Source of the DNA: an uncultured Porphyromonadaceae bacterium
Lineage (GTDB): Bacteria > Bacteroidota > Bacteroidia > Bacteroidales > Muribaculaceae
NCBI GenBank assembly: GCA_946187345.1
Contig: CAMHQD010000006.1
Span: 1 to 64,000, forward strand
DNA length: 64,000 nucleotides
Direction: 5' to 3'
In this document: positions 1 through 64,000 of the stretch, piece by piece
How positions within the stretch are numbered: position 1 is the first letter of the stretch
Layout: every line of letters begins with the position of its first letter
Notes under the pieces: model-generated
What the model was told of the DNA's origin: nothing
Seen by the model: the letters and a program-made list of their open reading frames with translations, nothing else
The model's database searches: none
Translations under genes and position numbers: made by a program

Positions 1-264
1 CACAACCTTAAATATTGTAGTTCAATATAATAATGAAGTTATTCACAACCTGTGAACAACTTGCAAAGTTAATAATTTTTTGTCGGATTTTTGTCATTTC
101 GTTGTTGAAAACCCTGCAAAAATCTTCTTAAAAAAAATTAATAACTTTATTTGGACTTTTCAGGCCGGTTTTTATATATGTTTACGGCTGAATTTTCCAA
201 AAAAAGTTATTGATTTCTTTTCACATAATATTCACACGTTTTTCACAGGTTTTTCACAACCGCG
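1..264. promoter_or_regulatory. AT-rich intergenic region with DnaA-box-like repeats (candidate oriC or iteron region)
   Basis: TTATTCACA (39-47) opposed to TGTGAACAA (51-59); four TTTTCACA-like units starting at 218, 229, 240 and 251, exactly 11 bp apart; AT-rich spacer. Confidence 0.45.
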
Positions 265-1467
265 TTACAAGGCGAGAGGCAATTCAATGGCAAATGTTGT
301 TCCGCGTCCAATCTCACTGTCTTTGACGTAGATGCGGCCGGCATGGTATTCCTCGATGATGCGTTTTACGAGAGTCAGTCCAAGACCCCAGCCACGTTTT
401 TTGGTTGTGAAACCTGGGGTGAAAACGTTCTTGAAGTTCTTGCGCGCGATACCTTTGCCGCTATCCTTGACGAGAATGATGGCTTGTGTGGTGGTTATTG
501 AGACAGTTATGTCTAAGCGGCCCTCGCCGTCCATGGCGTCCACGGCGTTTTTCGTCAGGTTTTCCATTACCCATTCAAATAATGACTGGCAGAGCATCAC
601 TGTGGATGTGGCCGTCTGGTCATCGGCATGAATGGTAAGTGTCACACGTTTAGGGATGCGCGCGCGCATATAACCGAGGGCTTGCTCTACTGCGGGGCCG
701 ATGGGAACCAGTTCCTTGTCGGGCATGCTGCCGATTTTTGAGAAGCGGTCGGCAATGGTCGACAGGCGTTGCACGTCTTTATCCATGTCTGCAACTATCT
801 CATGGTCTACTCCCATTGTGTCTAACATTTGAACCCAGGCCATCAGCGACGAGATCGGTGTGCCCAACTGGTGGGCGGTCTCCTTGCTCAATCCCACCCA
901 CACTTTGTTTTGTTCTGCCCGCTTGACACTCATCAGGGCAGTGTAGGCGATAGCTATAAAGATAAGCACTACCGCGAGTTGCACATATGGGAAATATGCG
1001 AGGCGAGTGAGTAGTGTTGAGTCCTCATAATAGATGTGCTGGGTGGTTTGTTCGTCAATGACAATATCAATTTTATTGCGCGAATTTTGCAATTTGGCCA
1101 ATTTGTTTTTGAGAAAATCAAGGTTGGCCTCGCTCAATTCCAGCGGATTGAGGCTATCAACAGGTTCCGGCAGCCTGAAGTTGCGTTGCAGCAGAATTTG
1201 TCCGTCCCCGTCAACGAGCAGCACAGGAATATTGTGGTTGCTTTCGATTATTGACAGAAGGAAGTCGACATCACCCTCACCGGTAGGTGAGGCGAGTTCC
1301 TTGGTCGCGTCGGCCCAAATCTCCATGCGCAGTCGCTCCTGCTCGGCAAGGTCACGTGCCAAATTGTTGCTGATGATGAGAAATACTGCCACGAGCACTA
1401 ACGAGATGGCTACAAAGGCCACCTTGTAGATGCGTCGCGAGTCATATATGTCGCGCAAGTTTGCCAT
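265..1467 (-). CDS. Sensor histidine kinase (two TM segments, HisKA/HATPase)
   Basis: SKETAHQLGTPISSL H-box, ENLTKNAVDAM N-box, DSGKGI and GWGLGLTLVKRI G-boxes. Confidence 0.9.
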   Translation of the reverse strand: MANLRDIYDSRRIYKVAFVAISLVLVAVFLIISNNLARDLAEQERLRMEIWADATKELASPTGEGDVDFLLSIIESNHNIPVLLVDGDGQILLQRNFRLPEPVDSLNPLELSEANLDFLKNKLAKLQNSRNKIDIVIDEQTTQHIYYEDSTLLTRLAYFPYVQLAVVLIFIAIAYTALMSVKRAEQNKVWVGLSKETAHQLGTPISSLMAWVQMLDTMGVDHEIVADMDKDVQRLSTIADRFSKIGSMPDKELVPIGPAVEQALGYMRARIPKRVTLTIHADDQTATSTVMLCQSLFEWVMENLTKNAVDAMDGEGRLDITVSITTTQAIILVKDSGKGIARKNFKNVFTPGFTTKKRGWGLGLTLVKRIIEEYHAGRIYVKDSEIGRGTTFAIELPLAL

Positions 1468-1508
1468 CCTTGTCAGTCACTGATATCTAAATTTTATTAA
1501 TCCGTAGA

Positions 1509-2363
1509 TTATATGGAAGATTGTCTGACATCATCGGCAATCCAGCGGGCCACGCTATGTGTCGTGTTGGCTTCAATGACATGGTTAGCGATGGCTTTCA
1601 CCTCGTCAAACGCGTTGGCCGGAGCTACACTCACCGTCGCCGCCCGCATCATGGCTATGTCGTTGCGGTTGTCGCCAAACACCACGATGCGGTCTGCGTC
1701 AACGCGCCGTGCCATCTCGATGATGGCGCTGGCCTTGGTGCAGCCGGTGGCGGATATTTCGAAGTAGCCGTTGTCAGGCTCAACAGGATCATGATAGAGC
1801 ATCATCTGGCAATCGATACCTTCATCGGCGATGTTGTCGCGGATAACACGCAGGTTTTCATAACGGTTCATTGAGAAGATGAATAGCGCGTCGTCGGCAA
1901 TGTCGAGATAATGTGGCTCATCAAGGTGAAAACTCTTGAATTGAAGTCCGGTGCGCTGGGCGACAAATGTGCTCTCTTGCCGGCTCATCGGGCCGTAATG
2001 CCAGGTGTGCAACCAGTTACCGCGGCGGCGATAGATAAATGGCCGCACATCGTGACGGCGCATCACCTCATCGATGGCGGTCACCACATCGGGTGAGATG
2101 ACGTTGGTATGGACATAGTCACATTTGACGGGGTCCCACCACGCCGCGCCGCCAATGACGATAAACGGCATTGTGGCTGCGGGCAGCCGGCGCATGATGG
2201 GCATTACAGTGGCCGGAGTGCGTGCCGTGGCGATGGTGAATACCGCGCCGTGGTGACGGATGGCATCATCAAGCAGACGCGCACTCTCGTCGCTAATCAT
2301 CGAGGTGTCGTCAAGCAGTGTGCCGTCAAGATCACTTATGTATAGCGTCCGGGGCTTATCCAT
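1509..2363 (-). CDS. HAD superfamily (Cof-type) hydrolase
   Basis: ISDLDGTLLDD motif I and VVFGDNRNDIAMM C-terminal motif. Confidence 0.9.
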   Translation of the reverse strand: MDKPRTLYISDLDGTLLDDTSMISDESARLLDDAIRHHGAVFTIATARTPATVMPIMRRLPAATMPFIVIGGAAWWDPVKCDYVHTNVISPDVVTAIDEVMRRHDVRPFIYRRRGNWLHTWHYGPMSRQESTFVAQRTGLQFKSFHLDEPHYLDIADDALFIFSMNRYENLRVIRDNIADEGIDCQMMLYHDPVEPDNGYFEISATGCTKASAIIEMARRVDADRIVVFGDNRNDIAMMRAATVSVAPANAFDEVKAIANHVIEANTTHSVARWIADDVRQSSI

Positions 2364-2489
2364 ATCAATACAGGTCGCAAATGATTCGCGACCGCAAAAT
2401 TACTCAATAATTGACAATTAAGAAAGACAATAGTTATGTAATTTTATAAAAAAAGAATCTGGATTATCGAATTTGCGGTAGCGCACACC

Positions 2490-4400
2490 TTAATTTGATG
2501 TGCCGGTGATGTACTCGTGAAGGTCACGGTAGAATGGGTGCCGCGTCAGTGTGTCGCTGTCGCCGATGATGATAAGTTTGCTGCGGGCACGAGTGATGGC
2601 GACGTTCATGCGGCGCAGGTCGCGCAGGAAACCGATGTCGCCATGCTCGTTGCTTCGTACCATACTGATGATGATCACATCGCGCTCTTGTCCTTGAAAA
2701 CCGTCAACGGTGGCCACCGTGATAGCGCGTCGTAGCGGCTTGAGCGTCTTGCTGAGTTTGACCAGATGACGCAGGTGGTGCACTTGGGCGCGGTAGGGCG
2801 AGATGATGCCGATGTCGATGCCTTCATCGCGCAGCCGCGCGGCGCCAATGCGTTCAACATAACGCTCTGTCACCTCGATGGTGAGTTGAGCCTCGGCCTC
2901 GTTGTACCGGCCCACACCTCCGCGGCCGGTCTGCTCGCCTGTCTCCCGTTCGGAGCCTTGCTCCCCCTCTTTTGGGAGGTGGTTGGTGGAAGGACTGTTT
3001 GGACTAACCCACTCGACTGGGTTGTCGAGGTCAAGGATGGACCTGTCGCGCACACTCGGGTCGCTCTGAACCCGGTCGTGATAAAACCAATGGTTGCTGA
3101 AGGCGAGAATGCGCTCATTCATCCGATACTGCACGCCCAGCATTGTCACCGCCGTCGGGCACGTCTGCACGATACGTTCCATCAGTGTTACCCCCAGTCC
3201 GCCCTTGAGTGCGGTAAGGGTTTTGACAGTGGGAGGCAACTGGCAGTGGTCGCCGGCAAAGATGACGCGGTGTGCCCTTGCGATGGCAATCCAGCAGGCT
3301 GCCTCAAGGGCTTGGGCGGCCTCGTCGATGAATAGCGTGCCGAAGCGCGTGCCCTCCAGCACGCGGTTGGCACTGCCGGCGAGGGTGCAGGCTATCACGC
3401 GGGCGTTATTGAACACGTTGTCGTGGATGCGCACCTCAAGTTCGGTGATGCGGCTTGAGAGGCGGTCAATCTTCTGATGGGCAGCCTCTGTTTTGTGCCG
3501 CGCGCCGCGCAACTGCCGCAACGCTTGCCGCATGGCCCATAATTGGGGGTAGTCAGGGTGGGCCTCATATTGCCGCTCATAGGTCAAGCCGAGCATCCGG
3601 TCGGTAACGCGCGAGGGATTACCCACGCGCAGCACGGCGATACCGCGGTCGGCGAGTTGCTCGGCAATCCAGTCGACGGCCATATTACTCTGGGCACACA
3701 CGAGCACCTGATTCTCGCGACGCAGTGTCTCGCCGATGGCCTCCACAAGTGTGGTGGTCTTGCCTGTGCCCGGTGGCCCGTGCACAACGGCAACGTCCTT
3801 GGCGCGCATCACCATTTTCACGGCTTGCTGTTGGGTGGCGTTCAGCCACGGCAGCGACGGGCCGCCAAAGGTGAACCACTCAGGCTCACGGCGGCCGTAG
3901 AAGGTGTTGCGCAACTGCGCCAAACGGCTGTCGGCAGGGGCTCGCATCACGCGGTCCAGCGCGCCGAGCATCAGCCGGTAGGTTGTCTCGTCAAACGATA
4001 ACTGCACGCCCACCCGGTCGGCGCGGCGCAGGCGACCTGCGGCTGCCTCGTCTGGCACCGCAATCAACATGCGGTCGCCGTCCACAAGACTCACTGTGGC
4101 CGTGAAGTCGAGGTAACGGATGTCATCAAGGCCGGTAATCTCAAAGAACATCACCGCCTTGCCTGGCTCGAAGCCGTGGTCCACATCGCCAAGCGACGCG
4201 TCGCGCCTGACCTCCACAGTCAGTTGGTTGAGCGAGTTATAACGCTGGGCTCCGATGGCGACCGGCCACCAGCACTCGCCGCGGCGAGTCTTGCGGTCGA
4301 CACCGTCCACCTGCGATAGCCGCCGCAGTTCATCACGCTCATGGTCACGCTCCATCTCGATGAGATGCCGTTGACGCATCAGTTCCGTTATCGGTAGCAT
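2490..4400 (-). CDS. AAA/DNA2-like superfamily 1 helicase (IGHMBP2-like)
   Basis: Walker A GPPGTGKTTT, FIDEAAQALE, GDHCQLPPT, VDGFQGQERDVIIISMVRSN, NVAITRARSKLIIIGD. Confidence 0.9.
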   Translation of the reverse strand: MLPITELMRQRHLIEMERDHERDELRRLSQVDGVDRKTRRGECWWPVAIGAQRYNSLNQLTVEVRRDASLGDVDHGFEPGKAVMFFEITGLDDIRYLDFTATVSLVDGDRMLIAVPDEAAAGRLRRADRVGVQLSFDETTYRLMLGALDRVMRAPADSRLAQLRNTFYGRREPEWFTFGGPSLPWLNATQQQAVKMVMRAKDVAVVHGPPGTGKTTTLVEAIGETLRRENQVLVCAQSNMAVDWIAEQLADRGIAVLRVGNPSRVTDRMLGLTYERQYEAHPDYPQLWAMRQALRQLRGARHKTEAAHQKIDRLSSRITELEVRIHDNVFNNARVIACTLAGSANRVLEGTRFGTLFIDEAAQALEAACWIAIARAHRVIFAGDHCQLPPTVKTLTALKGGLGVTLMERIVQTCPTAVTMLGVQYRMNERILAFSNHWFYHDRVQSDPSVRDRSILDLDNPVEWVSPNSPSTNHLPKEGEQGSERETGEQTGRGGVGRYNEAEAQLTIEVTERYVERIGAARLRDEGIDIGIISPYRAQVHHLRHLVKLSKTLKPLRRAITVATVDGFQGQERDVIIISMVRSNEHGDIGFLRDLRRMNVAITRARSKLIIIGDSDTLTRHPFYRDLHEYITGTSN

Positions 4401-4420
4401 TAATTGTAGTGTAATAAATG

Positions 4421-4463
4421 AGCTCTAAGAAATCTTAGAATTCTGAGATTTCTTAGAGCTTTT
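4421..4463 (-). terminator. Hairpin terminator between TonB-like gene and helicase gene
   Basis: AGCTCTAAGAAATCT...AGATTTCTTAGAGCT inverted repeat. Confidence 0.6.
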
Positions 4464-4490
4464 AGTGTACTCAGATTATAACACGTGTGG

Positions 4491-5432
4491 TCACTCGGGG
4501 AGGATAAAGTCAACCGGTACCTGGACGGTAGCGCTGACCGGCTCGCCGTCGATGCTGGCGGGGTTGAACGGTGGCAGAGCCTTGACCACGCGCAACGCCT
4601 CGGCATCCTGCTCGCGCGACAAGCCCGGTGAGGCGATAGTGGCCTCTGTGACACGGCCGTCAGTGCCAAGTTTGGCGGCGACAATGACGCGGCATGCCTG
4701 ACGGGATTTCAACGCGTCTTTGGGCCATTTTAACCGTTGCTGAACCTCGGCTTTGAGGGCCTTGTTGCCGCCCGGGAACGTGGCGTAGACAACTTGTGCC
4801 GGCTTGACCTCACTCTCGTCGTTGCCGTGAGCCAACTCGATGAGTTCATCGTCGCGCCACTCGCGGGTGCCTGACAGCGTGCCGAGGTCGCTAAGCAGCG
4901 AGGAGCAATAGTCGCGGCGCACGGCGTTGTCATCTCGTGCGATGATGTCGCGCAGCAGCGCGCGGCCTTGCTCATAGCAACCCAGGCTGATGAGCGTTGT
5001 GGCGCGCTCCTCGGCCAAATCCATGTTGTCGGGCAGTGCCTCGGCCATCAGGTCGAGCACTCGCATCGCCTTGATGGTGTCGCCCTGTTGCTTGAATGCC
5101 AACTGGCACTCGTAGCCAATCCACGCGAGCGTCTTGGCGCCGTCGGCATCCATATTCTCGAAATTGTCGCCCAGTTGGGGTCCCAGTTTCTCCATGGCTT
5201 TCTTTAGCCAGTCGAGGCCGGTGGCGGCATCGCCGCGGCGGGTGGCCGTCGCGCCGAGGTAGCCCAGGGTCTGCACGTCATCGTTGCCGGCCTTGTGTAG
5301 CGTGGTGAACAGGCGGTAGGCGTTGTCATATTCACCGGCGCGGTAGGCCTCAATCGCGGTGTCGTAGTCGTCGGCCGCCACGGCGGTCATCGCCGTGATG
5401 GCCATCAGAGCGAGAGCGATAATTTTTTTCAT
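4491..5432 (-). CDS. TPR-containing protein with C-terminal TonB-like domain
   Basis: Signal peptide MKKIIALALMAITAMTAVA; C-terminal GTDGRVTEATIASPGLSREQDAEALRVVKALPPFNPA typical of energy-transducer TonB; internal start chosen over the 5537 ORF start. Confidence 0.75.
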   Translation of the reverse strand: MKKIIALALMAITAMTAVAADDYDTAIEAYRAGEYDNAYRLFTTLHKAGNDDVQTLGYLGATATRRGDAATGLDWLKKAMEKLGPQLGDNFENMDADGAKTLAWIGYECQLAFKQQGDTIKAMRVLDLMAEALPDNMDLAEERATTLISLGCYEQGRALLRDIIARDDNAVRRDYCSSLLSDLGTLSGTREWRDDELIELAHGNDESEVKPAQVVYATFPGGNKALKAEVQQRLKWPKDALKSRQACRVIVAAKLGTDGRVTEATIASPGLSREQDAEALRVVKALPPFNPASIDGEPVSATVQVPVDFILPE

Positions 5433-5533
5433 AGCGGTGGGGACGAGACTTCGTCTCGCATTACAAAACCAATTACCAATTCTTTTTCTCGGGTTATTCA
5501 ACCCCCTCCTTAAGGAGGGGGAAGGGGGAGGCT

Positions 5534-6076
5534 TCAATAATTCTCGGCCTTGAGTTCAAAATAAGCGCGGGCGTGCTTGCACACGGGGCACTCCTCCGGG
5601 GCTTGCTTGCCCACGACGATGTGGCCGCAGTTGCGGCACTGCCACACGGCGTCGCCGTCGCGCGAGAACACCAGTCCCTGCTCCACGTTGTCAAGCAGGC
5701 GGCGGTAGCGCTCCTCATGGGCGCGCTCGATGGCTGCAACACCGTCCATCACCTCGGCAATCTCGTCGAAGCCCTCCTCGCGGGCCTCGCGGGCCATGCG
5801 CACGTACATATCGGTCCACTCGTGGTTCTCACCCTCGGCGGCGGCGCGCAGGTTGTCGGCGGTGGGCTTGATGGCGCCGCCCTCGAGCAACTTGAACCAC
5901 AGTTCGGCGTGCTCCTTCTCCTGGGCCGCTGTCAACTCAAAGATGGCCGCAATCTGCTGGTAGCCGTCTTTCTTGGCCTTGTTGGCAAAATAAGTGTACT
6001 TGTTGCGAGCCATCGACTCGCCGGCGAATGCCTCAAGCAGGTTCTGCTCGGTCTTTGTTCCTTTTAATGATTTCAT
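5534..6076 (-). CDS. Rubrerythrin (ferritin-like domain with C-terminal rubredoxin)
   Basis: LLEAFAGESMARNKYTYFANKA and C-terminal CRNCGHIVVGKQAPEECPVCKH. Confidence 0.93.
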   Translation of the reverse strand: MKSLKGTKTEQNLLEAFAGESMARNKYTYFANKAKKDGYQQIAAIFELTAAQEKEHAELWFKLLEGGAIKPTADNLRAAAEGENHEWTDMYVRMAREAREEGFDEIAEVMDGVAAIERAHEERYRRLLDNVEQGLVFSRDGDAVWQCRNCGHIVVGKQAPEECPVCKHARAYFELKAENY

Positions 6077-6090
6077 AGTTTTTTTTGTTA

Positions 6091-6236
6091 AGGGGTTGAG
6101 GGCTTGAGGGGTTGAGCCTCGCGCTGGCGCGCTCGGGGATATTTGTAGGGCCTCGCCTTGGCGTGGCCGCTATATCGGCAATTCATTTATTCCCATTTGC
6201 GGCAGCAAATGGCTCAACCTCTCAACCCCTCAACCA
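6091..6236. repeat. GGTTGAG-family intergenic inverted-repeat element, copy 1
   Basis: Outer arms GGGTTGAG..CTCAACC; inner CCATTTGCggcaGCAAATGG and GAGCGCGccaGCGCGAGGC modules (read on the minus strand). Confidence 0.7.
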
Positions 6237-6245
6237 GTGAACGAA

Positions 6246-8051
6246 TTATTTGATTTTCTCGGGATTGAGTTCGGGCAAGAGCACTCCGGCGTCCTCCTCG
6301 GTGTTGCGCTTGAGCAGTTCCTCCACGCTGTCCACCACATTGACGATATAGTCGGCGAGTTTCTCGGCCTCGCAGATGATGTCCATATAGAGGATACCAG
6401 CCTCGTAGGGGTACTTCTTGTTGTTGATGTTCTCGACGTTGGCACTGCGGCAGTGGTTGCGGAACTCGTTGATTTCGCGCTCCTTCTCATAACTGCGGCG
6501 CAGGTCGTCGAAGTTGGCCCCGTCCACATCGACCAGAATACCCATCATGTTGGTCATCGCCTGGGATACATACTTGAGCATGAGGTCGATGTTCTTGTAG
6601 TTATACTCCACAAAGTGGGCGTCGCTCTGCATCTTGCGCACAAACGTCTTGGCGATATTGTTGCAACTGTCGGCAATCGACTCGAGTTCACTGACGATGT
6701 TGAGCAGCGTGGCGATACGCATCTTGGAGGCGTGACTCAGGCGGCCGTCCATCACCTGGTTGAGATAGTTGGCGATCTCAATCTCCATGCGGTCGCTGAT
6801 GTCCTCATATTTATAGATGCGCTCCAATAGTTCGTCAAATTCTTTGGTGCCTAACTTGGTGTGCACCAGTGTCTTGACCATACCGAACATGCGCTCCACC
6901 CTCTGGGCCATCACCACGGTCTCACGTTGTGCCTGCAGGATATTGAGTTCGGCGGCACCCACCAGGCCGGCGCTGATATACTTGAGTTGCGACTCGCTGT
7001 CCTCGGCCGGCTTGGTCTTGATAAAGTAGTCGACAATCTTCACCATCAGTCCGGTGAAGCCCAGCAGCAGCAACAGGTTGCACGTGTTGTACATGGTGTG
7101 GTAGACGGTTAGGCCCCACGATGTGGCTGCGCGCATCGATGCCAACTGTGCGTCGGTTGCCGCGTCGGCGCTGGCGTAGAGGGCCGTCGGGTCGCCAAAG
7201 CCAAGTGCATCGGTCACGTTGGCCGCCAACTTGACAAAGAGGAAGAACACCGGTACCATCCACACCGTGCCAATCAGGTTAAACAGCAAGTGGACGCCCG
7301 CCGCTTTCTTGGCGTTGGCGTTGCCGCCCAACGAGGCGAGCAGCGGCGTGACGGTAGTGCCCACGTTGCTGCCCAGCACGATGGCACACGCCATGTCAAA
7401 CGGTATCCAGCCCTTGGTGCTCATGATGAGCACAATGGCTATCGTGGCGGCACTCGACTGGATGACCATCGTCACAACCATACCCACAAGGAAGAAGAGG
7501 AGCACAGACAAGTAGCCCATCTCGGTGTAGTTCTTCAACGCGGCAAAGAGTTCCGGCGACTTGCTCAGGTCGGGCACATTGTCCTGAATGAATTCCAGAC
7601 CATAGAAAAGGAAGACAAAACCGATGATGAACTCGCTGATTGACTTCCACTTGCTTTTCTTGGTGAACATCAGCGGCACCGCGATGGCAAGCAGCGGCAG
7701 CAGGTATTTTGTCAGGCTCACAGAGAAGCCGAAGAATGTCACCACCCATGTGGTGAATGTCGAGCCCACATTGGCGCCCATAATCACGGCCACACTCTGC
7801 TGGAGTGTCATCAGGCCAGCGTTGACAAAACTCACCACCATCACCGTCGAGGCACTCGAACTCTGGATTAACGCGGTGATTGTCACACCGGTGAGCATAC
7901 CCACCCACTTGTTGCGTGTCATGGCCGACAGGATGTCGCGCAACTTGCCGCCGGCGGCCTTCTGCAAGCCCTCGCTCATCACCTTCATGCCATAAAGGAA
8001 CAGCCCCACGGCACCCAAAAGTGAGAGGAAGTTAAGGAACGAATAGTCCAT
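6246..8051 (-). CDS. Na/Pi cotransporter family protein with PhoU-like C-terminus
   Basis: GLFLYGMKVMSEGLQKAAG, repeated QSSSA motifs (TALIQSSSAST, MVIQSSAATIA), GANVGST and GSNVGTT. Confidence 0.92.
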   Translation of the reverse strand: MDYSFLNFLSLLGAVGLFLYGMKVMSEGLQKAAGGKLRDILSAMTRNKWVGMLTGVTITALIQSSSASTVMVVSFVNAGLMTLQQSVAVIMGANVGSTFTTWVVTFFGFSVSLTKYLLPLLAIAVPLMFTKKSKWKSISEFIIGFVFLFYGLEFIQDNVPDLSKSPELFAALKNYTEMGYLSVLLFFLVGMVVTMVIQSSAATIAIVLIMSTKGWIPFDMACAIVLGSNVGTTVTPLLASLGGNANAKKAAGVHLLFNLIGTVWMVPVFFLFVKLAANVTDALGFGDPTALYASADAATDAQLASMRAATSWGLTVYHTMYNTCNLLLLLGFTGLMVKIVDYFIKTKPAEDSESQLKYISAGLVGAAELNILQAQRETVVMAQRVERMFGMVKTLVHTKLGTKEFDELLERIYKYEDISDRMEIEIANYLNQVMDGRLSHASKMRIATLLNIVSELESIADSCNNIAKTFVRKMQSDAHFVEYNYKNIDLMLKYVSQAMTNMMGILVDVDGANFDDLRRSYEKEREINEFRNHCRSANVENINNKKYPYEAGILYMDIICEAEKLADYIVNVVDSVEELLKRNTEEDAGVLLPELNPEKIK

Positions 8052-8259
8052 CTAATTGATTGTTAATGTGTTAATCTTTTATTGAGTAGCAACGGCAGGC
8101 TAATGCCCACTTTTGATGTTACAAAGTTAACACAAACCAACGGAACTGCAAAACCTTTTTCTCGTATTTTCATATTTATCACGTTAGTGGATATTTTATG
8201 GAAATTCGAGTTCAGGAATTTGATTCGGCGATAAAATCGGGCGGTTTGTCTATTTTGGG

Positions 8260-8290
8260 TTGGACGGCACGCGGGAATTCGCTACCTTTG
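8260..8290 (+). promoter_or_regulatory. Bacteroidota-type promoter upstream of tolC-like gene
   Basis: TTGG-N19-TACCTTTG. Confidence 0.6.
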
Positions 8291-8320
8291 TGGTGACGAA
8301 AAATAATCACTTCCTTCATT

Positions 8321-9637
8321 ATGTCACAATTCAAGATTATGCTTGCCTTGGCGCTGGCGCTGGCTACGACCGGCGCCGGCGCCAAGTCGTGGACCCTGCA
8401 ACAGTGCATCGACCACGCCAAGCAGCAGAACATCTCTATCAAGCAGCAGCGGGTGAGCGTGGCTCAGGCCGAACTTGACGTGAGTGACGCCAAGGCGGCG
8501 CGCCTGCCGTCGGTCAACTTCTCCACCGGTCAGCGTTACAACAACCGTCCCTTCTCCAAGTATTCGGCAATGGTCAACGGCAGTGAGGTCATCACCGTCG
8601 ATAACCGCAACAGTTACACCGGCACCTACAACATCAGCGCATCGATGCCTCTCTATGACGGCGGGAAAATCAAGAACAACATCGAGTTGAAAAAACTCAA
8701 CACCCGCATCGCCGAGTTGAATGTCGATGCCGCCTCCCTCACCATCGAGGAGGAGATTACGCGCGTCTATATCCAAATCCTCTATAGTCAGGAGGCCGTC
8801 ACCCAAGACGGCGAGCAGATTGCCCTCAGTGAGGCTCAAGTGGAGCGCGCCCATGCCCTGCTTGACGCCGGCCTGCTCAACCGCGCCGACGTGGCGCAAC
8901 TCGAGTCGCAACTTGCCAACGACCGCTACCAACTTGTGGCCGACCAAACTACCCTCGCCGACTATGAACTGCAACTCAAGCAGTTGCTCGAACTGGACGG
9001 CGACACCACTATCACCGTCGCCGACCCCTCCGTCACCACCGATGCCCTCGCGCCGCTGCCAACCAAGGCCGATGTCTATGCCGCCGCCCTTAACTCGCGG
9101 CCGGAGGTGCAAGCCAAGTTGCTCGCCCTCGACCGCAGTTCCATCGATGAGAAAATCGCTCGCGCCGGGCGCCTGCCCTCCATCACCTTGAGCGCCAGCA
9201 GCGGCACCAGCACCACCACCGGCAACGGCAACTTCTTCACGCAACTCAAGAACCAGTGGAGCAACGGCATCGGCCTCACGCTGTCTATCCCCATCTATGA
9301 CCGCGGCGCGACGCGCAACGCAATCTCGCGTGCCCGCCTCGAGCGCGAGAGCGACGAGTTGGCCCTCCAGAACACCCGCAAGCAACTGTGGAAGAGCATC
9401 GAGACCTATCACCTCAACGCCACCGGCGCGCAGCAACGCTATGCCGCCGCAACAGAGCGCGAGCGGGCCGCGCGTGCCAGTTATGAACTCACCAGCGAGC
9501 AGTTCCGCCTGGGTATGAAAAATATCGTTGAACTGCAAACCGACAAAACCGCCCTCTCGGCTGCCGTACAGCAAACCATCCAGGCAAAGTACACCGCCGC
9601 CCTCAACAGCGCCCTGCTGCGCCTCTACGCCAGATAA
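8321..9637 (+). CDS. TolC family outer membrane efflux protein
   Basis: Signal peptide, SWTLQQCIDHAKQQNISIKQQRVSVAQAELDVSDAKAARLP, two-repeat TolC architecture. Confidence 0.92.
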   Translation: MSQFKIMLALALALATTGAGAKSWTLQQCIDHAKQQNISIKQQRVSVAQAELDVSDAKAARLPSVNFSTGQRYNNRPFSKYSAMVNGSEVITVDNRNSYTGTYNISASMPLYDGGKIKNNIELKKLNTRIAELNVDAASLTIEEEITRVYIQILYSQEAVTQDGEQIALSEAQVERAHALLDAGLLNRADVAQLESQLANDRYQLVADQTTLADYELQLKQLLELDGDTTITVADPSVTTDALAPLPTKADVYAAALNSRPEVQAKLLALDRSSIDEKIARAGRLPSITLSASSGTSTTTGNGNFFTQLKNQWSNGIGLTLSIPIYDRGATRNAISRARLERESDELALQNTRKQLWKSIETYHLNATGAQQRYAAATERERAARASYELTSEQFRLGMKNIVELQTDKTALSAAVQQTIQAKYTAALNSALLRLYAR

Positions 9638-9687
9638 AAAGAGAAACAAGGAACTCCGGGACTCCCGGGAAACCAGAAAACTATAAA

Positions 9688-10844
9688 ATGAAAAAATGGA
9701 TTTACATCGCGCTGGCGGTACTCGCCGCGCTCGCGCTATTCCTCTACTGCGGTCGCAACAAAGAAGAGAAACGCATCTCCTTCACAACCGAAAAGGTGGA
9801 AACCAAGACCATCTCCACCAGCGTCACCGCCACAGGCACCCTCGAGGCCGTGACGACCGTCACCGTCGGTACACAGGTGAGCGGCATCGTCAACAAACTC
9901 TATGTGGACTACAACAGCGTGGTCAAGAAGGGGCAAGTGATTGCCGAACTTGACCGCACCAACCTCGAGAGCGACCTCACCTCGCAGCAGGCCAACCTGC
10001 GCAGCGCTCAGAGCGAACTCGACTATCAGCAGAAGAACTACGCCCGATATGCCGAGTTGAACGAGAAGCAACTCGTTAGCCGTGCCGAGTACGACGTGGC
10101 CCTGCAGAGCCTGCGCAAGGCCCAAGAGCAGGTCAAGGTGGCTCAACAGAATGTGCAGAAGGCGCGCACCAACCTCGGCTACGCCACCATCTACTCACCA
10201 ATCGACGGTGTGGTCATCAGCAAGGAGGTGGAGGTGGGACAAACCGTCGCCTCGTCATTCAACACCCCGACGCTATTCACCATCGCCAAGGACCTGAGCG
10301 ACATGCGCGTGATTGCCAACGTCGATGAGGCCGACATCGGCAGCGTGCGGCCCGGCCAACGCGTCACCTTCCAGGTGGACGCATTCCCCGATGATGTGTT
10401 TAACGGCAACGTGACCCAAGTGCGGCAAAAGGCCACAACCACCAATAATGTCGTCACCTACGAGGTCGTTATCAGTGCTCCAAACGCCGACCTCAAACTT
10501 ATGCCGGGTCTCACGGCCAACGTCACCATCTTCACCCTTGAGATTAACGGACAGTTGGCGGTGAGCAACCGCGCGCTGCGCTTCACCCCCGAGCCGGAAA
10601 TCATCGGCAACGACTACACCGTGCGGGACTGCGAGGGTGAGCACAAACTCTGGACCCTTGACGGCAAAGCGTTCACCGCCCACAAGGTCGAGGTGGGCAC
10701 CACCGACGGCATTCACACCGTCATCACCGGCGGCATCAACTCCGGCGCCACCGTCGTGAGCGACGTCTCGTTCGGTGCCGGGCAGGACGACAAGCAGACC
10801 GGCGGCTCACCCTTCATGCCCGGCCCGCGCAACCGCAACAAAAA

Positions 10845-10848
<4 letters not shown>
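9688..10848 (+). CDS. Efflux periplasmic adaptor subunit (MacA/HlyD family)
   Basis: N-terminal TM; VSGIVNKLYVDYNSVVKKGQVIAELD and YSPIDGVVISKEVEVGQTV lipoyl/barrel motifs. Confidence 0.92.
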
Positions 10849-11585
<737 letters not shown>

Positions 11586-11643
11586 AAACTAACGCGTTTG
11601 GTGTGCGGTCACCTCGTGACCGCCCCATAGTGACAAACGACCA

Positions 11644-12867
11644 ATGAATATAACTAACTTGTTCAAAATAGCGCTGCGGGCCATCGCCGGCAATAAGACG
11701 CGTAGTTTCCTCACCATGCTGGGCATCATCATCGGTGTGGCGAGCGTCATCACCATGCTCGCCATCGGCCAAGGCTCAAAACTCCAAATCCAGCAGAATA
11801 TCGCCGAGATGGGGTCCAACATGATTATGATTCATCCGGGAGCCGACCGTGGCCCGGGCGGAGCGCGGGGCAGCGCCGACGACTCGCAGACGTTGACCCT
11901 CGATGACTACAACAGCCTGCTGACGGAGGCGAAATATCTCGCCGCCGTCAGCCCCAACGTCAGCAGCGGAGGGCAACTCATCGCCGGCAACAACAACTAC
12001 CAGACGAGCGTTACCGGCGTCAGCCGCGGCTACCTCACAATCCGCCAACTCACCGTCGAGCAGGGCGATATGTTCACCGAGGCCGACGTGAAGGCCGCAG
12101 CCAAGGTGTGTGTCATCGGCAAGACGATTGTCGACAACCTCTTCCCCGCCGGCCCCGACCCCGTGGGACAGGTAATCCGCTTCAACAAGATGCCGGTGAA
12201 GGTGGTGGGCGTGCTCAAGAGCAAAGGCTACAACTCGATGGGCATGGACCAGGACAATATCGTGTTGATGCCCTACAGCACCGTCATGAAGCGCGTGCTG
12301 GCCCAAAACTACCTGCAGGGCATCTATGCCAGCGCCGTGGTGGAGGGTATGACCGACCTGGCCATCAAGGACGTCAAGTCTATCCTCCGCCAGAACCACA
12401 AACTGCGCGAGGGCGACGATGACAATTTCACCATCCGCAGCCAGGAGGAACTCAGTTCAATGATGAGCAGCACAATGGGTATGCTCACCGCCCTGTTGGG
12501 GGCTGTGGCGGGCATCTCGCTCATCGTGGGAGGCATCGGCATCATGAACATCATGTACGTCAGCGTGACCGAGCGCACCCGCGAGATTGGTTTGCGCATG
12601 AGCGTCGGCGCCCGTGGCATTGACATCCTCAGCCAGTTCCTCATCGAGGCGATCATGATTAGCGTCACCGGCGGACTGATAGGTGTCGTGCTGGGTTTTT
12701 CACTCAGTATGCTCATCAAGGTGGGTGCCGGATGGCCGGTCACCGTCGAGTTGTGGACGGTTATCCTCTCCTTTGCCGTGTGTACCGTTACAGGCGTCTT
12801 CTTCGGCTGGTACCCGGCCAAGAAGGCCGCCAACCTCGACCCCATCGAGGCTATCCGCTACGAGTAA
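11644..12867 (+). CDS. ABC transporter permease (MacB/FtsX family)
   Basis: NKTRSFLTMLGIIIGVASVI N-terminus; SLIVGGIGIMNIMYVSVTERTREIGLRMSVGA. Confidence 0.94.
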   Translation: MNITNLFKIALRAIAGNKTRSFLTMLGIIIGVASVITMLAIGQGSKLQIQQNIAEMGSNMIMIHPGADRGPGGARGSADDSQTLTLDDYNSLLTEAKYLAAVSPNVSSGGQLIAGNNNYQTSVTGVSRGYLTIRQLTVEQGDMFTEADVKAAAKVCVIGKTIVDNLFPAGPDPVGQVIRFNKMPVKVVGVLKSKGYNSMGMDQDNIVLMPYSTVMKRVLAQNYLQGIYASAVVEGMTDLAIKDVKSILRQNHKLREGDDDNFTIRSQEELSSMMSSTMGMLTALLGAVAGISLIVGGIGIMNIMYVSVTERTREIGLRMSVGARGIDILSQFLIEAIMISVTGGLIGVVLGFSLSMLIKVGAGWPVTVELWTVILSFAVCTVTGVFFGWYPAKKAANLDPIEAIRYE

Positions 12868-12881
12868 TTACTGATTTATAA

Positions 12882-13937
12882 TTGCTTACAATGAAACGCG
12901 AGATTTTTATTCATATCATTTGTTGGGCGGTGGTGATCTTCTTCCCGCTGCTCTTCCTCGGCCAGAACGCGCTGCCTGGCGAGACAATGCCGCGCTTCGT
13001 GCGCTCGCTCGGCTCGCCAATCGCCTATATGGTAGTGTTCTACCTCAACTACGTCGTGCTCGTGCCACGGCTGCTCTTCGGCAACCGCCGATGGCTGTTC
13101 TATGTGGTGAACATCGCGGTGGTGGCACTCGCCGTCGCTTTCATGGCCGAGTGGTGGCAGTTGATGAACACCTTGTTGCCCGACACCGGTCATCACCACG
13201 GGCCGAGGCCGGGCATCAATCCGATGTACTTCTACAGCACCATCACGCTAATGCTCGTGGTGGGACTGAGTATCGCCATCCGCATGACACGCCGCTACCA
13301 CGATGCCGAGCAGGCGCGCATCGAGGCAGAGCGTGACCGCACCGAGGCCGAACTCACCAACCTGCGCAACCAACTCAACCCACACTTCCTGCTCAACACC
13401 CTCAACAACATCTACGCCCTCATCGCCTTTGACGCCGGCAAGGCTCAGACGGCCGTCGAGGACCTCAGCCGTCTGTTGCGCCACGTGCTTTACGACAACC
13501 GTCAGCCGTTGGTGCCGCTCAACAAGGAGGCCGCCTTCATGCGCGATTATGTGTCGCTGATGCGCATCCGCCTCACGGACGCCGTCACCGTCGAGGAGCA
13601 TATTGATGTTGACCAGCGAGACATGACACCCATCGCGCCGCTCATCTTCATCTCGCTCGTCGAGAACGCTTTCAAGCACGGCATCTCCAGCACCGGTCAG
13701 GGCCGCATCTCCATCTCGCTCAAGCGCGACGGCGCGCGCGTGGTCTGCACAATCGTCAACACCAACCACCCCAAGAACAAACAGGCCGACAAGAGCGGCA
13801 GCGGTATCGGCCTCGAGCAGGTGGCCCGCCGCCTCGAACTCATGTATGCCGGCCACTACACTTGGCAACGCGGGCCCTCACCCGATGCCTCCCTCTATTC
13901 CTCCACGATAGCAATAGATGTGGAATGTAGCGAATAA
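12882..13937 (+). CDS. LytS-like sensor histidine kinase (His_kinase domain)
   Basis: LRNQLNPHFLLNTLNNIYALI and LVENAFKHGI; multiple TM segments. Confidence 0.9.
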   Translation: MLTMKREIFIHIICWAVVIFFPLLFLGQNALPGETMPRFVRSLGSPIAYMVVFYLNYVVLVPRLLFGNRRWLFYVVNIAVVALAVAFMAEWWQLMNTLLPDTGHHHGPRPGINPMYFYSTITLMLVVGLSIAIRMTRRYHDAEQARIEAERDRTEAELTNLRNQLNPHFLLNTLNNIYALIAFDAGKAQTAVEDLSRLLRHVLYDNRQPLVPLNKEAAFMRDYVSLMRIRLTDAVTVEEHIDVDQRDMTPIAPLIFISLVENAFKHGISSTGQGRISISLKRDGARVVCTIVNTNHPKNKQADKSGSGIGLEQVARRLELMYAGHYTWQRGPSPDASLYSSTIAIDVECSE

Positions 13938-13955
13938 GTATTAAAAAAGAGTGGA

Positions 13956-14723
13956 GTGCAAAACGGCCGTGCCGTTTTGTGTATCTCCCGTTTTTCCCAT
14001 CAACCAATGGCAACAACAATCAAATGTGCGATAGTCGACGACGAGCCACTCGCCGTCGAGTTGCTGGCCAGTTATGTGGCCCGCATTCCTTTCCTTGAAC
14101 TCACCGGCAAGTACAGCAACGCCACAGGCGCCCTGCGCGGCATCAGTGAGCATCCTGTCGACCTCCTTTTCCTCGACATCCAGATGCCCGAGGTTAACGG
14201 CATGGAACTCAGCCAAATGCTCCCCGAGAGCACACGTGTCGTCTTCACCACTGCTTTCGACCAGTATGCCGTTGACGGCTTCCGTGTGGGAGCCATCGAC
14301 TATTTGCTCAAACCCATCAGTTACGCCAACTTCCTCGAGGCCTGCAACCGCGCCTTGCAATGGTTCACCATGCTCGAGGCGCAGCGTCAGGCCCAGCAGG
14401 CCCCGCCGCCCGCCTCAATCTTCGTCAAAAGCGAGTATAAGCAGGTGCAAATCATGCTCGATTCCATCCTCTACATCGAGGGTCTGAAAGACTATGTGAA
14501 AATCTATACAGACGACAGACCTCGCCCCGTGCTCACCCTGATGAGCATGAAGGCCCTGGAGGAGCAACTCCCCTCATCACAGTTCATGCGCGTCCACCGC
14601 AGTTACATCGTCTCGCTGCCAAAAATTCGCGAGGTAGAGCGTGGCCGCATCGTCTTTGGCGACACCCTCATCCCCGTGGGCGACAGTTACAAAGCCGCCT
14701 TCCAGGAATACATGAACCGGTAG
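13956..14723 (+). CDS. LytTR-family response regulator
   Basis: CAIVDDEPLAVELL, LFLDIQMPEVNGMEL, C-terminal LytTR (YIEGLKDYVKIYTDD...FMRVHRSYIVSL); start probably 13956 or 14007. Confidence 0.92.
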   Translation: MQNGRAVLCISRFSHQPMATTIKCAIVDDEPLAVELLASYVARIPFLELTGKYSNATGALRGISEHPVDLLFLDIQMPEVNGMELSQMLPESTRVVFTTAFDQYAVDGFRVGAIDYLLKPISYANFLEACNRALQWFTMLEAQRQAQQAPPPASIFVKSEYKQVQIMLDSILYIEGLKDYVKIYTDDRPRPVLTLMSMKALEEQLPSSQFMRVHRSYIVSLPKIREVERGRIVFGDTLIPVGDSYKAAFQEYMNR

Positions 14724-14796
14724 AGCAACCTTCACAAGCGGCTCGTCAAGCGCTTGGGTTAGCGGTGGTTGCCGTCGGTGGTGAAATGGTCACCCT

Positions 14797-15426
14797 CTAC
14801 GCAAGGATATTCGAGAGGTTTGTCGCAAGGCTGGCGGCGAGCGCGGCGGGAGAGGTGCCGCGCGCGGCGGCAAGGGCGGCAATCACGGTTTGGATGTCAA
14901 TGGGAGCGTCATCGGTCTCGGCAAGAGTCCGCTCGACAGGCGTCTGGCTCAATGCGGCGGCATTGAAGTGACGGCCGTAAGACAAGAAGAAGCCCGCCTC
15001 AAGCAGCACGCGCGCCACATTCCCGTTGCCGCGGAAGCCGTGCACCACCGCCGCCACGTCATGGGGCGCGGTCTCGCGCCACACGTTGATGAGTTGGTTA
15101 TAGGCCCTCACACAATGGATAATCAACGGTTTGTGGAGCCTCTCGGCCAGCGCGATGTGCCGCCGCAGCACCTCCGTCTGCACCTCCATCGCCGGCCCGC
15201 GCAACGTGTCAAGACCCGTCTCGCCGATGGCCGCCACCTCCAGTAGGCCGGCAGCCCGCTCAAGCGACTCCAGCGCGTCGCGGTAATCATCGGCAAGATA
15301 CCACGGGTGCAAACCCACCGCCAGCCGCGATGACTCCGGCACGCTCACCCCCTCCAACACGCGGCGCGGCGACACGGCAATCAGCGCCTCGCTCGCCTCC
15401 AGGTTGTGGCTATGGCAGTCAATCAT
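14797..15426 (-). CDS. TatD family hydrolase
   Basis: MIDCHSHN, GLHPWYL, AIGETGLD, PLIIHCVRA. Confidence 0.85.
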   Translation of the reverse strand: MIDCHSHNLEASEALIAVSPRRVLEGVSVPESSRLAVGLHPWYLADDYRDALESLERAAGLLEVAAIGETGLDTLRGPAMEVQTEVLRRHIALAERLHKPLIIHCVRAYNQLINVWRETAPHDVAAVVHGFRGNGNVARVLLEAGFFLSYGRHFNAAALSQTPVERTLAETDDAPIDIQTVIAALAAARGTSPAALAASLATNLSNILA

Positions 15427-15457
15427 GACAGTAATATGGCTTGTGGGGGAGGAAGGC

Positions 15458-16903
15458 CTATCCCACCGAGCCCTCAAGGCTAACCTGCAGCAGCCGCTGC
15501 GCTTCCACGGCAAACTCCATTGGCAACTTCGACATCACATCGCGGGCATATCCGCCCACGATAAGCCCCACTGCCGTCTCGGTGTCGATGCCGCGCTGGT
15601 TGCAATAGAAAATCTGCTCCTCGTTGATTTTGCTCGTCGTGGCCTCGTGCTCCACAATGCTGCTGTCGTTGCCCACATCAATCACCGGGAACGTGTGGGC
15701 GCCGCTGGTGTCGCTCAGCAGCAGGCTGTCACACTGTGTGTAGTTGCGGCAGCCCTCGGCTTTGGGCGCCACGCGCACTAGGCCGCGGTAACTGTTCTGG
15801 CTGTGACCGGCGCTGATGCCTTTGCTCACAATCGTTGAGCGCGACCGCCGGCCGATGTGTATCATCTTCGTGCCGGTGTCGGCCTGCTGGTAGTTGCGCG
15901 TCAAGGCGACACTGTAGAACTCACCCACACTATCGTCGCCAAGCAGCACACAACTCGGATACTTCCACGTCACGGCGCTACCGGTCTCCACCTGTGTCCA
16001 CGACACCTTGCTGCGCTGGCCGCGGCACAACGCGCGCTTGGTGACAAGGTTATAGATGCCGCCATTGCCGTGCTCGTCACCAGGATACCAGTTCTGCACC
16101 GTGCTGTATTTCACCTCGGCACGCTCCTCCACGACGATTTCGACGATGGCCGCGTGCAGTTGGTTCTCGTCACGCATCGGCGCAGTGCATCCCTCCAGAT
16201 AGGACACGTAACTGTCGTCGTCGGCCACGATGAGAGTGCGCTCAAACTGACCCGTCTGCGCGGCGTTGATGCGGAAGTAGGTGCTCAGTTCCATCGGGCA
16301 GCGCACCCCTTTGGGAATGTACACAAACGAGCCGTCGCTAAACACGGCTGTGTTCAACGCGGCATAGAAGTTGTCGGTATATGGCACCACTGAACCTAAG
16401 TATTTTTTCACAAGGTCGGGATAATCCCTCACCGCGTCGCTCATCGAGCAGAAAATGACGCCCTGCTCGGCGAGGCGCTCGCGATAGGTGGTACGCACGC
16501 TCACGCTGTCCATCACGGCGTCCACTGCCATGCCGCTCAACTGCTTCTGCTCCTCGAGGGGAATGCCCAGTTTATCGAACGTCTTTTTCAGTTCGGGGTC
16601 AATCTCGGTGGCAACCTTTTTCTTGGGCGCGGCAAAGTAACTGATGTCTTGGAAGTCGATTTCGGGCATGGTGATGTGGCCCCACGTGGGTTGCTTGAGC
16701 GTCAGCCAGTGGCGGTAGGCTTTCAGGCGCATCTCCAGCAGCCATTCGGGCTCACCCTTGAGCGATGAGATTTTCCTGACGGTTTCCTCGTTGATGCCTT
16801 TGGGAATGACCTCGGTGTCGATGTCGGTCACAAAGCCGTAGCGGTACTCGCCGCCAACGGCCTCATTCAGTATGTCGTTGCTGTTATTGTTATTGTCATT
16901 CAT
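15458..16903 (-). CDS. sufB: Fe-S cluster assembly protein SufB
   Basis: [27 protein letters not shown]-like core, [53 protein letters not shown]. Confidence 0.95.
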
Positions 16904-17456
16904 CGCAAGAACTCTCTACTAATTTCTCTTTACTCTCTACACTTATCGAGTCGCTGGGCAGCGTCTCGAAGCCGAGCACCCGCGGCATCAGGTCCAGTGT
17001 CATCTCGTATGGCTTATTGTCCAGCGCGTGCCGCGTGCTGAATGTCTCGGCGTCGGGCTTCCAGGCCAGCAGCAGGTTCATCACTATACTCAACAGGAAG
17101 GTGTACTTGAACACAAACAACGCGGCGCCACCGGCGCGGTCGAGGCAGCCCATGCCGGTGGCCTTGACCAGGCCACGCAGCAACCTGGAAAGCAACCGCA
17201 GCCCCAGCGTCACCACTAAAAAGAAGATGCTCAACGCCACGGCTTTGGTGGTGATGGAGGCCATCGGCCAATTTGCCGCCTCGGGATTGAGGTGGATAAA
17301 AAGGTCTGTAATCACGTCGCCAAAGAAGATACTGGCAACGATGCCGATAACCCAACTCATAATCGATGCGGTCTGCTTGATGAAACCTTTTGAGGCCCCA
17401 ACCACAAGGGCGGCAAGCACGATTATCAGCAATATAGTGTCAAATAGTGTCATCAA
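16896..17456 (-). CDS. CvpA family membrane protein
   Basis: [24 protein letters not shown], four TM segments. Confidence 0.8.
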
Positions 17457-17482
17457 TCTGTTGTTTAGCCTGCAAAATTACA

Positions 17483-17560
17483 AACACCTCTTGAAAAATC
17501 CCGTAAAATTCCGAAAAAAATTAATCTTTTCGGGATTTTTCGGGATTTTCAAGAGGTGTT
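17483..17560. terminator. Long AT-rich inverted repeat, probable terminator of the minus-strand outer membrane protein gene
   Basis: AACACCTCTTGAAAAATCCCG...CGGGATTTTCAAGAGGTGTT. Confidence 0.55.
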
Positions 17561-17600
17561 ACTATGTTACTGAATTATGTGCGGGTTAAAAATCCGTGTC

Positions 17601-19112
17601 TCAGAACTTGTAGTCGAGGCCGATGCCAAATACTTTGTTGGTGCGCTTGAAGATGTCCGTGCCGGCGGGCATCGCCGGGTTGTTGAGGTAGTGCTCCTGG
17701 GTGCGGGTGTACTTCTTGTAGTTGGTGAAGAAGTAGCCCACGTTGAGGCGCATGTGGCTGTTGATGTTCACCGCGCCGCCAAAGCCCAGCGAGTAACTGT
17801 CGCAGGCAAACGAGGTGTGGCTCTGGAAGTCGTCGCTCAGTCCGTAGTCGGTGTTCTGGAAACCGGCGCTGACGGTGAAAATGCGGTTGATGTCCCACTC
17901 CAGACCGGCCAAAATCTCGTGGGTGCCGTGGGTAAGGTACTTCTGCTTGTCGCCGGCCATACCCGCATGCTTGTCGTCGTAGAAGTGATACTCCACGGCG
18001 GCGCGCAGTTTCTTGGGCAAAATCTCATATCCGGCGGCGAGATAAAGCACGCTGGGCAGGTCGTTGGGAGTGTTCACGCCGTGTTTGTAGGGCTCCATAG
18101 AGGCCGACAAGTCGTCGGAGTGCTCACCCAGGGCCTCGGTGACGAGTTCCTTGGTGTCGTTCTCGATGTTGAGGTTGGTCTTGAACTCATATTTCGCGGC
18201 CAGAGAGAGGCCTTTCCACCTGAAGTTCACGCCGAGGATAGGGGTGACACCCCAGCCGGTCTGGTCGGTGTTGAGCGCGACGTGGGTCAGGCCACCCTCC
18301 GCGCCGATTTTCTGCACCAGCGGCAGGTAGGCCGCCTGCTGCTCGGGAGGCAGCTTGGCGATGACTGCGGCGGCCTTCTGGGTAATGGCGCTGCTCAGGC
18401 TCGCGTCAATGTGGCCCTTGTAGTTGCCGTTAAAGTAGTTGACACGCAGTCCGGCGAACGCGCTCAGGTTCTTGGTGATCTGGAACGCGCCGCCCAACTG
18501 TCCGCCGAAGATGTACTGGCGGCCCTTCATCGACGAGTTGATCGAGTACATGTCCGGAGTGAGGGCGTCGGCATCCAGCAGAGCCTTGAGTTCGGGGCGT
18601 GCCGCCAGCATGGCTGCCGTCTTGCTGTAGATGCCGGCCATCACCGACGCGTCAAACAGCGACAGACCGTCCTCAAAGTTGCACTTGCCGCCGCCGCCGA
18701 CAATGCCGAAGAAGGCGCTGGCGGCCCAGCGGTTGCGCTTATACACGGCGTATAGGCTGGGAATAACGGGCGCGGTAGCCTTGCCGTTGTATTCGCGCCA
18801 TGGCATCACTTTGCCGTTGAATTCGCGGTTATAGGTGTTGCCGTCATTGACGTAGGCAAACATCGGGAATGACGTTTCCACATCGCGGGTCTGGAAGGCA
18901 CTCTGGATGTTGAGCGAGAGCGTCCAGCCCTCGTGGTCGATAAACGCCGTGCCGGCCGGATTGCTATAGACGGCGTCAATCTCGTTGGTCGCGCCGCGGG
19001 CCATCATTCGCTGCCAGGCGATACTCTGATTGGTGTTGTGCAGCAGGCCGCCGGCCATCGCGCCGCTTGTTGCGGCAGTGAGCAATATTGCCGCGATAAA
19101 TATTCTCTTCAT
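17601..19112 (-). CDS. OmpP1/FadL family outer membrane transporter
   Basis: Signal peptide; NQSIAWQRMMARGATNEIDAVYSNPAGTAF; C-terminal KVFGIGLDYKF beta-barrel end. Confidence 0.85.
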   Translation of the reverse strand: MKRIFIAAILLTAATSGAMAGGLLHNTNQSIAWQRMMARGATNEIDAVYSNPAGTAFIDHEGWTLSLNIQSAFQTRDVETSFPMFAYVNDGNTYNREFNGKVMPWREYNGKATAPVIPSLYAVYKRNRWAASAFFGIVGGGGKCNFEDGLSLFDASVMAGIYSKTAAMLAARPELKALLDADALTPDMYSINSSMKGRQYIFGGQLGGAFQITKNLSAFAGLRVNYFNGNYKGHIDASLSSAITQKAAAVIAKLPPEQQAAYLPLVQKIGAEGGLTHVALNTDQTGWGVTPILGVNFRWKGLSLAAKYEFKTNLNIENDTKELVTEALGEHSDDLSASMEPYKHGVNTPNDLPSVLYLAAGYEILPKKLRAAVEYHFYDDKHAGMAGDKQKYLTHGTHEILAGLEWDINRIFTVSAGFQNTDYGLSDDFQSHTSFACDSYSLGFGGAVNINSHMRLNVGYFFTNYKKYTRTQEHYLNNPAMPAGTDIFKRTNKVFGIGLDYKF

Positions 19113-19338
19113 AGTCGTAAAAAGTTTACCGTTATTTGGAAATCGTGGCGCAAAATTACAATCACATTACACATCACAAGCCTCAAAAGCGGTGAAAAAC
19201 GCAAAAAAACACGATTTAGAGCAAAAAATTACAAAAATTAACAATTCAAATTGCCTGATATTACCATTTCCCCTCCACTATTTTGTCGTATACCGATTAA
19301 TTTGTAACTTTGCATTATCAAACAAAAAAGAAAAGAAT

Positions 19339-19611
19339 ATGGCAACATTAGCGCAAAGAATATCGGAAACTCCAATCGCCCCCTATTTGCAATTGCTGAA
19401 TGAAATGACAGTTGAGCAGAAGCAGATAGTGGTAATGTATATTACAGAGCAGATTGAGCGCTCCGCCCGGCAAATGTCGGCAGAGGAAGAGATACGCGAA
19501 AAGTATAAAGGGTTGCGGGTCTCTCCCGAAATACACCGGTTGCGGGGCTGCATCAAATTGAATGAGGAAGATCTTGCAGACGAACGCACTCAATATATTC
19601 TGCGCAAATGA
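19339..19611 (+). CDS. Putative antitoxin partner of PIN toxin
   Basis: Small ORF overlapping the PIN start by ATGA; preceded by TAACTTTG -7 box (about 19308). Confidence 0.6.
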   Translation: MATLAQRISETPIAPYLQLLNEMTVEQKQIVVMYITEQIERSARQMSAEEEIREKYKGLRVSPEIHRLRGCIKLNEEDLADERTQYILRK

Positions 19612-20032
19612 AACGGGTTTTTCTTGACACCAATATCTTGCTGGACTGTGCTCTTGATCGCGATAAGGCAGACTATGCCGAGAATATTTTAGAACTGGGC
19701 CAGCAAGGATTGATAAACTTGCGGCGTCCTATCTTTCATATGCAAATATGGGATATATATTGCGGCATCATTCTGTTGATGAAATTTATAACTTAATCAG
19801 TTTGATGCGGCAACCAGTGGAAGTCTTGCCGTGTGATGCGTCACAACTTGATTTAGGGCTTGGAACCAAAGTAAAAGATTTCGAGGATATGTTGCAATAT
19901 CAGTGTGCCAAGGCCGGTGGTTGTGATGTGATTGTGACAAATAATAAGAGGGATTTTCATCAGTTTTGTGATGTGCCTGTATTAACGTCTGAAGAATTTC
20001 TTCTGACATTTGAGTATAAGCAGAAACAATAA
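19608..20032 (+). pseudogene. PIN-domain ribonuclease toxin, frameshifted
   Basis: Frame 1 MKRVFLDTNILLDCALDRDKADYAENILELGQQGLINL continues in another frame as AASYLSYANMGYILRHHSVDEIYNL...DCDVIVTNNKRDF-like PIN tail; one base missing near 19719-19720. Confidence 0.75.
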
Positions 20033-20997
20033 TGGAAACGCGTCCCAAAGTATCGGTTATTGTGCCGATTTATCGCACCGAGGCCACTGTGCAGCGCACC
20101 ATCGACAGCCTGCGGGCCCAGTCGCTCCAAGACTTCGAGGCAATCCTCGTTGACGACGGCACGCCCGACGGCGCCGGCGCCATCGCCGACGCGGCCGCGG
20201 CCGCCGACCCGCGCTTCCGCGTCATCCATCAGGAGAACCGCGGTCTGGCCGAGGCCCGCAAGAGCGGCCAGCGTGTGGCCACGGGTGTGTATCACATGCA
20301 CCTCGACAGTGACGACACGCTCGCCCCGGACGGTCTGCGGGTGATGTATGATTTTGCCATAACCGAGGATTTAGATGTGGTCTACCCCGGCTTCACGCGC
20401 ATCATCGGCGACAAACGCTTTGAGATCGCTCCGCGGGAGGGCCGCTCTGTCATCAAGCCGCGAGAGATGATCGACTTGATGCTGGACCAGGAATTCCGTT
20501 ACATCGCCGGTATGTGCTTTGCCAAGCATGAGTTGTGGCATGACCTTGATGACATCTTTCCGTCGTCCGAAGTGCGCCTGCCCAGCGAGGATATTCCTGT
20601 CAACTTCCACCTTGTATTGAGGTCACAGCGCTTGGGACTGATGGAAGAGAAAGTGTATGAATACTACTACAACCCGCAGTCGTTAAGTTCGACCGGCGCG
20701 TTTTACACCCAGGAACTGATTCACCGTTTCTTTGACGAACTGGAGCGACCGTTGCGGCAGGCGGGCCTGCTTGACGAAGTGAGCCACGCCCTTGACGAGA
20801 TGAAATTGCACTACGTTGGTTTTTACGCCCGCGAGGTGGACACGAACGACCCGTGGGTGGCTCGCCTGCGCGCCATTCCCAAGAGTGAGTTGCGGCCGAA
20901 GTATAAGGTGCTGCAGGCGCTACTATGCAACAACACGCTGCGCCACACCCTCATCGGCGCCAACCGTTGGCTCAAGCGCCTGCTGGGCCGCCTGTGA
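20032..20997 (+). CDS. Family 2 glycosyltransferase
   Basis: KVSVIVPIYRTEATVQRTIDSLRAQSLQDFEAILVDDGTPDGAG. Confidence 0.92.
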   Translation: METRPKVSVIVPIYRTEATVQRTIDSLRAQSLQDFEAILVDDGTPDGAGAIADAAAAADPRFRVIHQENRGLAEARKSGQRVATGVYHMHLDSDDTLAPDGLRVMYDFAITEDLDVVYPGFTRIIGDKRFEIAPREGRSVIKPREMIDLMLDQEFRYIAGMCFAKHELWHDLDDIFPSSEVRLPSEDIPVNFHLVLRSQRLGLMEEKVYEYYYNPQSLSSTGAFYTQELIHRFFDELERPLRQAGLLDEVSHALDEMKLHYVGFYAREVDTNDPWVARLRAIPKSELRPKYKVLQALLCNNTLRHTLIGANRWLKRLLGRL

Positions 20998-22120
20998 TAA
21001 GGTTTTCTATTTGCCGCATGATATTTTCCGGGTCAAACATTGTCATGCGGCGGCGAGCGGCCTGGGCGATGGTGACGCGCAAGGCAGGGTCCTTGAAGAG
21101 TTTTTCCACGGCATCGGCAAAAGCCTCCGGTGTACTGTCAACAAGAATGCCTGCTCCATCGCCGATTGCCTCAGTCATACCTCCACACCGCGTTGATACG
21201 ATGGGTGTGCCGAGGGTCATGGCTTCTTGCACGACAATGGGCAGCCCTTCGGCATCACTGGTGAGGCAAAGTACATCTGAAGCCGAGATGTAGGGATATG
21301 GATTGCTTTGGAAACCGTGAAATACAATACGATCGCCGATGCCCAGCTCATTGGTTAGAGCCTCTAATTCTGTTCGCAGGTCACCTTCTCCAAGAAGCCA
21401 TCCTGTGACATTGATACCTCGCTGCTTAAGGATAGCGATGGCTTGCAGTAGGCGTTCCGGACGCTTGAGTGGCGAAAGGTGGCCGACAAAGGTGATAACA
21501 AAGTCGGTCTTTGGAATTTTGATTTCATCGGCATGTCGCGCGATAGCCTCGCTATCAATGATGTTGTAGATGCAGTGTCGTGGCGTGGTGACATCCAGGG
21601 AGAAGTGTGACATCGCGTTGTGAGAGACAAACACGATATCGTTCACGTCTTGATAGAATTGTCGCTCCTGGTCTTCGTTGCGGAAGAATCTGCTGCTCCA
21701 GTGGAAGCGGCTGAAGTCGGTATGGACCCATGTGATGTTGAACTTACCATAATCCATAATATATCGGTGTAGCATTGCCGCCGGCCCCTCCATGAACGAT
21801 ATGATAGTGTCGTATCGCTTGTCACCAATAAGGCGTTGCAGTTTTCGCGCCTCATATCTCTCGCGTAGCGGGGTGTGGGTTATGAGTTTCTCTACTAGCG
21901 ATTTCTCTCCTTTAGGGTAGACGCTTCTCACATTGATGTAGTCGGGTATCGCCTTGAGGTGTACACCCTTGTTTCTGTAAAGAATAAGATCAACCTCAAA
22001 GTGCAATGGGTTGAGGCGCTTGAGCACTTCCAGCAATGCTCGCTCCGCACCGCCGCCACCCATCGAGTCCATGAGTATTAGAAGTTGTTGCCTACCGGCG
22101 TTGATATGTGAATTACTCAT
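20972..22120 (-). CDS. Family 4 glycosyltransferase (GT-B)
   Basis: DSMGGGGAERALLEVLKRL, FVGHLSPLKRPERLLQAI, SDAEGLPIVVQEAMTLGTPIVSTRCGGMTEAIGDGAGILVD. Confidence 0.9.
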   Translation of the reverse strand: MSNSHINAGRQQLLILMDSMGGGGAERALLEVLKRLNPLHFEVDLILYRNKGVHLKAIPDYINVRSVYPKGEKSLVEKLITHTPLRERYEARKLQRLIGDKRYDTIISFMEGPAAMLHRYIMDYGKFNITWVHTDFSRFHWSSRFFRNEDQERQFYQDVNDIVFVSHNAMSHFSLDVTTPRHCIYNIIDSEAIARHADEIKIPKTDFVITFVGHLSPLKRPERLLQAIAILKQRGINVTGWLLGEGDLRTELEALTNELGIGDRIVFHGFQSNPYPYISASDVLCLTSDAEGLPIVVQEAMTLGTPIVSTRCGGMTEAIGDGAGILVDSTPEAFADAVEKLFKDPALRVTIAQAARRRMTMFDPENIMRQIENLITGGPAGA

Positions 22121-23801
22121 AATAATCTCTATAAAGTTTTCGCTTCCCAATATTCAACCCCTCCGGCAGCCACTGCCGGTTGCTGATGCCGCTCAGGCGG
22201 TTGCCTCCAACTTCCAGTCGCTCGAAACGCATTGAGTGCAGGTCGGTATTTTTATCGTAATGGGTGATCAGTGACCCGCCGTGTCTTGAGGTGGAATTGA
22301 CGGTGTTGCCGGTAAAAACGAGAGTGCCCTCATTGGCGAACTCCTGCAATAGAACCTCATAGTGTGATGAGTTGAACACGTTACCGGTGAAGGTGAGGTC
22401 GGCGCGCCGCAAACCGCGACAGAAGATGCGCGTGTCGCCGGTGAATGTGTTGCCTGTGGCCGTGAGGCGAGCGTGGTCCACACCATCGCCACCGGCAAAT
22501 TGACCAATCTTGGAAATGCCGTCAAACTCATTGTCGGTTAGCGTCAAGTCGCAACCTCTGTTTTGAGCCCACACGAGCAGTGGCCCAAAGAGTTTGCGGT
22601 CAATGGTTTGGCTACGCGAGGTGAGCGAGTTGCCGGTGTAAAGCACACGCGCGCCGTCAATAATCAGGTGGTAATGGCCGTTGTCGCCATGCTTGCTGCG
22701 GTAGAGGCAATCGGTGGTGATTGTGTTGTCGCTGAAGACGACCGCCTCTTTGTCGCCGCTTGACGCGTCGTGCACTTCAAAGTCGCTGTGTGAGCGGCCC
22801 TCAAAGCCCGCGCGTGAGGTGAAGGTGAACTTGTTACCGCTCACGTTGACTCGCTCGTGCCTGTCGTGCTCATCGTAGTGTATTGACAACAACGAGTTGA
22901 TTGGCGCATCTATATAGAAGTTGTTGTTCTCCACGCGGATGTCACTCCAGTGGATCGCGGCGTGAATTTTATGTCTCAAATTTTCGCCAAAACCGTACAT
23001 GGTGAACTGTACCGACCATGAGTCCTGTTGCCTGGCCCCCTTAAAGGGGATGAAGCGGAAATCGTTGTCGGCAATGGTGATATTATGCTTGCGCCCGGTT
23101 GTCGGCAAAGGATCTGAGTTGTCATCGCCGGCTTCCCAAATGGCAATGGCCTCGTCATCGCCGTACTTGTAGATTTTGTTTCCGGTGATTGACACATTAA
23201 TATTGTCGCGTCGCAGCCAAATGATGCCTCCGGCACCGCTGTTGTTATAATTTACCAACTCATTATTGCTGATGACGACATTGCTACACACCATGAATTC
23301 CAATGTTGTACACACAACGTTCTTCAAGTGGCTGCTGACATTATTTATTTTGACACCGTCAACGTGTATCAAGCGCACCGCGACTTTCGGGTTATTCAGG
23401 TCCCACCAGATATCATTGTGCTCGTCGGTATCGATGCTCAAGTCGCTGATTTCGGCGCTGAGAGGTTTACCTTTTTTACCTTGGATGGCAATAATATGGT
23501 TTTCGGAGTAATCGGCGCCTTTTTTCAGCAAGATGCGGGACACGCCGGCTCCTTGACCTTTAATGAACGTGTGGGTGATAAACTTCACCGGGCCATCAAT
23601 AATGTAATCTCCTTTGCCAAAAGTGACGTAAACCGTGTCGCCGCGCGACAGGCCTCTCAACTGGCTCTGTAGCCGCGTGGTCACGTTCTCGCCGCTATGA
23701 TTGAACGTGATGACTTTAGTGCGGGCCGTGGCTATAGGCGCCATTACCATCAAAAGGCAATGCACTGCAAGCAGGTACAAATATTTACAGTTTGTTATCA
23801 T
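22113..23801 (-). CDS. Secreted right-handed parallel beta-helix protein
   Basis: Signal peptide and many SGNKF / TGNTF / SDNTI coil repeats. Confidence 0.8.
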   Translation of the reverse strand: MITNCKYLYLLAVHCLLMVMAPIATARTKVITFNHSGENVTTRLQSQLRGLSRGDTVYVTFGKGDYIIDGPVKFITHTFIKGQGAGVSRILLKKGADYSENHIIAIQGKKGKPLSAEISDLSIDTDEHNDIWWDLNNPKVAVRLIHVDGVKINNVSSHLKNVVCTTLEFMVCSNVVISNNELVNYNNSGAGGIIWLRRDNINVSITGNKIYKYGDDEAIAIWEAGDDNSDPLPTTGRKHNITIADNDFRFIPFKGARQQDSWSVQFTMYGFGENLRHKIHAAIHWSDIRVENNNFYIDAPINSLLSIHYDEHDRHERVNVSGNKFTFTSRAGFEGRSHSDFEVHDASSGDKEAVVFSDNTITTDCLYRSKHGDNGHYHLIIDGARVLYTGNSLTSRSQTIDRKLFGPLLVWAQNRGCDLTLTDNEFDGISKIGQFAGGDGVDHARLTATGNTFTGDTRIFCRGLRRADLTFTGNVFNSSHYEVLLQEFANEGTLVFTGNTVNSTSRHGGSLITHYDKNTDLHSMRFERLEVGGNRLSGISNRQWLPEGLNIGKRKLYRDYYE

Positions 23802-23956
23802 ATAAAAAAATCAAATCAATTGCATTACAAAAGTAGTGTTTTTTTGTTAAAGAACGAAATCCATTATTATTATTGTTCTTTTTTTATTTTTTTGTAACTT
23901 TGTCACTTGAATTATATAAATTAAATTATTGATGATAATAGTTACGGAGTTTTGAG

Positions 23957-25414
23957 ATGGAAAAACGTTATCTTTTGCTGATTATCACGCTGTTACTCTT
24001 ACCACAAACAGTAGTGGCCATTCCGGCTCAAGGCACGAATCGACGCGCCGACGTGAATCGCGACGGCAATCTGGATGTAGGCGATGTCAACACTATACTA
24101 CAAGTAATATTAGACAACCAGTCATCGGCATACGATTGTGATATCAACAGCGATGGCCGCTTGGATGTGGGCGATGTAAACGATGTGCTGGGCCTTATTC
24201 TGAATCCGGAGCCGTTTTATGACCCGGAGCAATATCTGAGCCGCACTTTACCTGTACTATACATCAATACAGATGGGTTTCGTCAAATCAATAGCAAGGA
24301 TGTCTATTTGAGAGCCACCTATTGGCTTGACCCGATGGCTCAGCCGGGAGTGGCGGCCATCGGCTCTGTTGACACTCCACTATCAATGCAGATAAAGGGT
24401 AGGGGTAATATCACTTGGATATCGCATGAGAAGAAACCTTACCGTATCAAATTGGATTCCAAACAACCGCTTATGGGAATGAGCCCAAACAAGCACTTTG
24501 TGCTAATGGCGCACATCAATGATGGTAATGAGTTCTTTAAAGATGAAATCGGTTTTGAGTTCAGTAGGCGCATTGGCATGCCTTACACTGTGCGACAACA
24601 TCCGATTGAATTGGTACTCAATGGAAACTATGTAGGCCTCTATGATTTGTGTGAGAAAATCCGCATCGATAAGAATCGGGTTAACATAGAGGAGCAAAAA
24701 GACAAAGAAACACGAGAAGACAAGGTTAGTGGAGGATGGCTCATGGAAATTGATAATTACTGGTGGGAACAGGAATTTGTCGAACTGCCCGAGAAGAAAG
24801 GAAAGCCGTTATACATCAGTTTCCAATCGCCTGAAGTGTTATCGACAGTTCAACGAAACTATGTCACCGACTTTCTTACCAAAGTCCACAACGCGGTGAA
24901 CTGCGAGGATAAAACGGACAACACTTGGGAAAAATACATTGACAAAGTGTCGTTGGCAAAGTATTATATCGTCAATGAAATTATGGATAATACCGAGTCT
25001 TTCAGCGGCAGTTGCTATATGTATAAAGATTTCGGGGATGCCACCAAACTGATGTTTGGTCCTGTGTGGGATTTCGGTAGTGCCGCAGCCGGAGAGTGGG
25101 CCGGTCGTGGTGAGAAATTCTTATACGAAGACGTGCCGATCTATGTGGCAAACCACTGGATTGAGGAAATGGTGAAGTTTCCGGCGTTTATGGATTGCGT
25201 GCGAGAACAATGGCAGTTTCTTGAACAGTCAGGCGGTCTGGATTTTGACAACTATCTTGACGAGTGGGTGAATCACATCAAGAAAGCATGTGAAAGTGAG
25301 TATAAACGCTGGCCTAAAGACAGCCAAGCAAACAATATCGAGAATAATAAACGTTACTTCTCACAATCCTTGAAGTCTAAAATTGCCTTCTTGAAACAAC
25401 AATGGTCTGAATAG
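23957..25414 (+). CDS. Secreted CotH-kinase family protein with N-terminal dockerin type I pair
   Basis: Signal peptide; DVNRDGNLDVGDVNTILQVIL and DINSDGRLDVGDVNDVLGLIL; CotH motifs IKGRGNITW, KKPYRIKLD, WDFGSAA. Confidence 0.9.
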   Translation: MEKRYLLLIITLLLLPQTVVAIPAQGTNRRADVNRDGNLDVGDVNTILQVILDNQSSAYDCDINSDGRLDVGDVNDVLGLILNPEPFYDPEQYLSRTLPVLYINTDGFRQINSKDVYLRATYWLDPMAQPGVAAIGSVDTPLSMQIKGRGNITWISHEKKPYRIKLDSKQPLMGMSPNKHFVLMAHINDGNEFFKDEIGFEFSRRIGMPYTVRQHPIELVLNGNYVGLYDLCEKIRIDKNRVNIEEQKDKETREDKVSGGWLMEIDNYWWEQEFVELPEKKGKPLYISFQSPEVLSTVQRNYVTDFLTKVHNAVNCEDKTDNTWEKYIDKVSLAKYYIVNEIMDNTESFSGSCYMYKDFGDATKLMFGPVWDFGSAAAGEWAGRGEKFLYEDVPIYVANHWIEEMVKFPAFMDCVREQWQFLEQSGGLDFDNYLDEWVNHIKKACESEYKRWPKDSQANNIENNKRYFSQSLKSKIAFLKQQWSE

Positions 25415-25424
25415 CCGCTGATTG

Positions 25425-26438
25425 TCAGAACAGACGTTCAAGCCACTGAACTTTGGCGTGGGTCATCAGGTAGTTGATGACCACACCTATGGCAAGGCTC
25501 GCCGCAGCCATGGCGCACCACACGGCCCAAACGTCGGACGGCGCGAATGGGAGTGGCCACAGCCGCAATGCGGCATATCCCGCGAGCATGTGCACAAAGT
25601 AGATGATGGTGCTGTAACGCCGCAGCCTCAGCCACCACGCACTGCTTGGCACCTGAATCAGCAACGCGGCCACAAACACCGCCATGCCCGAAATCTGTTT
25701 CCAAAACGGAAGATGAGACACAAACAGAGTCACCCCAGCCAACAGGCAAAGAGCCACAGTTCCACAATTAACAATCCGCTCTCTCCAACGGTAGATAGCA
25801 ATGCCGGCCAACAGGAACAGAATGGCGGCGAACGGGCGCCATGCAATGTAACGCAAGGCATAGGCCGCATAGCGCACCAACCTCTCGCTTGAGGTCAACA
25901 ACGGTGTGTCGCAATCAATCATCCAATCGACTATAGCCGATAGCGCGCCAAGCGCCACCAACCAAAGCACACTCCAATTGTGGCGCAGCACAAAGGCGAT
26001 TGTCGCGGTAGAAACAGCCATCGAAAACACAAACCACAACGGCCATGAGTAGGGAGACTCGCCAAAAAACAACACTCCGGCAACGTAGTCAAAGATAAAG
26101 CGGCCGGCTGTGTCTTGCGTGAGCGTGAACTCAATCACGGCAATCGGCAGAAAAACGAGTAACCAGCGCAAATAAAGCATAGCATACTTGCGGCCGGCCG
26201 ATGAGAAGATGGCGGCCTGCTCTTGACGGGATTTTGCCGTGTCTAACTTGCGCCCCAACAAATAGCCGGATGTTATGAAAAAGAAAGGAACGGCAAGGCA
26301 TAGCGCATAGTTTGCCGCATCCCATGTGAAAGAGATGCCGCACAATGCTCTGGCGTGGATTGCCACCACTAAAAACGCCATCACAAACTTGAAGATGTCG
26401 ACTGTTTTCAGTTGCGTCATATTTCTAATCTCTAACAT
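25425..26438 (-). CDS. Acyltransferase family 3-like membrane protein
   Basis: VDIFKFVMAFLVVAIHARAL, VPFFFITSGYLLGRKL, multiple TM. Confidence 0.82.
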   Translation of the reverse strand: MLEIRNMTQLKTVDIFKFVMAFLVVAIHARALCGISFTWDAANYALCLAVPFFFITSGYLLGRKLDTAKSRQEQAAIFSSAGRKYAMLYLRWLLVFLPIAVIEFTLTQDTAGRFIFDYVAGVLFFGESPYSWPLWFVFSMAVSTATIAFVLRHNWSVLWLVALGALSAIVDWMIDCDTPLLTSSERLVRYAAYALRYIAWRPFAAILFLLAGIAIYRWRERIVNCGTVALCLLAGVTLFVSHLPFWKQISGMAVFVAALLIQVPSSAWWLRLRRYSTIIYFVHMLAGYAALRLWPLPFAPSDVWAVWCAMAAASLAIGVVINYLMTHAKVQWLERLF

Positions 26439-27449
26439 CTACCGTCTATACCTCAAACCCATGCACACCAGCGCCGGCTTCCAATTGATGCGCTCTACCA
26501 CTTTCGACACAAGGACAGGCACATACAGTCCCAGCACAATGCTCAACAGATAGGCCGCGGGGTGTGGCAAGCCAAAGCGCAGGTACACCACCTTGACGGC
26601 CATCTGCACAAAGATGCCCATCAAGAATATCTGATAGGTATAGTCGCGGAAACTCTTGAAGAGCCACGGCAGATATTTGTCCGCGGCCAAAGCAAGCCCC
26701 ACCGAGAGCACAATGCCGCCAAAAGTGACGATAAACGGCACCTCGTGCCACCACCCGAAAGCGTACACCGCCACGCCGGCGACGAAGATTGTGGTTGAAT
26801 GGCCTCGCATGCGGCGCTTGAGGTCAAACAGCGCGTCGCCGTAGCGGCAGGCGGCTATGCCCATGAAAAACCACACGGCGTGGGAGCACACGTTGCCGAT
26901 GCACAACAGGTCACACCGGACGTCGAGCATATTGATGACGGCCAGGACGATGACCGTGGCGGCGAGGCGCGCCGGCCGCCTGACGGCCCAGTGCCATAGC
27001 GGCATCAACAGAAACAACCACATCAGCGTGACGATAAACCACATCTCGCGCAGCGGGTTGTCAACGGGGTAGATAATCATATGCAGCACTTCGCGCCACC
27101 CCAGGCTCACCTGACGCTCCACCGCCCCCGGTAAGGCGAACTTTAACGCGAAGGCTATCAACGAGAATGTGATGCCGGGTATGATGAGGCGTTTCACCTT
27201 GTTGCGAGCCATCGCAAGGTAGGTCCAGTGGCGGTCGGTGGGGACGATGCGCGTCATGTAGAACAGATAGCCTGCCACAAACATGAACAGCGCCATGTGG
27301 AACGAATAGGCAAAACGGTACGCCACCTGCTCATAGAGCGGCGCCGTGTCCAACTCGGCCACATCGCCCATCGTCGCGTGACCGATAATCACCCAGAGCA
27401 TCGCCCACCCCTTGAGTATCGTTATCCAATTTATCTGTCGTGCTGCCAT
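26439..27449 (-). CDS. Acyltransferase family 3-like membrane protein
   Basis: NWITILKGWAMLWVIIGHATM, HMALFMFVAGYLFY, multiple TM. Confidence 0.85.
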   Translation of the reverse strand: MAARQINWITILKGWAMLWVIIGHATMGDVAELDTAPLYEQVAYRFAYSFHMALFMFVAGYLFYMTRIVPTDRHWTYLAMARNKVKRLIIPGITFSLIAFALKFALPGAVERQVSLGWREVLHMIIYPVDNPLREMWFIVTLMWLFLLMPLWHWAVRRPARLAATVIVLAVINMLDVRCDLLCIGNVCSHAVWFFMGIAACRYGDALFDLKRRMRGHSTTIFVAGVAVYAFGWWHEVPFIVTFGGIVLSVGLALAADKYLPWLFKSFRDYTYQIFLMGIFVQMAVKVVYLRFGLPHPAAYLLSIVLGLYVPVLVSKVVERINWKPALVCMGLRYRR

Positions 27450-27460
27450 TCAAGAGAAAA

Positions 27461-27617
27461 GAGGTTGAGGGTTGAGAGGTTGAGGGTTGAGAGGTTGAGC
27501 CATTTGCTAAGGCAAAAGGGAATAAATGTAGGGCCTGGCCACCCTGATGGCAAATCCATTATTACCGAGCGCGATAGCGCGAGGCTCAACCCCTCAACCT
27601 CTCAACCCTCAACCTCT
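27461..27617. repeat. GGTTGAG-family intergenic inverted-repeat element, copy 2
   Basis: Tandem GAGGTTGAGGGTTGA arms with complementary CTCAACCTCTCAACC; internal GAGCGCGATAGCGCGAGGC hairpin. Confidence 0.75.
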
Positions 27618-28805
27618 ATAAATTGATAATAACGCCTGATAGTGCCTCTCGGGGGAGAAACGCTCGGCGGCCGCGGCGGCGATTGCCGCCGTGTCCCAAC
27701 GGTGCAGCCGCGCCATGCGTGCCGCGTCAATCAGCGCGGCCGCATTGCCGCTCTCAAAGGTGAGCCCGTTGTTGTCGTCTATTAACTCGGGAATGCCGCC
27801 GATGTTGGCGCCCACCACAGGAGTGCCGGCGTATAGCGACTCAATTACTCCCATCGGGTTGTTATCATAGCATTCACTTGGCATGATTGAGAATTTCGCT
27901 TTGGACAAGACTTCTGTCACGCCGGCGGCGTCAAGATGTCCAAGGAATTGTACGTTTGGAAGTTTGCCGTATTTCTCGCGCATCTTGTCCTCCAAAGGCC
28001 CCCCTCCGGCCAACTTGACCGTCAGTGACGGCTCGTCGGCCAACGCGCGAAGCATCGTTTCCACGCCCTTCTCGTGTGACAGCCGCCCCACATAGCAACA
28101 GTAGTCCTCGCGTGGCGCGGCGGCTGCTCGGCTCAACGCCGCGCGCTTGGCATCGTCCACGCTATTATTCACCACATGCAGTTTATCGGGAGTGAAGCCG
28201 CCCTCAATCATCGTCTGCCGCATGAACTCGCTCGGGCAGACAAACGCGTCCACCCATCGCTCAAGTTCCTCGCGCGGCCATGCCGTCGCTTCGACCCACG
28301 CCAGCGCGCTTGCCGCTAATGACCCCTTCATGCAGCGCGTTGCTATCACATTGCGTGTGGCGCCACTTAGGCAGCGGCGGCACGGCTTGCCGCCGGCAAG
28401 CATCGAGTAGGACGGGCACACCAATTTGTAGTCGTGCAACGTCCACACCACGCGGCAGCCGCGTTCATGGGCTATCCGTGCCACCACCGGCGACAGGTAA
28501 CTGTGGATATTGTGCAAGTGCACCACATCCGGCCGGAAGTCGTCAAGCAGCCGGGTGAAACACTCCCCCACCGAGTCGCGTCCCAGCATACGCCTCACGC
28601 CGCCTAACTTGCCTGACAGCCCGCCGTCAAAGGCCACCTGCGGAGCAAAGTAACGCCGCCACGGCGTGTCCACATTCTCCGGATAGTCCATGGCAAACAC
28701 AGCCACGTCGTGGCCGTGGGCACTAAGCAGCCGCTCTGTGGCCATGGTCACCACGCAGTCGCCCCCACGGGGATAATAGAATTTGTTAACCAGCAGAACT
28801 CTCAT
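27609..28805 (-). CDS. Family 4 glycosyltransferase
   Basis: MRVLLVNKFYYPRGGDCVVTMATERLL, YVGRLSHEKGVETMLRAL, PSECYDNNPMGVIESLYAGTPVVGANIGGIPELI. Confidence 0.92.
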   Translation of the reverse strand: MRVLLVNKFYYPRGGDCVVTMATERLLSAHGHDVAVFAMDYPENVDTPWRRYFAPQVAFDGGLSGKLGGVRRMLGRDSVGECFTRLLDDFRPDVVHLHNIHSYLSPVVARIAHERGCRVVWTLHDYKLVCPSYSMLAGGKPCRRCLSGATRNVIATRCMKGSLAASALAWVEATAWPREELERWVDAFVCPSEFMRQTMIEGGFTPDKLHVVNNSVDDAKRAALSRAAAAPREDYCCYVGRLSHEKGVETMLRALADEPSLTVKLAGGGPLEDKMREKYGKLPNVQFLGHLDAAGVTEVLSKAKFSIMPSECYDNNPMGVIESLYAGTPVVGANIGGIPELIDDNNGLTFESGNAAALIDAARMARLHRWDTAAIAAAAAERFSPERHYQALLSIYRG

Positions 28806-28816
28806 AACAATCGTCG

Positions 28817-30247
28817 TTAGTGGTGGTGGTGAAAGACAGCGCGCAGGTGGTCGAGGGCGTAGGCGAAGTAGGACGGGCGCAGCCATCGTGTGAAGGCCGC
28901 CAACGCTACGCCATAGGCTGCCAATCCTGTGAGGATTGCCACCCACGACGCGGCGGGCAACGCCAGCGTTGCAGCGGCAAACGCCGTGCCGCCCACCACG
29001 GCGAGCATCGCAACGTTATAAAGGTAGGTTTTGAGGAATGTCGAGGCTTTAATGCCCGTGATGCGAGACGCGAATAGAGAATAGAGGACGAACGTGACGC
29101 AAGACAAGCCGATTGCGGCCAAAATCATCGCCTCGATGCCTAACGGGTAGAGCAAGAACGCGCTCACCACAATCAACGCTTTCTCAATCAACAGCACATT
29201 GCGGATAACGGCGGTGCGGTCGAACACCTTGAATATCACCATCATGAAGTTACACACCGGATAGACAAGCGCCCAACAGAGCAGCAGCCTGAAATAAGGT
29301 ATCGTCGGCAGCCACTTCTCTGGAAAGACAAAGTCAATCAACGGGAAACTCAGTGCCAACAACAACGCGCAAAAAGCGCAGTTGATAAACGTTACCACAC
29401 CGAACATGTCTTTTATGGCATCGCGTTTCTCCTCTTTAGTGGCCTTCTGCGCTATAAGTACGTAGGCCGTCGTGCTAATGGCGCTCTCGAGCGAGTTGGT
29501 GGGCGTCTGCTGCAGTTTCTGCGCCTGGCCCATATAGCCGGCATGGGTGGCGGTGATATATTTGCCGATGACAAACGCGAAGATGTTCTGTGCCGTCTGC
29601 GTCATGATGGTAGATGCCAACAGATTGACACCGAACTTCCACAACTGCTTGAACCGTGCCGTGTCAAACTCCCATCGTAGCGCCCAGCGCGATGTCAACA
29701 CCAGCAATAGCCAGTAAGAAAACGAAAAGCCCACTTGCAACTCCACCAGCGCCCAATATTTCATGCCGTTCAACGCCATTATTATAGCAATGGTCAGCGC
29801 GATGCTGATTGACGCGATATTTATTGCCGCCAGTTTCTTGAATTGCAGGTGGCACCGCAGTTTGGTCATCTGTGAGATGGTCATTGAACTGAAGAATGCC
29901 CCCACGCCCAGGGCGCACATCACCGGCTGCAATTCCGGCCGGTTAAAATATGTGGCCACCCACGGCGAGATGGCGGCGTAGGTAATGCACAATGCCGCGC
30001 CCACCGCGATGTTGAAAAAGAAGACAGTGTTGAAGTCACGGTCGCCCGGCTTGCCCATCGTCAGCAGCCCGTCGCTCAGTCCGCAGTCTACCAGCACAAA
30101 TATCAGCGAGGTGAACACGCCCACCATCGCCACCAACCCGAAGTCCTCCGGCATGAGCAGATAACTCAGTGCGATATTGCCGCCCAACGACACAAAATTC
30201 GAGCCGAAGCGCTCAATCAGTGACCATATAAAATATATCAACCTCAT
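28817..30247 (-). CDS. Polysaccharide flippase (Wzx/MATE-like)
   Basis: SNFVSLGGNIALSYLLMPEDFGLVAMVGVF and many TM. Confidence 0.9.
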   Translation of the reverse strand: MRLIYFIWSLIERFGSNFVSLGGNIALSYLLMPEDFGLVAMVGVFTSLIFVLVDCGLSDGLLTMGKPGDRDFNTVFFFNIAVGAALCITYAAISPWVATYFNRPELQPVMCALGVGAFFSSMTISQMTKLRCHLQFKKLAAINIASISIALTIAIIMALNGMKYWALVELQVGFSFSYWLLLVLTSRWALRWEFDTARFKQLWKFGVNLLASTIMTQTAQNIFAFVIGKYITATHAGYMGQAQKLQQTPTNSLESAISTTAYVLIAQKATKEEKRDAIKDMFGVVTFINCAFCALLLALSFPLIDFVFPEKWLPTIPYFRLLLCWALVYPVCNFMMVIFKVFDRTAVIRNVLLIEKALIVVSAFLLYPLGIEAMILAAIGLSCVTFVLYSLFASRITGIKASTFLKTYLYNVAMLAVVGGTAFAAATLALPAASWVAILTGLAAYGVALAAFTRWLRPSYFAYALDHLRAVFHHHH

Positions 30248-31155
30248 GGCGTGGCAACGTGCATTAAGACCGTGATAGAGTTCGCGAGATGGCGAGAAAA
30301 TCGTTCGGCTCCATCGCTATTGAGATGGGAGGCGTCATGATAAAGAACCTCGTCAAAGTGGACGTCGGTGTAGTCGAGCAAAGGCAGTGAGTGCCGGCTA
30401 CAGTAGTCGCTCATCCATTTATTGAACTGCGGGCACACCTCGTAGTTCGGCGAGATAACGATCACAGGTAGTATGCCTCTGTCGCGGCAGAGCGCGACAA
30501 CTCTGTCCAGACAGCGCAACTGGAGGCTATCGACGGCAAATGTGTCAAAAGCGCGGCTCTCCAGTGGGCCATCTGCGGAGCCTGCGAGCGCGTCAAAGCC
30601 GTGGTCATCGGTCGTGGCACCGCTCAAGAACGCCTTGCTCACCCATGTGATGTCGCCGTTGTGGCGGTAGAGGTTGCTGCGCAACTTGAGACGCTTCATG
30701 CAATCGCCGGCAATCTCGTCATAGTAGCGCGTCACTGCCGGCACCAGACTGTAATAGGCCTGAATATCGTCAATGGCATTGTTCTTGACCCACTCGTCAT
30801 CAAGTTGAGCATTGCTCACGTCAAGGATGACGACGCGGGGCGTGTGGCGCTCAACCATCGCCTCGAGAGCCACCATCGAGTAGTTCATGCCGTGACCGTC
30901 GCAGCCGGAGTTGTAGCATGTCTCGCAGCCAGGCAATGAGGCAAGCAGTGACGGGTCGTAGTGATGTCTGGCGCGTGATGAACCGAGCACCACAACATCG
31001 GCAACAGCCGTCACGAGCGCGTCATGCTGGTCGGCGTTCAATGTACCCGCCGGCGGCATCGTCAGCACAGCACAGTCCATTGCTCTCCCCACCACAACGT
31101 CAATCACAGCCAATGACGCTATCACAATCAATAAATCTACCGCAAGCCGCTTCAT
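30244..31155 (-). CDS. Membrane-anchored SGNH/AlgJ-DltD-like protein, partner of MBOAT
   Basis: N-terminal TM; VVVLGSSRARHHYDPSLLASLPGCETCYNSGCDGHG; C-terminal YHDASHLNSDGAERFSRHL (DxxH). Confidence 0.7.
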   Translation of the reverse strand: MKRLAVDLLIVIASLAVIDVVVGRAMDCAVLTMPPAGTLNADQHDALVTAVADVVVLGSSRARHHYDPSLLASLPGCETCYNSGCDGHGMNYSMVALEAMVERHTPRVVILDVSNAQLDDEWVKNNAIDDIQAYYSLVPAVTRYYDEIAGDCMKRLKLRSNLYRHNGDITWVSKAFLSGATTDDHGFDALAGSADGPLESRAFDTFAVDSLQLRCLDRVVALCRDRGILPVIVISPNYEVCPQFNKWMSDYCSRHSLPLLDYTDVHFDEVLYHDASHLNSDGAERFSRHLANSITVLMHVATP

Positions 31156-31162
31156 AATGACA

Positions 31163-32623
31163 TCAGAATTGGAAGTAAATGAATGTCGCGCCCTCGAGTA
31201 CGCCTGTGAAAACAATGAAGGCAACCAATAGTGTCACTGTCGTCAACCGGATGACGCGAGAGCGGTTGTGCAGCAAATGCACTCCCTTGTTCATCTCGTC
31301 ATTATATTCCTTGCCGGCCAAAATCAAAATCGATAGCAAGCCCAAACTGAAAATCGGCGTTGTCCCTTGGGTGTAAAGCGGACCCCACTCGCTTATCATC
31401 TTGCCAGTCATCAACGCGAAGTCTCCGATACTATTGGAGCGGAACAATAGCGCCCCCCAACAGCACAACACAAATGTGAGCAGTCGACGCAACCACGCGT
31501 ACCATTGTGCCTGACGCAGCCCGTGACGTTTCTCCCACTTCTTGCGTGGACGGTCCAATGCGGTAGTGACGCATAGCAACACACCGTGATAGATGCCAAA
31601 CAAGGCATACGTCCAGTTTGGGCCGTGCCACATGCCGATGAGCAGCAGGTTAATCATCGTGGCCAGATACAGACCGGTCATACCCAACGAACGGAATTTG
31701 ATGTTCAGTGGCATAAACACATAGTCGGTGAGCCAGGTGGTGAGTGTTATGTGCCACCGCTGCCAGTATTCGGCTATATTGCGGGCGAAGAAAGGCCGCT
31801 TGAAGTTCTCGGCAACACGTAGGCCTAACATTTGTGCCGTGCCGATTGCCATATCGCTGTAACCGGCAAAATCGGCATACATCTGAATGAGATACAACAC
31901 GGCCGCCAATGTGATAGAGGCGCCGTTGTGGTGCTCAGGATTGTTGATGACAGCATCGGTGTAGGGCATCAGACGGTCGGCGATACACACTTTGGCAAAC
32001 CAGCCCCACAGCACCCGTTTCGCGCCATCGGCAATGGCGGTGGCATCGGCTCGCCGCGGCTGTTTCAACTGCGGCAGGAATTGCCCGGGCCGATCAATCG
32101 GCCCCGACATAATCGTCGGGAAAAACGCCACATACAGGGCAAACTCGTCGAGACGCCGCGTGGCGGCAAGTGTCTCGCGGTTCACCTCAATTACGTAACT
32201 GATAAGTTTGAACGTGAAAAAACTGATGCCCACCGGCACCACGATGGCAAAGGTGGCGCCGGACGTGTCCAGACCGAATTGCGAGAACAACTCGGCAAAC
32301 TGGCGGACACAAAACCCGAGGTACTTGAAGTAGAATAACACACCCACTCCCAGCACAACGCCTGCCGCTGTCAGCCAAGAGGCTCGCCGCGCCGCACCGG
32401 CCTTATTGGCTCTGTCTATCCCTATGCCTAACGCGTAGTAGACAACTGTGGTAACAGCCAATAGAGGCAACGTCCGCCAGTCGGCGTAGCCGTAGAACAC
32501 ATACGAGGCCAGTAGTAGCCACACGTTTTGATACCGCGCCCGATTATGCATCAGCGCGGTATACATCGGCACTGCGATCAGTGCCATAAAAATCCAGAAT
32601 GTTAGCGAGTTAATCAGCATCAA
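31163..32623 (-). CDS. MBOAT family O-acyltransferase (AlgI/DltB-like)
   Basis: VPVGISFFTFKLISYVIEV, FFPTIMSGPIDRPGQFLPQL, YWQRWHITLTTWLTDYVFMPL, GMWHGPNWTYALFGIYHG. Confidence 0.93.
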   Translation of the reverse strand: MMLINSLTFWIFMALIAVPMYTALMHNRARYQNVWLLLASYVFYGYADWRTLPLLAVTTVVYYALGIGIDRANKAGAARRASWLTAAGVVLGVGVLFYFKYLGFCVRQFAELFSQFGLDTSGATFAIVVPVGISFFTFKLISYVIEVNRETLAATRRLDEFALYVAFFPTIMSGPIDRPGQFLPQLKQPRRADATAIADGAKRVLWGWFAKVCIADRLMPYTDAVINNPEHHNGASITLAAVLYLIQMYADFAGYSDMAIGTAQMLGLRVAENFKRPFFARNIAEYWQRWHITLTTWLTDYVFMPLNIKFRSLGMTGLYLATMINLLLIGMWHGPNWTYALFGIYHGVLLCVTTALDRPRKKWEKRHGLRQAQWYAWLRRLLTFVLCCWGALLFRSNSIGDFALMTGKMISEWGPLYTQGTTPIFSLGLLSILILAGKEYNDEMNKGVHLLHNRSRVIRLTTVTLLVAFIVFTGVLEGATFIYFQF

Positions 32624-32649
32624 CTACGCTTGTTGACAGCACAAAAGGC

Positions 32650-32889
32650 TCACAGTTTAGCCGCGATGCTATCTACCATCTGACCGACGTTCTTCCAGGT
32701 AATAATCTCCTTGGAGGAAAACTTGATACCGAAACCTTTTTCGATAGCAACTATTAGTTGAATATGACTCAATGAGTCCCACTCATCGATGTCATCGGCA
32801 CTGGTGGCCTCGTCAAGGGTCACCTCGTCAAGGTCAAGCACATCACAGAATATGTCGTTCAGTTTCTCAAAGATTGCACTCCGTTCCAT
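32650..32889 (-). CDS. Acyl carrier protein
   Basis: EWDSLSHIQLIVAIEKGFGIKF phosphopantetheine (DSL) motif; start MERSAIFEKLND. Confidence 0.9.
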   Translation of the reverse strand: MERSAIFEKLNDIFCDVLDLDEVTLDEATSADDIDEWDSLSHIQLIVAIEKGFGIKFSSKEIITWKNVGQMVDSIAAKL

Positions 32890-32953
32890 TAGATTTCTAT
32901 GTTTTTTTAATAATCCTACAAAAGTACTCTTTTTTTCTTGTTCCCACAAATGC

Positions 32954-33352
32954 TTACTCACTTTTGGCCACCAATTCGATAAATCCAGCAGCCCCGTTCC
33001 ATAGGTAACAAATCAGCCGGCCGCCCATCGCCGGCGCGGCAACCGGCCGGAATAACGGGGTCCAGTCTTGCTCCACCATGCGAGCCACCTCGCCGTGGAT
33101 GTCCTCAACGTCGTAGCACACGTGATAAGGCGACACGCCGCGCTTGGCGAGCAACTTTTGCATTGTACGATTGTCATCGTAGGGTTGCACCAGTTCAATA
33201 CTCACTTCTCCGCATTTGGAGAGGAAACAAATGAAGGTGCGCTGCGTGTCGTCGCGCACCGTCTCGCCGGCTGTGTATCCCATCATCTCAAATGCCGACG
33301 CTGTGTTGGCGATATTATCGGTCAAGTAGCCTATGTGATTAAGTGTTCTCAT
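32954..33352 (-). CDS. VOC/glyoxalase family protein (methylmalonyl-CoA epimerase-like)
   Basis: LNHIGYLTDNIANTASAFEMMGY, SPYHVCYDVEDI, GFIELV. Confidence 0.82.
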   Translation of the reverse strand: MRTLNHIGYLTDNIANTASAFEMMGYTAGETVRDDTQRTFICFLSKCGEVSIELVQPYDDNRTMQKLLAKRGVSPYHVCYDVEDIHGEVARMVEQDWTPLFRPVAAPAMGGRLICYLWNGAAGFIELVAKSE

Positions 33353-35090
33353 ATGCGGTAATTGCGGCGATATGACAATGCCGCGGTTGGTAATTTGTTA
33401 CGTCAAGAATATATTTGCCATCTTCGCCCTCAACGGCATCAAAGCCCAGCGATGGGTAGTGCTCCCGCACCATAGCGTTTTTTGCGGTGGGCAAATACTC
33501 TCCAATGATGCGCTTGTAGCCTCCCATACGCGCCCGTTCCACCATCGTGTTGAGTGTGAAGTTCTCCATACCGCGCTTGAGCACACGGCAACTCATGAAC
33601 CACGTGTCAACAAAAAGAGTCTCACTATCTAACGCGCGCATGATAACGACGGCGATTAGTCCGTTGTCGCCAAATTTGTCTTTGAGCGTGAATGCCAAGT
33701 CAATAATATTGTTGTCGGCGGCAAAACTTGTAATGTCGGCCTCGCTATAACGTACGGTGCGCAGATTGAACTGGTTGCTGCGCTGCGATAACTGAGCCAC
33801 ACGTGGCGTGTTGAAGGCAGTGAACCCACTCACGACCGACTCCATTGTCAATGACTTCAGAAAGTCATCCTCGTTGGTGAAGGTGCGAGAGAGAGACACG
33901 CGCTCGGCCTCCACTTGATATTGTTTGGTGCGATCTTTGTCGGCGGTACTATATGACGCCGTCTCAAAGAGGTTGAGAGAATAAAGATACTCAAGATAGA
34001 GTGCGGGGTCGTCCGGCAACTCCGGCACTGTGATGCCGGGAATGTTCTCTCGCACAATCGAACGCTCAAACGGATTGTCGTCGAGAAATACCATCGAGTC
34101 AAACGAGATGTTGAGTATTGATTGGATAGTGCGGATATTATCCACTTTGGTTTCCCAATTGGCCTGAAACACGGCGATGTCTTCAAGCCGTAGCACCATC
34201 TCCGGATGCCGTTCAAATGGCTCGCGGGCAACTGCATCGTCGTTCTTCGACGCCACACAAATGATGATGCCGCGCTGGCGCAACTTCTTGACCCATTGTT
34301 GAAACTCGGTGAATGCCTTGCCGATGCCCAAACCATGTCCCAGTTGAATGCCTTCCAAACCGTCGTCACCAATCACACCGCCCCACATAGTGTTATCCAA
34401 GTCAAGAATGAGGCATTTCTTGAATGAGCCTGTGCAGGCCGCGATGGCGTCAACTGTGCGTGAGGCGATTGCCGGCAACGAGTCAATCGAGAGTACCATT
34501 TCGGTACTCATATACACGTTGGGAGAGAACATTCGCTCACGCCCGATAGCAGACTGCAATGAAGCCAAATCTACCACCACAAGTTCGGGGTGACGTTGTG
34601 ATAACAACATCAACTCATAATTAAGTTTGCGAGTCTGAAACAAAAACGAAGACTCTACGTGTGAAGCGTAGTTGCCGAATACCGCGTCATCAATCTCCGG
34701 ATAATTATAGCACAATAACTTTCGGCCTTGCATGGATGGTTGAGACAAGATGTCTTGAATAAGCCCGACTCGTTCTTCAGCCAAGCGTTTTTGACCTTCG
34801 ACATCCATGAGCGCGTGGTGCTCGAGCAACTTGTGAGTTGATTGGAAGAGAATGACAAACTGCGGATTGTGCTCAAACAATTCGCTGGACGGAGTGAGCA
34901 ATTGCAACTCCACTTGATTGTATTCAGCCTCAAACAAATCAACAGACAAGTTTCTCAAGCGCGCCTCGCCCCTTAAGGCAAGAGCCAAAAACTGTGTTGC
35001 GGTATCCCCAACAAGCGCGCAGCGAATTGACTTGACAGAGTCGGGAAGGCTCTCTTTGGCTGACCGTTTTAGTTCTTTAAATGTATGCAT
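33339..35090 (-). CDS. HAD-IIIC phosphatase, FkbH family
   Basis: CLILDLDNTMWGGVIGDDGLEGIQLG, CVASKNDD, VFLDDNPFER, QLSQRSNQFNLRTVRYSE. Confidence 0.93.
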   Translation of the reverse strand: MHTFKELKRSAKESLPDSVKSIRCALVGDTATQFLALALRGEARLRNLSVDLFEAEYNQVELQLLTPSSELFEHNPQFVILFQSTHKLLEHHALMDVEGQKRLAEERVGLIQDILSQPSMQGRKLLCYNYPEIDDAVFGNYASHVESSFLFQTRKLNYELMLLSQRHPELVVVDLASLQSAIGRERMFSPNVYMSTEMVLSIDSLPAIASRTVDAIAACTGSFKKCLILDLDNTMWGGVIGDDGLEGIQLGHGLGIGKAFTEFQQWVKKLRQRGIIICVASKNDDAVAREPFERHPEMVLRLEDIAVFQANWETKVDNIRTIQSILNISFDSMVFLDDNPFERSIVRENIPGITVPELPDDPALYLEYLYSLNLFETASYSTADKDRTKQYQVEAERVSLSRTFTNEDDFLKSLTMESVVSGFTAFNTPRVAQLSQRSNQFNLRTVRYSEADITSFAADNNIIDLAFTLKDKFGDNGLIAVVIMRALDSETLFVDTWFMSCRVLKRGMENFTLNTMVERARMGGYKRIIGEYLPTAKNAMVREHYPSLGFDAVEGEDGKYILDVTNYQPRHCHIAAITAYENT

Positions 35091-35102
35091 TGTTTGTCGT
35101 TA

Positions 35103-36377
35103 TTATTGATTTGTGGGTTTGACCCATGACAAGCACAACATCAGCAACGGGAAAAATGTGAATGAGATATCACGCCATACGTCTCCATATATTAATGTTA
35201 TGAAGATGTATAGGAGAACATATAGTTGCATGCCAAAGTCTCGTGATGTGCGTGACGGTAATTGCCGGGTGAACCAACTGGTGAACAATACAATAACCCA
35301 TAAGCAGCCAACAATCCCCAATTGCAATAGTATATGGGAAATGTATGGATTGGTGCCTGTGACCAACCAATCGTATGTTTGGGCAAACGGATTATCGTCA
35401 AGCACGGTTCCTCCCTTGTAGATACCCACTCCAAAGCCAAATGCGAGATGATTGGGATTCTCGTCAAATACCATTGGTAAAAAGGCCAATTTTGTAATGC
35501 GGGGCACATCATAGTGCATATCATTGTTCTGCTCGGCATATTCCACTGCCCCTAATTCATAATCCAAGTCTTGACCGGCAAGATATTCCGAGAGGTCACT
35601 CTCGCCTGTCGGGTTCTTTACCGTGTCGAAATAGGTTGTTATTCCAATCAGAGTTGTTGTCGCTGCTATCGGAATAATAAACAACATGCGAGTGAACCAC
35701 TTGCGATCCATCTTGGCTAAGAGCAAGAAGTAAAACGCAATGAGAATAAAACTGATTTTTGTCTCATTGAGAAAGGAGGGAATAAGCAGTGCCAACAAAT
35801 ACCAATTGTGAAGCAATCCCGATATGAAATGTTGTTCGCCGATGCGCTTGCGCAACAAGTAGAATGAACTGAGGTAAATCGCAAAACTGGCTATGCTTGA
35901 GTATCCGTTACCCATTGAGCCGCCAACGCGGTCTCCGGCACCGTAGCGCGCAAACTGCCACAAGATGCAGATGGCTTGCACTATCAGAAAAATCAGCAAC
36001 GTCTTGTCAATTGCCCGAATGAACCGCTCTCGCCGGGCCTCGTTCTGCCAGAAGTAGCGCAGCACGGGCATCACAAACAGCACGCCGAAGAACACTCTCG
36101 AGCCGTTAATCCACGTCGTTAGCGACAACCCGTTGGCAACGCATGTGCTCCACCACGATATTACGACAAACGAACCGATAATGATATAGTCCCACTTCTC
36201 GCGGATTGTCCACAGGGCCAGCAGCAGAATGGTGAAATCGGTAAAGACGAGGCAAGCGCTGCGGAAAGCCATGTTGAAGCCCAGCAACTCATCGTTGATG
36301 AAGCCGTAGCAGCACATCACCCAGAACCACAACAGCAGAATGCGTTGCACCAGCAGGCTCTTCTCTATCCTCATCAC
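35103..36377 (-). CDS. Polysaccharide polymerase-like (Wzy/O-antigen ligase) membrane protein
   Basis: Polytopic membrane ORF inside Wzx/Wzc/Wza locus. Confidence 0.65.
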   Translation of the reverse strand: MMRIEKSLLVQRILLLWFWVMCCYGFINDELLGFNMAFRSACLVFTDFTILLLALWTIREKWDYIIIGSFVVISWWSTCVANGLSLTTWINGSRVFFGVLFVMPVLRYFWQNEARRERFIRAIDKTLLIFLIVQAICILWQFARYGAGDRVGGSMGNGYSSIASFAIYLSSFYLLRKRIGEQHFISGLLHNWYLLALLIPSFLNETKISFILIAFYFLLLAKMDRKWFTRMLFIIPIAATTTLIGITTYFDTVKNPTGESDLSEYLAGQDLDYELGAVEYAEQNNDMHYDVPRITKLAFLPMVFDENPNHLAFGFGVGIYKGGTVLDDNPFAQTYDWLVTGTNPYISHILLQLGIVGCLWVIVLFTSWFTRQLPSRTSRDFGMQLYVLLYIFITLIYGDVWRDISFTFFPLLMLCLSWVKPTNQ

Positions 36378-36398
36378 GTGTCAGTCAGTAATTAATGG

Positions 36399-36530
36399 TT
36401 TAGGGGGTGAGAGGCTGAGCGTTTAGCGGTTGAGCCATTTGCTAACGCAAATGGGAAGAAATGTATTATTACCGAGCGCGTTAGCGCGAGGCTAAACCTC
36501 TCAACGCTCAACCTCTCAACCTCTCAATCC
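36399..36530. repeat. GGTTGAG-family intergenic inverted-repeat element, copy 3
   Basis: GGTTGAGCCATTTGCtaacGCAAATGGG...GAGCGCGttaGCGCGAGGCTAAACCTCTCAAC. Confidence 0.72.
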
Positions 36531-36534
36531 AAAA

Positions 36535-38883
36535 TCAATCGCCATCATCCTCCTTGCCGTAGCCGTAACCGTAGCCGTAACTGTTGTCGTCGGTGGGCTT
36601 GGTGTCGTTCAGCACGGCCGCGATGTTGGGCAACTGGTCGGCTTCGGCGATGCGGTTCAGGTGTTGCTTGATGATGCCGCGTTGCGTGTAGTTGGCGCGC
36701 GTGACATAAATCGTCGCGTCGGCCAGCGGTGCCAGCGAGAACGTGTCGCTCACCATCGCCGTCGGAGCCGTGTCGAGCACCACCACATCGTAGCGGTCGC
36801 GCAGTTCGGCAATCAGTTGCTTGATGCGGTCGCCTTGCAGCAACTCGCTCGGGTTGGGAGGCACCACGCCGCCAACCAGCACGTCCAGTCCGGCAACCTC
36901 TTTGCATGGCTGGATGATGTCGTCAAGGGTTATCGACTGTTGAGACAAGTAAGCCGTAACACCGGGCGCATTCTTCAGCCCCAACATTTGCGCCTGCTTG
37001 GGACGTCGGATGTCCAGGCCCACCAACGCCACGCGCTTGCCCAGTAGGGCAAACGATGCAGCCAGGTTGGCGCTCATGAACGTCTTGCCCTCGCCGCTCA
37101 CCGAACTCGTCACCAGCAGCACCTTGTCGTCGCTGCCGCGCATCAGGAACTGCGTGTTGCCGCGGATAAAGCGGAACATCTCCACGATGGAACTCGTCTT
37201 GCCCTCGCGCACCACCAGGTCCTCGCGATGGCGGTTGTGATGCACGTGGCCGATGACCGGCACGGTGGTAATCTCCTCCAACTCTTCCTGCGAGGCGAAC
37301 TTGGTGTTGAACAGATTCTTAACCCACAAGATTAGAACCGGTATCAACAGGCCGGCAAGCAGCGCGCCGAGCAGGACGAGCGGTTTCTTGGGGCTCACAG
37401 GTTCCGAGAAACTGTAGGCGTGGTCCACAATCTTGCCCTTGGGCGTGGTGGCTGCCAGCAGCAGGCTGTTCTCCTCGCGCTTCTGCAGCAGGAAGGTGTA
37501 CAGCGTGTTCTGGATGCCTTGCTGGCGGTAGAGGTCGCGCATCTCGCGCTCGCCGGTGGGCAACGTCGAAATTTCGCCCTGGCTCTGGCCCTCCACCTGC
37601 TTGGCGCGGTTAATCTGCACCCGCAGCGCCGCCATCTGGTTGTTGACACTCGAGATGACGTTGGAGCGCATCTTGTCAATCTGCTCGTCCATCATCGCCA
37701 GCACGTCGCTGCCCTCCTTGGCGCTGTTGGCAACCTTCATTCGCTCCAGCACCAACTCGTTGTAACTGTTAATCGCGCTCGACGATGCCTTGTCGTCCTC
37801 GCTGCTGATGCTGAACGGAATCATCTGGCTCTTGTTCGACGGACTCTCGAGGAACTCCTTCACCATGCTCATGATGCGGTAGTTGGTTTCCAACTGGATG
37901 GCGCTCATCTCGGCCGCGCTGCGCTTCTCGGCAAGTTCCTTGGTGCGCAGCCCCGCGTCAACCATATTGTGAGAGCGCTTGTAGTTCTCGATGTCGGCCT
38001 CGCTCTTGGTCAGTTCGGTGTAAATCAGTCCCAGACGGTCATCGATAAATTTTGCCGTGTTCACAGCCATCGCGTCTTTCTCTTGCTGGCCACGCTCGTT
38101 GTAGATGTCAATCATCGTGTTGAGCATGTCCTTGCCGCGCTCGATGTTGTTGTCCTCCACGTCAATCATGATGCCGTTGCTCTTTTTGCTGATGATGTAC
38201 GCGTCAAGGTCGCCATCAAGGCTCTCGCTCTTCACCTGGTTGCCCATCACCACGATTTTCATCTCCAACGGTTCGCCGGCCTTGTAGTGCTTGGTGGGGC
38301 GTACCACAAAGGTACCATAGACTGTCTTTACCGATGCCGGTAGCGCCACGCCTTCCAATGAGGCTAATGTCTTGAACCGGCCTTTCTTCACCGTGATGTC
38401 GGCCTTGCCGTCCTTGTCCACCTCGACGTTAAACTTCATCGCCACCATCAGCGTGTCGAACAGTGCCTGCGGCGCGTCAACCGCCAGCGGCGACGTGCCA
38501 TAATGGTCAACGGTCTTCAAGAAGCCTTTCTTCTCGATATAAGTGCGGTTGATGCCCAAACGGCGAATCATCTCGGTGCTTACCTCGCGCGAGTCCATGA
38601 TGAGCACCTCGTCGTCAACCTTGCTGCCAATCGACCCCAACGAGAGGCTCTTCAGCAGCGACGCTCCGCCGCTGCTGTCATCGTCTTGAGCCACCAGCAC
38701 GGAGGCCTGAATGCGGTAGATAGGTTTCTTGACGTAGAGATACAACACCGCCATCGCCAAGCAGCCGGCCACACACAGGGCAAACAACCACCAGTAGCGC
38801 TTGCTCTTCTTGTATATTGCCTCAAAGTCAATAACTTTCTCGGCGGGTTGTAGGGCGGTATTTGAATTATTTAATGGTGTCAT
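36535..38883 (-). CDS. Polysaccharide co-polymerase/tyrosine autokinase (Wzc-like)
   Basis: Wzz N-terminus, GNVR-like region, BY-kinase VSGEGKTFMSANLAASFALLGKRVALVGLDIRRP; C-terminal YGYGYGYG Tyr cluster. Confidence 0.94.
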   Translation of the reverse strand: MTPLNNSNTALQPAEKVIDFEAIYKKSKRYWWLFALCVAGCLAMAVLYLYVKKPIYRIQASVLVAQDDDSSGGASLLKSLSLGSIGSKVDDEVLIMDSREVSTEMIRRLGINRTYIEKKGFLKTVDHYGTSPLAVDAPQALFDTLMVAMKFNVEVDKDGKADITVKKGRFKTLASLEGVALPASVKTVYGTFVVRPTKHYKAGEPLEMKIVVMGNQVKSESLDGDLDAYIISKKSNGIMIDVEDNNIERGKDMLNTMIDIYNERGQQEKDAMAVNTAKFIDDRLGLIYTELTKSEADIENYKRSHNMVDAGLRTKELAEKRSAAEMSAIQLETNYRIMSMVKEFLESPSNKSQMIPFSISSEDDKASSSAINSYNELVLERMKVANSAKEGSDVLAMMDEQIDKMRSNVISSVNNQMAALRVQINRAKQVEGQSQGEISTLPTGEREMRDLYRQQGIQNTLYTFLLQKREENSLLLAATTPKGKIVDHAYSFSEPVSPKKPLVLLGALLAGLLIPVLILWVKNLFNTKFASQEELEEITTVPVIGHVHHNRHREDLVVREGKTSSIVEMFRFIRGNTQFLMRGSDDKVLLVTSSVSGEGKTFMSANLAASFALLGKRVALVGLDIRRPKQAQMLGLKNAPGVTAYLSQQSITLDDIIQPCKEVAGLDVLVGGVVPPNPSELLQGDRIKQLIAELRDRYDVVVLDTAPTAMVSDTFSLAPLADATIYVTRANYTQRGIIKQHLNRIAEADQLPNIAAVLNDTKPTDDNSYGYGYGYGKEDDGD

Positions 38884-38931
38884 CAGTTAATCAGTCTTTA
38901 GTTGTTAGTCGTTAGACTACGTGCTACATGC

Positions 38932-39744
38932 TCACTTCACTGCCAGCGCAATCACAAGCGAGGCGATAACAGAGGCCGCGCTCACGATTGTCGAGATCAC
39001 AGTCAACTTGTAGGCGTTGTTTTGGTTGTACTTCGAGTTGTCGGTCTTAATCTGGTTCGGCTCAACGTACACGATATCATTCTGCTTCAAATAGTAGTAT
39101 GGCGAGGCGAACAGGTCGCTGCTGCTCAGGTTCAAGTGCCCGTAAGTCGTCTTGCCGCCCTCGGTGCGAATCACAATGATGTCGTCGCGCTTGGCAAACT
39201 CGGTCAGGTCGTTGCAGGCCGCCAACGCGTCAATCACGGTGCAACGCTGCTGGTGCAACTGCAGCCGCTGCGGGTTGCGCACCTCGCCAATCACATTCAC
39301 CGGCACGCTAAGCAACTCCACGCGCACATACGGGTCGTGAACCTGCTTCTCAACCTCGGCGCGGATCTCGTCGGCCAATTGGCGTGTCGACAAGCCGGCC
39401 ACGTGTTTGCGGCCGAGCACCGGCAGCACTATGTCGCCCGTGCTGTCCACAATATAAGTCTGCACGCGTGGCTGGGATGTGCCCGCCAACTCGCTGCGCA
39501 GCGCCGGATTGTTCAACGGCACGTTGAACATCGCCGTGGCCTCCGGCACTTTGCTCGTCACCGAGATAATCAACTCATCGTCCGTACGGATGGTGATGTC
39601 ACTATATGGCGCGGTGGCGATTGTGCCGTTCTGCTGCGCCGCAAGGTCTTTGAAGTATGCCAGGTTTTTCTCCTTGGTCGTGCTGCAAGATGCCAACAGC
39701 AGAGCCGCGGCAACCAGCGTGACAAGTGATGATTTAGTCTTCAT
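38932..39744 (-). CDS. Polysaccharide export outer membrane lipoprotein (Wza-like)
   Basis: LLLASCSTTKEKNLAYFKDL lipobox; DDELIISVTSKVPEAT; GDIVLPVLGRKHVAGLSTRQLADEI. Confidence 0.92.
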   Translation of the reverse strand: MKTKSSLVTLVAAALLLASCSTTKEKNLAYFKDLAAQQNGTIATAPYSDITIRTDDELIISVTSKVPEATAMFNVPLNNPALRSELAGTSQPRVQTYIVDSTGDIVLPVLGRKHVAGLSTRQLADEIRAEVEKQVHDPYVRVELLSVPVNVIGEVRNPQRLQLHQQRCTVIDALAACNDLTEFAKRDDIIVIRTEGGKTTYGHLNLSSSDLFASPYYYLKQNDIVYVEPNQIKTDNSKYNQNNAYKLTVISTIVSAASVIASLVIALAVK

Positions 39745-40016
39745 TATGTTGTCAAATGCGATATTTTCGGATAATATTCCACATAAAATAACGACCGCCG
39801 CCAGTTATTATTATACATAGTGCGTTTTTTTCTCTACTCGCCCGTTTCTCTTGGGTCTGTCATGACTCTGCCGTTCCCATATCCTCGCGCAATCGTTTGC
39901 ACTGTTTTTTCCGCTTTGACGACCTTAAAATTGCCTAACCATTGCCGCTAAACCGTTAAATTTGCATAATGCCATTTGAAGTGAACTTCAAAACCATAAA
40001 CTAAATACAATCTACA

Positions 40017-41372
40017 ATGAAAACAAAACCTGACCTAAGTTTCATGAAACTGTGGAACATCAGTTTCGGCTTCTTCGGGGTGCAGATTGCCTACGCGTTG
40101 CAGAGCGCCAACATCTCGCGCATCTTCGCCACGCTCGGTGCCGACCCGCACTCGCTCAGTTATTTCTGGATTTTGCCGCCACTCATGGGTATGGTGGTCC
40201 AGCCGTTGGTGGGCTTTTTCAGCGATAAGACATGGACGCGCTTCGGACGCCGTATTCCCTACCTCTTTGTGGGTGCCGCCGCCGCAGTGCTCGTGATGTG
40301 CCTATTGCCAAACGCCGGCTCGCTGGGCTTGAGTACCAGTGAGGTGTTGTGGGGCTTCTCCGGTGCGATGCTCTTCGGATTGGTCTCGCTAATGTTCCTC
40401 GACACCAGCATCAACATGGCCATGCAACCTTTCAAGATGATGGTGGGTGATATGGTCAACGAGAAACAGAAAGCCGAGGCTTACTCAATCCAGTCCTTCC
40501 TGTGCAACGCCGGCTCGCTGGCAGGTTACCTCTTCCCCATCCTCTTTGCCGCCATCGGCATCGCCAACACTGCCGACCCGGGCATCGTGCCCGACTCGGT
40601 GAAGTGGTCGTTCTATGTCGGCGCGGCGATCCTCATCCTCTGTGTGATTTACACCACGGCCAATGTCAAGGAGTATGACCCGAAGGAGATGGCCGCCTTC
40701 CAGGAGGCCGCCAACCAGAGCAACGCCACAGCGGCAGCCACCGGTGGCGAGAGCAGCGGCAAGCACGCCCTCAAAGTATTCTTCCAGGTGGGTCTCGTCC
40801 AGTTCTTCTGCTGGTTCGCCTTCATGTATATGTGGACCTACACCAACGGCACCATCGCCGGCACTGCATTTGGTGTCGACATGGCCGACCCGAACCACGC
40901 CGCTACACAGGGCTATCAGGATGCCGGCGACTGGGTGGGCGTCCTCTTTGCAATTCAGGCAATCGGCAGTGTTCTCTGGGCTGTCGTGTTGCCGCGTTTC
41001 AAGAATATCAAGGTGGCCTATGCTCTGAGCCTGGTCATCGGCGGCATCGGCTTCCTTATGGTGCCCTATTGCGCCAACAAGTACCTCCTCTTTGTGCCCT
41101 ACTTCCTCATCGGCTTCGCTTGGGCCGCCATGCTCGCCATGCCGTTCACCCTGGTGACCAACGCTCTGGAGGGCAACCCCCGCATGGGCACCTATCTGGG
41201 ACTGTTCAACTGCACCATCTGCATCCCGCAGATTGTGGCCGCCGCACTCGGTGGAGTGCTGCTCGGCGCGCTCGGTAGCGTCCAGGGCAACATGCTTATG
41301 CTCGCCGGTGCGCTGCTCGTGGTCGGCGCTGTGTGCGTCTTTATCATCCAGGACCGCAAGGCTGCCGCGTGA
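40017..41372 (+). CDS. MFS sugar transporter (GPH/SLC45-like)
   Basis: NISFGFFGVQIAYALQSANISRIFATLG, FSDKTWTRFGRRIPYLFVG, 12 TM. Confidence 0.9.
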   Translation: MKTKPDLSFMKLWNISFGFFGVQIAYALQSANISRIFATLGADPHSLSYFWILPPLMGMVVQPLVGFFSDKTWTRFGRRIPYLFVGAAAAVLVMCLLPNAGSLGLSTSEVLWGFSGAMLFGLVSLMFLDTSINMAMQPFKMMVGDMVNEKQKAEAYSIQSFLCNAGSLAGYLFPILFAAIGIANTADPGIVPDSVKWSFYVGAAILILCVIYTTANVKEYDPKEMAAFQEAANQSNATAAATGGESSGKHALKVFFQVGLVQFFCWFAFMYMWTYTNGTIAGTAFGVDMADPNHAATQGYQDAGDWVGVLFAIQAIGSVLWAVVLPRFKNIKVAYALSLVIGGIGFLMVPYCANKYLLFVPYFLIGFAWAAMLAMPFTLVTNALEGNPRMGTYLGLFNCTICIPQIVAAALGGVLLGALGSVQGNMLMLAGALLVVGAVCVFIIQDRKAAA

Positions 41373-41399
41373 GTAATCCGAAACTCTCCTTGAATAATA

Positions 41400-41434
41400 G
41401 TGCGACCCCGATGCCCTATCGCATCGGGGTCGCT
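41400..41434 (+). terminator. Rho-independent-like terminator of MFS gene
   Basis: GCGACCCCGATGC cctatc GCATCGGGGTCGC then TTTG. Confidence 0.8.
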
Positions 41435-41466
41435 TTGTGTTGTATCCTTAAGGCGCATTTTTAGGC

Positions 41467-42063
41467 TCAAAATGTCACTCCCAACGACACGCTCACGCGT
41501 TTGCCCTTGGTGCGCCACACTTCGGAACTGCCCACGTCAAAAGAGTATAGCGGCATAACCCAAAGGTGTTTTGTGTCGACGCGGAAGCCGGCCCGAATGC
41601 GGTTCTCGCTTTGTCGGAACTCCGGCACGGTGGTGTATTGTGCCGTAACGCTGAATATTTTATAGACGCGGCAAGCGGCGCCGGCGCTCCAGCACGTCTT
41701 ATATTTCAGGCCGGAGTCGTAGTGAGGGTTGATTGTGGCGCCAAGTTGCACGCGGCCGATATGGTAGATCACACTCGCTTGCAGCCCAAAGTCGTAGTAG
41801 GCCGTGTTATAGGTCGTGCCAAAGTAGGGTTTGCAGCGGATGGTGAAATGCTTGATGTCGGTTTGGTAGGTGAATGCCAGACGCAGGTGCTGAAGTTTGA
41901 ATGCCTCGTCATATAAACTATGCTCCAACTCTACATTATAGGCGTTGGCAAAAGTGTAGTTAATGTTCACAAACCGCGTGTCACGCAAGCCAAGCCCGAA
42001 TTGGGCGGATGCGGCACTCGCGGTGAGCGTGGCGGCGAGCAATGTGGTGAAAAAATGCTTCAT
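41467..42063 (-). CDS. Small outer membrane beta-barrel protein
   Basis: Signal peptide, alternating beta-strands, C-terminal VSLGVTF. Confidence 0.6.
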   Translation of the reverse strand: MKHFFTTLLAATLTASAASAQFGLGLRDTRFVNINYTFANAYNVELEHSLYDEAFKLQHLRLAFTYQTDIKHFTIRCKPYFGTTYNTAYYDFGLQASVIYHIGRVQLGATINPHYDSGLKYKTCWSAGAACRVYKIFSVTAQYTTVPEFRQSENRIRAGFRVDTKHLWVMPLYSFDVGSSEVWRTKGKRVSVSLGVTF

Positions 42064-42650
42064 AAGTATCTTTGCAGTTTGGTTGAGATGACTTCATATC
42101 CGGCGGTGGTCAGGTGCAGTCCGTCGTAGTAGTAGGCGGCATTGGGCGTACCGTCGCGCAGCAACAGGTCAAATGCGTCAACATACGTCACATCAGGTTT
42201 GCTGTCACAAATGTTTTTAATCTTTTCATTGAAACTCTTTATCCGCGAGTTACTAATTAGCGGCTCAGCCCTGCTCCATTCATCGTCACGTGGCAAAATC
42301 GACAATAGATAGGTCTGCTTGGCTCCAAGTCCGATAACGGCTGCCAGATACCGTTCGATATAGGCTTGCTCGTCTTCAAGTTTGATAAGCCCCAAGTCGT
42401 TGGTGCCGCTGAGCACGACGGCAATTTGTCCGCGATAGGCATCGTGGTGTGCTTCGAGGAGCGCGACACCGCTGCTGCCAACAGCGTCGTTGCTTGTGAT
42501 GCGGTCTGGGAAATAATACTTCACGTCCCACCCCGTGACGAGCGAGTCGCCGATGAAACAAAGCCTGTCGTTGAGGTCGTTGTCCTTTGTGCAGCAAGTA
42601 GTTATAAGCATTATGCCAGCCAATATGAATACTTTGTGAAACAATCCCAT
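42060..42650 (-). CDS. SGNH/GDSL hydrolase lipoprotein
   Basis: LITTCCTKDND lipobox; LCFIGDSLVTGWD; LSGTNDLGLI; YYDGLHLTTAGYEVIS. Confidence 0.88.
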   Translation of the reverse strand: MGLFHKVFILAGIMLITTCCTKDNDLNDRLCFIGDSLVTGWDVKYYFPDRITSNDAVGSSGVALLEAHHDAYRGQIAVVLSGTNDLGLIKLEDEQAYIERYLAAVIGLGAKQTYLLSILPRDDEWSRAEPLISNSRIKSFNEKIKNICDSKPDVTYVDAFDLLLRDGTPNAAYYYDGLHLTTAGYEVISTKLQRYL

Positions 42651-42825
42651 TGTTGTTGCAATTAAAATACAAAAGTAGTGATTTGATGTGATAGGTCTTT
42701 GTTTTGTTTTGTTAATAGTTGTTAATTGCATCCGAAAATGGATTGGCTCGATGATTTGTTAAGAGAAAATGAGTTAATTTTGTATTTTATTCTTAGTTTT
42801 TTTCCGTTTGTTTTGTTTTAACACG

Positions 42826-44241
42826 ATGATTTATAACTCTTTTAATTTCATTGTTGTTTTTCCTTTACTTTTCCTCCTGTATTACGCGATTCCGGCCACT
42901 TATGAAAGAGCAAGGAACGCTTTCCTGCTGTTGGTGAGTTACTTGTTATACCTCCAGTGGGAGCCGGTTTATGCTCTGGTCCTGCTCGGGGTGACGATTG
43001 TCACCTTTGCAACAGCAATCTTTATCGAGTATGCCACAAGACGCAAGTTATACCTGACCTTGGGGGTGATTGTCTCATTGTCGCCACTGATCTTTTTTAA
43101 ATATTCCAATTTCATCAATGATAACATTAACGCTCTCTTTTCAACTCTGGGTCTGAATTTTCATCTGCCGGGATTGAATTGGGCGATACCCGTTGGTATT
43201 TCATTTTTCACTTTTCAAGCCTTAGGTTATCTGTGGGATGTATATTATAAAAGACAACAAGTTGAACGTGATTTTTTGACTTACGCTCTCTTTGTCTCTT
43301 TCTTCCCAAGCATCATTTCCGGACCAATCAACAAGGCCTCGTTACTAATTCCGCAACTGAAAAACATCAGGCCATATTTCGACTACACTAAGGCTGTGGC
43401 GGGTTTGAAAGCCATTCTGTGGGGAATGTTTATGAAGGTGGTCGTGGCCGACCGTGTCGCGATTTATGTCGATACGGTTTTGCCGAACTATGAAAACTAC
43501 ACCGGCATCACTTGCTTTGTGGCTAGCCTGATGTACACAATCCAGATATATGCCGACTTCGCCGGATATTCTTTGATGGCAATCGGTGTGGGACGGGTGC
43601 TTGGCATTGAGTTGACCCAAAACTTCCGTAGGCCTTATTTTGCCGTTAGTGTCACAGACTTTTGGCGAAGGTGGCACATCTCGCTATCTACTTGGCTCAA
43701 AGACTATATCTACATCCCATTGGGAGGCAGCCGGTGCTCTAAGGCACGCAATTATGTCAATATCTTCATCACTTTCCTCGTTAGCGGCATTTGGCACGGG
43801 GCTAACTGGACTTTTGTCGTTTGGGGGGCGTTGCATGGTGTTAGTCAGATTATTGAGAAAGCCCTCGGTCAACAAGCGTGCCATTATCGGTGGTTTGGTA
43901 AGTCGGTTAAAATCATCATCACTTTCCTTATTGTCAACTTTGCGTGGATTTTCTTCAGAATGCCGTCGTTGAATGACGCATGTGGGGTGGTAGCCAGAAT
44001 TTTTGACCTCTCCATACCATTTAGTGTGTTTTCACCCGGTGGTACGGCAACTCTTTATATGGTTTTAGGCATCATTATGCTGGCGGTAAAGGAAATAGTC
44101 GAGGAATTTGGTGGTGGCGCGCGAATGCCATTCAACAATCGTCGCGCGGCCGTCCGTTGGGGTTCCTATGCCTTTGTGATGGTTATGATTCTATTGTGTG
44201 GCGTGTTCAGTTCCGACCAGTTTATCTATGCAAATTTCTAA
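42826..44241 (+). CDS. MBOAT family O-acyltransferase (AlgI-like)
   Basis: VPVGISFFTFQALGYLWDVYY-type core (IPVGISFFTFQ), WRRWHISLSTWLKDYIYIPLGGSR, GIWHGANWTFVVWGALHG. Confidence 0.93.
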   Translation: MIYNSFNFIVVFPLLFLLYYAIPATYERARNAFLLLVSYLLYLQWEPVYALVLLGVTIVTFATAIFIEYATRRKLYLTLGVIVSLSPLIFFKYSNFINDNINALFSTLGLNFHLPGLNWAIPVGISFFTFQALGYLWDVYYKRQQVERDFLTYALFVSFFPSIISGPINKASLLIPQLKNIRPYFDYTKAVAGLKAILWGMFMKVVVADRVAIYVDTVLPNYENYTGITCFVASLMYTIQIYADFAGYSLMAIGVGRVLGIELTQNFRRPYFAVSVTDFWRRWHISLSTWLKDYIYIPLGGSRCSKARNYVNIFITFLVSGIWHGANWTFVVWGALHGVSQIIEKALGQQACHYRWFGKSVKIIITFLIVNFAWIFFRMPSLNDACGVVARIFDLSIPFSVFSPGGTATLYMVLGIIMLAVKEIVEEFGGGARMPFNNRRAAVRWGSYAFVMVMILLCGVFSSDQFIYANF

Positions 44242-44243
44242 GC

Positions 44244-45155
44244 ATGAAAAGGTTCATTCTTAAAATATCGTTATTCCTGCTTTGTGTACTCGCGATTGAC
44301 CGTGGCATCGGAGCCGTTTTGGCTTATATGGCTCAGCATGCCAAAGGTGGATATTTGGGGCACCAGAACTATATCGTTAACAACTCGACGGACGACATTT
44401 TGGTTTTCGGCTCTTCGCGGGCAATACATCACTATAACACGCCGATGATGAGAGACTCGCTAGGGGTGAGTTGTTATAATTGCGGGCAGGATGGTGAGGG
44501 CGTGATTCTGTTTTATGGCTGGTGGCAGTTTATCAAAAAGCGGCACCACCCCAAGTTGTTAATCTATGAGATTAACCCAGAGTATGATATCGAGGTGGAC
44601 GATAATACCAAGCATCTGGGCTGGCTCAAGGGACTCTATGACAATAATGAAATTAGGAATGAGTTCAACAGCGTAGACCCCTTAGAGAAATATAAAATGA
44701 TGAGTATGCTATATCGCTACAACTCCAGGTTCCACCAAATCATAATTGACTTTCTGCACCCGGTACATGCCATAAACCTAGGTTTCTTGCCCGTTGACCA
44801 GGAATTGGACCCGTTGAGAGTGCGCGGCGACAATGTCAATGTACCATCTGGAATCAATAAAATTCGTGTCGATTCGCTTAAGATGAGTTATCTTGACCAA
44901 ATAATTCAAGATGTGGGTAGTGAGCATTTTGTTCTTGTCTATTCGCCAACGTGGTACGGTAAGCATTATCCCGCGTTGGAGATTGTAAAACAATTCGCCG
45001 CTGCGCGGAATGTGCCTTTTATCGATTTCTCGACTAGCGACAAGTATTCCCATCATAATGAGTTTTTCTACGACGGCTATCACATGAACGCTCGTGGCGC
45101 TGATGAGTTCACTCGTGATTTGATGCGCGAGATTTGTTCGCGCGGACTGTTGTGA
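44244..45155 (+). CDS. Membrane-anchored SGNH/AlgJ-DltD-like protein, paralog of 30244-31155
   Basis: ILVFGSSRAIHHYNTPMMRDSLGVSCYNCGQDGEG aligned with VVLGSSRARHHYDPSLLASLPGCETCYNSGCDGHG; FYDGYHMNARGADEFTRDLM. Confidence 0.75.
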   Translation: MKRFILKISLFLLCVLAIDRGIGAVLAYMAQHAKGGYLGHQNYIVNNSTDDILVFGSSRAIHHYNTPMMRDSLGVSCYNCGQDGEGVILFYGWWQFIKKRHHPKLLIYEINPEYDIEVDDNTKHLGWLKGLYDNNEIRNEFNSVDPLEKYKMMSMLYRYNSRFHQIIIDFLHPVHAINLGFLPVDQELDPLRVRGDNVNVPSGINKIRVDSLKMSYLDQIIQDVGSEHFVLVYSPTWYGKHYPALEIVKQFAAARNVPFIDFSTSDKYSHHNEFFYDGYHMNARGADEFTRDLMREICSRGLL

Positions 45156-45176
45156 CGGAGCGAGGCGGGCTGTTTC

Positions 45177-45566
45177 GGCGATAAAAAGCCGGTTTGTCTA
45201 TTTTGAGTTGGACGGCACGCGGGAAATCGCTACCTTTGTGGTGATGAAATTCATCATCACTTCCTTCATTATGTCACAATTCAAGATTTTGTTGGCCTTG
45301 GCGCTGGCACTGGCGGCGGCCGGCGCCCAGTCGTGGACCCTGCAACAGTGCATCGACCACGCCAAGCTGCAGAACATCTCCATCAAGCAGCAGCGGGTGA
45401 GCGTGGCTCAGGCCGAACTTGACGTGAGTGACGCCAAGGCGGCGCTTTGCTGAAGAATTGCTTTGATGGCAGCAACCATATGATGATTGTTTTTGGCGGT
45501 TTCGCGCTGTTTGTCGGCGCGGTGTTTGTCTTTATCATCCAGGACCGCAAGGCGGCTGCCGCTTAA
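45177..45566 (+). pseudogene. Chimeric relic: promoter + 5' end of tolC-like gene fused to 3' end of an MFS transporter gene
   Basis: 45177-45444 nearly matches 8229-8500; 45450-45566 reads LKNCFDGSNHMMIVFGGFALFVGAVFVFIIQDRKAAAA*, matching the MFS C-terminus ...LLVVGAVCVFIIQDRKAAA. Confidence 0.85.
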
Positions 45567-45591
45567 GGATGCGCCTAAACCACAACTCTTT

Positions 45592-45635
45592 AACAAATTC
45601 CACGGATAACGATAACATTATTCGTGGGATTTGTT
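45592..45635. terminator. Hairpin after chimeric relic
   Basis: AACAAATTCCACGGATAA...TTATTCGTGGGATTTGTT. Confidence 0.6.
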
Positions 45636-45737
45636 TTGATGGATAGTAACCGGGATTATTATTTGGCGGTTTCAAATATTTTGCTTATCTTTGTAAAAAT
45701 TTGATGTTTTACTCACTATTTAATCTACTACACAATT

Positions 45738-46283
45738 ATGGCAAAGAAATGGATTTGTACCGTGTGCGGTTATGTGCACGAGGGAGACACACCACCCGAG
45801 AAGTGTCCGCTATGCAAGCAGCCGGCCGAGAAGTTCAAGCTGGTTGAGGATGATAAGCAGAGTTATGCCAGCGAGCATGAACTGGGCATTGGCCAGGGGG
45901 TTGACCCCGAGATTGTTGAGCACCTGCGTGCCCACTTCATCGGCGAATGCAGTGAGGTGGGACAGTATCTGGCCATGTCTCGCCAGGCCCACCGCGAGGG
46001 CTATCCCGAGATTGGCGAGGCATTCCGCCGCTACGCTCTCGAGGAGGCCGAGCACGCCGCCCGCTACGCCGAGATGCTCGGCGAGGTCGTGTGGGACACC
46101 AAGACCAACCTTGAGAAGCGCGCCGCCGCCGAGCATGGAGCGTGCGAGGAGAAGACACGCATCGCCAAGTTGGCTAAGGCACATGGCTTGGACGCCATCC
46201 ATGACAACCTGCATGAGATCGCGCGTGACGAGGCACGCCATGGCCGCGGCTTCCAGGGTATGCTCGACCGCTATTTCAAGTAG
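45738..46283 (+). CDS. Reverse rubrerythrin (N-terminal rubredoxin + ferritin-like domain)
   Basis: MAKKWICTVCGYVHEGDTPPEKCPLCKQPAEKF followed by ferritin-like EExxH helices. Confidence 0.9.
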   Translation: MAKKWICTVCGYVHEGDTPPEKCPLCKQPAEKFKLVEDDKQSYASEHELGIGQGVDPEIVEHLRAHFIGECSEVGQYLAMSRQAHREGYPEIGEAFRRYALEEAEHAARYAEMLGEVVWDTKTNLEKRAAAEHGACEEKTRIAKLAKAHGLDAIHDNLHEIARDEARHGRGFQGMLDRYFK

Positions 46284-46323
46284 CCTGTCGCTTGTGGCAG
46301 ATGGCGTATAGGCCTCCTGCCTG

Positions 46324-46398
46324 AATTTCCCCAAATCTCACAAATCCCGCGAATTGCTAATATATAATTCGTGGGATTTGTGAGATTTGGGGGGAATT
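46324..46398. repeat. Long inverted repeat between rubrerythrin and lysS, overlapping lysS promoter
   Basis: TTCCCCAAATCTCACAAATCCCGCGAATT / AATTCGTGGGATTTGTGAGATTTGGGGGGAA. Confidence 0.8.
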
Positions 46399-46477
46399 TT
46401 GTACCTTTGCAGTCTCAAACGACAAACGTTCCTTGCGCGGCCACTTTGTGGCCGCCACATAATAACTAACGACTAAT

Positions 46478-48232
46478 ATGAATATTCTTGAACTGAGCGA
46501 ACAAGAGATAGTGCGCCGCAACTCGCTGGCGCAACTGCGGGAGCGCGGCATTGACCCGTATCCTGCCGCCGAATATGTGGTGACAGCCTATAGCGACGCG
46601 ATATTGCGCGATTTTGACGACAATGCCGCCGAGCCGTGGCGCGTGAGTATCGCCGGCCGCATGATGAACCGCCGCATCATGGGCAAGGCCTCGTTCTTTG
46701 AGTTGCTTGACAGCCGCGGACGTGTGCAAGTGTACGTCAGCCGCGACGCGTTGTGTCCCGACGAGGACAAGGATTTATACAACGTTGTATTCAAGAAACT
46801 GATGGATATGGGCGACTTTGTGGGCGTGGAGGGCTATGTGTTCCGCACACAGACGGGCGAGATTAGCGTCCACGCCGAGCGGCTGACGATGCTCAGCAAG
46901 TCGCTGCGGCCGCTGCCGGTGGTGAAGGTGAAGGACGGTGTGGCCTACGACTCGTTTGACGACCCGGAACTGCGCTACCGCCAGCGTTACGTCGACCTGA
47001 TTGTGAACGACGGCGTGAAGGACACCTTCCTCAAGCGAGCCACGGTGTTGCGCACGCTGCGACAGGTGCTTGACGAGGCCGGATACACCGAGGTGGAGAC
47101 ACCCACCCTGCAGGCAATCGCCGGCGGCGCCAGCGCGCGGCCGTTCATCACCCACTTTAACGCGTTGAACATTGATATGTATATGCGCATCGCCACCGAG
47201 TTATATCTCAAGCGACTGATCGTTGGCGGCTTTGAGGGTGTGTACGAGATAGGCAAGAACTTCCGCAACGAGGGCATGGACCGTAACCACAACCCGGAGT
47301 TCACCTGCATGGAACTCTATGTGCAATACAAGGACTATAACTGGATGATGACCTTTACCGAGCAGTTGCTGGAGCGCATCTGTATCGCCGTCAACGGCAA
47401 GCCCGAGACGGTGGTCGACGGCAAGACAATCAGCCTCAAGGCTCCCTTCCGCCGCCTGCCCATCCTCGATGCCATCAAGGAGAAGACGGGCTATGACCTC
47501 AATGGCATGGACGAGGAGCAAATCCGCGATGTGGCTCGCAAACTCGGCATCGAGGTGGACGACACCATGGGCAAGGGCAAACTCATCGACGAGATCTTCG
47601 GTGAGATGTGTGAGGGCGATTTCATCCAGCCCACATTCATTATCGACTATCCCGTGGAGATGTCGCCGCTCACCAAGATGCACCGCAGCAAGCCGGGCCT
47701 GACCGAGCGATTTGAACTGATGGTGAACGGCAAGGAAATCGCCAACGCATATAGCGAACTCAATGACCCGATTGACCAGGAGGAGCGCTTTGTGGAGCAG
47801 ATGCGCCTGGCCGACAAGGGCGACGATGAGGCGATGATTATCGACCACGACTTCCTGCGCGCCCTCCAATATGGCATGCCGCCCACGAGCGGCATCGGCA
47901 TCGGTATCGACCGCCTGGTGATGCTCATGACGGGCAACGCCTATATCCAGGACGTGCTCCTGTTCCCGCAGATGCGTCCCGAGAAGGTGGCGCGCCGCGA
48001 CAAGCCCGAGGCTTACGCCGCATTAGGTGTGCCGGCCGAGTGGGTGCCGGTGATTCACAAGGCCGGATACCTCACCGTGGAGGCTCTGGGCGCCATTGAC
48101 CGCCCGGGCAAGTTGTTCCAAGAACTGCAGGACATCAACAAGAAGTACCACTTGGGCTACACCCTGCCCGTGATAGACGATGTCAAACGCTGGGTGGAGG
48201 CCGCAGCGGCCCAAAGCGCGCCGCCCGCCTGA
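46478..48232 (+). CDS. lysS: Lysyl-tRNA synthetase (class II)
   Basis: [81 protein letters not shown]. Confidence 0.97.
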
Positions 48233-48267
48233 AAGGCCGGAGTCCCCTCAATCCGCAACTCTCCAAC

Positions 48268-48490
48268 CTCTCGTCTATTTACGTCAATTTACGTCTATTT
48301 TTATCTTTATATCTCCCGTGAATTAACGTGAATTCCCGTGAATACTTTTATATTACAAAATTGAGATTATTCACTGATTCTCATCATCAAAATATTTCAC
48401 GAAAGTTCACGGAAATTCACGGGATGCAATATTTTACGATAAGGATTTTACGGATTTTTCGTGAGAATAATAGACGAAAATAGACGAGAG
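48268..48490. repeat. About 220-bp AT-rich inverted-repeat element
   Basis: Ends CTCTCGTCTA / TAGACGAGAG; inner arms TCCCGTGAATTAACGTGAATTCCCGTGAAT / TTCACGAAAGTTCACGGAAATTCACGGGA. Confidence 0.65.
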
Positions 48491-48550
48491 AAATTTTAAT
48501 TTTGGACAGGCAAACAACGAGTGACGGATTTTACGTGAGATAGTTATTAG

Positions 48551-49867
48551 TCAGATGAACATCACGAAATAGACGGGCATATATGTGACCCCGGCCTCTG
48601 AAACGACCTCGCGGCTATTGGACAAGACAACAGCCTTCTTGACGTTATACTCGGCATTGGAGATGAACGTGTCTATCGCACTGTGCACTTTGTAATCTTT
48701 GCCGGACTTAACCTCAAGCGGCATCACCGACAACAAATCATAGCGTTCAACCAAGAAGTCAACCTCGCCATGCTTTTTGTTATCATAGTAATACAGTTTG
48801 TGGCCGTGGGCATGCAACTCTTGAGCGACCGCTGTTTCATAGACCGAACCGAGGTTAATGCTCGCCGCGTCGTCGAGCACGGCTGTGATGTTATTGCGGT
48901 ATAACACGCTCGTTAAAATGCCCACATCGTTAAGATAGAGTTTCAACAGATTTTTGACGCAGGACTCCAGCATTGGGAAACGAGGTTGAGACACCGCTTT
49001 CACTTCGAGCGCAATGCCGGCTTGCAGCAGATACTCAAACTCATCGGCATAGTCGCTGAACCGCTTATTGCTCTTCCCCTCAATACTATTGACAAACAGG
49101 CGTTTGCGTTTGTTCTCCATATTTGAGGGGATTACGGCATAAAGGCTACGTATCTTCAACTTGTTCTGCCGGTCATATTGCGAGGCGTCGTCGCCATAAA
49201 AGTCGTGTATCGACTGCTGAATGTCGCGCACCAGAGCCATATTGCCGCTTTCCACAAAGGTATTCACCGCGTCAGGCAGCCCACCCACAAGCAGATATTT
49301 CCTAAACAAGTCCATCAATTGGGTGTGCATCCCCTCGTCGAGGGATTTCTCTTCAAGATAATGTTTCCTCAAATACTCCATTACCTCCGCGTTCCAGCCA
49401 TTAGCCGTTAGGAATTCCTCAAAATCAAGAGGATACATGTGTTTAACCTCTATGCTGCCAATCGGTATCGAGACCGATTTGGCCAGCGCGACCCCCAACA
49501 GCGAGCCGCTTGCAATATAGGTGAAGCGATCCTCGGCCTTGAGAAACTTAAGCATTGTGAACAGGTGAGGATAGGCTTGGATTTCGTCAAGGAAAACCAA
49601 TGTGTCACTCTTATTCCCAAGTTTGCTTCCGAATTGTACGCTCAGGCGCATATATAGGTCGGAGGGTGTTTTCACCGACCGATAGAACTGTGGGCCGTTG
49701 GCATCCTCCAACAGATTAACTTCGATATAATTTTTAAACATCTGTTGACCCACGTGGCGGATTATATATGACTTGCCCACCTGCCTCGCTCCGTCAATAA
49801 TCAATATCCGGTTTGATGAGGAAGTGAAATAATGACGTATCTCGTTTTCTATCTTGCGTTTGAGCAT
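48551..49867 (-). CDS. AAA ATPase with DUF4143-type C-terminal domain
   Basis: LIIDGARQVGKSYIIRHVG, LVFLDEIQAYP, C-terminal YDNKKHGEVDFLVERYDLLSVMPLEVKSGKDYK. Confidence 0.9.
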   Translation of the reverse strand: MLKRKIENEIRHYFTSSSNRILIIDGARQVGKSYIIRHVGQQMFKNYIEVNLLEDANGPQFYRSVKTPSDLYMRLSVQFGSKLGNKSDTLVFLDEIQAYPHLFTMLKFLKAEDRFTYIASGSLLGVALAKSVSIPIGSIEVKHMYPLDFEEFLTANGWNAEVMEYLRKHYLEEKSLDEGMHTQLMDLFRKYLLVGGLPDAVNTFVESGNMALVRDIQQSIHDFYGDDASQYDRQNKLKIRSLYAVIPSNMENKRKRLFVNSIEGKSNKRFSDYADEFEYLLQAGIALEVKAVSQPRFPMLESCVKNLLKLYLNDVGILTSVLYRNNITAVLDDAASINLGSVYETAVAQELHAHGHKLYYYDNKKHGEVDFLVERYDLLSVMPLEVKSGKDYKVHSAIDTFISNAEYNVKKAVVLSNSREVVSEAGVTYMPVYFVMFI

Positions 49868-49874
49868 AATATTT

Positions 49875-49982
49875 GCACTTTTTCGTAAAAATTAGTGCCA
49901 CAAAAATACACTTTTTCCGAATATTTTCAAAGAAAAAACGCATTTTTTCCGAATTTTTAAGGCTAAAAATCGCACTTTTTCC
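49875..49982. repeat. Four GCACTTTTTCCGAA-like direct repeats upstream of the DUF4143 ATPase
   Basis: Copies at about 49875, 49908, 49940, 49972 (32-33 bp period). Confidence 0.6.
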
Positions 49983-49991
49983 AAAAAAATA

Positions 49992-50042
49992 GGGACGGTT
50001 CTTCTGCTTCACGACTTGTCGCTGAAACAGAAGAACCGTCCC
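49992..50042. repeat. REP/BIME-like palindrome GGGACGGTTCTTCTG...CAGAAGAACCGTCCC
   Basis: Perfect 15-bp arms around a 21-nt loop; resembles RAYT-associated REP palindromes. Confidence 0.7.
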
Positions 50043-50060
50043 CACCATTCGTGTTTAAGT

Positions 50061-50567
50061 TCAGTCGCGCATGCGGTCGCCGCGCTTGCCTCGTTTGCCG
50101 CCGCGGTCACCGCGGTCGCCATCGCCGTGACGATGGCCACGGGGATTGTGGCGCAACTTCTCCTGCATCTTCTTCTCCACTTGGAAGAACTGTCGCAACT
50201 GCTTGGCGTTTAGCACGGTGGCAAGTTTGTCAACAACGCCGAGGCGGATGTCGGCGGCCTTTTTCTGGCCCTGCAGGCGCTCCTTGATGATTGCGGCCTC
50301 CTGCTCGACGGTCACGTTGTCATCGTGGGAACGCTTCTTGTCCATCTTGCGGTCGCGCGGAGTGACCGTCTGGCGCATCTGCGCGTCATAGTCGCGGTAG
50401 ATGGGTTCGAACTTGGCCTTCTGCTCGTCGGTGAGTTTCAGGCGATAGACCATTTCGTCCATCTTGGCCTCAAAAAGGCGGGTCTCCATGCCCTCGTCGG
50501 GCATCTCTTGGGCGACGGCGGTGGCACTGGCCACAAGCATCATCGCGAGAAAAAGAATCTTCTTCAT
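50061..50567 (-). CDS. Spy/CpxP-like periplasmic protein
   Basis: Signal peptide, YRLKLTDEQKAKFEPIYRDYDAQM, Arg/Gly/Asp-rich tail. Confidence 0.65.
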   Translation of the reverse strand: MKKILFLAMMLVASATAVAQEMPDEGMETRLFEAKMDEMVYRLKLTDEQKAKFEPIYRDYDAQMRQTVTPRDRKMDKKRSHDDNVTVEQEAAIIKERLQGQKKAADIRLGVVDKLATVLNAKQLRQFFQVEKKMQEKLRHNPRGHRHGDGDRGDRGGKRGKRGDRMRD

Positions 50568-50727
50568 AGTCTTGTGAATTGTTTAATAAAATAATTGTCG
50601 TTATTGATGAGTTATGGTTATTTGGCGCGCTGTCGCGTGGAAATCTTTCAAAATTTTTATTCTCTGATCAAAAAGGATCCGTAGATTTTTGTTAGATTTC
50701 CCACCCGTCAGGGCGGCTAAACCAATC

Positions 50728-51207
50728 TTAAATGTAGTTGTCGTCGATGTCATATTCGTCACCAAAGCGTGCCGCATAGGAGGCGAGCATTTCTGCGTCG
50801 GCGTCATCGAGGGTGTTGATAAACTTGTCAATCGGCCCGGGGTCGGCGGCGGCCTCGGTAGCCAGGGCCGCGCTGTCATCGGCTGTGTAGTCGATGGTGG
50901 CGAAGCCGAACTCGTCGCTGACGCTGTCGGTTGTGGAGTTGACAGCGAGCAGGGCGCCGTCGCCGGCTATGTTGCCCGCATTGCGGACGGTGAGGAAGAC
51001 GGTGAGGGTGACCACTATCGCCACGGCTGCCGCTGCGGCGACGGCCGCCCAACGGCGGCGCAGGGTGCGGCGGCGGGCCGCGCGACGGGCGGCGGCGCCA
51101 TCTATAGCGCGGCGCGTGGCGCGCTCCACAAGGCTGTCGACGTAGGCGTCGTCGGCGTCGGTAAACGGCATCTCGCGGGTGAGATTATTAATGTTGTCTT
51201 GGCTCAT
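50728..51207 (-). CDS. Putative anti-sigma-factor-like single-TM protein
   Basis: Follows sigma factor with 4-nt overlap; cytoplasmic N-terminus then WAAVAAAAAVAIVVTLTVFLTV TM. Confidence 0.55.
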   Translation of the reverse strand: MSQDNINNLTREMPFTDADDAYVDSLVERATRRAIDGAAARRAARRRTLRRRWAAVAAAAAVAIVVTLTVFLTVRNAGNIAGDGALLAVNSTTDSVSDEFGFATIDYTADDSAALATEAAADPGPIDKFINTLDDADAEMLASYAARFGDEYDIDDNYI

Positions 51208-51755
51208 AATGCGTTGGCTTTAAGATATTCTTTGATTTTCTCCACGGCGATGTGGTAACTTGTCTTGAGCGACCCGACGCTCTTGCCGGTCACGGCGGCG
51301 ATTTGCTCGTAGGTCAACTCGTCGTAGTAGCGCATATTGAAGGCGATGCGCTGGGTTGTTGGCAGCCGCAGCAGGGCTCGCTGTAGCAGCAGCGCGGCGT
51401 CAGGACCGTCATTGGCCGGAGCGGGCAACTTGGCGGCGAGTTCGTCGCTCAGGCTGTCGATGCTCTGGAAGAGCGACGTGCGGCGGCGCAGCGTCTGCAA
51501 TGCCTCGCGCGTGGCGATGCTGTAGACCCATGCCATCAGGTCGCCGTCGCCCTTGAACTGGTCGAGTTTGTCGAGCACCTTGATGGCAGTCTCTTGTAAG
51601 GCGTCCTCGGCATCGTCGTGGTCGACAACGATGCGGCGCAGGTGCCAGTAGAGGCGGCGGCCATAGCGGCGCATGAGCGTGGCGAAGCCCTCGTCTCGTT
51701 GGGCAGGGTCGCGCAACTGGCGCAGCAGTTCTATGTCGGCATTGGTTGTGCTCAT
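51204..51755 (-). CDS. ECF-type RNA polymerase sigma factor
   Basis: DHDDAEDALQETAIKVLDKLDQF region 2; LPTTQRIAFNMRYYDELTYEQIAAVTGKSVGSLKTSYHIAVEKI region 4. Confidence 0.92.
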   Translation of the reverse strand: MSTTNADIELLRQLRDPAQRDEGFATLMRRYGRRLYWHLRRIVVDHDDAEDALQETAIKVLDKLDQFKGDGDLMAWVYSIATREALQTLRRRTSLFQSIDSLSDELAAKLPAPANDGPDAALLLQRALLRLPTTQRIAFNMRYYDELTYEQIAAVTGKSVGSLKTSYHIAVEKIKEYLKANAL

Positions 51756-51927
51756 TGCTCGTGAATGGTTTGACTGTCGTTCACATAATAGATGCGTCAC
51801 AAGGCCGGAAGTTAAAATCCGTTCCCGATTTTCTTGCTTCATGTGCCGGCTCATCATTAAAAGAATGCGGTTTTTCATGTTTATCGGCTTCCCTTAATCT
51901 TGGATTGTGGCCCCGCCGGCGGTATGG

Positions 51928-51960
51928 TTATTCACAATTTCAGGGAGTTATTCACAATTT
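51928..51960. promoter_or_regulatory. Duplicated TTATTCACAATTT motif upstream of parA
   Basis: Direct copies at 51928-51940 and 51948-51960, 20-bp period; TATCTTTG -7 box downstream near 52006. Confidence 0.5.
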
Positions 51961-52045
51961 GTGCGATTAATAATGGCTGAATGTGGCAGAATAATGTGTT
52001 TTCTGTATCTTTGCTGCTTAAAACATAGCACAACTATTAGAAATT

Positions 52046-52807
<762 letters not shown>

Positions 52808-52820
52808 TTTTACGACGAGA

Positions 52821-52871
52821 CAACAACAGTGCCCGCGCCGTTCTGAACGGCGCGGGCACTGTTGTTGTTGC
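52821..52871. terminator. Bidirectional terminator between convergent parA and hppA
   Basis: ACAACAACAGTGCCCGCGCCGTT ctg AACGGCGCGGGCACTGTTGTTGT. Confidence 0.88.
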
Positions 52872-52887
52872 CAAATGCTACTGACTA

Positions 52888-55278
52888 CTACTTCGACTGC
52901 ATCTTGTAGAACGAGCGATAGACAAAGTAGAGCGCGATGGCCACAAAGACGATGCCCACCCACGGCGCCACCTCACGGAAGTTCTCGCTGATGGCAATCT
53001 CCATAGCCAACACGCCAAACAGGGTGGTGAACTTGATAATCGGGTTCAGAGCCACGCTCGACGTGTCCTTGAACGGGTCGCCAACAGTGTCGCCCACGAC
53101 GCTCGCGTCGTGCAACTCGGTGCCCTTGGCCTTGAGGTCAACCTCAACAACCTTCTTGGCATTGTCCCACGCGCCGCCGGCGTCGGCCATAAACACGGCC
53201 TGGAACAGACCGAACACGGCAATCGAAATCAAGTAACTCACAAACAGGCACACCGCCGCGTTGCCGCCGATGCTCGCCGGTGACGACAGGCACGCGAAGC
53301 CTAACGCGAAGCAGAAGATGGCGATGAAGATGTTAATCATACCCTTCTGGGCATACTCGGTGCAGATGCGCACCACCTCCATGCTCTTGCCGGCATCGGC
53401 TTTCTTGGGCGCGTTCAGGTCAAGGTTGATGTTGTCCTTGATAAACTCCACGGCGCGGTTGGCACCCGTGGTGACGGCCTGCATCGACGAGCCGGTGAAC
53501 CAGTAGATCACACAGCCGCCCAGGATAAAGCCCAGGATAGAGTAGGGGTTGAGCAGGTTGAGCACGCTCTCGGGCTGGATGCCCAGCGTGGACTGGATGA
53601 GCAGGATGAGCGAGAAAATCATCGTCGTCGCGCCGGCCACGGCGGTGCCGATGAGCACCGGTTTGGCGGTCGCCTTAAAGGTGTTGCCCGCGCCATCGTT
53701 GGCCTCGAGGTAATACTTCGCCTTCTCAAAGTCGGGCTTGAAGCCAAACTCCGCCTCAATCTCCTTGGAGGCCTTGTCGACGTCGTCCTCGATCAGCGAC
53801 AACTCATAGACGCTCTGCGCATTGTCGGTCACCGGACCGTAACTGTCCACAGCGATGGTTACCGGACCCATGCCCAGCATACCGAAGGCCACCAGACCAA
53901 AGGCGAAGATGGCGGGGTAGTTGCCCAGCAGGGCCCCCATTTCATAGTAGGAACTGGCCATATAAGCCAGCAGCATCAGCGCGAAGAATACAAAGCCGGT
54001 CCAGAACGAGCCGAAGTTGCCGCTCACGAGACCCGAGAGGATATTCAGCGAGGCGCCGCCCTGCTGCGACGTCTTGACCACTTCGCCCACATGGGCGCTG
54101 GTGGGTGAGGTGTAGAGTTTGGTGAACTCGGGGATGAGCGCCGCGCCCAGCGTGCCGCACGAGATAATGGTCGCCAGACCGACCCACCAGTTGCTGCCCA
54201 GGTGCTCGAGCAGGAAATAACTGGCGGCATAAGTGGCGGCAATCGAGAGGATCGACGTGATCCACACCAGTGAGGTGAGTGGCTTCTCAAAGTCGAGGTC
54301 ATCGGCACCGCTATAGCGGGCCTTGCTGATGATACCATTTATATAATAGGCTACCACGCTTGCCACGACGCCAAGAATGCGCATCACGAAAATCCACACT
54401 AACAGGTCCACTTGGAACTGAGGCGGCACGGCGAGCAGGATAAACGACACTAAAGCAACGCCGGTCACGCCGTAGGTCTCAAAACCGTCGGCGGTCGGGC
54501 CGATGCTGTCGCCGGCGTTGTCGCCGGTGCAGTCGGCAATCACACCCGGGTTGCGCGGGTCGTCCTCGCCAATCTTGAACACAACCTTCATCAGGTCGCT
54601 GCCGATGTCGGCAATCTTGGTGAAGATGCCGCCGGCGATGCGCAGCGCGCTGGCGCCGAGGCTCTCACCGATGGCAAAGCCGATAAAGCAACTGCCGGCC
54701 AAATCGCCCGGCATAAACATCAAGATGACAAGCATCAGCACCAATTCCACACAAATCAGCACGATGCCGATGCTCATGCCGGCCGTGAGCGGAATGTTCA
54801 GCAGGTCAAGAGGGCGGCGGCGCAGTGAGGCGAACGCCATGCGTGAGTTGGCGTAGGTGTTCATGCGCACTCCGAACCATGCCACGCCGTAAGAGCCGAG
54901 CACGCCGATGACGGTCCAACCCAAAATCAGCGCCACTTTCCATGCCTCCATTCCCTCGAGCAACCCGAAGTAGAGCACGACAGCGGCACCGATAAAGAGG
55001 AAGAGCACACCCAGGAACTTGCCCTGTTGCTTGAGGTAGGTGGCGCACGTCTTGAAAATAACGTCACCTATCTCCAGCATGGACTTGTGTGCCTTGAGGC
55101 GGCTCACGCGGTTAAACTGCCAGAAACCGAACAGCAGGCCGAGCACGACCACTGCAAAGCCCCAGTATAGCACCGTCGCCTTGTCGGCGAAGTCGGCGGG
55201 CATCTTCAGGTCGGCTTCACTTGCCATCATTGCCAGCGGCGCGCAGCCCGCCAGCATTGTCATAATTAGTTTTCTCAT
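52888..55278 (-). CDS. hppA: Membrane-bound ion-translocating pyrophosphatase
   Basis: GVIADCTGDNAGDSIGPTADGFETYGVTGVALV, EDDPRNPGVIAD, DAGGAWDNAKKVVE, GDTVGDPFKDTSSVALNP. Confidence 0.96.
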   Translation of the reverse strand: MRKLIMTMLAGCAPLAMMASEADLKMPADFADKATVLYWGFAVVVLGLLFGFWQFNRVSRLKAHKSMLEIGDVIFKTCATYLKQQGKFLGVLFLFIGAAVVLYFGLLEGMEAWKVALILGWTVIGVLGSYGVAWFGVRMNTYANSRMAFASLRRRPLDLLNIPLTAGMSIGIVLICVELVLMLVILMFMPGDLAGSCFIGFAIGESLGASALRIAGGIFTKIADIGSDLMKVVFKIGEDDPRNPGVIADCTGDNAGDSIGPTADGFETYGVTGVALVSFILLAVPPQFQVDLLVWIFVMRILGVVASVVAYYINGIISKARYSGADDLDFEKPLTSLVWITSILSIAATYAASYFLLEHLGSNWWVGLATIISCGTLGAALIPEFTKLYTSPTSAHVGEVVKTSQQGGASLNILSGLVSGNFGSFWTGFVFFALMLLAYMASSYYEMGALLGNYPAIFAFGLVAFGMLGMGPVTIAVDSYGPVTDNAQSVYELSLIEDDVDKASKEIEAEFGFKPDFEKAKYYLEANDGAGNTFKATAKPVLIGTAVAGATTMIFSLILLIQSTLGIQPESVLNLLNPYSILGFILGGCVIYWFTGSSMQAVTTGANRAVEFIKDNINLDLNAPKKADAGKSMEVVRICTEYAQKGMINIFIAIFCFALGFACLSSPASIGGNAAVCLFVSYLISIAVFGLFQAVFMADAGGAWDNAKKVVEVDLKAKGTELHDASVVGDTVGDPFKDTSSVALNPIIKFTTLFGVLAMEIAISENFREVAPWVGIVFVAIALYFVYRSFYKMQSK

Positions 55279-55456
55279 GTCGTATATTGTTGTTACAAAA
55301 TTAATTAGCGTGATAAAGCCACCGGTTTCGGTATTTCCGGCGCACAAAGGTAGGCATTTTAGCCCAAATAACAAAATTTAAGACTTTAGTAATGGCCTAC
55401 AACAAGGCTCCCTAATGCCTATAGGCAATAGAGAGTTTCCATGAAATCTATGGAGT

Positions 55457-55927
55457 CTAAAACTCGTCGAAGGCTAGCGGCAGCAGGTCGTGGCAACTAT
55501 CCAAGACCAGCACACGGTCGCGTCCCACGAGCAACACCTTCATCGGCTTGTGGCTCTTGGTCTCAAACTCAATCATCGCCTGGCGGCACACGCCACACGG
55601 CGCGCAAGGCTCCTCCACAATGTCATCGTTATGGAAAGCGGTCACCGCGAGTTTAATCACGGCATTGTCGGGATAGTTTGCCGCGGCGTTATACAACGCG
55701 CTGCGCTCACCACACGTGCCGGCGCCAAAGGCTGCGTTCTCCTGATTGGCTCCCTTGATAATCAAGCCATTGTCGAGCAACAACGCCACGCCCACATGGA
55801 AGTGGCTATACGGCGCGTAGGAGCCGCGCGTCGCTTCGCGGGCAGTCTCCACAAGTTTGCGATCCTCGGCACTGAGCTCATCGTAGGTATACTCGCGCAC
55901 TCGGGTATTGATGGTTTTCTCGGTCAT
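55457..55927 (-). CDS. cdd: Cytidine deaminase
   Basis: YAPYSHFHVGVALLLDNGLIIKGANQENAAFGAGTCGERSALY, PCAPCGVCRQAMIEF. Confidence 0.93.
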   Translation of the reverse strand: MTEKTINTRVREYTYDELSAEDRKLVETAREATRGSYAPYSHFHVGVALLLDNGLIIKGANQENAAFGAGTCGERSALYNAAANYPDNAVIKLAVTAFHNDDIVEEPCAPCGVCRQAMIEFETKSHKPMKVLLVGRDRVLVLDSCHDLLPLAFDEF

Positions 55928-56117
55928 AATAGGTACTGGTTTATTATGTTCGGTACATGATAAAGTGTGCAAAGGTAAAAAAAATATCGTTACACTCCAA
56001 ATTTTTATCAACAAACTCTTTTAACATTATTTTGGATTTGACGGTGTCCAATAATTTTTTCTTGGCAATGTGGCGCTTTTTTTGTAAATTTGCACGCTTA
56101 TAGCAACTGAAATTTAT

Positions 56118-57281
56118 ATGAGCGTAGAAATTCGACAGATAGAGCCCACCAAAAAAGCGCTGACGCGCTTTGTGGAGTACCCCATCGATTACCTGTACGC
56201 CGACAATGACCACTACGTGCCGGCATTGGTTATCGACGAGGTGGACACGCTGCGGCCCGACCGCAACCCGGCGTTTGACTTTTGCGACAGCATCTACTAC
56301 ATGGCCTACCGCGACGGGCAGCCCGTGGGGCGCATCGCCGGCATCGTGAACAAGGCCGTGAACGAGCGCACCGGCAAGCGCGAGGCGCGCTTCGGCTTCG
56401 TGGATTTTATCGACGACGACGAGGTGGTTGACGCCCTTTTCGGTGCCATCGAGCAGTGGGCTCTCGACCGCGGCCTCGACACTCTTGTTGGCCCGATGGG
56501 ATTTACCGACATGGATCGTGAGGGAATGCTCATCGACGGCTTTGACTACGACGCGACACAGGCCGAAATCTACAACCACGCATACTATCCGCGACACATG
56601 GAGCGGATGGGCTTTGAGAAAGACGCCGACTGGTTGGGCTTGCTCATATACGTCCCGGACGAGATCCCGTCCAAGATGGTGCGTGTGGCCGACATCGTCA
56701 GGCGGCGCTACAACGTGGACAACATCCACTTCAAGAGCCGCAAGAAACTCGTCAAGCAATATGGCGACGCCATCTTCTCGCTCATCAACGAGGCCTACGA
56801 CAGTCTGTTTGGCTATTCGCCGCTCACCAAGCGACAGATTGATCACTATATTGATATGTATCTGCCTTTTCTGCCGCTTGACGACATCTCGCTCATCGTC
56901 AGGCGCGACGAGGGTCATGATGGCGAACTGGTGGGAGTTGGCATCGCCATACCGTCACTCAGCCGAGCCCTAATCAAGAGCCGTGGGCGCCTGCTGCCCT
57001 TTGGGTGGTGGCACCTGCTGCGGGCCTTCAAGGGCGAGAACCCCGTGGTGGACCTGATGCTGGTGGCCATCAAGCCGGAGTATCAGAGCAAGGGAGTGAA
57101 CGCGTTGTTGTTCACTGACCTCATCCCCAGTTTCCAACGCCATGGCTACAAGGTGGCCGAGAGCAATCCCGAGTTGGAGGCCAATAGCAAGGTGCTCACA
57201 CAGTGGGACTACTTCGAGACCAAGCCCACCAAGCGCCGCCGTGCCTACATCAAACGAATTGGCGGGGAGAGCAAAGAGTAA
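56118..57281 (+). CDS. GNAT-like acetyltransferase-fold protein (about 390 aa)
   Basis: LMLVAIKPEYQSKGVNALLFTDLIPSFQRHGYKVAESNPELEAN. Confidence 0.75.
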   Translation: MSVEIRQIEPTKKALTRFVEYPIDYLYADNDHYVPALVIDEVDTLRPDRNPAFDFCDSIYYMAYRDGQPVGRIAGIVNKAVNERTGKREARFGFVDFIDDDEVVDALFGAIEQWALDRGLDTLVGPMGFTDMDREGMLIDGFDYDATQAEIYNHAYYPRHMERMGFEKDADWLGLLIYVPDEIPSKMVRVADIVRRRYNVDNIHFKSRKKLVKQYGDAIFSLINEAYDSLFGYSPLTKRQIDHYIDMYLPFLPLDDISLIVRRDEGHDGELVGVGIAIPSLSRALIKSRGRLLPFGWWHLLRAFKGENPVVDLMLVAIKPEYQSKGVNALLFTDLIPSFQRHGYKVAESNPELEANSKVLTQWDYFETKPTKRRRAYIKRIGGESKE

Positions 57282-57307
57282 AGAAGTTGTATTACAAGAG
57301 TTCAGCG

Positions 57308-57328
57308 CAAAACGGCCTCGCCGTTTTG
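57308..57328. repeat. Short 3-nt-loop hairpin upstream of 57349 ORF
   Basis: CAAAACGGC ctc GCCGTTTTG. Confidence 0.75.
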
Positions 57329-57348
57329 TCTCTCCAAAACTCGACTAA

Positions 57349-57804
57349 ATGAAACGATATATATTTTTGACATTGGGCATCGCCTTGAGCGTGTTGTTTG
57401 TCGTCGCGGCCTATTTGGATAGCGGCGGCCTCTATGAGGCACTCTACTACCAGCGCGACTTCAGTCAAGAGATGTACGAACTGGGGGTGTATCCAACCCT
57501 TGCGCTGCTCTCGGTAACTCTCACATGGGGCATTGCCGCACTTTACTACTATGTTATCAACTCGGTGCATTTCGACCGCTGGTGGCACTGGACGCTGATG
57601 CTCGTGGTGGCCGCCGTGGTGACGCCGGCGGCGTGCTACGCTGTGAGCGACGCGGCTCTGGCGAGCGCCGGCGTTGACTACGCCGTGCAACTGGGCCAGT
57701 TTGAGATGCAGCACGTCATCTGGGGCGCGCTGCTATTCATCGTAGCCTCCCTCTCGATGCGCTGGTGGAGCACCAACTGCCGCCACACCCCATTCCCACA
57801 ATGA
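57349..57804 (+). CDS. Hypothetical four-TM membrane protein
   Basis: Hydrophobic segments spaced through a 151-aa ORF; upstream of tubulin-like gene. Confidence 0.65.
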   Translation: MKRYIFLTLGIALSVLFVVAAYLDSGGLYEALYYQRDFSQEMYELGVYPTLALLSVTLTWGIAALYYYVINSVHFDRWWHWTLMLVVAAVVTPAACYAVSDAALASAGVDYAVQLGQFEMQHVIWGALLFIVASLSMRWWSTNCRHTPFPQ

Positions 57805-57903
57805 GAAGAGAGTTGAGTTCAAGGCGTCTATGCCGCTTGAACAGCATCAATAACTAATAAATGAGTGCCGTGCAAGGCGGTCACGCCGCCTTGCCAACGA
57901 CTA

Positions 57904-59445
57904 ATGACTGATATGAGACTGTTTCTCTTTGCAATAGGCGGCACAGGGGCTCGCACCCTCAAGTCGCTCACGATGCTCGCCATGGCGGGCGTCAAACCCG
58001 TGCGTGACGACGGCACACCGCTCGACGACTTTGAACTCGTGCCGGTGATTATTGACCCGCACCGCGCCGGCGAGGACATCAAGCGTACCGAGGCTCTGCT
58101 GGCCGACTATCGCCAGACGCGCGAGGCCCTCTACGGCGACCGACGCGACGCCGAGGGCTTCTTCGCAATGCGTATCAGCAGCCTGCGAGACATCGCCGGC
58201 ACCGGTGTCGCCTCACGCCTGCCGGCGGGATACGCCATGAACCTCAGCGCTGTCGAGCATCGCCAGTTCAGTGACTTTATCGGCTATGACACCATGAGCG
58301 AGCCCAATCAGGCCCTCACCGACCTTCTTTTCGCGCCCTACCAGAAGGCCAACAAGATGAACATCGGCTTCGTCGGCTCGCCAAATATTGGCGCTGTGGC
58401 TCTCAATGAGATCAAGGATACGCCCGAGTTCAAGGCGTTTGCCGGAGTGTTCCGCCCGGGCGACCGCATCTTCTTTGTCAGTTCTATCTTTGGAGGCACC
58501 GGTGCGGCCGGCTTCCCCATCATGGTGAAGAACATCCGGCAGGCGGCCTCGCTCGATGGCACCGACAATCGCGACGCCCTCGCCCGCGCGCCAATCGGCG
58601 GCCTCACTGTGCTGCCCTACTTCACCCTCGAGCAAAGCAAGCAGGACGACCGCATCGCCACGGCCGACTTTGTGGTAAAGACCCAAAGTGCCCTCCACTA
58701 TTATAACACAGCCCTCACGGGCGAGCACGACAGCCAGGTAAACGCCATCTTCTATTTGGGAGACCAGGTGCGCTCGCTGCCTTACCGCTACGATCCGGGT
58801 GAGCACGGCCAACGTAATAACGCCCACTTGATTGAGATGGTTGGGGCTCTTGCTGTATTGAAGTTCGCCGCCATGCCAAACGACCGCCTGATGGATGCCG
58901 ATGGCGAACCGTTGCCGCGCACGGCCGCTTTTGAGTACGCCCTCGAACAGGACGCCAACATCATCCACTTCGCCCAACTGGTGGCTCCCACACGGCGCTT
59001 GCTCTATAAGCCGCTCACAGCTCTTTACCACCTGCGCATCTTCCTCCATGACGGCTTCGAGAACCTTATCGGACAAGGCTTCACCCTCGACAAACCGCGC
59101 CTGACGGGCGACCTGATTGCCTCGCAATTCTACCGCACCGTCAAAGGGCCGCTGCTCGACAGTTACGCCGAGTGGCTGGCCGAGATGGACGACAACTCAC
59201 GCAGCGTGCAACTCTTTGCGCGCGATGTGCCCGAGGGCGACATGACCCACGCCGTGCGCGGCGTTGAGCCCAAGCGAGGCTTGCTGCGGCTCAAGAGCGT
59301 CAACATCGCCACCTACAAGGCCGCCATGAACGCCCTCACCGTCAACCCGGACGCCTATGCCACCGCAACACCCGAACAAAAACTCATGGACCTCTTCTAC
59401 CGCGCGGCCATGCGTGTGATTGACTCCAATTTAGAGACTGTATAA
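57904..59445 (+). CDS. Tubulin-like (FtsZ/tubulin-fold) protein
   Basis: FLFAIGGTGARTLKSLTMLAMAG N-terminal Rossmann motif and FFVSSIFGGTGAAGFPIMVKNIR, resembling the tubulin/FtsZ T4 GGTG signature. Confidence 0.75.
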   Translation: MTDMRLFLFAIGGTGARTLKSLTMLAMAGVKPVRDDGTPLDDFELVPVIIDPHRAGEDIKRTEALLADYRQTREALYGDRRDAEGFFAMRISSLRDIAGTGVASRLPAGYAMNLSAVEHRQFSDFIGYDTMSEPNQALTDLLFAPYQKANKMNIGFVGSPNIGAVALNEIKDTPEFKAFAGVFRPGDRIFFVSSIFGGTGAAGFPIMVKNIRQAASLDGTDNRDALARAPIGGLTVLPYFTLEQSKQDDRIATADFVVKTQSALHYYNTALTGEHDSQVNAIFYLGDQVRSLPYRYDPGEHGQRNNAHLIEMVGALAVLKFAAMPNDRLMDADGEPLPRTAAFEYALEQDANIIHFAQLVAPTRRLLYKPLTALYHLRIFLHDGFENLIGQGFTLDKPRLTGDLIASQFYRTVKGPLLDSYAEWLAEMDDNSRSVQLFARDVPEGDMTHAVRGVEPKRGLLRLKSVNIATYKAAMNALTVNPDAYATATPEQKLMDLFYRAAMRVIDSNLETV

Positions 59446-59471
59446 TCTTTAACTGAAAGTTTTATTGAGCA

Positions 59472-61043
59472 ATGGAACAGAGTCGTTTATACCCCGTTGG
59501 GGAGCAGGACTTCGAAGTGATGCGCGAGATGGGTATGGTGTATGTCGACAAGACGGCATACGTCTACCGTATGACCCATAGTGGCGGACGGACTGTGTTC
59601 CTCAGCCGGCCTCGGCGCTTCGGCAAGACGCTGCTGTGCAATACGTTGAAGCATTTCTTCCTCGGGCATCGCGATCTCTTCAAGGGGCTCGCCATCGACA
59701 GTCTCGAGACAGAGTGGACTGTCTATCCGGTGCTGCACTTCGATATGTCGAAAGCCAAAAATGATGACATCAACGCAGCGCGCGTCACCGTGGGCACGTT
59801 GTTGCGCGAATATGAAGATCTATACGGCCGTTGTCCGGATAGTGACGGCTTGGGCGACCGCTTGCGCTATATCATCGAACAGGCACACCGGCAAACGGGT
59901 CAAAAGGCCGTGCTCATCTTCGACGAGTACGACTCGCCGGTGCTCAACGTCATCGACGACGATAAGAAGTTGGGCGAAATCCGCTCTCTGTTCAACACGT
60001 TCTACGGGCCGGTGAAGTCGATGTACGAGCACCTGCGCTTTGTGTTCATCACGGGCATCACCAAGTTCTCGCAGATGAGCATCTTCTCCTCAATAAACAA
60101 CATCAGCAACATCACGATGGACGCCGCCTACGAGGGCATCTGCGGCATCACGGCCGATGAGTTGGAGCAATACTTCGCTCCGGACATCGAAGAACTCGCG
60201 ACGAACCTGCGTTGCACGCCCGAGCAGGCCCTGCAACGGCTGCGCGACCGCTATGACGGCTACCACTTCTCACAGGCGCTCACCGACATCTATAACCCGT
60301 TCAGTCTGGTCAACGCCTTTAACAAGATGCGCCTGGGCATGTTTTGGTTTGACAGCGCCACGCCATCGTCGCTCATCAAAGTGCTCGACCACTATCAGTT
60401 CCGTCTTGATAATGTGGAGGGTGTCACGTTGATGGAAAGCGATTTCAATCAACCGTTTGACAACTTCAAGACAGCCATCCCCATCTTGACGCAGAGCGGC
60501 TACCTCACCATCAAGGACTATGACTGGGAGAGTGAGATGTACACGCTCGGTATCCCGAACAAAGAGGTGTATGAGGGTCTCTATAAATGCCTGATGCAAC
60601 TGTTGGTCAACGAGAATCCGCAGGACAACAGCAATATACTCATTGCCGTGTGGAGAGCGATGCGCGACGACGACATCGACGCGGCGCTGCGCGCCGTGCA
60701 GAGTTACCTCGCCGCATTGCCCTATGATCTGAGCAACAAGACCGAGAAGGACTACGAGACAATCCTGCGCGTGCTCTTCGACGGTCTGGGCATCAAGGTG
60801 GACACCGAGGTGAAGAACGCCACCGGCCGCTGTGACGTGGTGATGAAGTCCAAGACGACAGTCTATGTGCTCGAGTTGAAACTTGACGGTAACGGCACCG
60901 TAGATGACGCTCTGGCGCAAATCGACGAGAAAAATTACCTCATCCCCTACTGGAACGACCCGCGCCCCAAGGTGAAAGTGGGCGTACTCGTCGACCCGAC
61001 GCGCCGCACCATCACCGAGTGGAAGATAGCGGGTAGCGTATAG
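59472..61043 (+). CDS. AAA-ATPase-like protein with C-terminal PD-(D/E)XK nuclease-like domain
   Basis: YPVGEQDFEVMREMGMVYVDKTAYVYRM, FLSRPRRFGKTLLCNTL, VLIFDEYDSPVLN, C-terminal GRCDVVMKSKTTVYVLELKLDGNGTVDDALAQI. Confidence 0.92.
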   Translation: MEQSRLYPVGEQDFEVMREMGMVYVDKTAYVYRMTHSGGRTVFLSRPRRFGKTLLCNTLKHFFLGHRDLFKGLAIDSLETEWTVYPVLHFDMSKAKNDDINAARVTVGTLLREYEDLYGRCPDSDGLGDRLRYIIEQAHRQTGQKAVLIFDEYDSPVLNVIDDDKKLGEIRSLFNTFYGPVKSMYEHLRFVFITGITKFSQMSIFSSINNISNITMDAAYEGICGITADELEQYFAPDIEELATNLRCTPEQALQRLRDRYDGYHFSQALTDIYNPFSLVNAFNKMRLGMFWFDSATPSSLIKVLDHYQFRLDNVEGVTLMESDFNQPFDNFKTAIPILTQSGYLTIKDYDWESEMYTLGIPNKEVYEGLYKCLMQLLVNENPQDNSNILIAVWRAMRDDDIDAALRAVQSYLAALPYDLSNKTEKDYETILRVLFDGLGIKVDTEVKNATGRCDVVMKSKTTVYVLELKLDGNGTVDDALAQIDEKNYLIPYWNDPRPKVKVGVLVDPTRRTITEWKIAGSV

Positions 61044-61078
61044 GGCCTGTTAGCACAACATAAATATGAATAAACATA

Positions 61079-64000
61079 ATGGAAACATTATCATATAATA
61101 ACAAGACGCAGCGCGTGGCCGGCGAGGACTGGATTGCTGTTGACCCCTACAGCGACGACGAGATTGACCGCATTCAGGATCCTGACGGCGGTCTTGCCGA
61201 GAATCCGCGTACCGCAATCCCGAGCCCGTTTGCCCAGTTGGATCTGGTGAGAAACGCGTTCAAGAGCGTTGCTCAGGCGCCGGGCCTGCGTGCGCCACGC
61301 ATGAACGGGCGGCTGGTGAGCAACGCCCTCGATGTTGCCCAGTTGATGTTTGATTACGAGAACCACCGCGAGCGACTGCGCATCGTGTGCTGGAACCGCG
61401 ATGAGCAACTCGCCGCGCTGCGCGCCAGCGAGGCTCACCGTCTCTACGGCGAGACGCTCGACCTGTTTCTGCGCGCCGACACGGCATATAACTTCGACCG
61501 CCTCACCCGCTGGTACATACTCATGGTGGACGGACGCGTGGTGGGTGGCACGTCGCCGGCCAGCATTTTCATGGCCGCGCCGGCCGTACCGCAGTTCGAC
61601 AACGTGATGGTGGAGCAGGGTGTGCCGTTGTTCTCAACAGTGCGACACCTGCACGAGCGCGATGCCGACTTTGTCTACTACTTTTTCTTGCTGCTCAACG
61701 CTTATCCCGACCTGCGGCAGTTGTGCCAACCGGTGTATGCCTACGCTATGGCGTGTCTGCCGCTGCTGCAGCGCGAGCGCCCCGATGTTTACCGCCGCAT
61801 CGTTGAGGCTATCCCCAACCCCGCGGCTCTCGACCCGTCGCGAGCCGCCGAGTGGCGGGCAAGACTCGAGGCGACGTTTGACGCGGCCCCCTTTGGTGTG
61901 GAGGTTGGTGTGCTGGGAGCGAAGTTCTACAGCCGTCGCCGCATGGACATTCGCGCACTGGCGGCATCAAGCGACTTTGTGATCGCGCCCACAGTGGTGC
62001 AGCCCGCCGGCGCGGCCCTGCCGCTGGTGCTGGTGACCGGACACCGCGCCGAGGGTGACACATGGCGTTATCTCGACCGCGAGTGGGACAGTGCCACCCA
62101 AGTGCTCACCGGCGGCAAACCATTGGAGGAGCGTCTGCTGCCTGATACTGCCGTGCAGTATCCTTTCCTCACCACCGTCGACCTGCTGCAGCCCACGCTG
62201 TTGCGCGTGCCGGCGCCGATTGACGGCAACCACTTTGTTGACGCCACCGCCGGCTGCAGGCACAGTGTGGACGGCATGAGTTACCTGCTGCCGGTCGCTC
62301 CATCCTATTTTGACTTCTTCACCGTGGCCGACCTCACCGCCACTGTGGGCGGCAAGCCGGCGCTGACAATCGACACCGAGGCCGACGGCACCGCCACGGT
62401 CACCCTGCGCGTGCCGGTCAAGAAAGGCCACATTGAGATGCGGCGACGCTACATGGCGGTTGGAGCGGCCGAAGGCGAGCATTGGACCTTTGACGAGCAA
62501 CGTGGCACGGGGCGCATCATGGATGTGGCCGTAGACCTGAGCGTGTTCCCGATGGTGCGCACCGGCGAGCAAGACGACTACACGGTGCAACTGTTCACGA
62601 TGTTACCCGAGGGGAGCCGCGCCACGCTGGCGCTGCGCCGTGACGCCGACGGTATGGCACCGCGAGTTAGCAGCAAGCGTCGCACGGCCACCGAGACGTT
62701 CACCACCATCTATCACGACGTGGCCGGCACATGGGACCGCGCCGAATTGACGGTGCACGCCGGCCGGACAGTCGCCACGGGCGTAATCCTACCGCGCTGG
62801 ACAGAGGCCAGAGCCGGCAGCAAGCAACTGTTGTTTGCAGTGGACTTCGGCACGACCAACACCCACGTCGAGTGGGCCGAGCGTGGCACAACATCGCGGC
62901 CGCTGACTTTTGAGGCCGGTGGCGGCGCCACACTTGTTGGCTCGCTGCTCAAGACGGGCGGCCTGGACCTGGCCGACCAGGTGCAGCGCATCGAGTTTCT
63001 GCCGCCGAGCATCGACGATGTGTACGGCTTCCCGTTGCGCACGGCGTTGCTGCGTCCGGCGGTGAACGATGGCCAGACCAAGTTATTCCACGATGTGAGC
63101 GTGCCATTCCTCTATGAGCGGCAATACTTTGGCGGCTACGATGTGTCCACCGGTCTCAAGTGGCTGGGCGACAGCGCGCCGGCACGCGAGTTCTTGCGCG
63201 AGATGGTGCTACTCGTGCGCGCACGGGTGCTGCTCGAGCAGGCCGACCCGCGCCGCACCGTGGTGACGTATTTCTTCCCCGTGAGTATGGGTGGCAGTGA
63301 CCGCCGCCGCCTGCAGCAGGCATGGGAGGAACTTTACCGCACCTACCTCGGGCCGGACACCGCCACAGGGCTGCACTGCTTCCCGGAGAGCGTGGCCCCG
63401 ACTTTCTACTACCGTGGCGCCGAGGCGGCCGCCGGCAGTTCGGTGGGCATCGACATCGGCGGCGGCACCACCGACGTGGTCATCTACCAGCCCACGGCCG
63501 ACGGCCTGCATAGCCACGCCGTGGCCGTGTCGTCGTTCCGTTTTGCCGGCAACGCTATTTTCGGCGACGCCTTCGACCGGCCCGACGCCGAGCACAACCC
63601 GCTGCTCAAGCATTATGGCGCCTACTTTGACCAGTTGGCCACCGGCGACCGCACCGGCCAAATCACCTACCTGAGTTCAATCCTGCGCGACGTGATGCGC
63701 CGCGGACACAGCGAGGACGTGAACGCCTTCCTGTTCTCTATCGAGAACGTTGAGCAACTGCGTGGCCTGCGCGAGGTGGACCGCAACCGCTACAGTTATA
63801 ATTGCCTGCTGCGCGCCGACTCGGACCGCAAACTCGTGTTTGCTTACTTCTACTCGGCAATCATCTACTACGTTGCCACCTCGATGAGGCAGCGAGACAT
63901 GGTTATGCCTCGCGAGGTTTACTTCTCGGGCACAGGTAGCAAGATACTGGTCATCGTGGGCGGTGACACGCTTGTTACAGACCTCACGCGCGAGATTTTT
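61079..64000 (+). CDS. Giant protein with C-terminal actin/Hsp70-like ATPase fold; runs off window
   Basis: Manual translation from ATG 61079 stays open to the window edge; LLFAVDFGTTNTHVEW (phosphate-1) and VGIDIGGGTTDVVIYQP (phosphate-2) motifs; REVYFSGTGSKIL adenosine-type motif. Confidence 0.8.
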   Translation, partial: METLSYNNKTQRVAGEDWIAVDPYSDDEIDRIQDPDGGLAENPRTAIPSPFAQLDLVRNAFKSVAQAPGLRAPRMNGRLVSNALDVAQLMFDYENHRERLRIVCWNRDEQLAALRASEAHRLYGETLDLFLRADTAYNFDRLTRWYILMVDGRVVGGTSPASIFMAAPAVPQFDNVMVEQGVPLFSTVRHLHERDADFVYYFFLLLNAYPDLRQLCQPVYAYAMACLPLLQRERPDVYRRIVEAIPNPAALDPSRAAEWRARLEATFDAAPFGVEVGVLGAKFYSRRRMDIRALAASSDFVIAPTVVQPAGAALPLVLVTGHRAEGDTWRYLDREWDSATQVLTGGKPLEERLLPDTAVQYPFLTTVDLLQPTLLRVPAPIDGNHFVDATAGCRHSVDGMSYLLPVAPSYFDFFTVADLTATVGGKPALTIDTEADGTATVTLRVPVKKGHIEMRRRYMAVGAAEGEHWTFDEQRGTGRIMDVAVDLSVFPMVRTGEQDDYTVQLFTMLPEGSRATLALRRDADGMAPRVSSKRRTATETFTTIYHDVAGTWDRAELTVHAGRTVATGVILPRWTEARAGSKQLLFAVDFGTTNTHVEWAERGTTSRPLTFEAGGGATLVGSLLKTGGLDLADQVQRIEFLPPSIDDVYGFPLRTALLRPAVNDGQTKLFHDVSVPFLYERQYFGGYDVSTGLKWLGDSAPAREFLREMVLLVRARVLLEQADPRRTVVTYFFPVSMGGSDRRRLQQAWEELYRTYLGPDTATGLHCFPESVAPTFYYRGAEAAAGSSVGIDIGGGTTDVVIYQPTADGLHSHAVAVSSFRFAGNAIFGDAFDRPDAEHNPLLKHYGAYFDQLATGDRTGQITYLSSILRDVMRRGHSEDVNAFLFSIENVEQLRGLREVDRNRYSYNCLLRADSDRKLVFAYFYSAIIYYVATSMRQRDMVMPREVYFSGTGSKILVIVGGDTLVTDLTREIF

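Follow-up and report, generated by a model that had tools for sequence, protein, structure and literature searches.

A tolC-MFS chimera next to an O-acyltransferase cassette in an uncultured Muribaculaceae bacterium: a probable scar of efflux operon rearrangement

Truncated gene remnants at bacterial rearrangement breakpoints are the described structures with which the locus analysed here is best compared, and it shares with them a partial gene copy that retains its promoter, an abrupt switch inside the coding sequence and neighbours that are exchanged relative to a sister species. Two other known systems are represented at this locus by fragments. The first is the tripartite MacB-type efflux operon (tolC-hlyD-ABC-macB), of which the 5' end of the outer-membrane gene is present, the complete operon being located at 8221-12867 of the window (the whole 64,000-nucleotide stretch of DNA that was analysed). 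The second is the GPH/SLC45-like family of MFS sugar transporters, of which the segment 45446-45566 encodes the last ~38 residues.

The chimera and its two parents

The relevant features of the window are as follows.

6210-8153, minus strand: Na/Pi symporter gene with its upstream region (NCBIfam Na_Pi_symport; 92.7% identity to contig C70 of the sister genome G069)
8221-14719, plus strand: intact tolC-hlyD-ABC-macB operon and two further genes at their present site (Pfam OEP, HlyD, ABC_tran, MacB_PCD/FtsX; 93-97% nucleotide identity to G069 contig C53)
40017-41372, plus strand: intact MFS gene, by sequence comparison homologous to the tail below and not its recent source over the whole length
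45157-45170, plus strand: upstream flank GGAGCGAGGCGGGC, directly after the stop codon of the DltD-like gene; in the G069 alignments common to the G069 tolC locus and not to window 8207-8220
45171-45445, plus strand: tolC promoter, 5' UTR and first ~58 codons, a relic copy of 8221-8501 (94.5% identity; with the flank, 92% to G069:C53:19679-19973)
45208-45238, plus strand: promoter-like TTGG-N19-TACCTTTG
45271-45453, plus strand: stub ORF of 60 aa, comprising the signal peptide and the beginning of mature TolC
45438-45445, plus strand: switch point GGCGGCGC, where the tolC sequence and the conserved Gly-Gly codons of an MFS motif overlap
45446-45566, plus strand: 3' end of a putative lost MFS (GPH/SLC45-like) paralog, ending in VFIIQDRKAAAA and a stop, recognized by matches in the genome and in proteins of relatives
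45592-45635, plus strand: 18-bp hairpin 3' of the MFS tail, a possible terminator
45661-46277, plus strand: rubrerythrin promoter and gene (87.7% to G069:C70:30976-31592)

The chimera is confirmed in the assembled sequence. Within the window, 45171-45445 (hereafter the stub) aligns on the same strand with 8221-8501, with 257 of the 272 aligned bases identical, 15 substitutions and several indels (12 gap positions). A comparison of the region 45170-45600 with the whole genome (2.79 Mb, 131 contigs) gave, besides the self-match, only two others: one to the 5' end of tolC (E 1.5e-107) and one to the terminal part of the intact MFS gene (41322-41368), with 89% identity over the final 47 nt of the match (E 9e-11). 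Both of the homologies proposed in the initial annotation are thus recovered by alignment. The copy of 8229-8500 that it placed at 45177-45444 is real and in fact starts at 45171, and the signal peptide and about 40 codons that it described are more exactly ~58 tolC codons, signal peptide included.

Beyond the switch at GGCGGCGC, the reading frame is GGALLKNCFDGSNHMMIVFGGFALFVGAVFVFIIQDRKAAAA followed by a stop. This MFS tail is, as initially annotated, homologous to and diverged from the C-terminus of the MFS gene ending at 41372, with 55% amino acid identity over the whole tail. Its protein matches in relatives (best E about 3e-5) fall mostly at the C-terminal end of complete MFS proteins with lengths of about 440-470 aa. 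A full-length parent was found neither in the same genome nor among 101 genomes of the genus or 397 of the family, and nothing in these three sets is closer to the tail than the resident MFS gene. Judging from these comparisons, the parent appears to be a different, now lost paralog of the resident gene.

The motif GG[A/V]LL is conserved in the MFS family, and its GGNGGN codons overlap GGCGGCGC of tolC, so that the MFS homology starts at the Gly-Gly codons, at the very point where tolC ends. The sequence common to tolC and MFS at the switch amounts to about 8 nt with no extended homology, the MFS parent itself not having been found; at the equivalent motif, GGCGGC occurs in 11 of 102 distinct MFS homolog sequences and GGCGGCG in 5. 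Homologous recombination between tolC and MFS is accordingly unlikely. The right-hand junction, as read from one draft assembly, is likely to be a product of microhomology-mediated (illegitimate) joining or deletion. Of the non-allelic recombination junction that had been proposed, the tolC 5'/MFS 3' scar is supported, and homologous exchange is not supported.

The efflux operon in the sister species

The only near-identical stretch among the 101 genomes of the genus is located in the sister genome (G069:C53:19679-19973, 92% over 45157-45445), and the chimera itself was found in none of the other genomes of this set. The alignment with G069 extends to 45157, 14 bases further upstream than the alignment of the stub with the 8221 copy. 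The stretch in G069 is the start of a complete tolC-hlyD-ABC-macB operon, the products of which are 96.6, 97.9, 97.6 and 98.8% identical, respectively, to those encoded in the window. Upstream of this operon are the same MFS gene (97.8% aa) and then a homologous cassette for an outer-membrane protein, SGNH-type and DltD-like proteins and an MBOAT acyltransferase; at the corresponding place in the window, there is the stub alone. Of the two possibilities that had been raised for relatives, a tolC operon at this site is thus realized in G069, and an intact second MFS gene was not found in the own, genus and family genomes listed above. The stub and the G069 operon occupy the same place and are preceded by the same flank, which is most simply explained if the common ancestor already had the operon here and the stub is its remainder. 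Contrary to the direction implied by the initial annotation, sequence comparison indicates that the stub more probably descends from the operon in its former position than from a copy of the sequence at 8221.

The second breakpoint of the pair is located between 8153 and 8221. In G069:C70, the Na/Pi symporter segment (6210-8153) is followed by about 26 unaligned bases and then by the rubrerythrin segment (45661-46277). The neighbour pairs are accordingly cassette-tolC and symporter-rubrerythrin in G069, against symporter-tolC and cassette-stub-MFS tail-rubrerythrin in the window, so that both breakpoints pair up. The two genomes are rearranged at many further breakpoints; for example, the sequence downstream of the operon in G069 is found on contig C19 of the window genome, beside the sequence that lies downstream of rubrerythrin in G069. 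Among more distant members of the genus, neither arrangement was found near the tolC operons of four genomes (G081, G014, G013 and G095) or near the rubrerythrin loci of 19 genomes; the available upstream sequence is short in several of these cases.

Several other features of this neighborhood were observed. The cassette of the window (41467-45155; outer-membrane protein, SGNH-type, MBOAT and DltD-like) is 21-52% identical to that of G069 at the amino acid level, in comparison with 97-98% for the flanking genes, the MBOAT/DltD portion has the opposite orientation in G069, and the GC content of the window's version (45-50%) is lower than that of the window; this version looks like an exchanged surface-modification cassette. 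A dispersed, largely palindromic element of ~150 bp is present at 27464-27615, 6087-6235 and 36410-36526, with some 40 copies each in the same genome and in G069; in G069, a copy separates hlyD from the ABC gene, possibly flanked by a 10-bp target duplication, and the window has none at this position. Finally, an element of 200-300 bp at ~48240-48540 is repeated in many copies in G069, several of them at contig ends, and a palindromic repeat of about 54 bp (49992-50046) has a dozen or more near-identical copies in that genome.

Reading frame, promoter and hairpin of the stub

The stub retains the promoter described in the initial annotation, with TTGG at 45208-45211, a 19-nt spacer and TACCTTTG at 45231-45238, similar to the -33/-7 consensus of the primary sigma factor of Bacteroides (sigma-ABfr; PMC7366714). 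The 60-aa ORF reported to survive at 45271-45453 is also present by translation; its last two codons (Leu-Cys) come from beyond the switch and are out of frame in the MFS part. Compared with G069, this ORF has changed in length once, by a deletion of 6 bases that keeps the frame. No Pfam family was detected for 45271-45450, and neither the OEP domain (PF02321), two of which make up a functional TolC/OEP family member, nor any of the channel-forming parts is present; in the intact tolC gene at 8321, OEP is recognized in two stretches (Pfam E 5.7e-56). Likewise, no Pfam family was detected for the 40-aa MFS tail, in which the C-terminus alone remains of the 12-helix domain of a functional MFS transporter.

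The hairpin at 45592-45635 (MFE -22.3 kcal/mol, z -6.3; unique in the genome) may end any transcript that starts at the stub, and TTGG-N19-TATCTTTG at 45663-45693 is the rubrerythrin gene's own promoter element. A 27-bp inverted repeat, 96% complementary, is located between rubrerythrin and lysS (46329-46392) and has a 15-bp core in common with the hairpin.

Proposed history, alternatives and comparison with known systems

What is read directly from the assembled sequences is the pair of sequence matches, the point of the switch, the operon that G069 retains intact at this site and the reciprocal exchange of neighbours. We consider it probable (roughly 0.7) that the locus is a rearrangement scar, with an operon that stood at the cassette site in the ancestor, was relocated in the window lineage and left a 275-base remnant joined to an MFS 3' end. 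We infer the following order of events, including end-joining at microhomology. In the common ancestor with G069, the tolC-hlyD-ABC-macB operon would have been directly downstream of the MFS gene and the O-acyltransferase cassette. In the window lineage, the operon would then have come to stand next to the Na/Pi symporter, at the present 8221-14719, and at the original site it would have been reduced to 275 bases. These would have been joined, over the few shared bases of GGCGGCGC, to the 3' terminus, upstream of rubrerythrin, of a different MFS paralog that has since been lost. Insertion of 8221-45445 as one block between symporter and rubrerythrin, the block consisting of one unit and a further 275 bases and being bounded by direct repeats, fits the four junctions as well, whether it came about via a circle or via a tandem duplication followed by loss; it was considered and set aside, being indistinguishable from stepwise events because of the many further breakpoints in both genomes. 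A literature search on tandem duplication with differential loss in bacteria yielded nothing useful.

The divergence among the stub, the 8221 copy and G069 is uneven. Between the stub and the 8221 copy, the difference is 10.1% across promoter, 5' UTR and signal peptide, against 1.7% for the mature part (Fisher p 0.006); the stub's distance from G069 is even (4.4 and 5.2%, respectively). The promoter and signal-peptide part of the 8221 copy differs from G069 by 10.8%, and in the mature part both the stub and the 8221 copy are 5-6% away from G069. This pattern would count against a simple duplication after the species split, and to that extent against the preferred history, unless the 8221 promoter region changed fast or gene conversion occurred. 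It may reflect either fast change in the promoter and signal peptide of the relocated operon, or gene conversion of the mature part, or the existence of two copies before the split. The first 100 coding bases of the window tolC, with 14 differences from G069 (mostly 0-6 in the other 100-base bins, 13 in one), fit fast change without proving it; an attempt to root the comparison with other members of the genus failed, the promoter and signal peptide being too diverged. Under the third option, one tolC copy beside the symporter and another beside the cassette would have predated the split, with G069 losing the former and the window lineage most of the latter. The 8221 promoter and signal-peptide part is indeed about equally far from the stub and G069, as if it had diverged first, but the near identity of the mature parts of the stub and the 8221 copy would require later gene conversion, and no trace of tolC is present in G069 between symporter and rubrerythrin, so we regard this scenario as unlikely.

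We give still less credence to an artefact, in which the right-hand junction would be an assembly chimera and the true genome would differ after 45445. The assembly is a draft of 131 contigs and the tolC-MFS tail junction occurs in no second genome, but the left junction is seen independently in G069. Short-read assemblers normally need shared words longer than the about 8 nt of overlap at the switch, and a collapsed repeat would not show so many substitutions and indels relative to the one other 5' end of tolC in the assembly. A horizontal origin, with the stub forming the right flank of DNA that a related donor contributed together with the cassette, seems similarly improbable: the divergent cassette (21-52% aa), with its inverted MBOAT/DltD part and GC of 45-50%, between flanks of 98% (MFS) and 97% (TolC) identity would suit such an event, but in its mature part the stub hardly differs from the resident tolC, and its upstream flank is common to G069. 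A functional role is the most doubtful of all. The intact promoter and reading frame, the latter with the in-frame deletion as its only length change, could point to a small exported peptide or to a promoter donated to rubrerythrin, but a strong hairpin and a separate promoter precede that gene, the stub is absent from every other genome of the genus set, and the ORF is too short for a selection test. It is just as hard to credit that the stub gives rise to a short N-terminal TolC peptide that is exported, or to a 5' RNA that competes; if it did, this product would influence the expression of the intact tolC operon. A rearrangement scar without a dedicated function remains the best explanation of the stub, no function being indicated, and the 60-aa ORF would be a dead by-product, perhaps still transcribed.

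The locus thus records one pair of breakpoints through which the position of an efflux operon came to differ between two sister species, with G069 as the genome in which the older arrangement can be read. Its relevance is mainly to gene-order turnover in uncultured Bacteroidales, and no new system is indicated. Nothing fundamental separates it from other truncated remnants at rearrangement breakpoints, although here two unrelated gene ends are fused and the promoter and frame are intact. In contrast to the MacB-type efflux operon, the stub lacks the OEP domain and the channel-forming parts, and of a GPH/SLC45-like transporter there is the tail only, its closest full-length relative being 55% identical over that tail.
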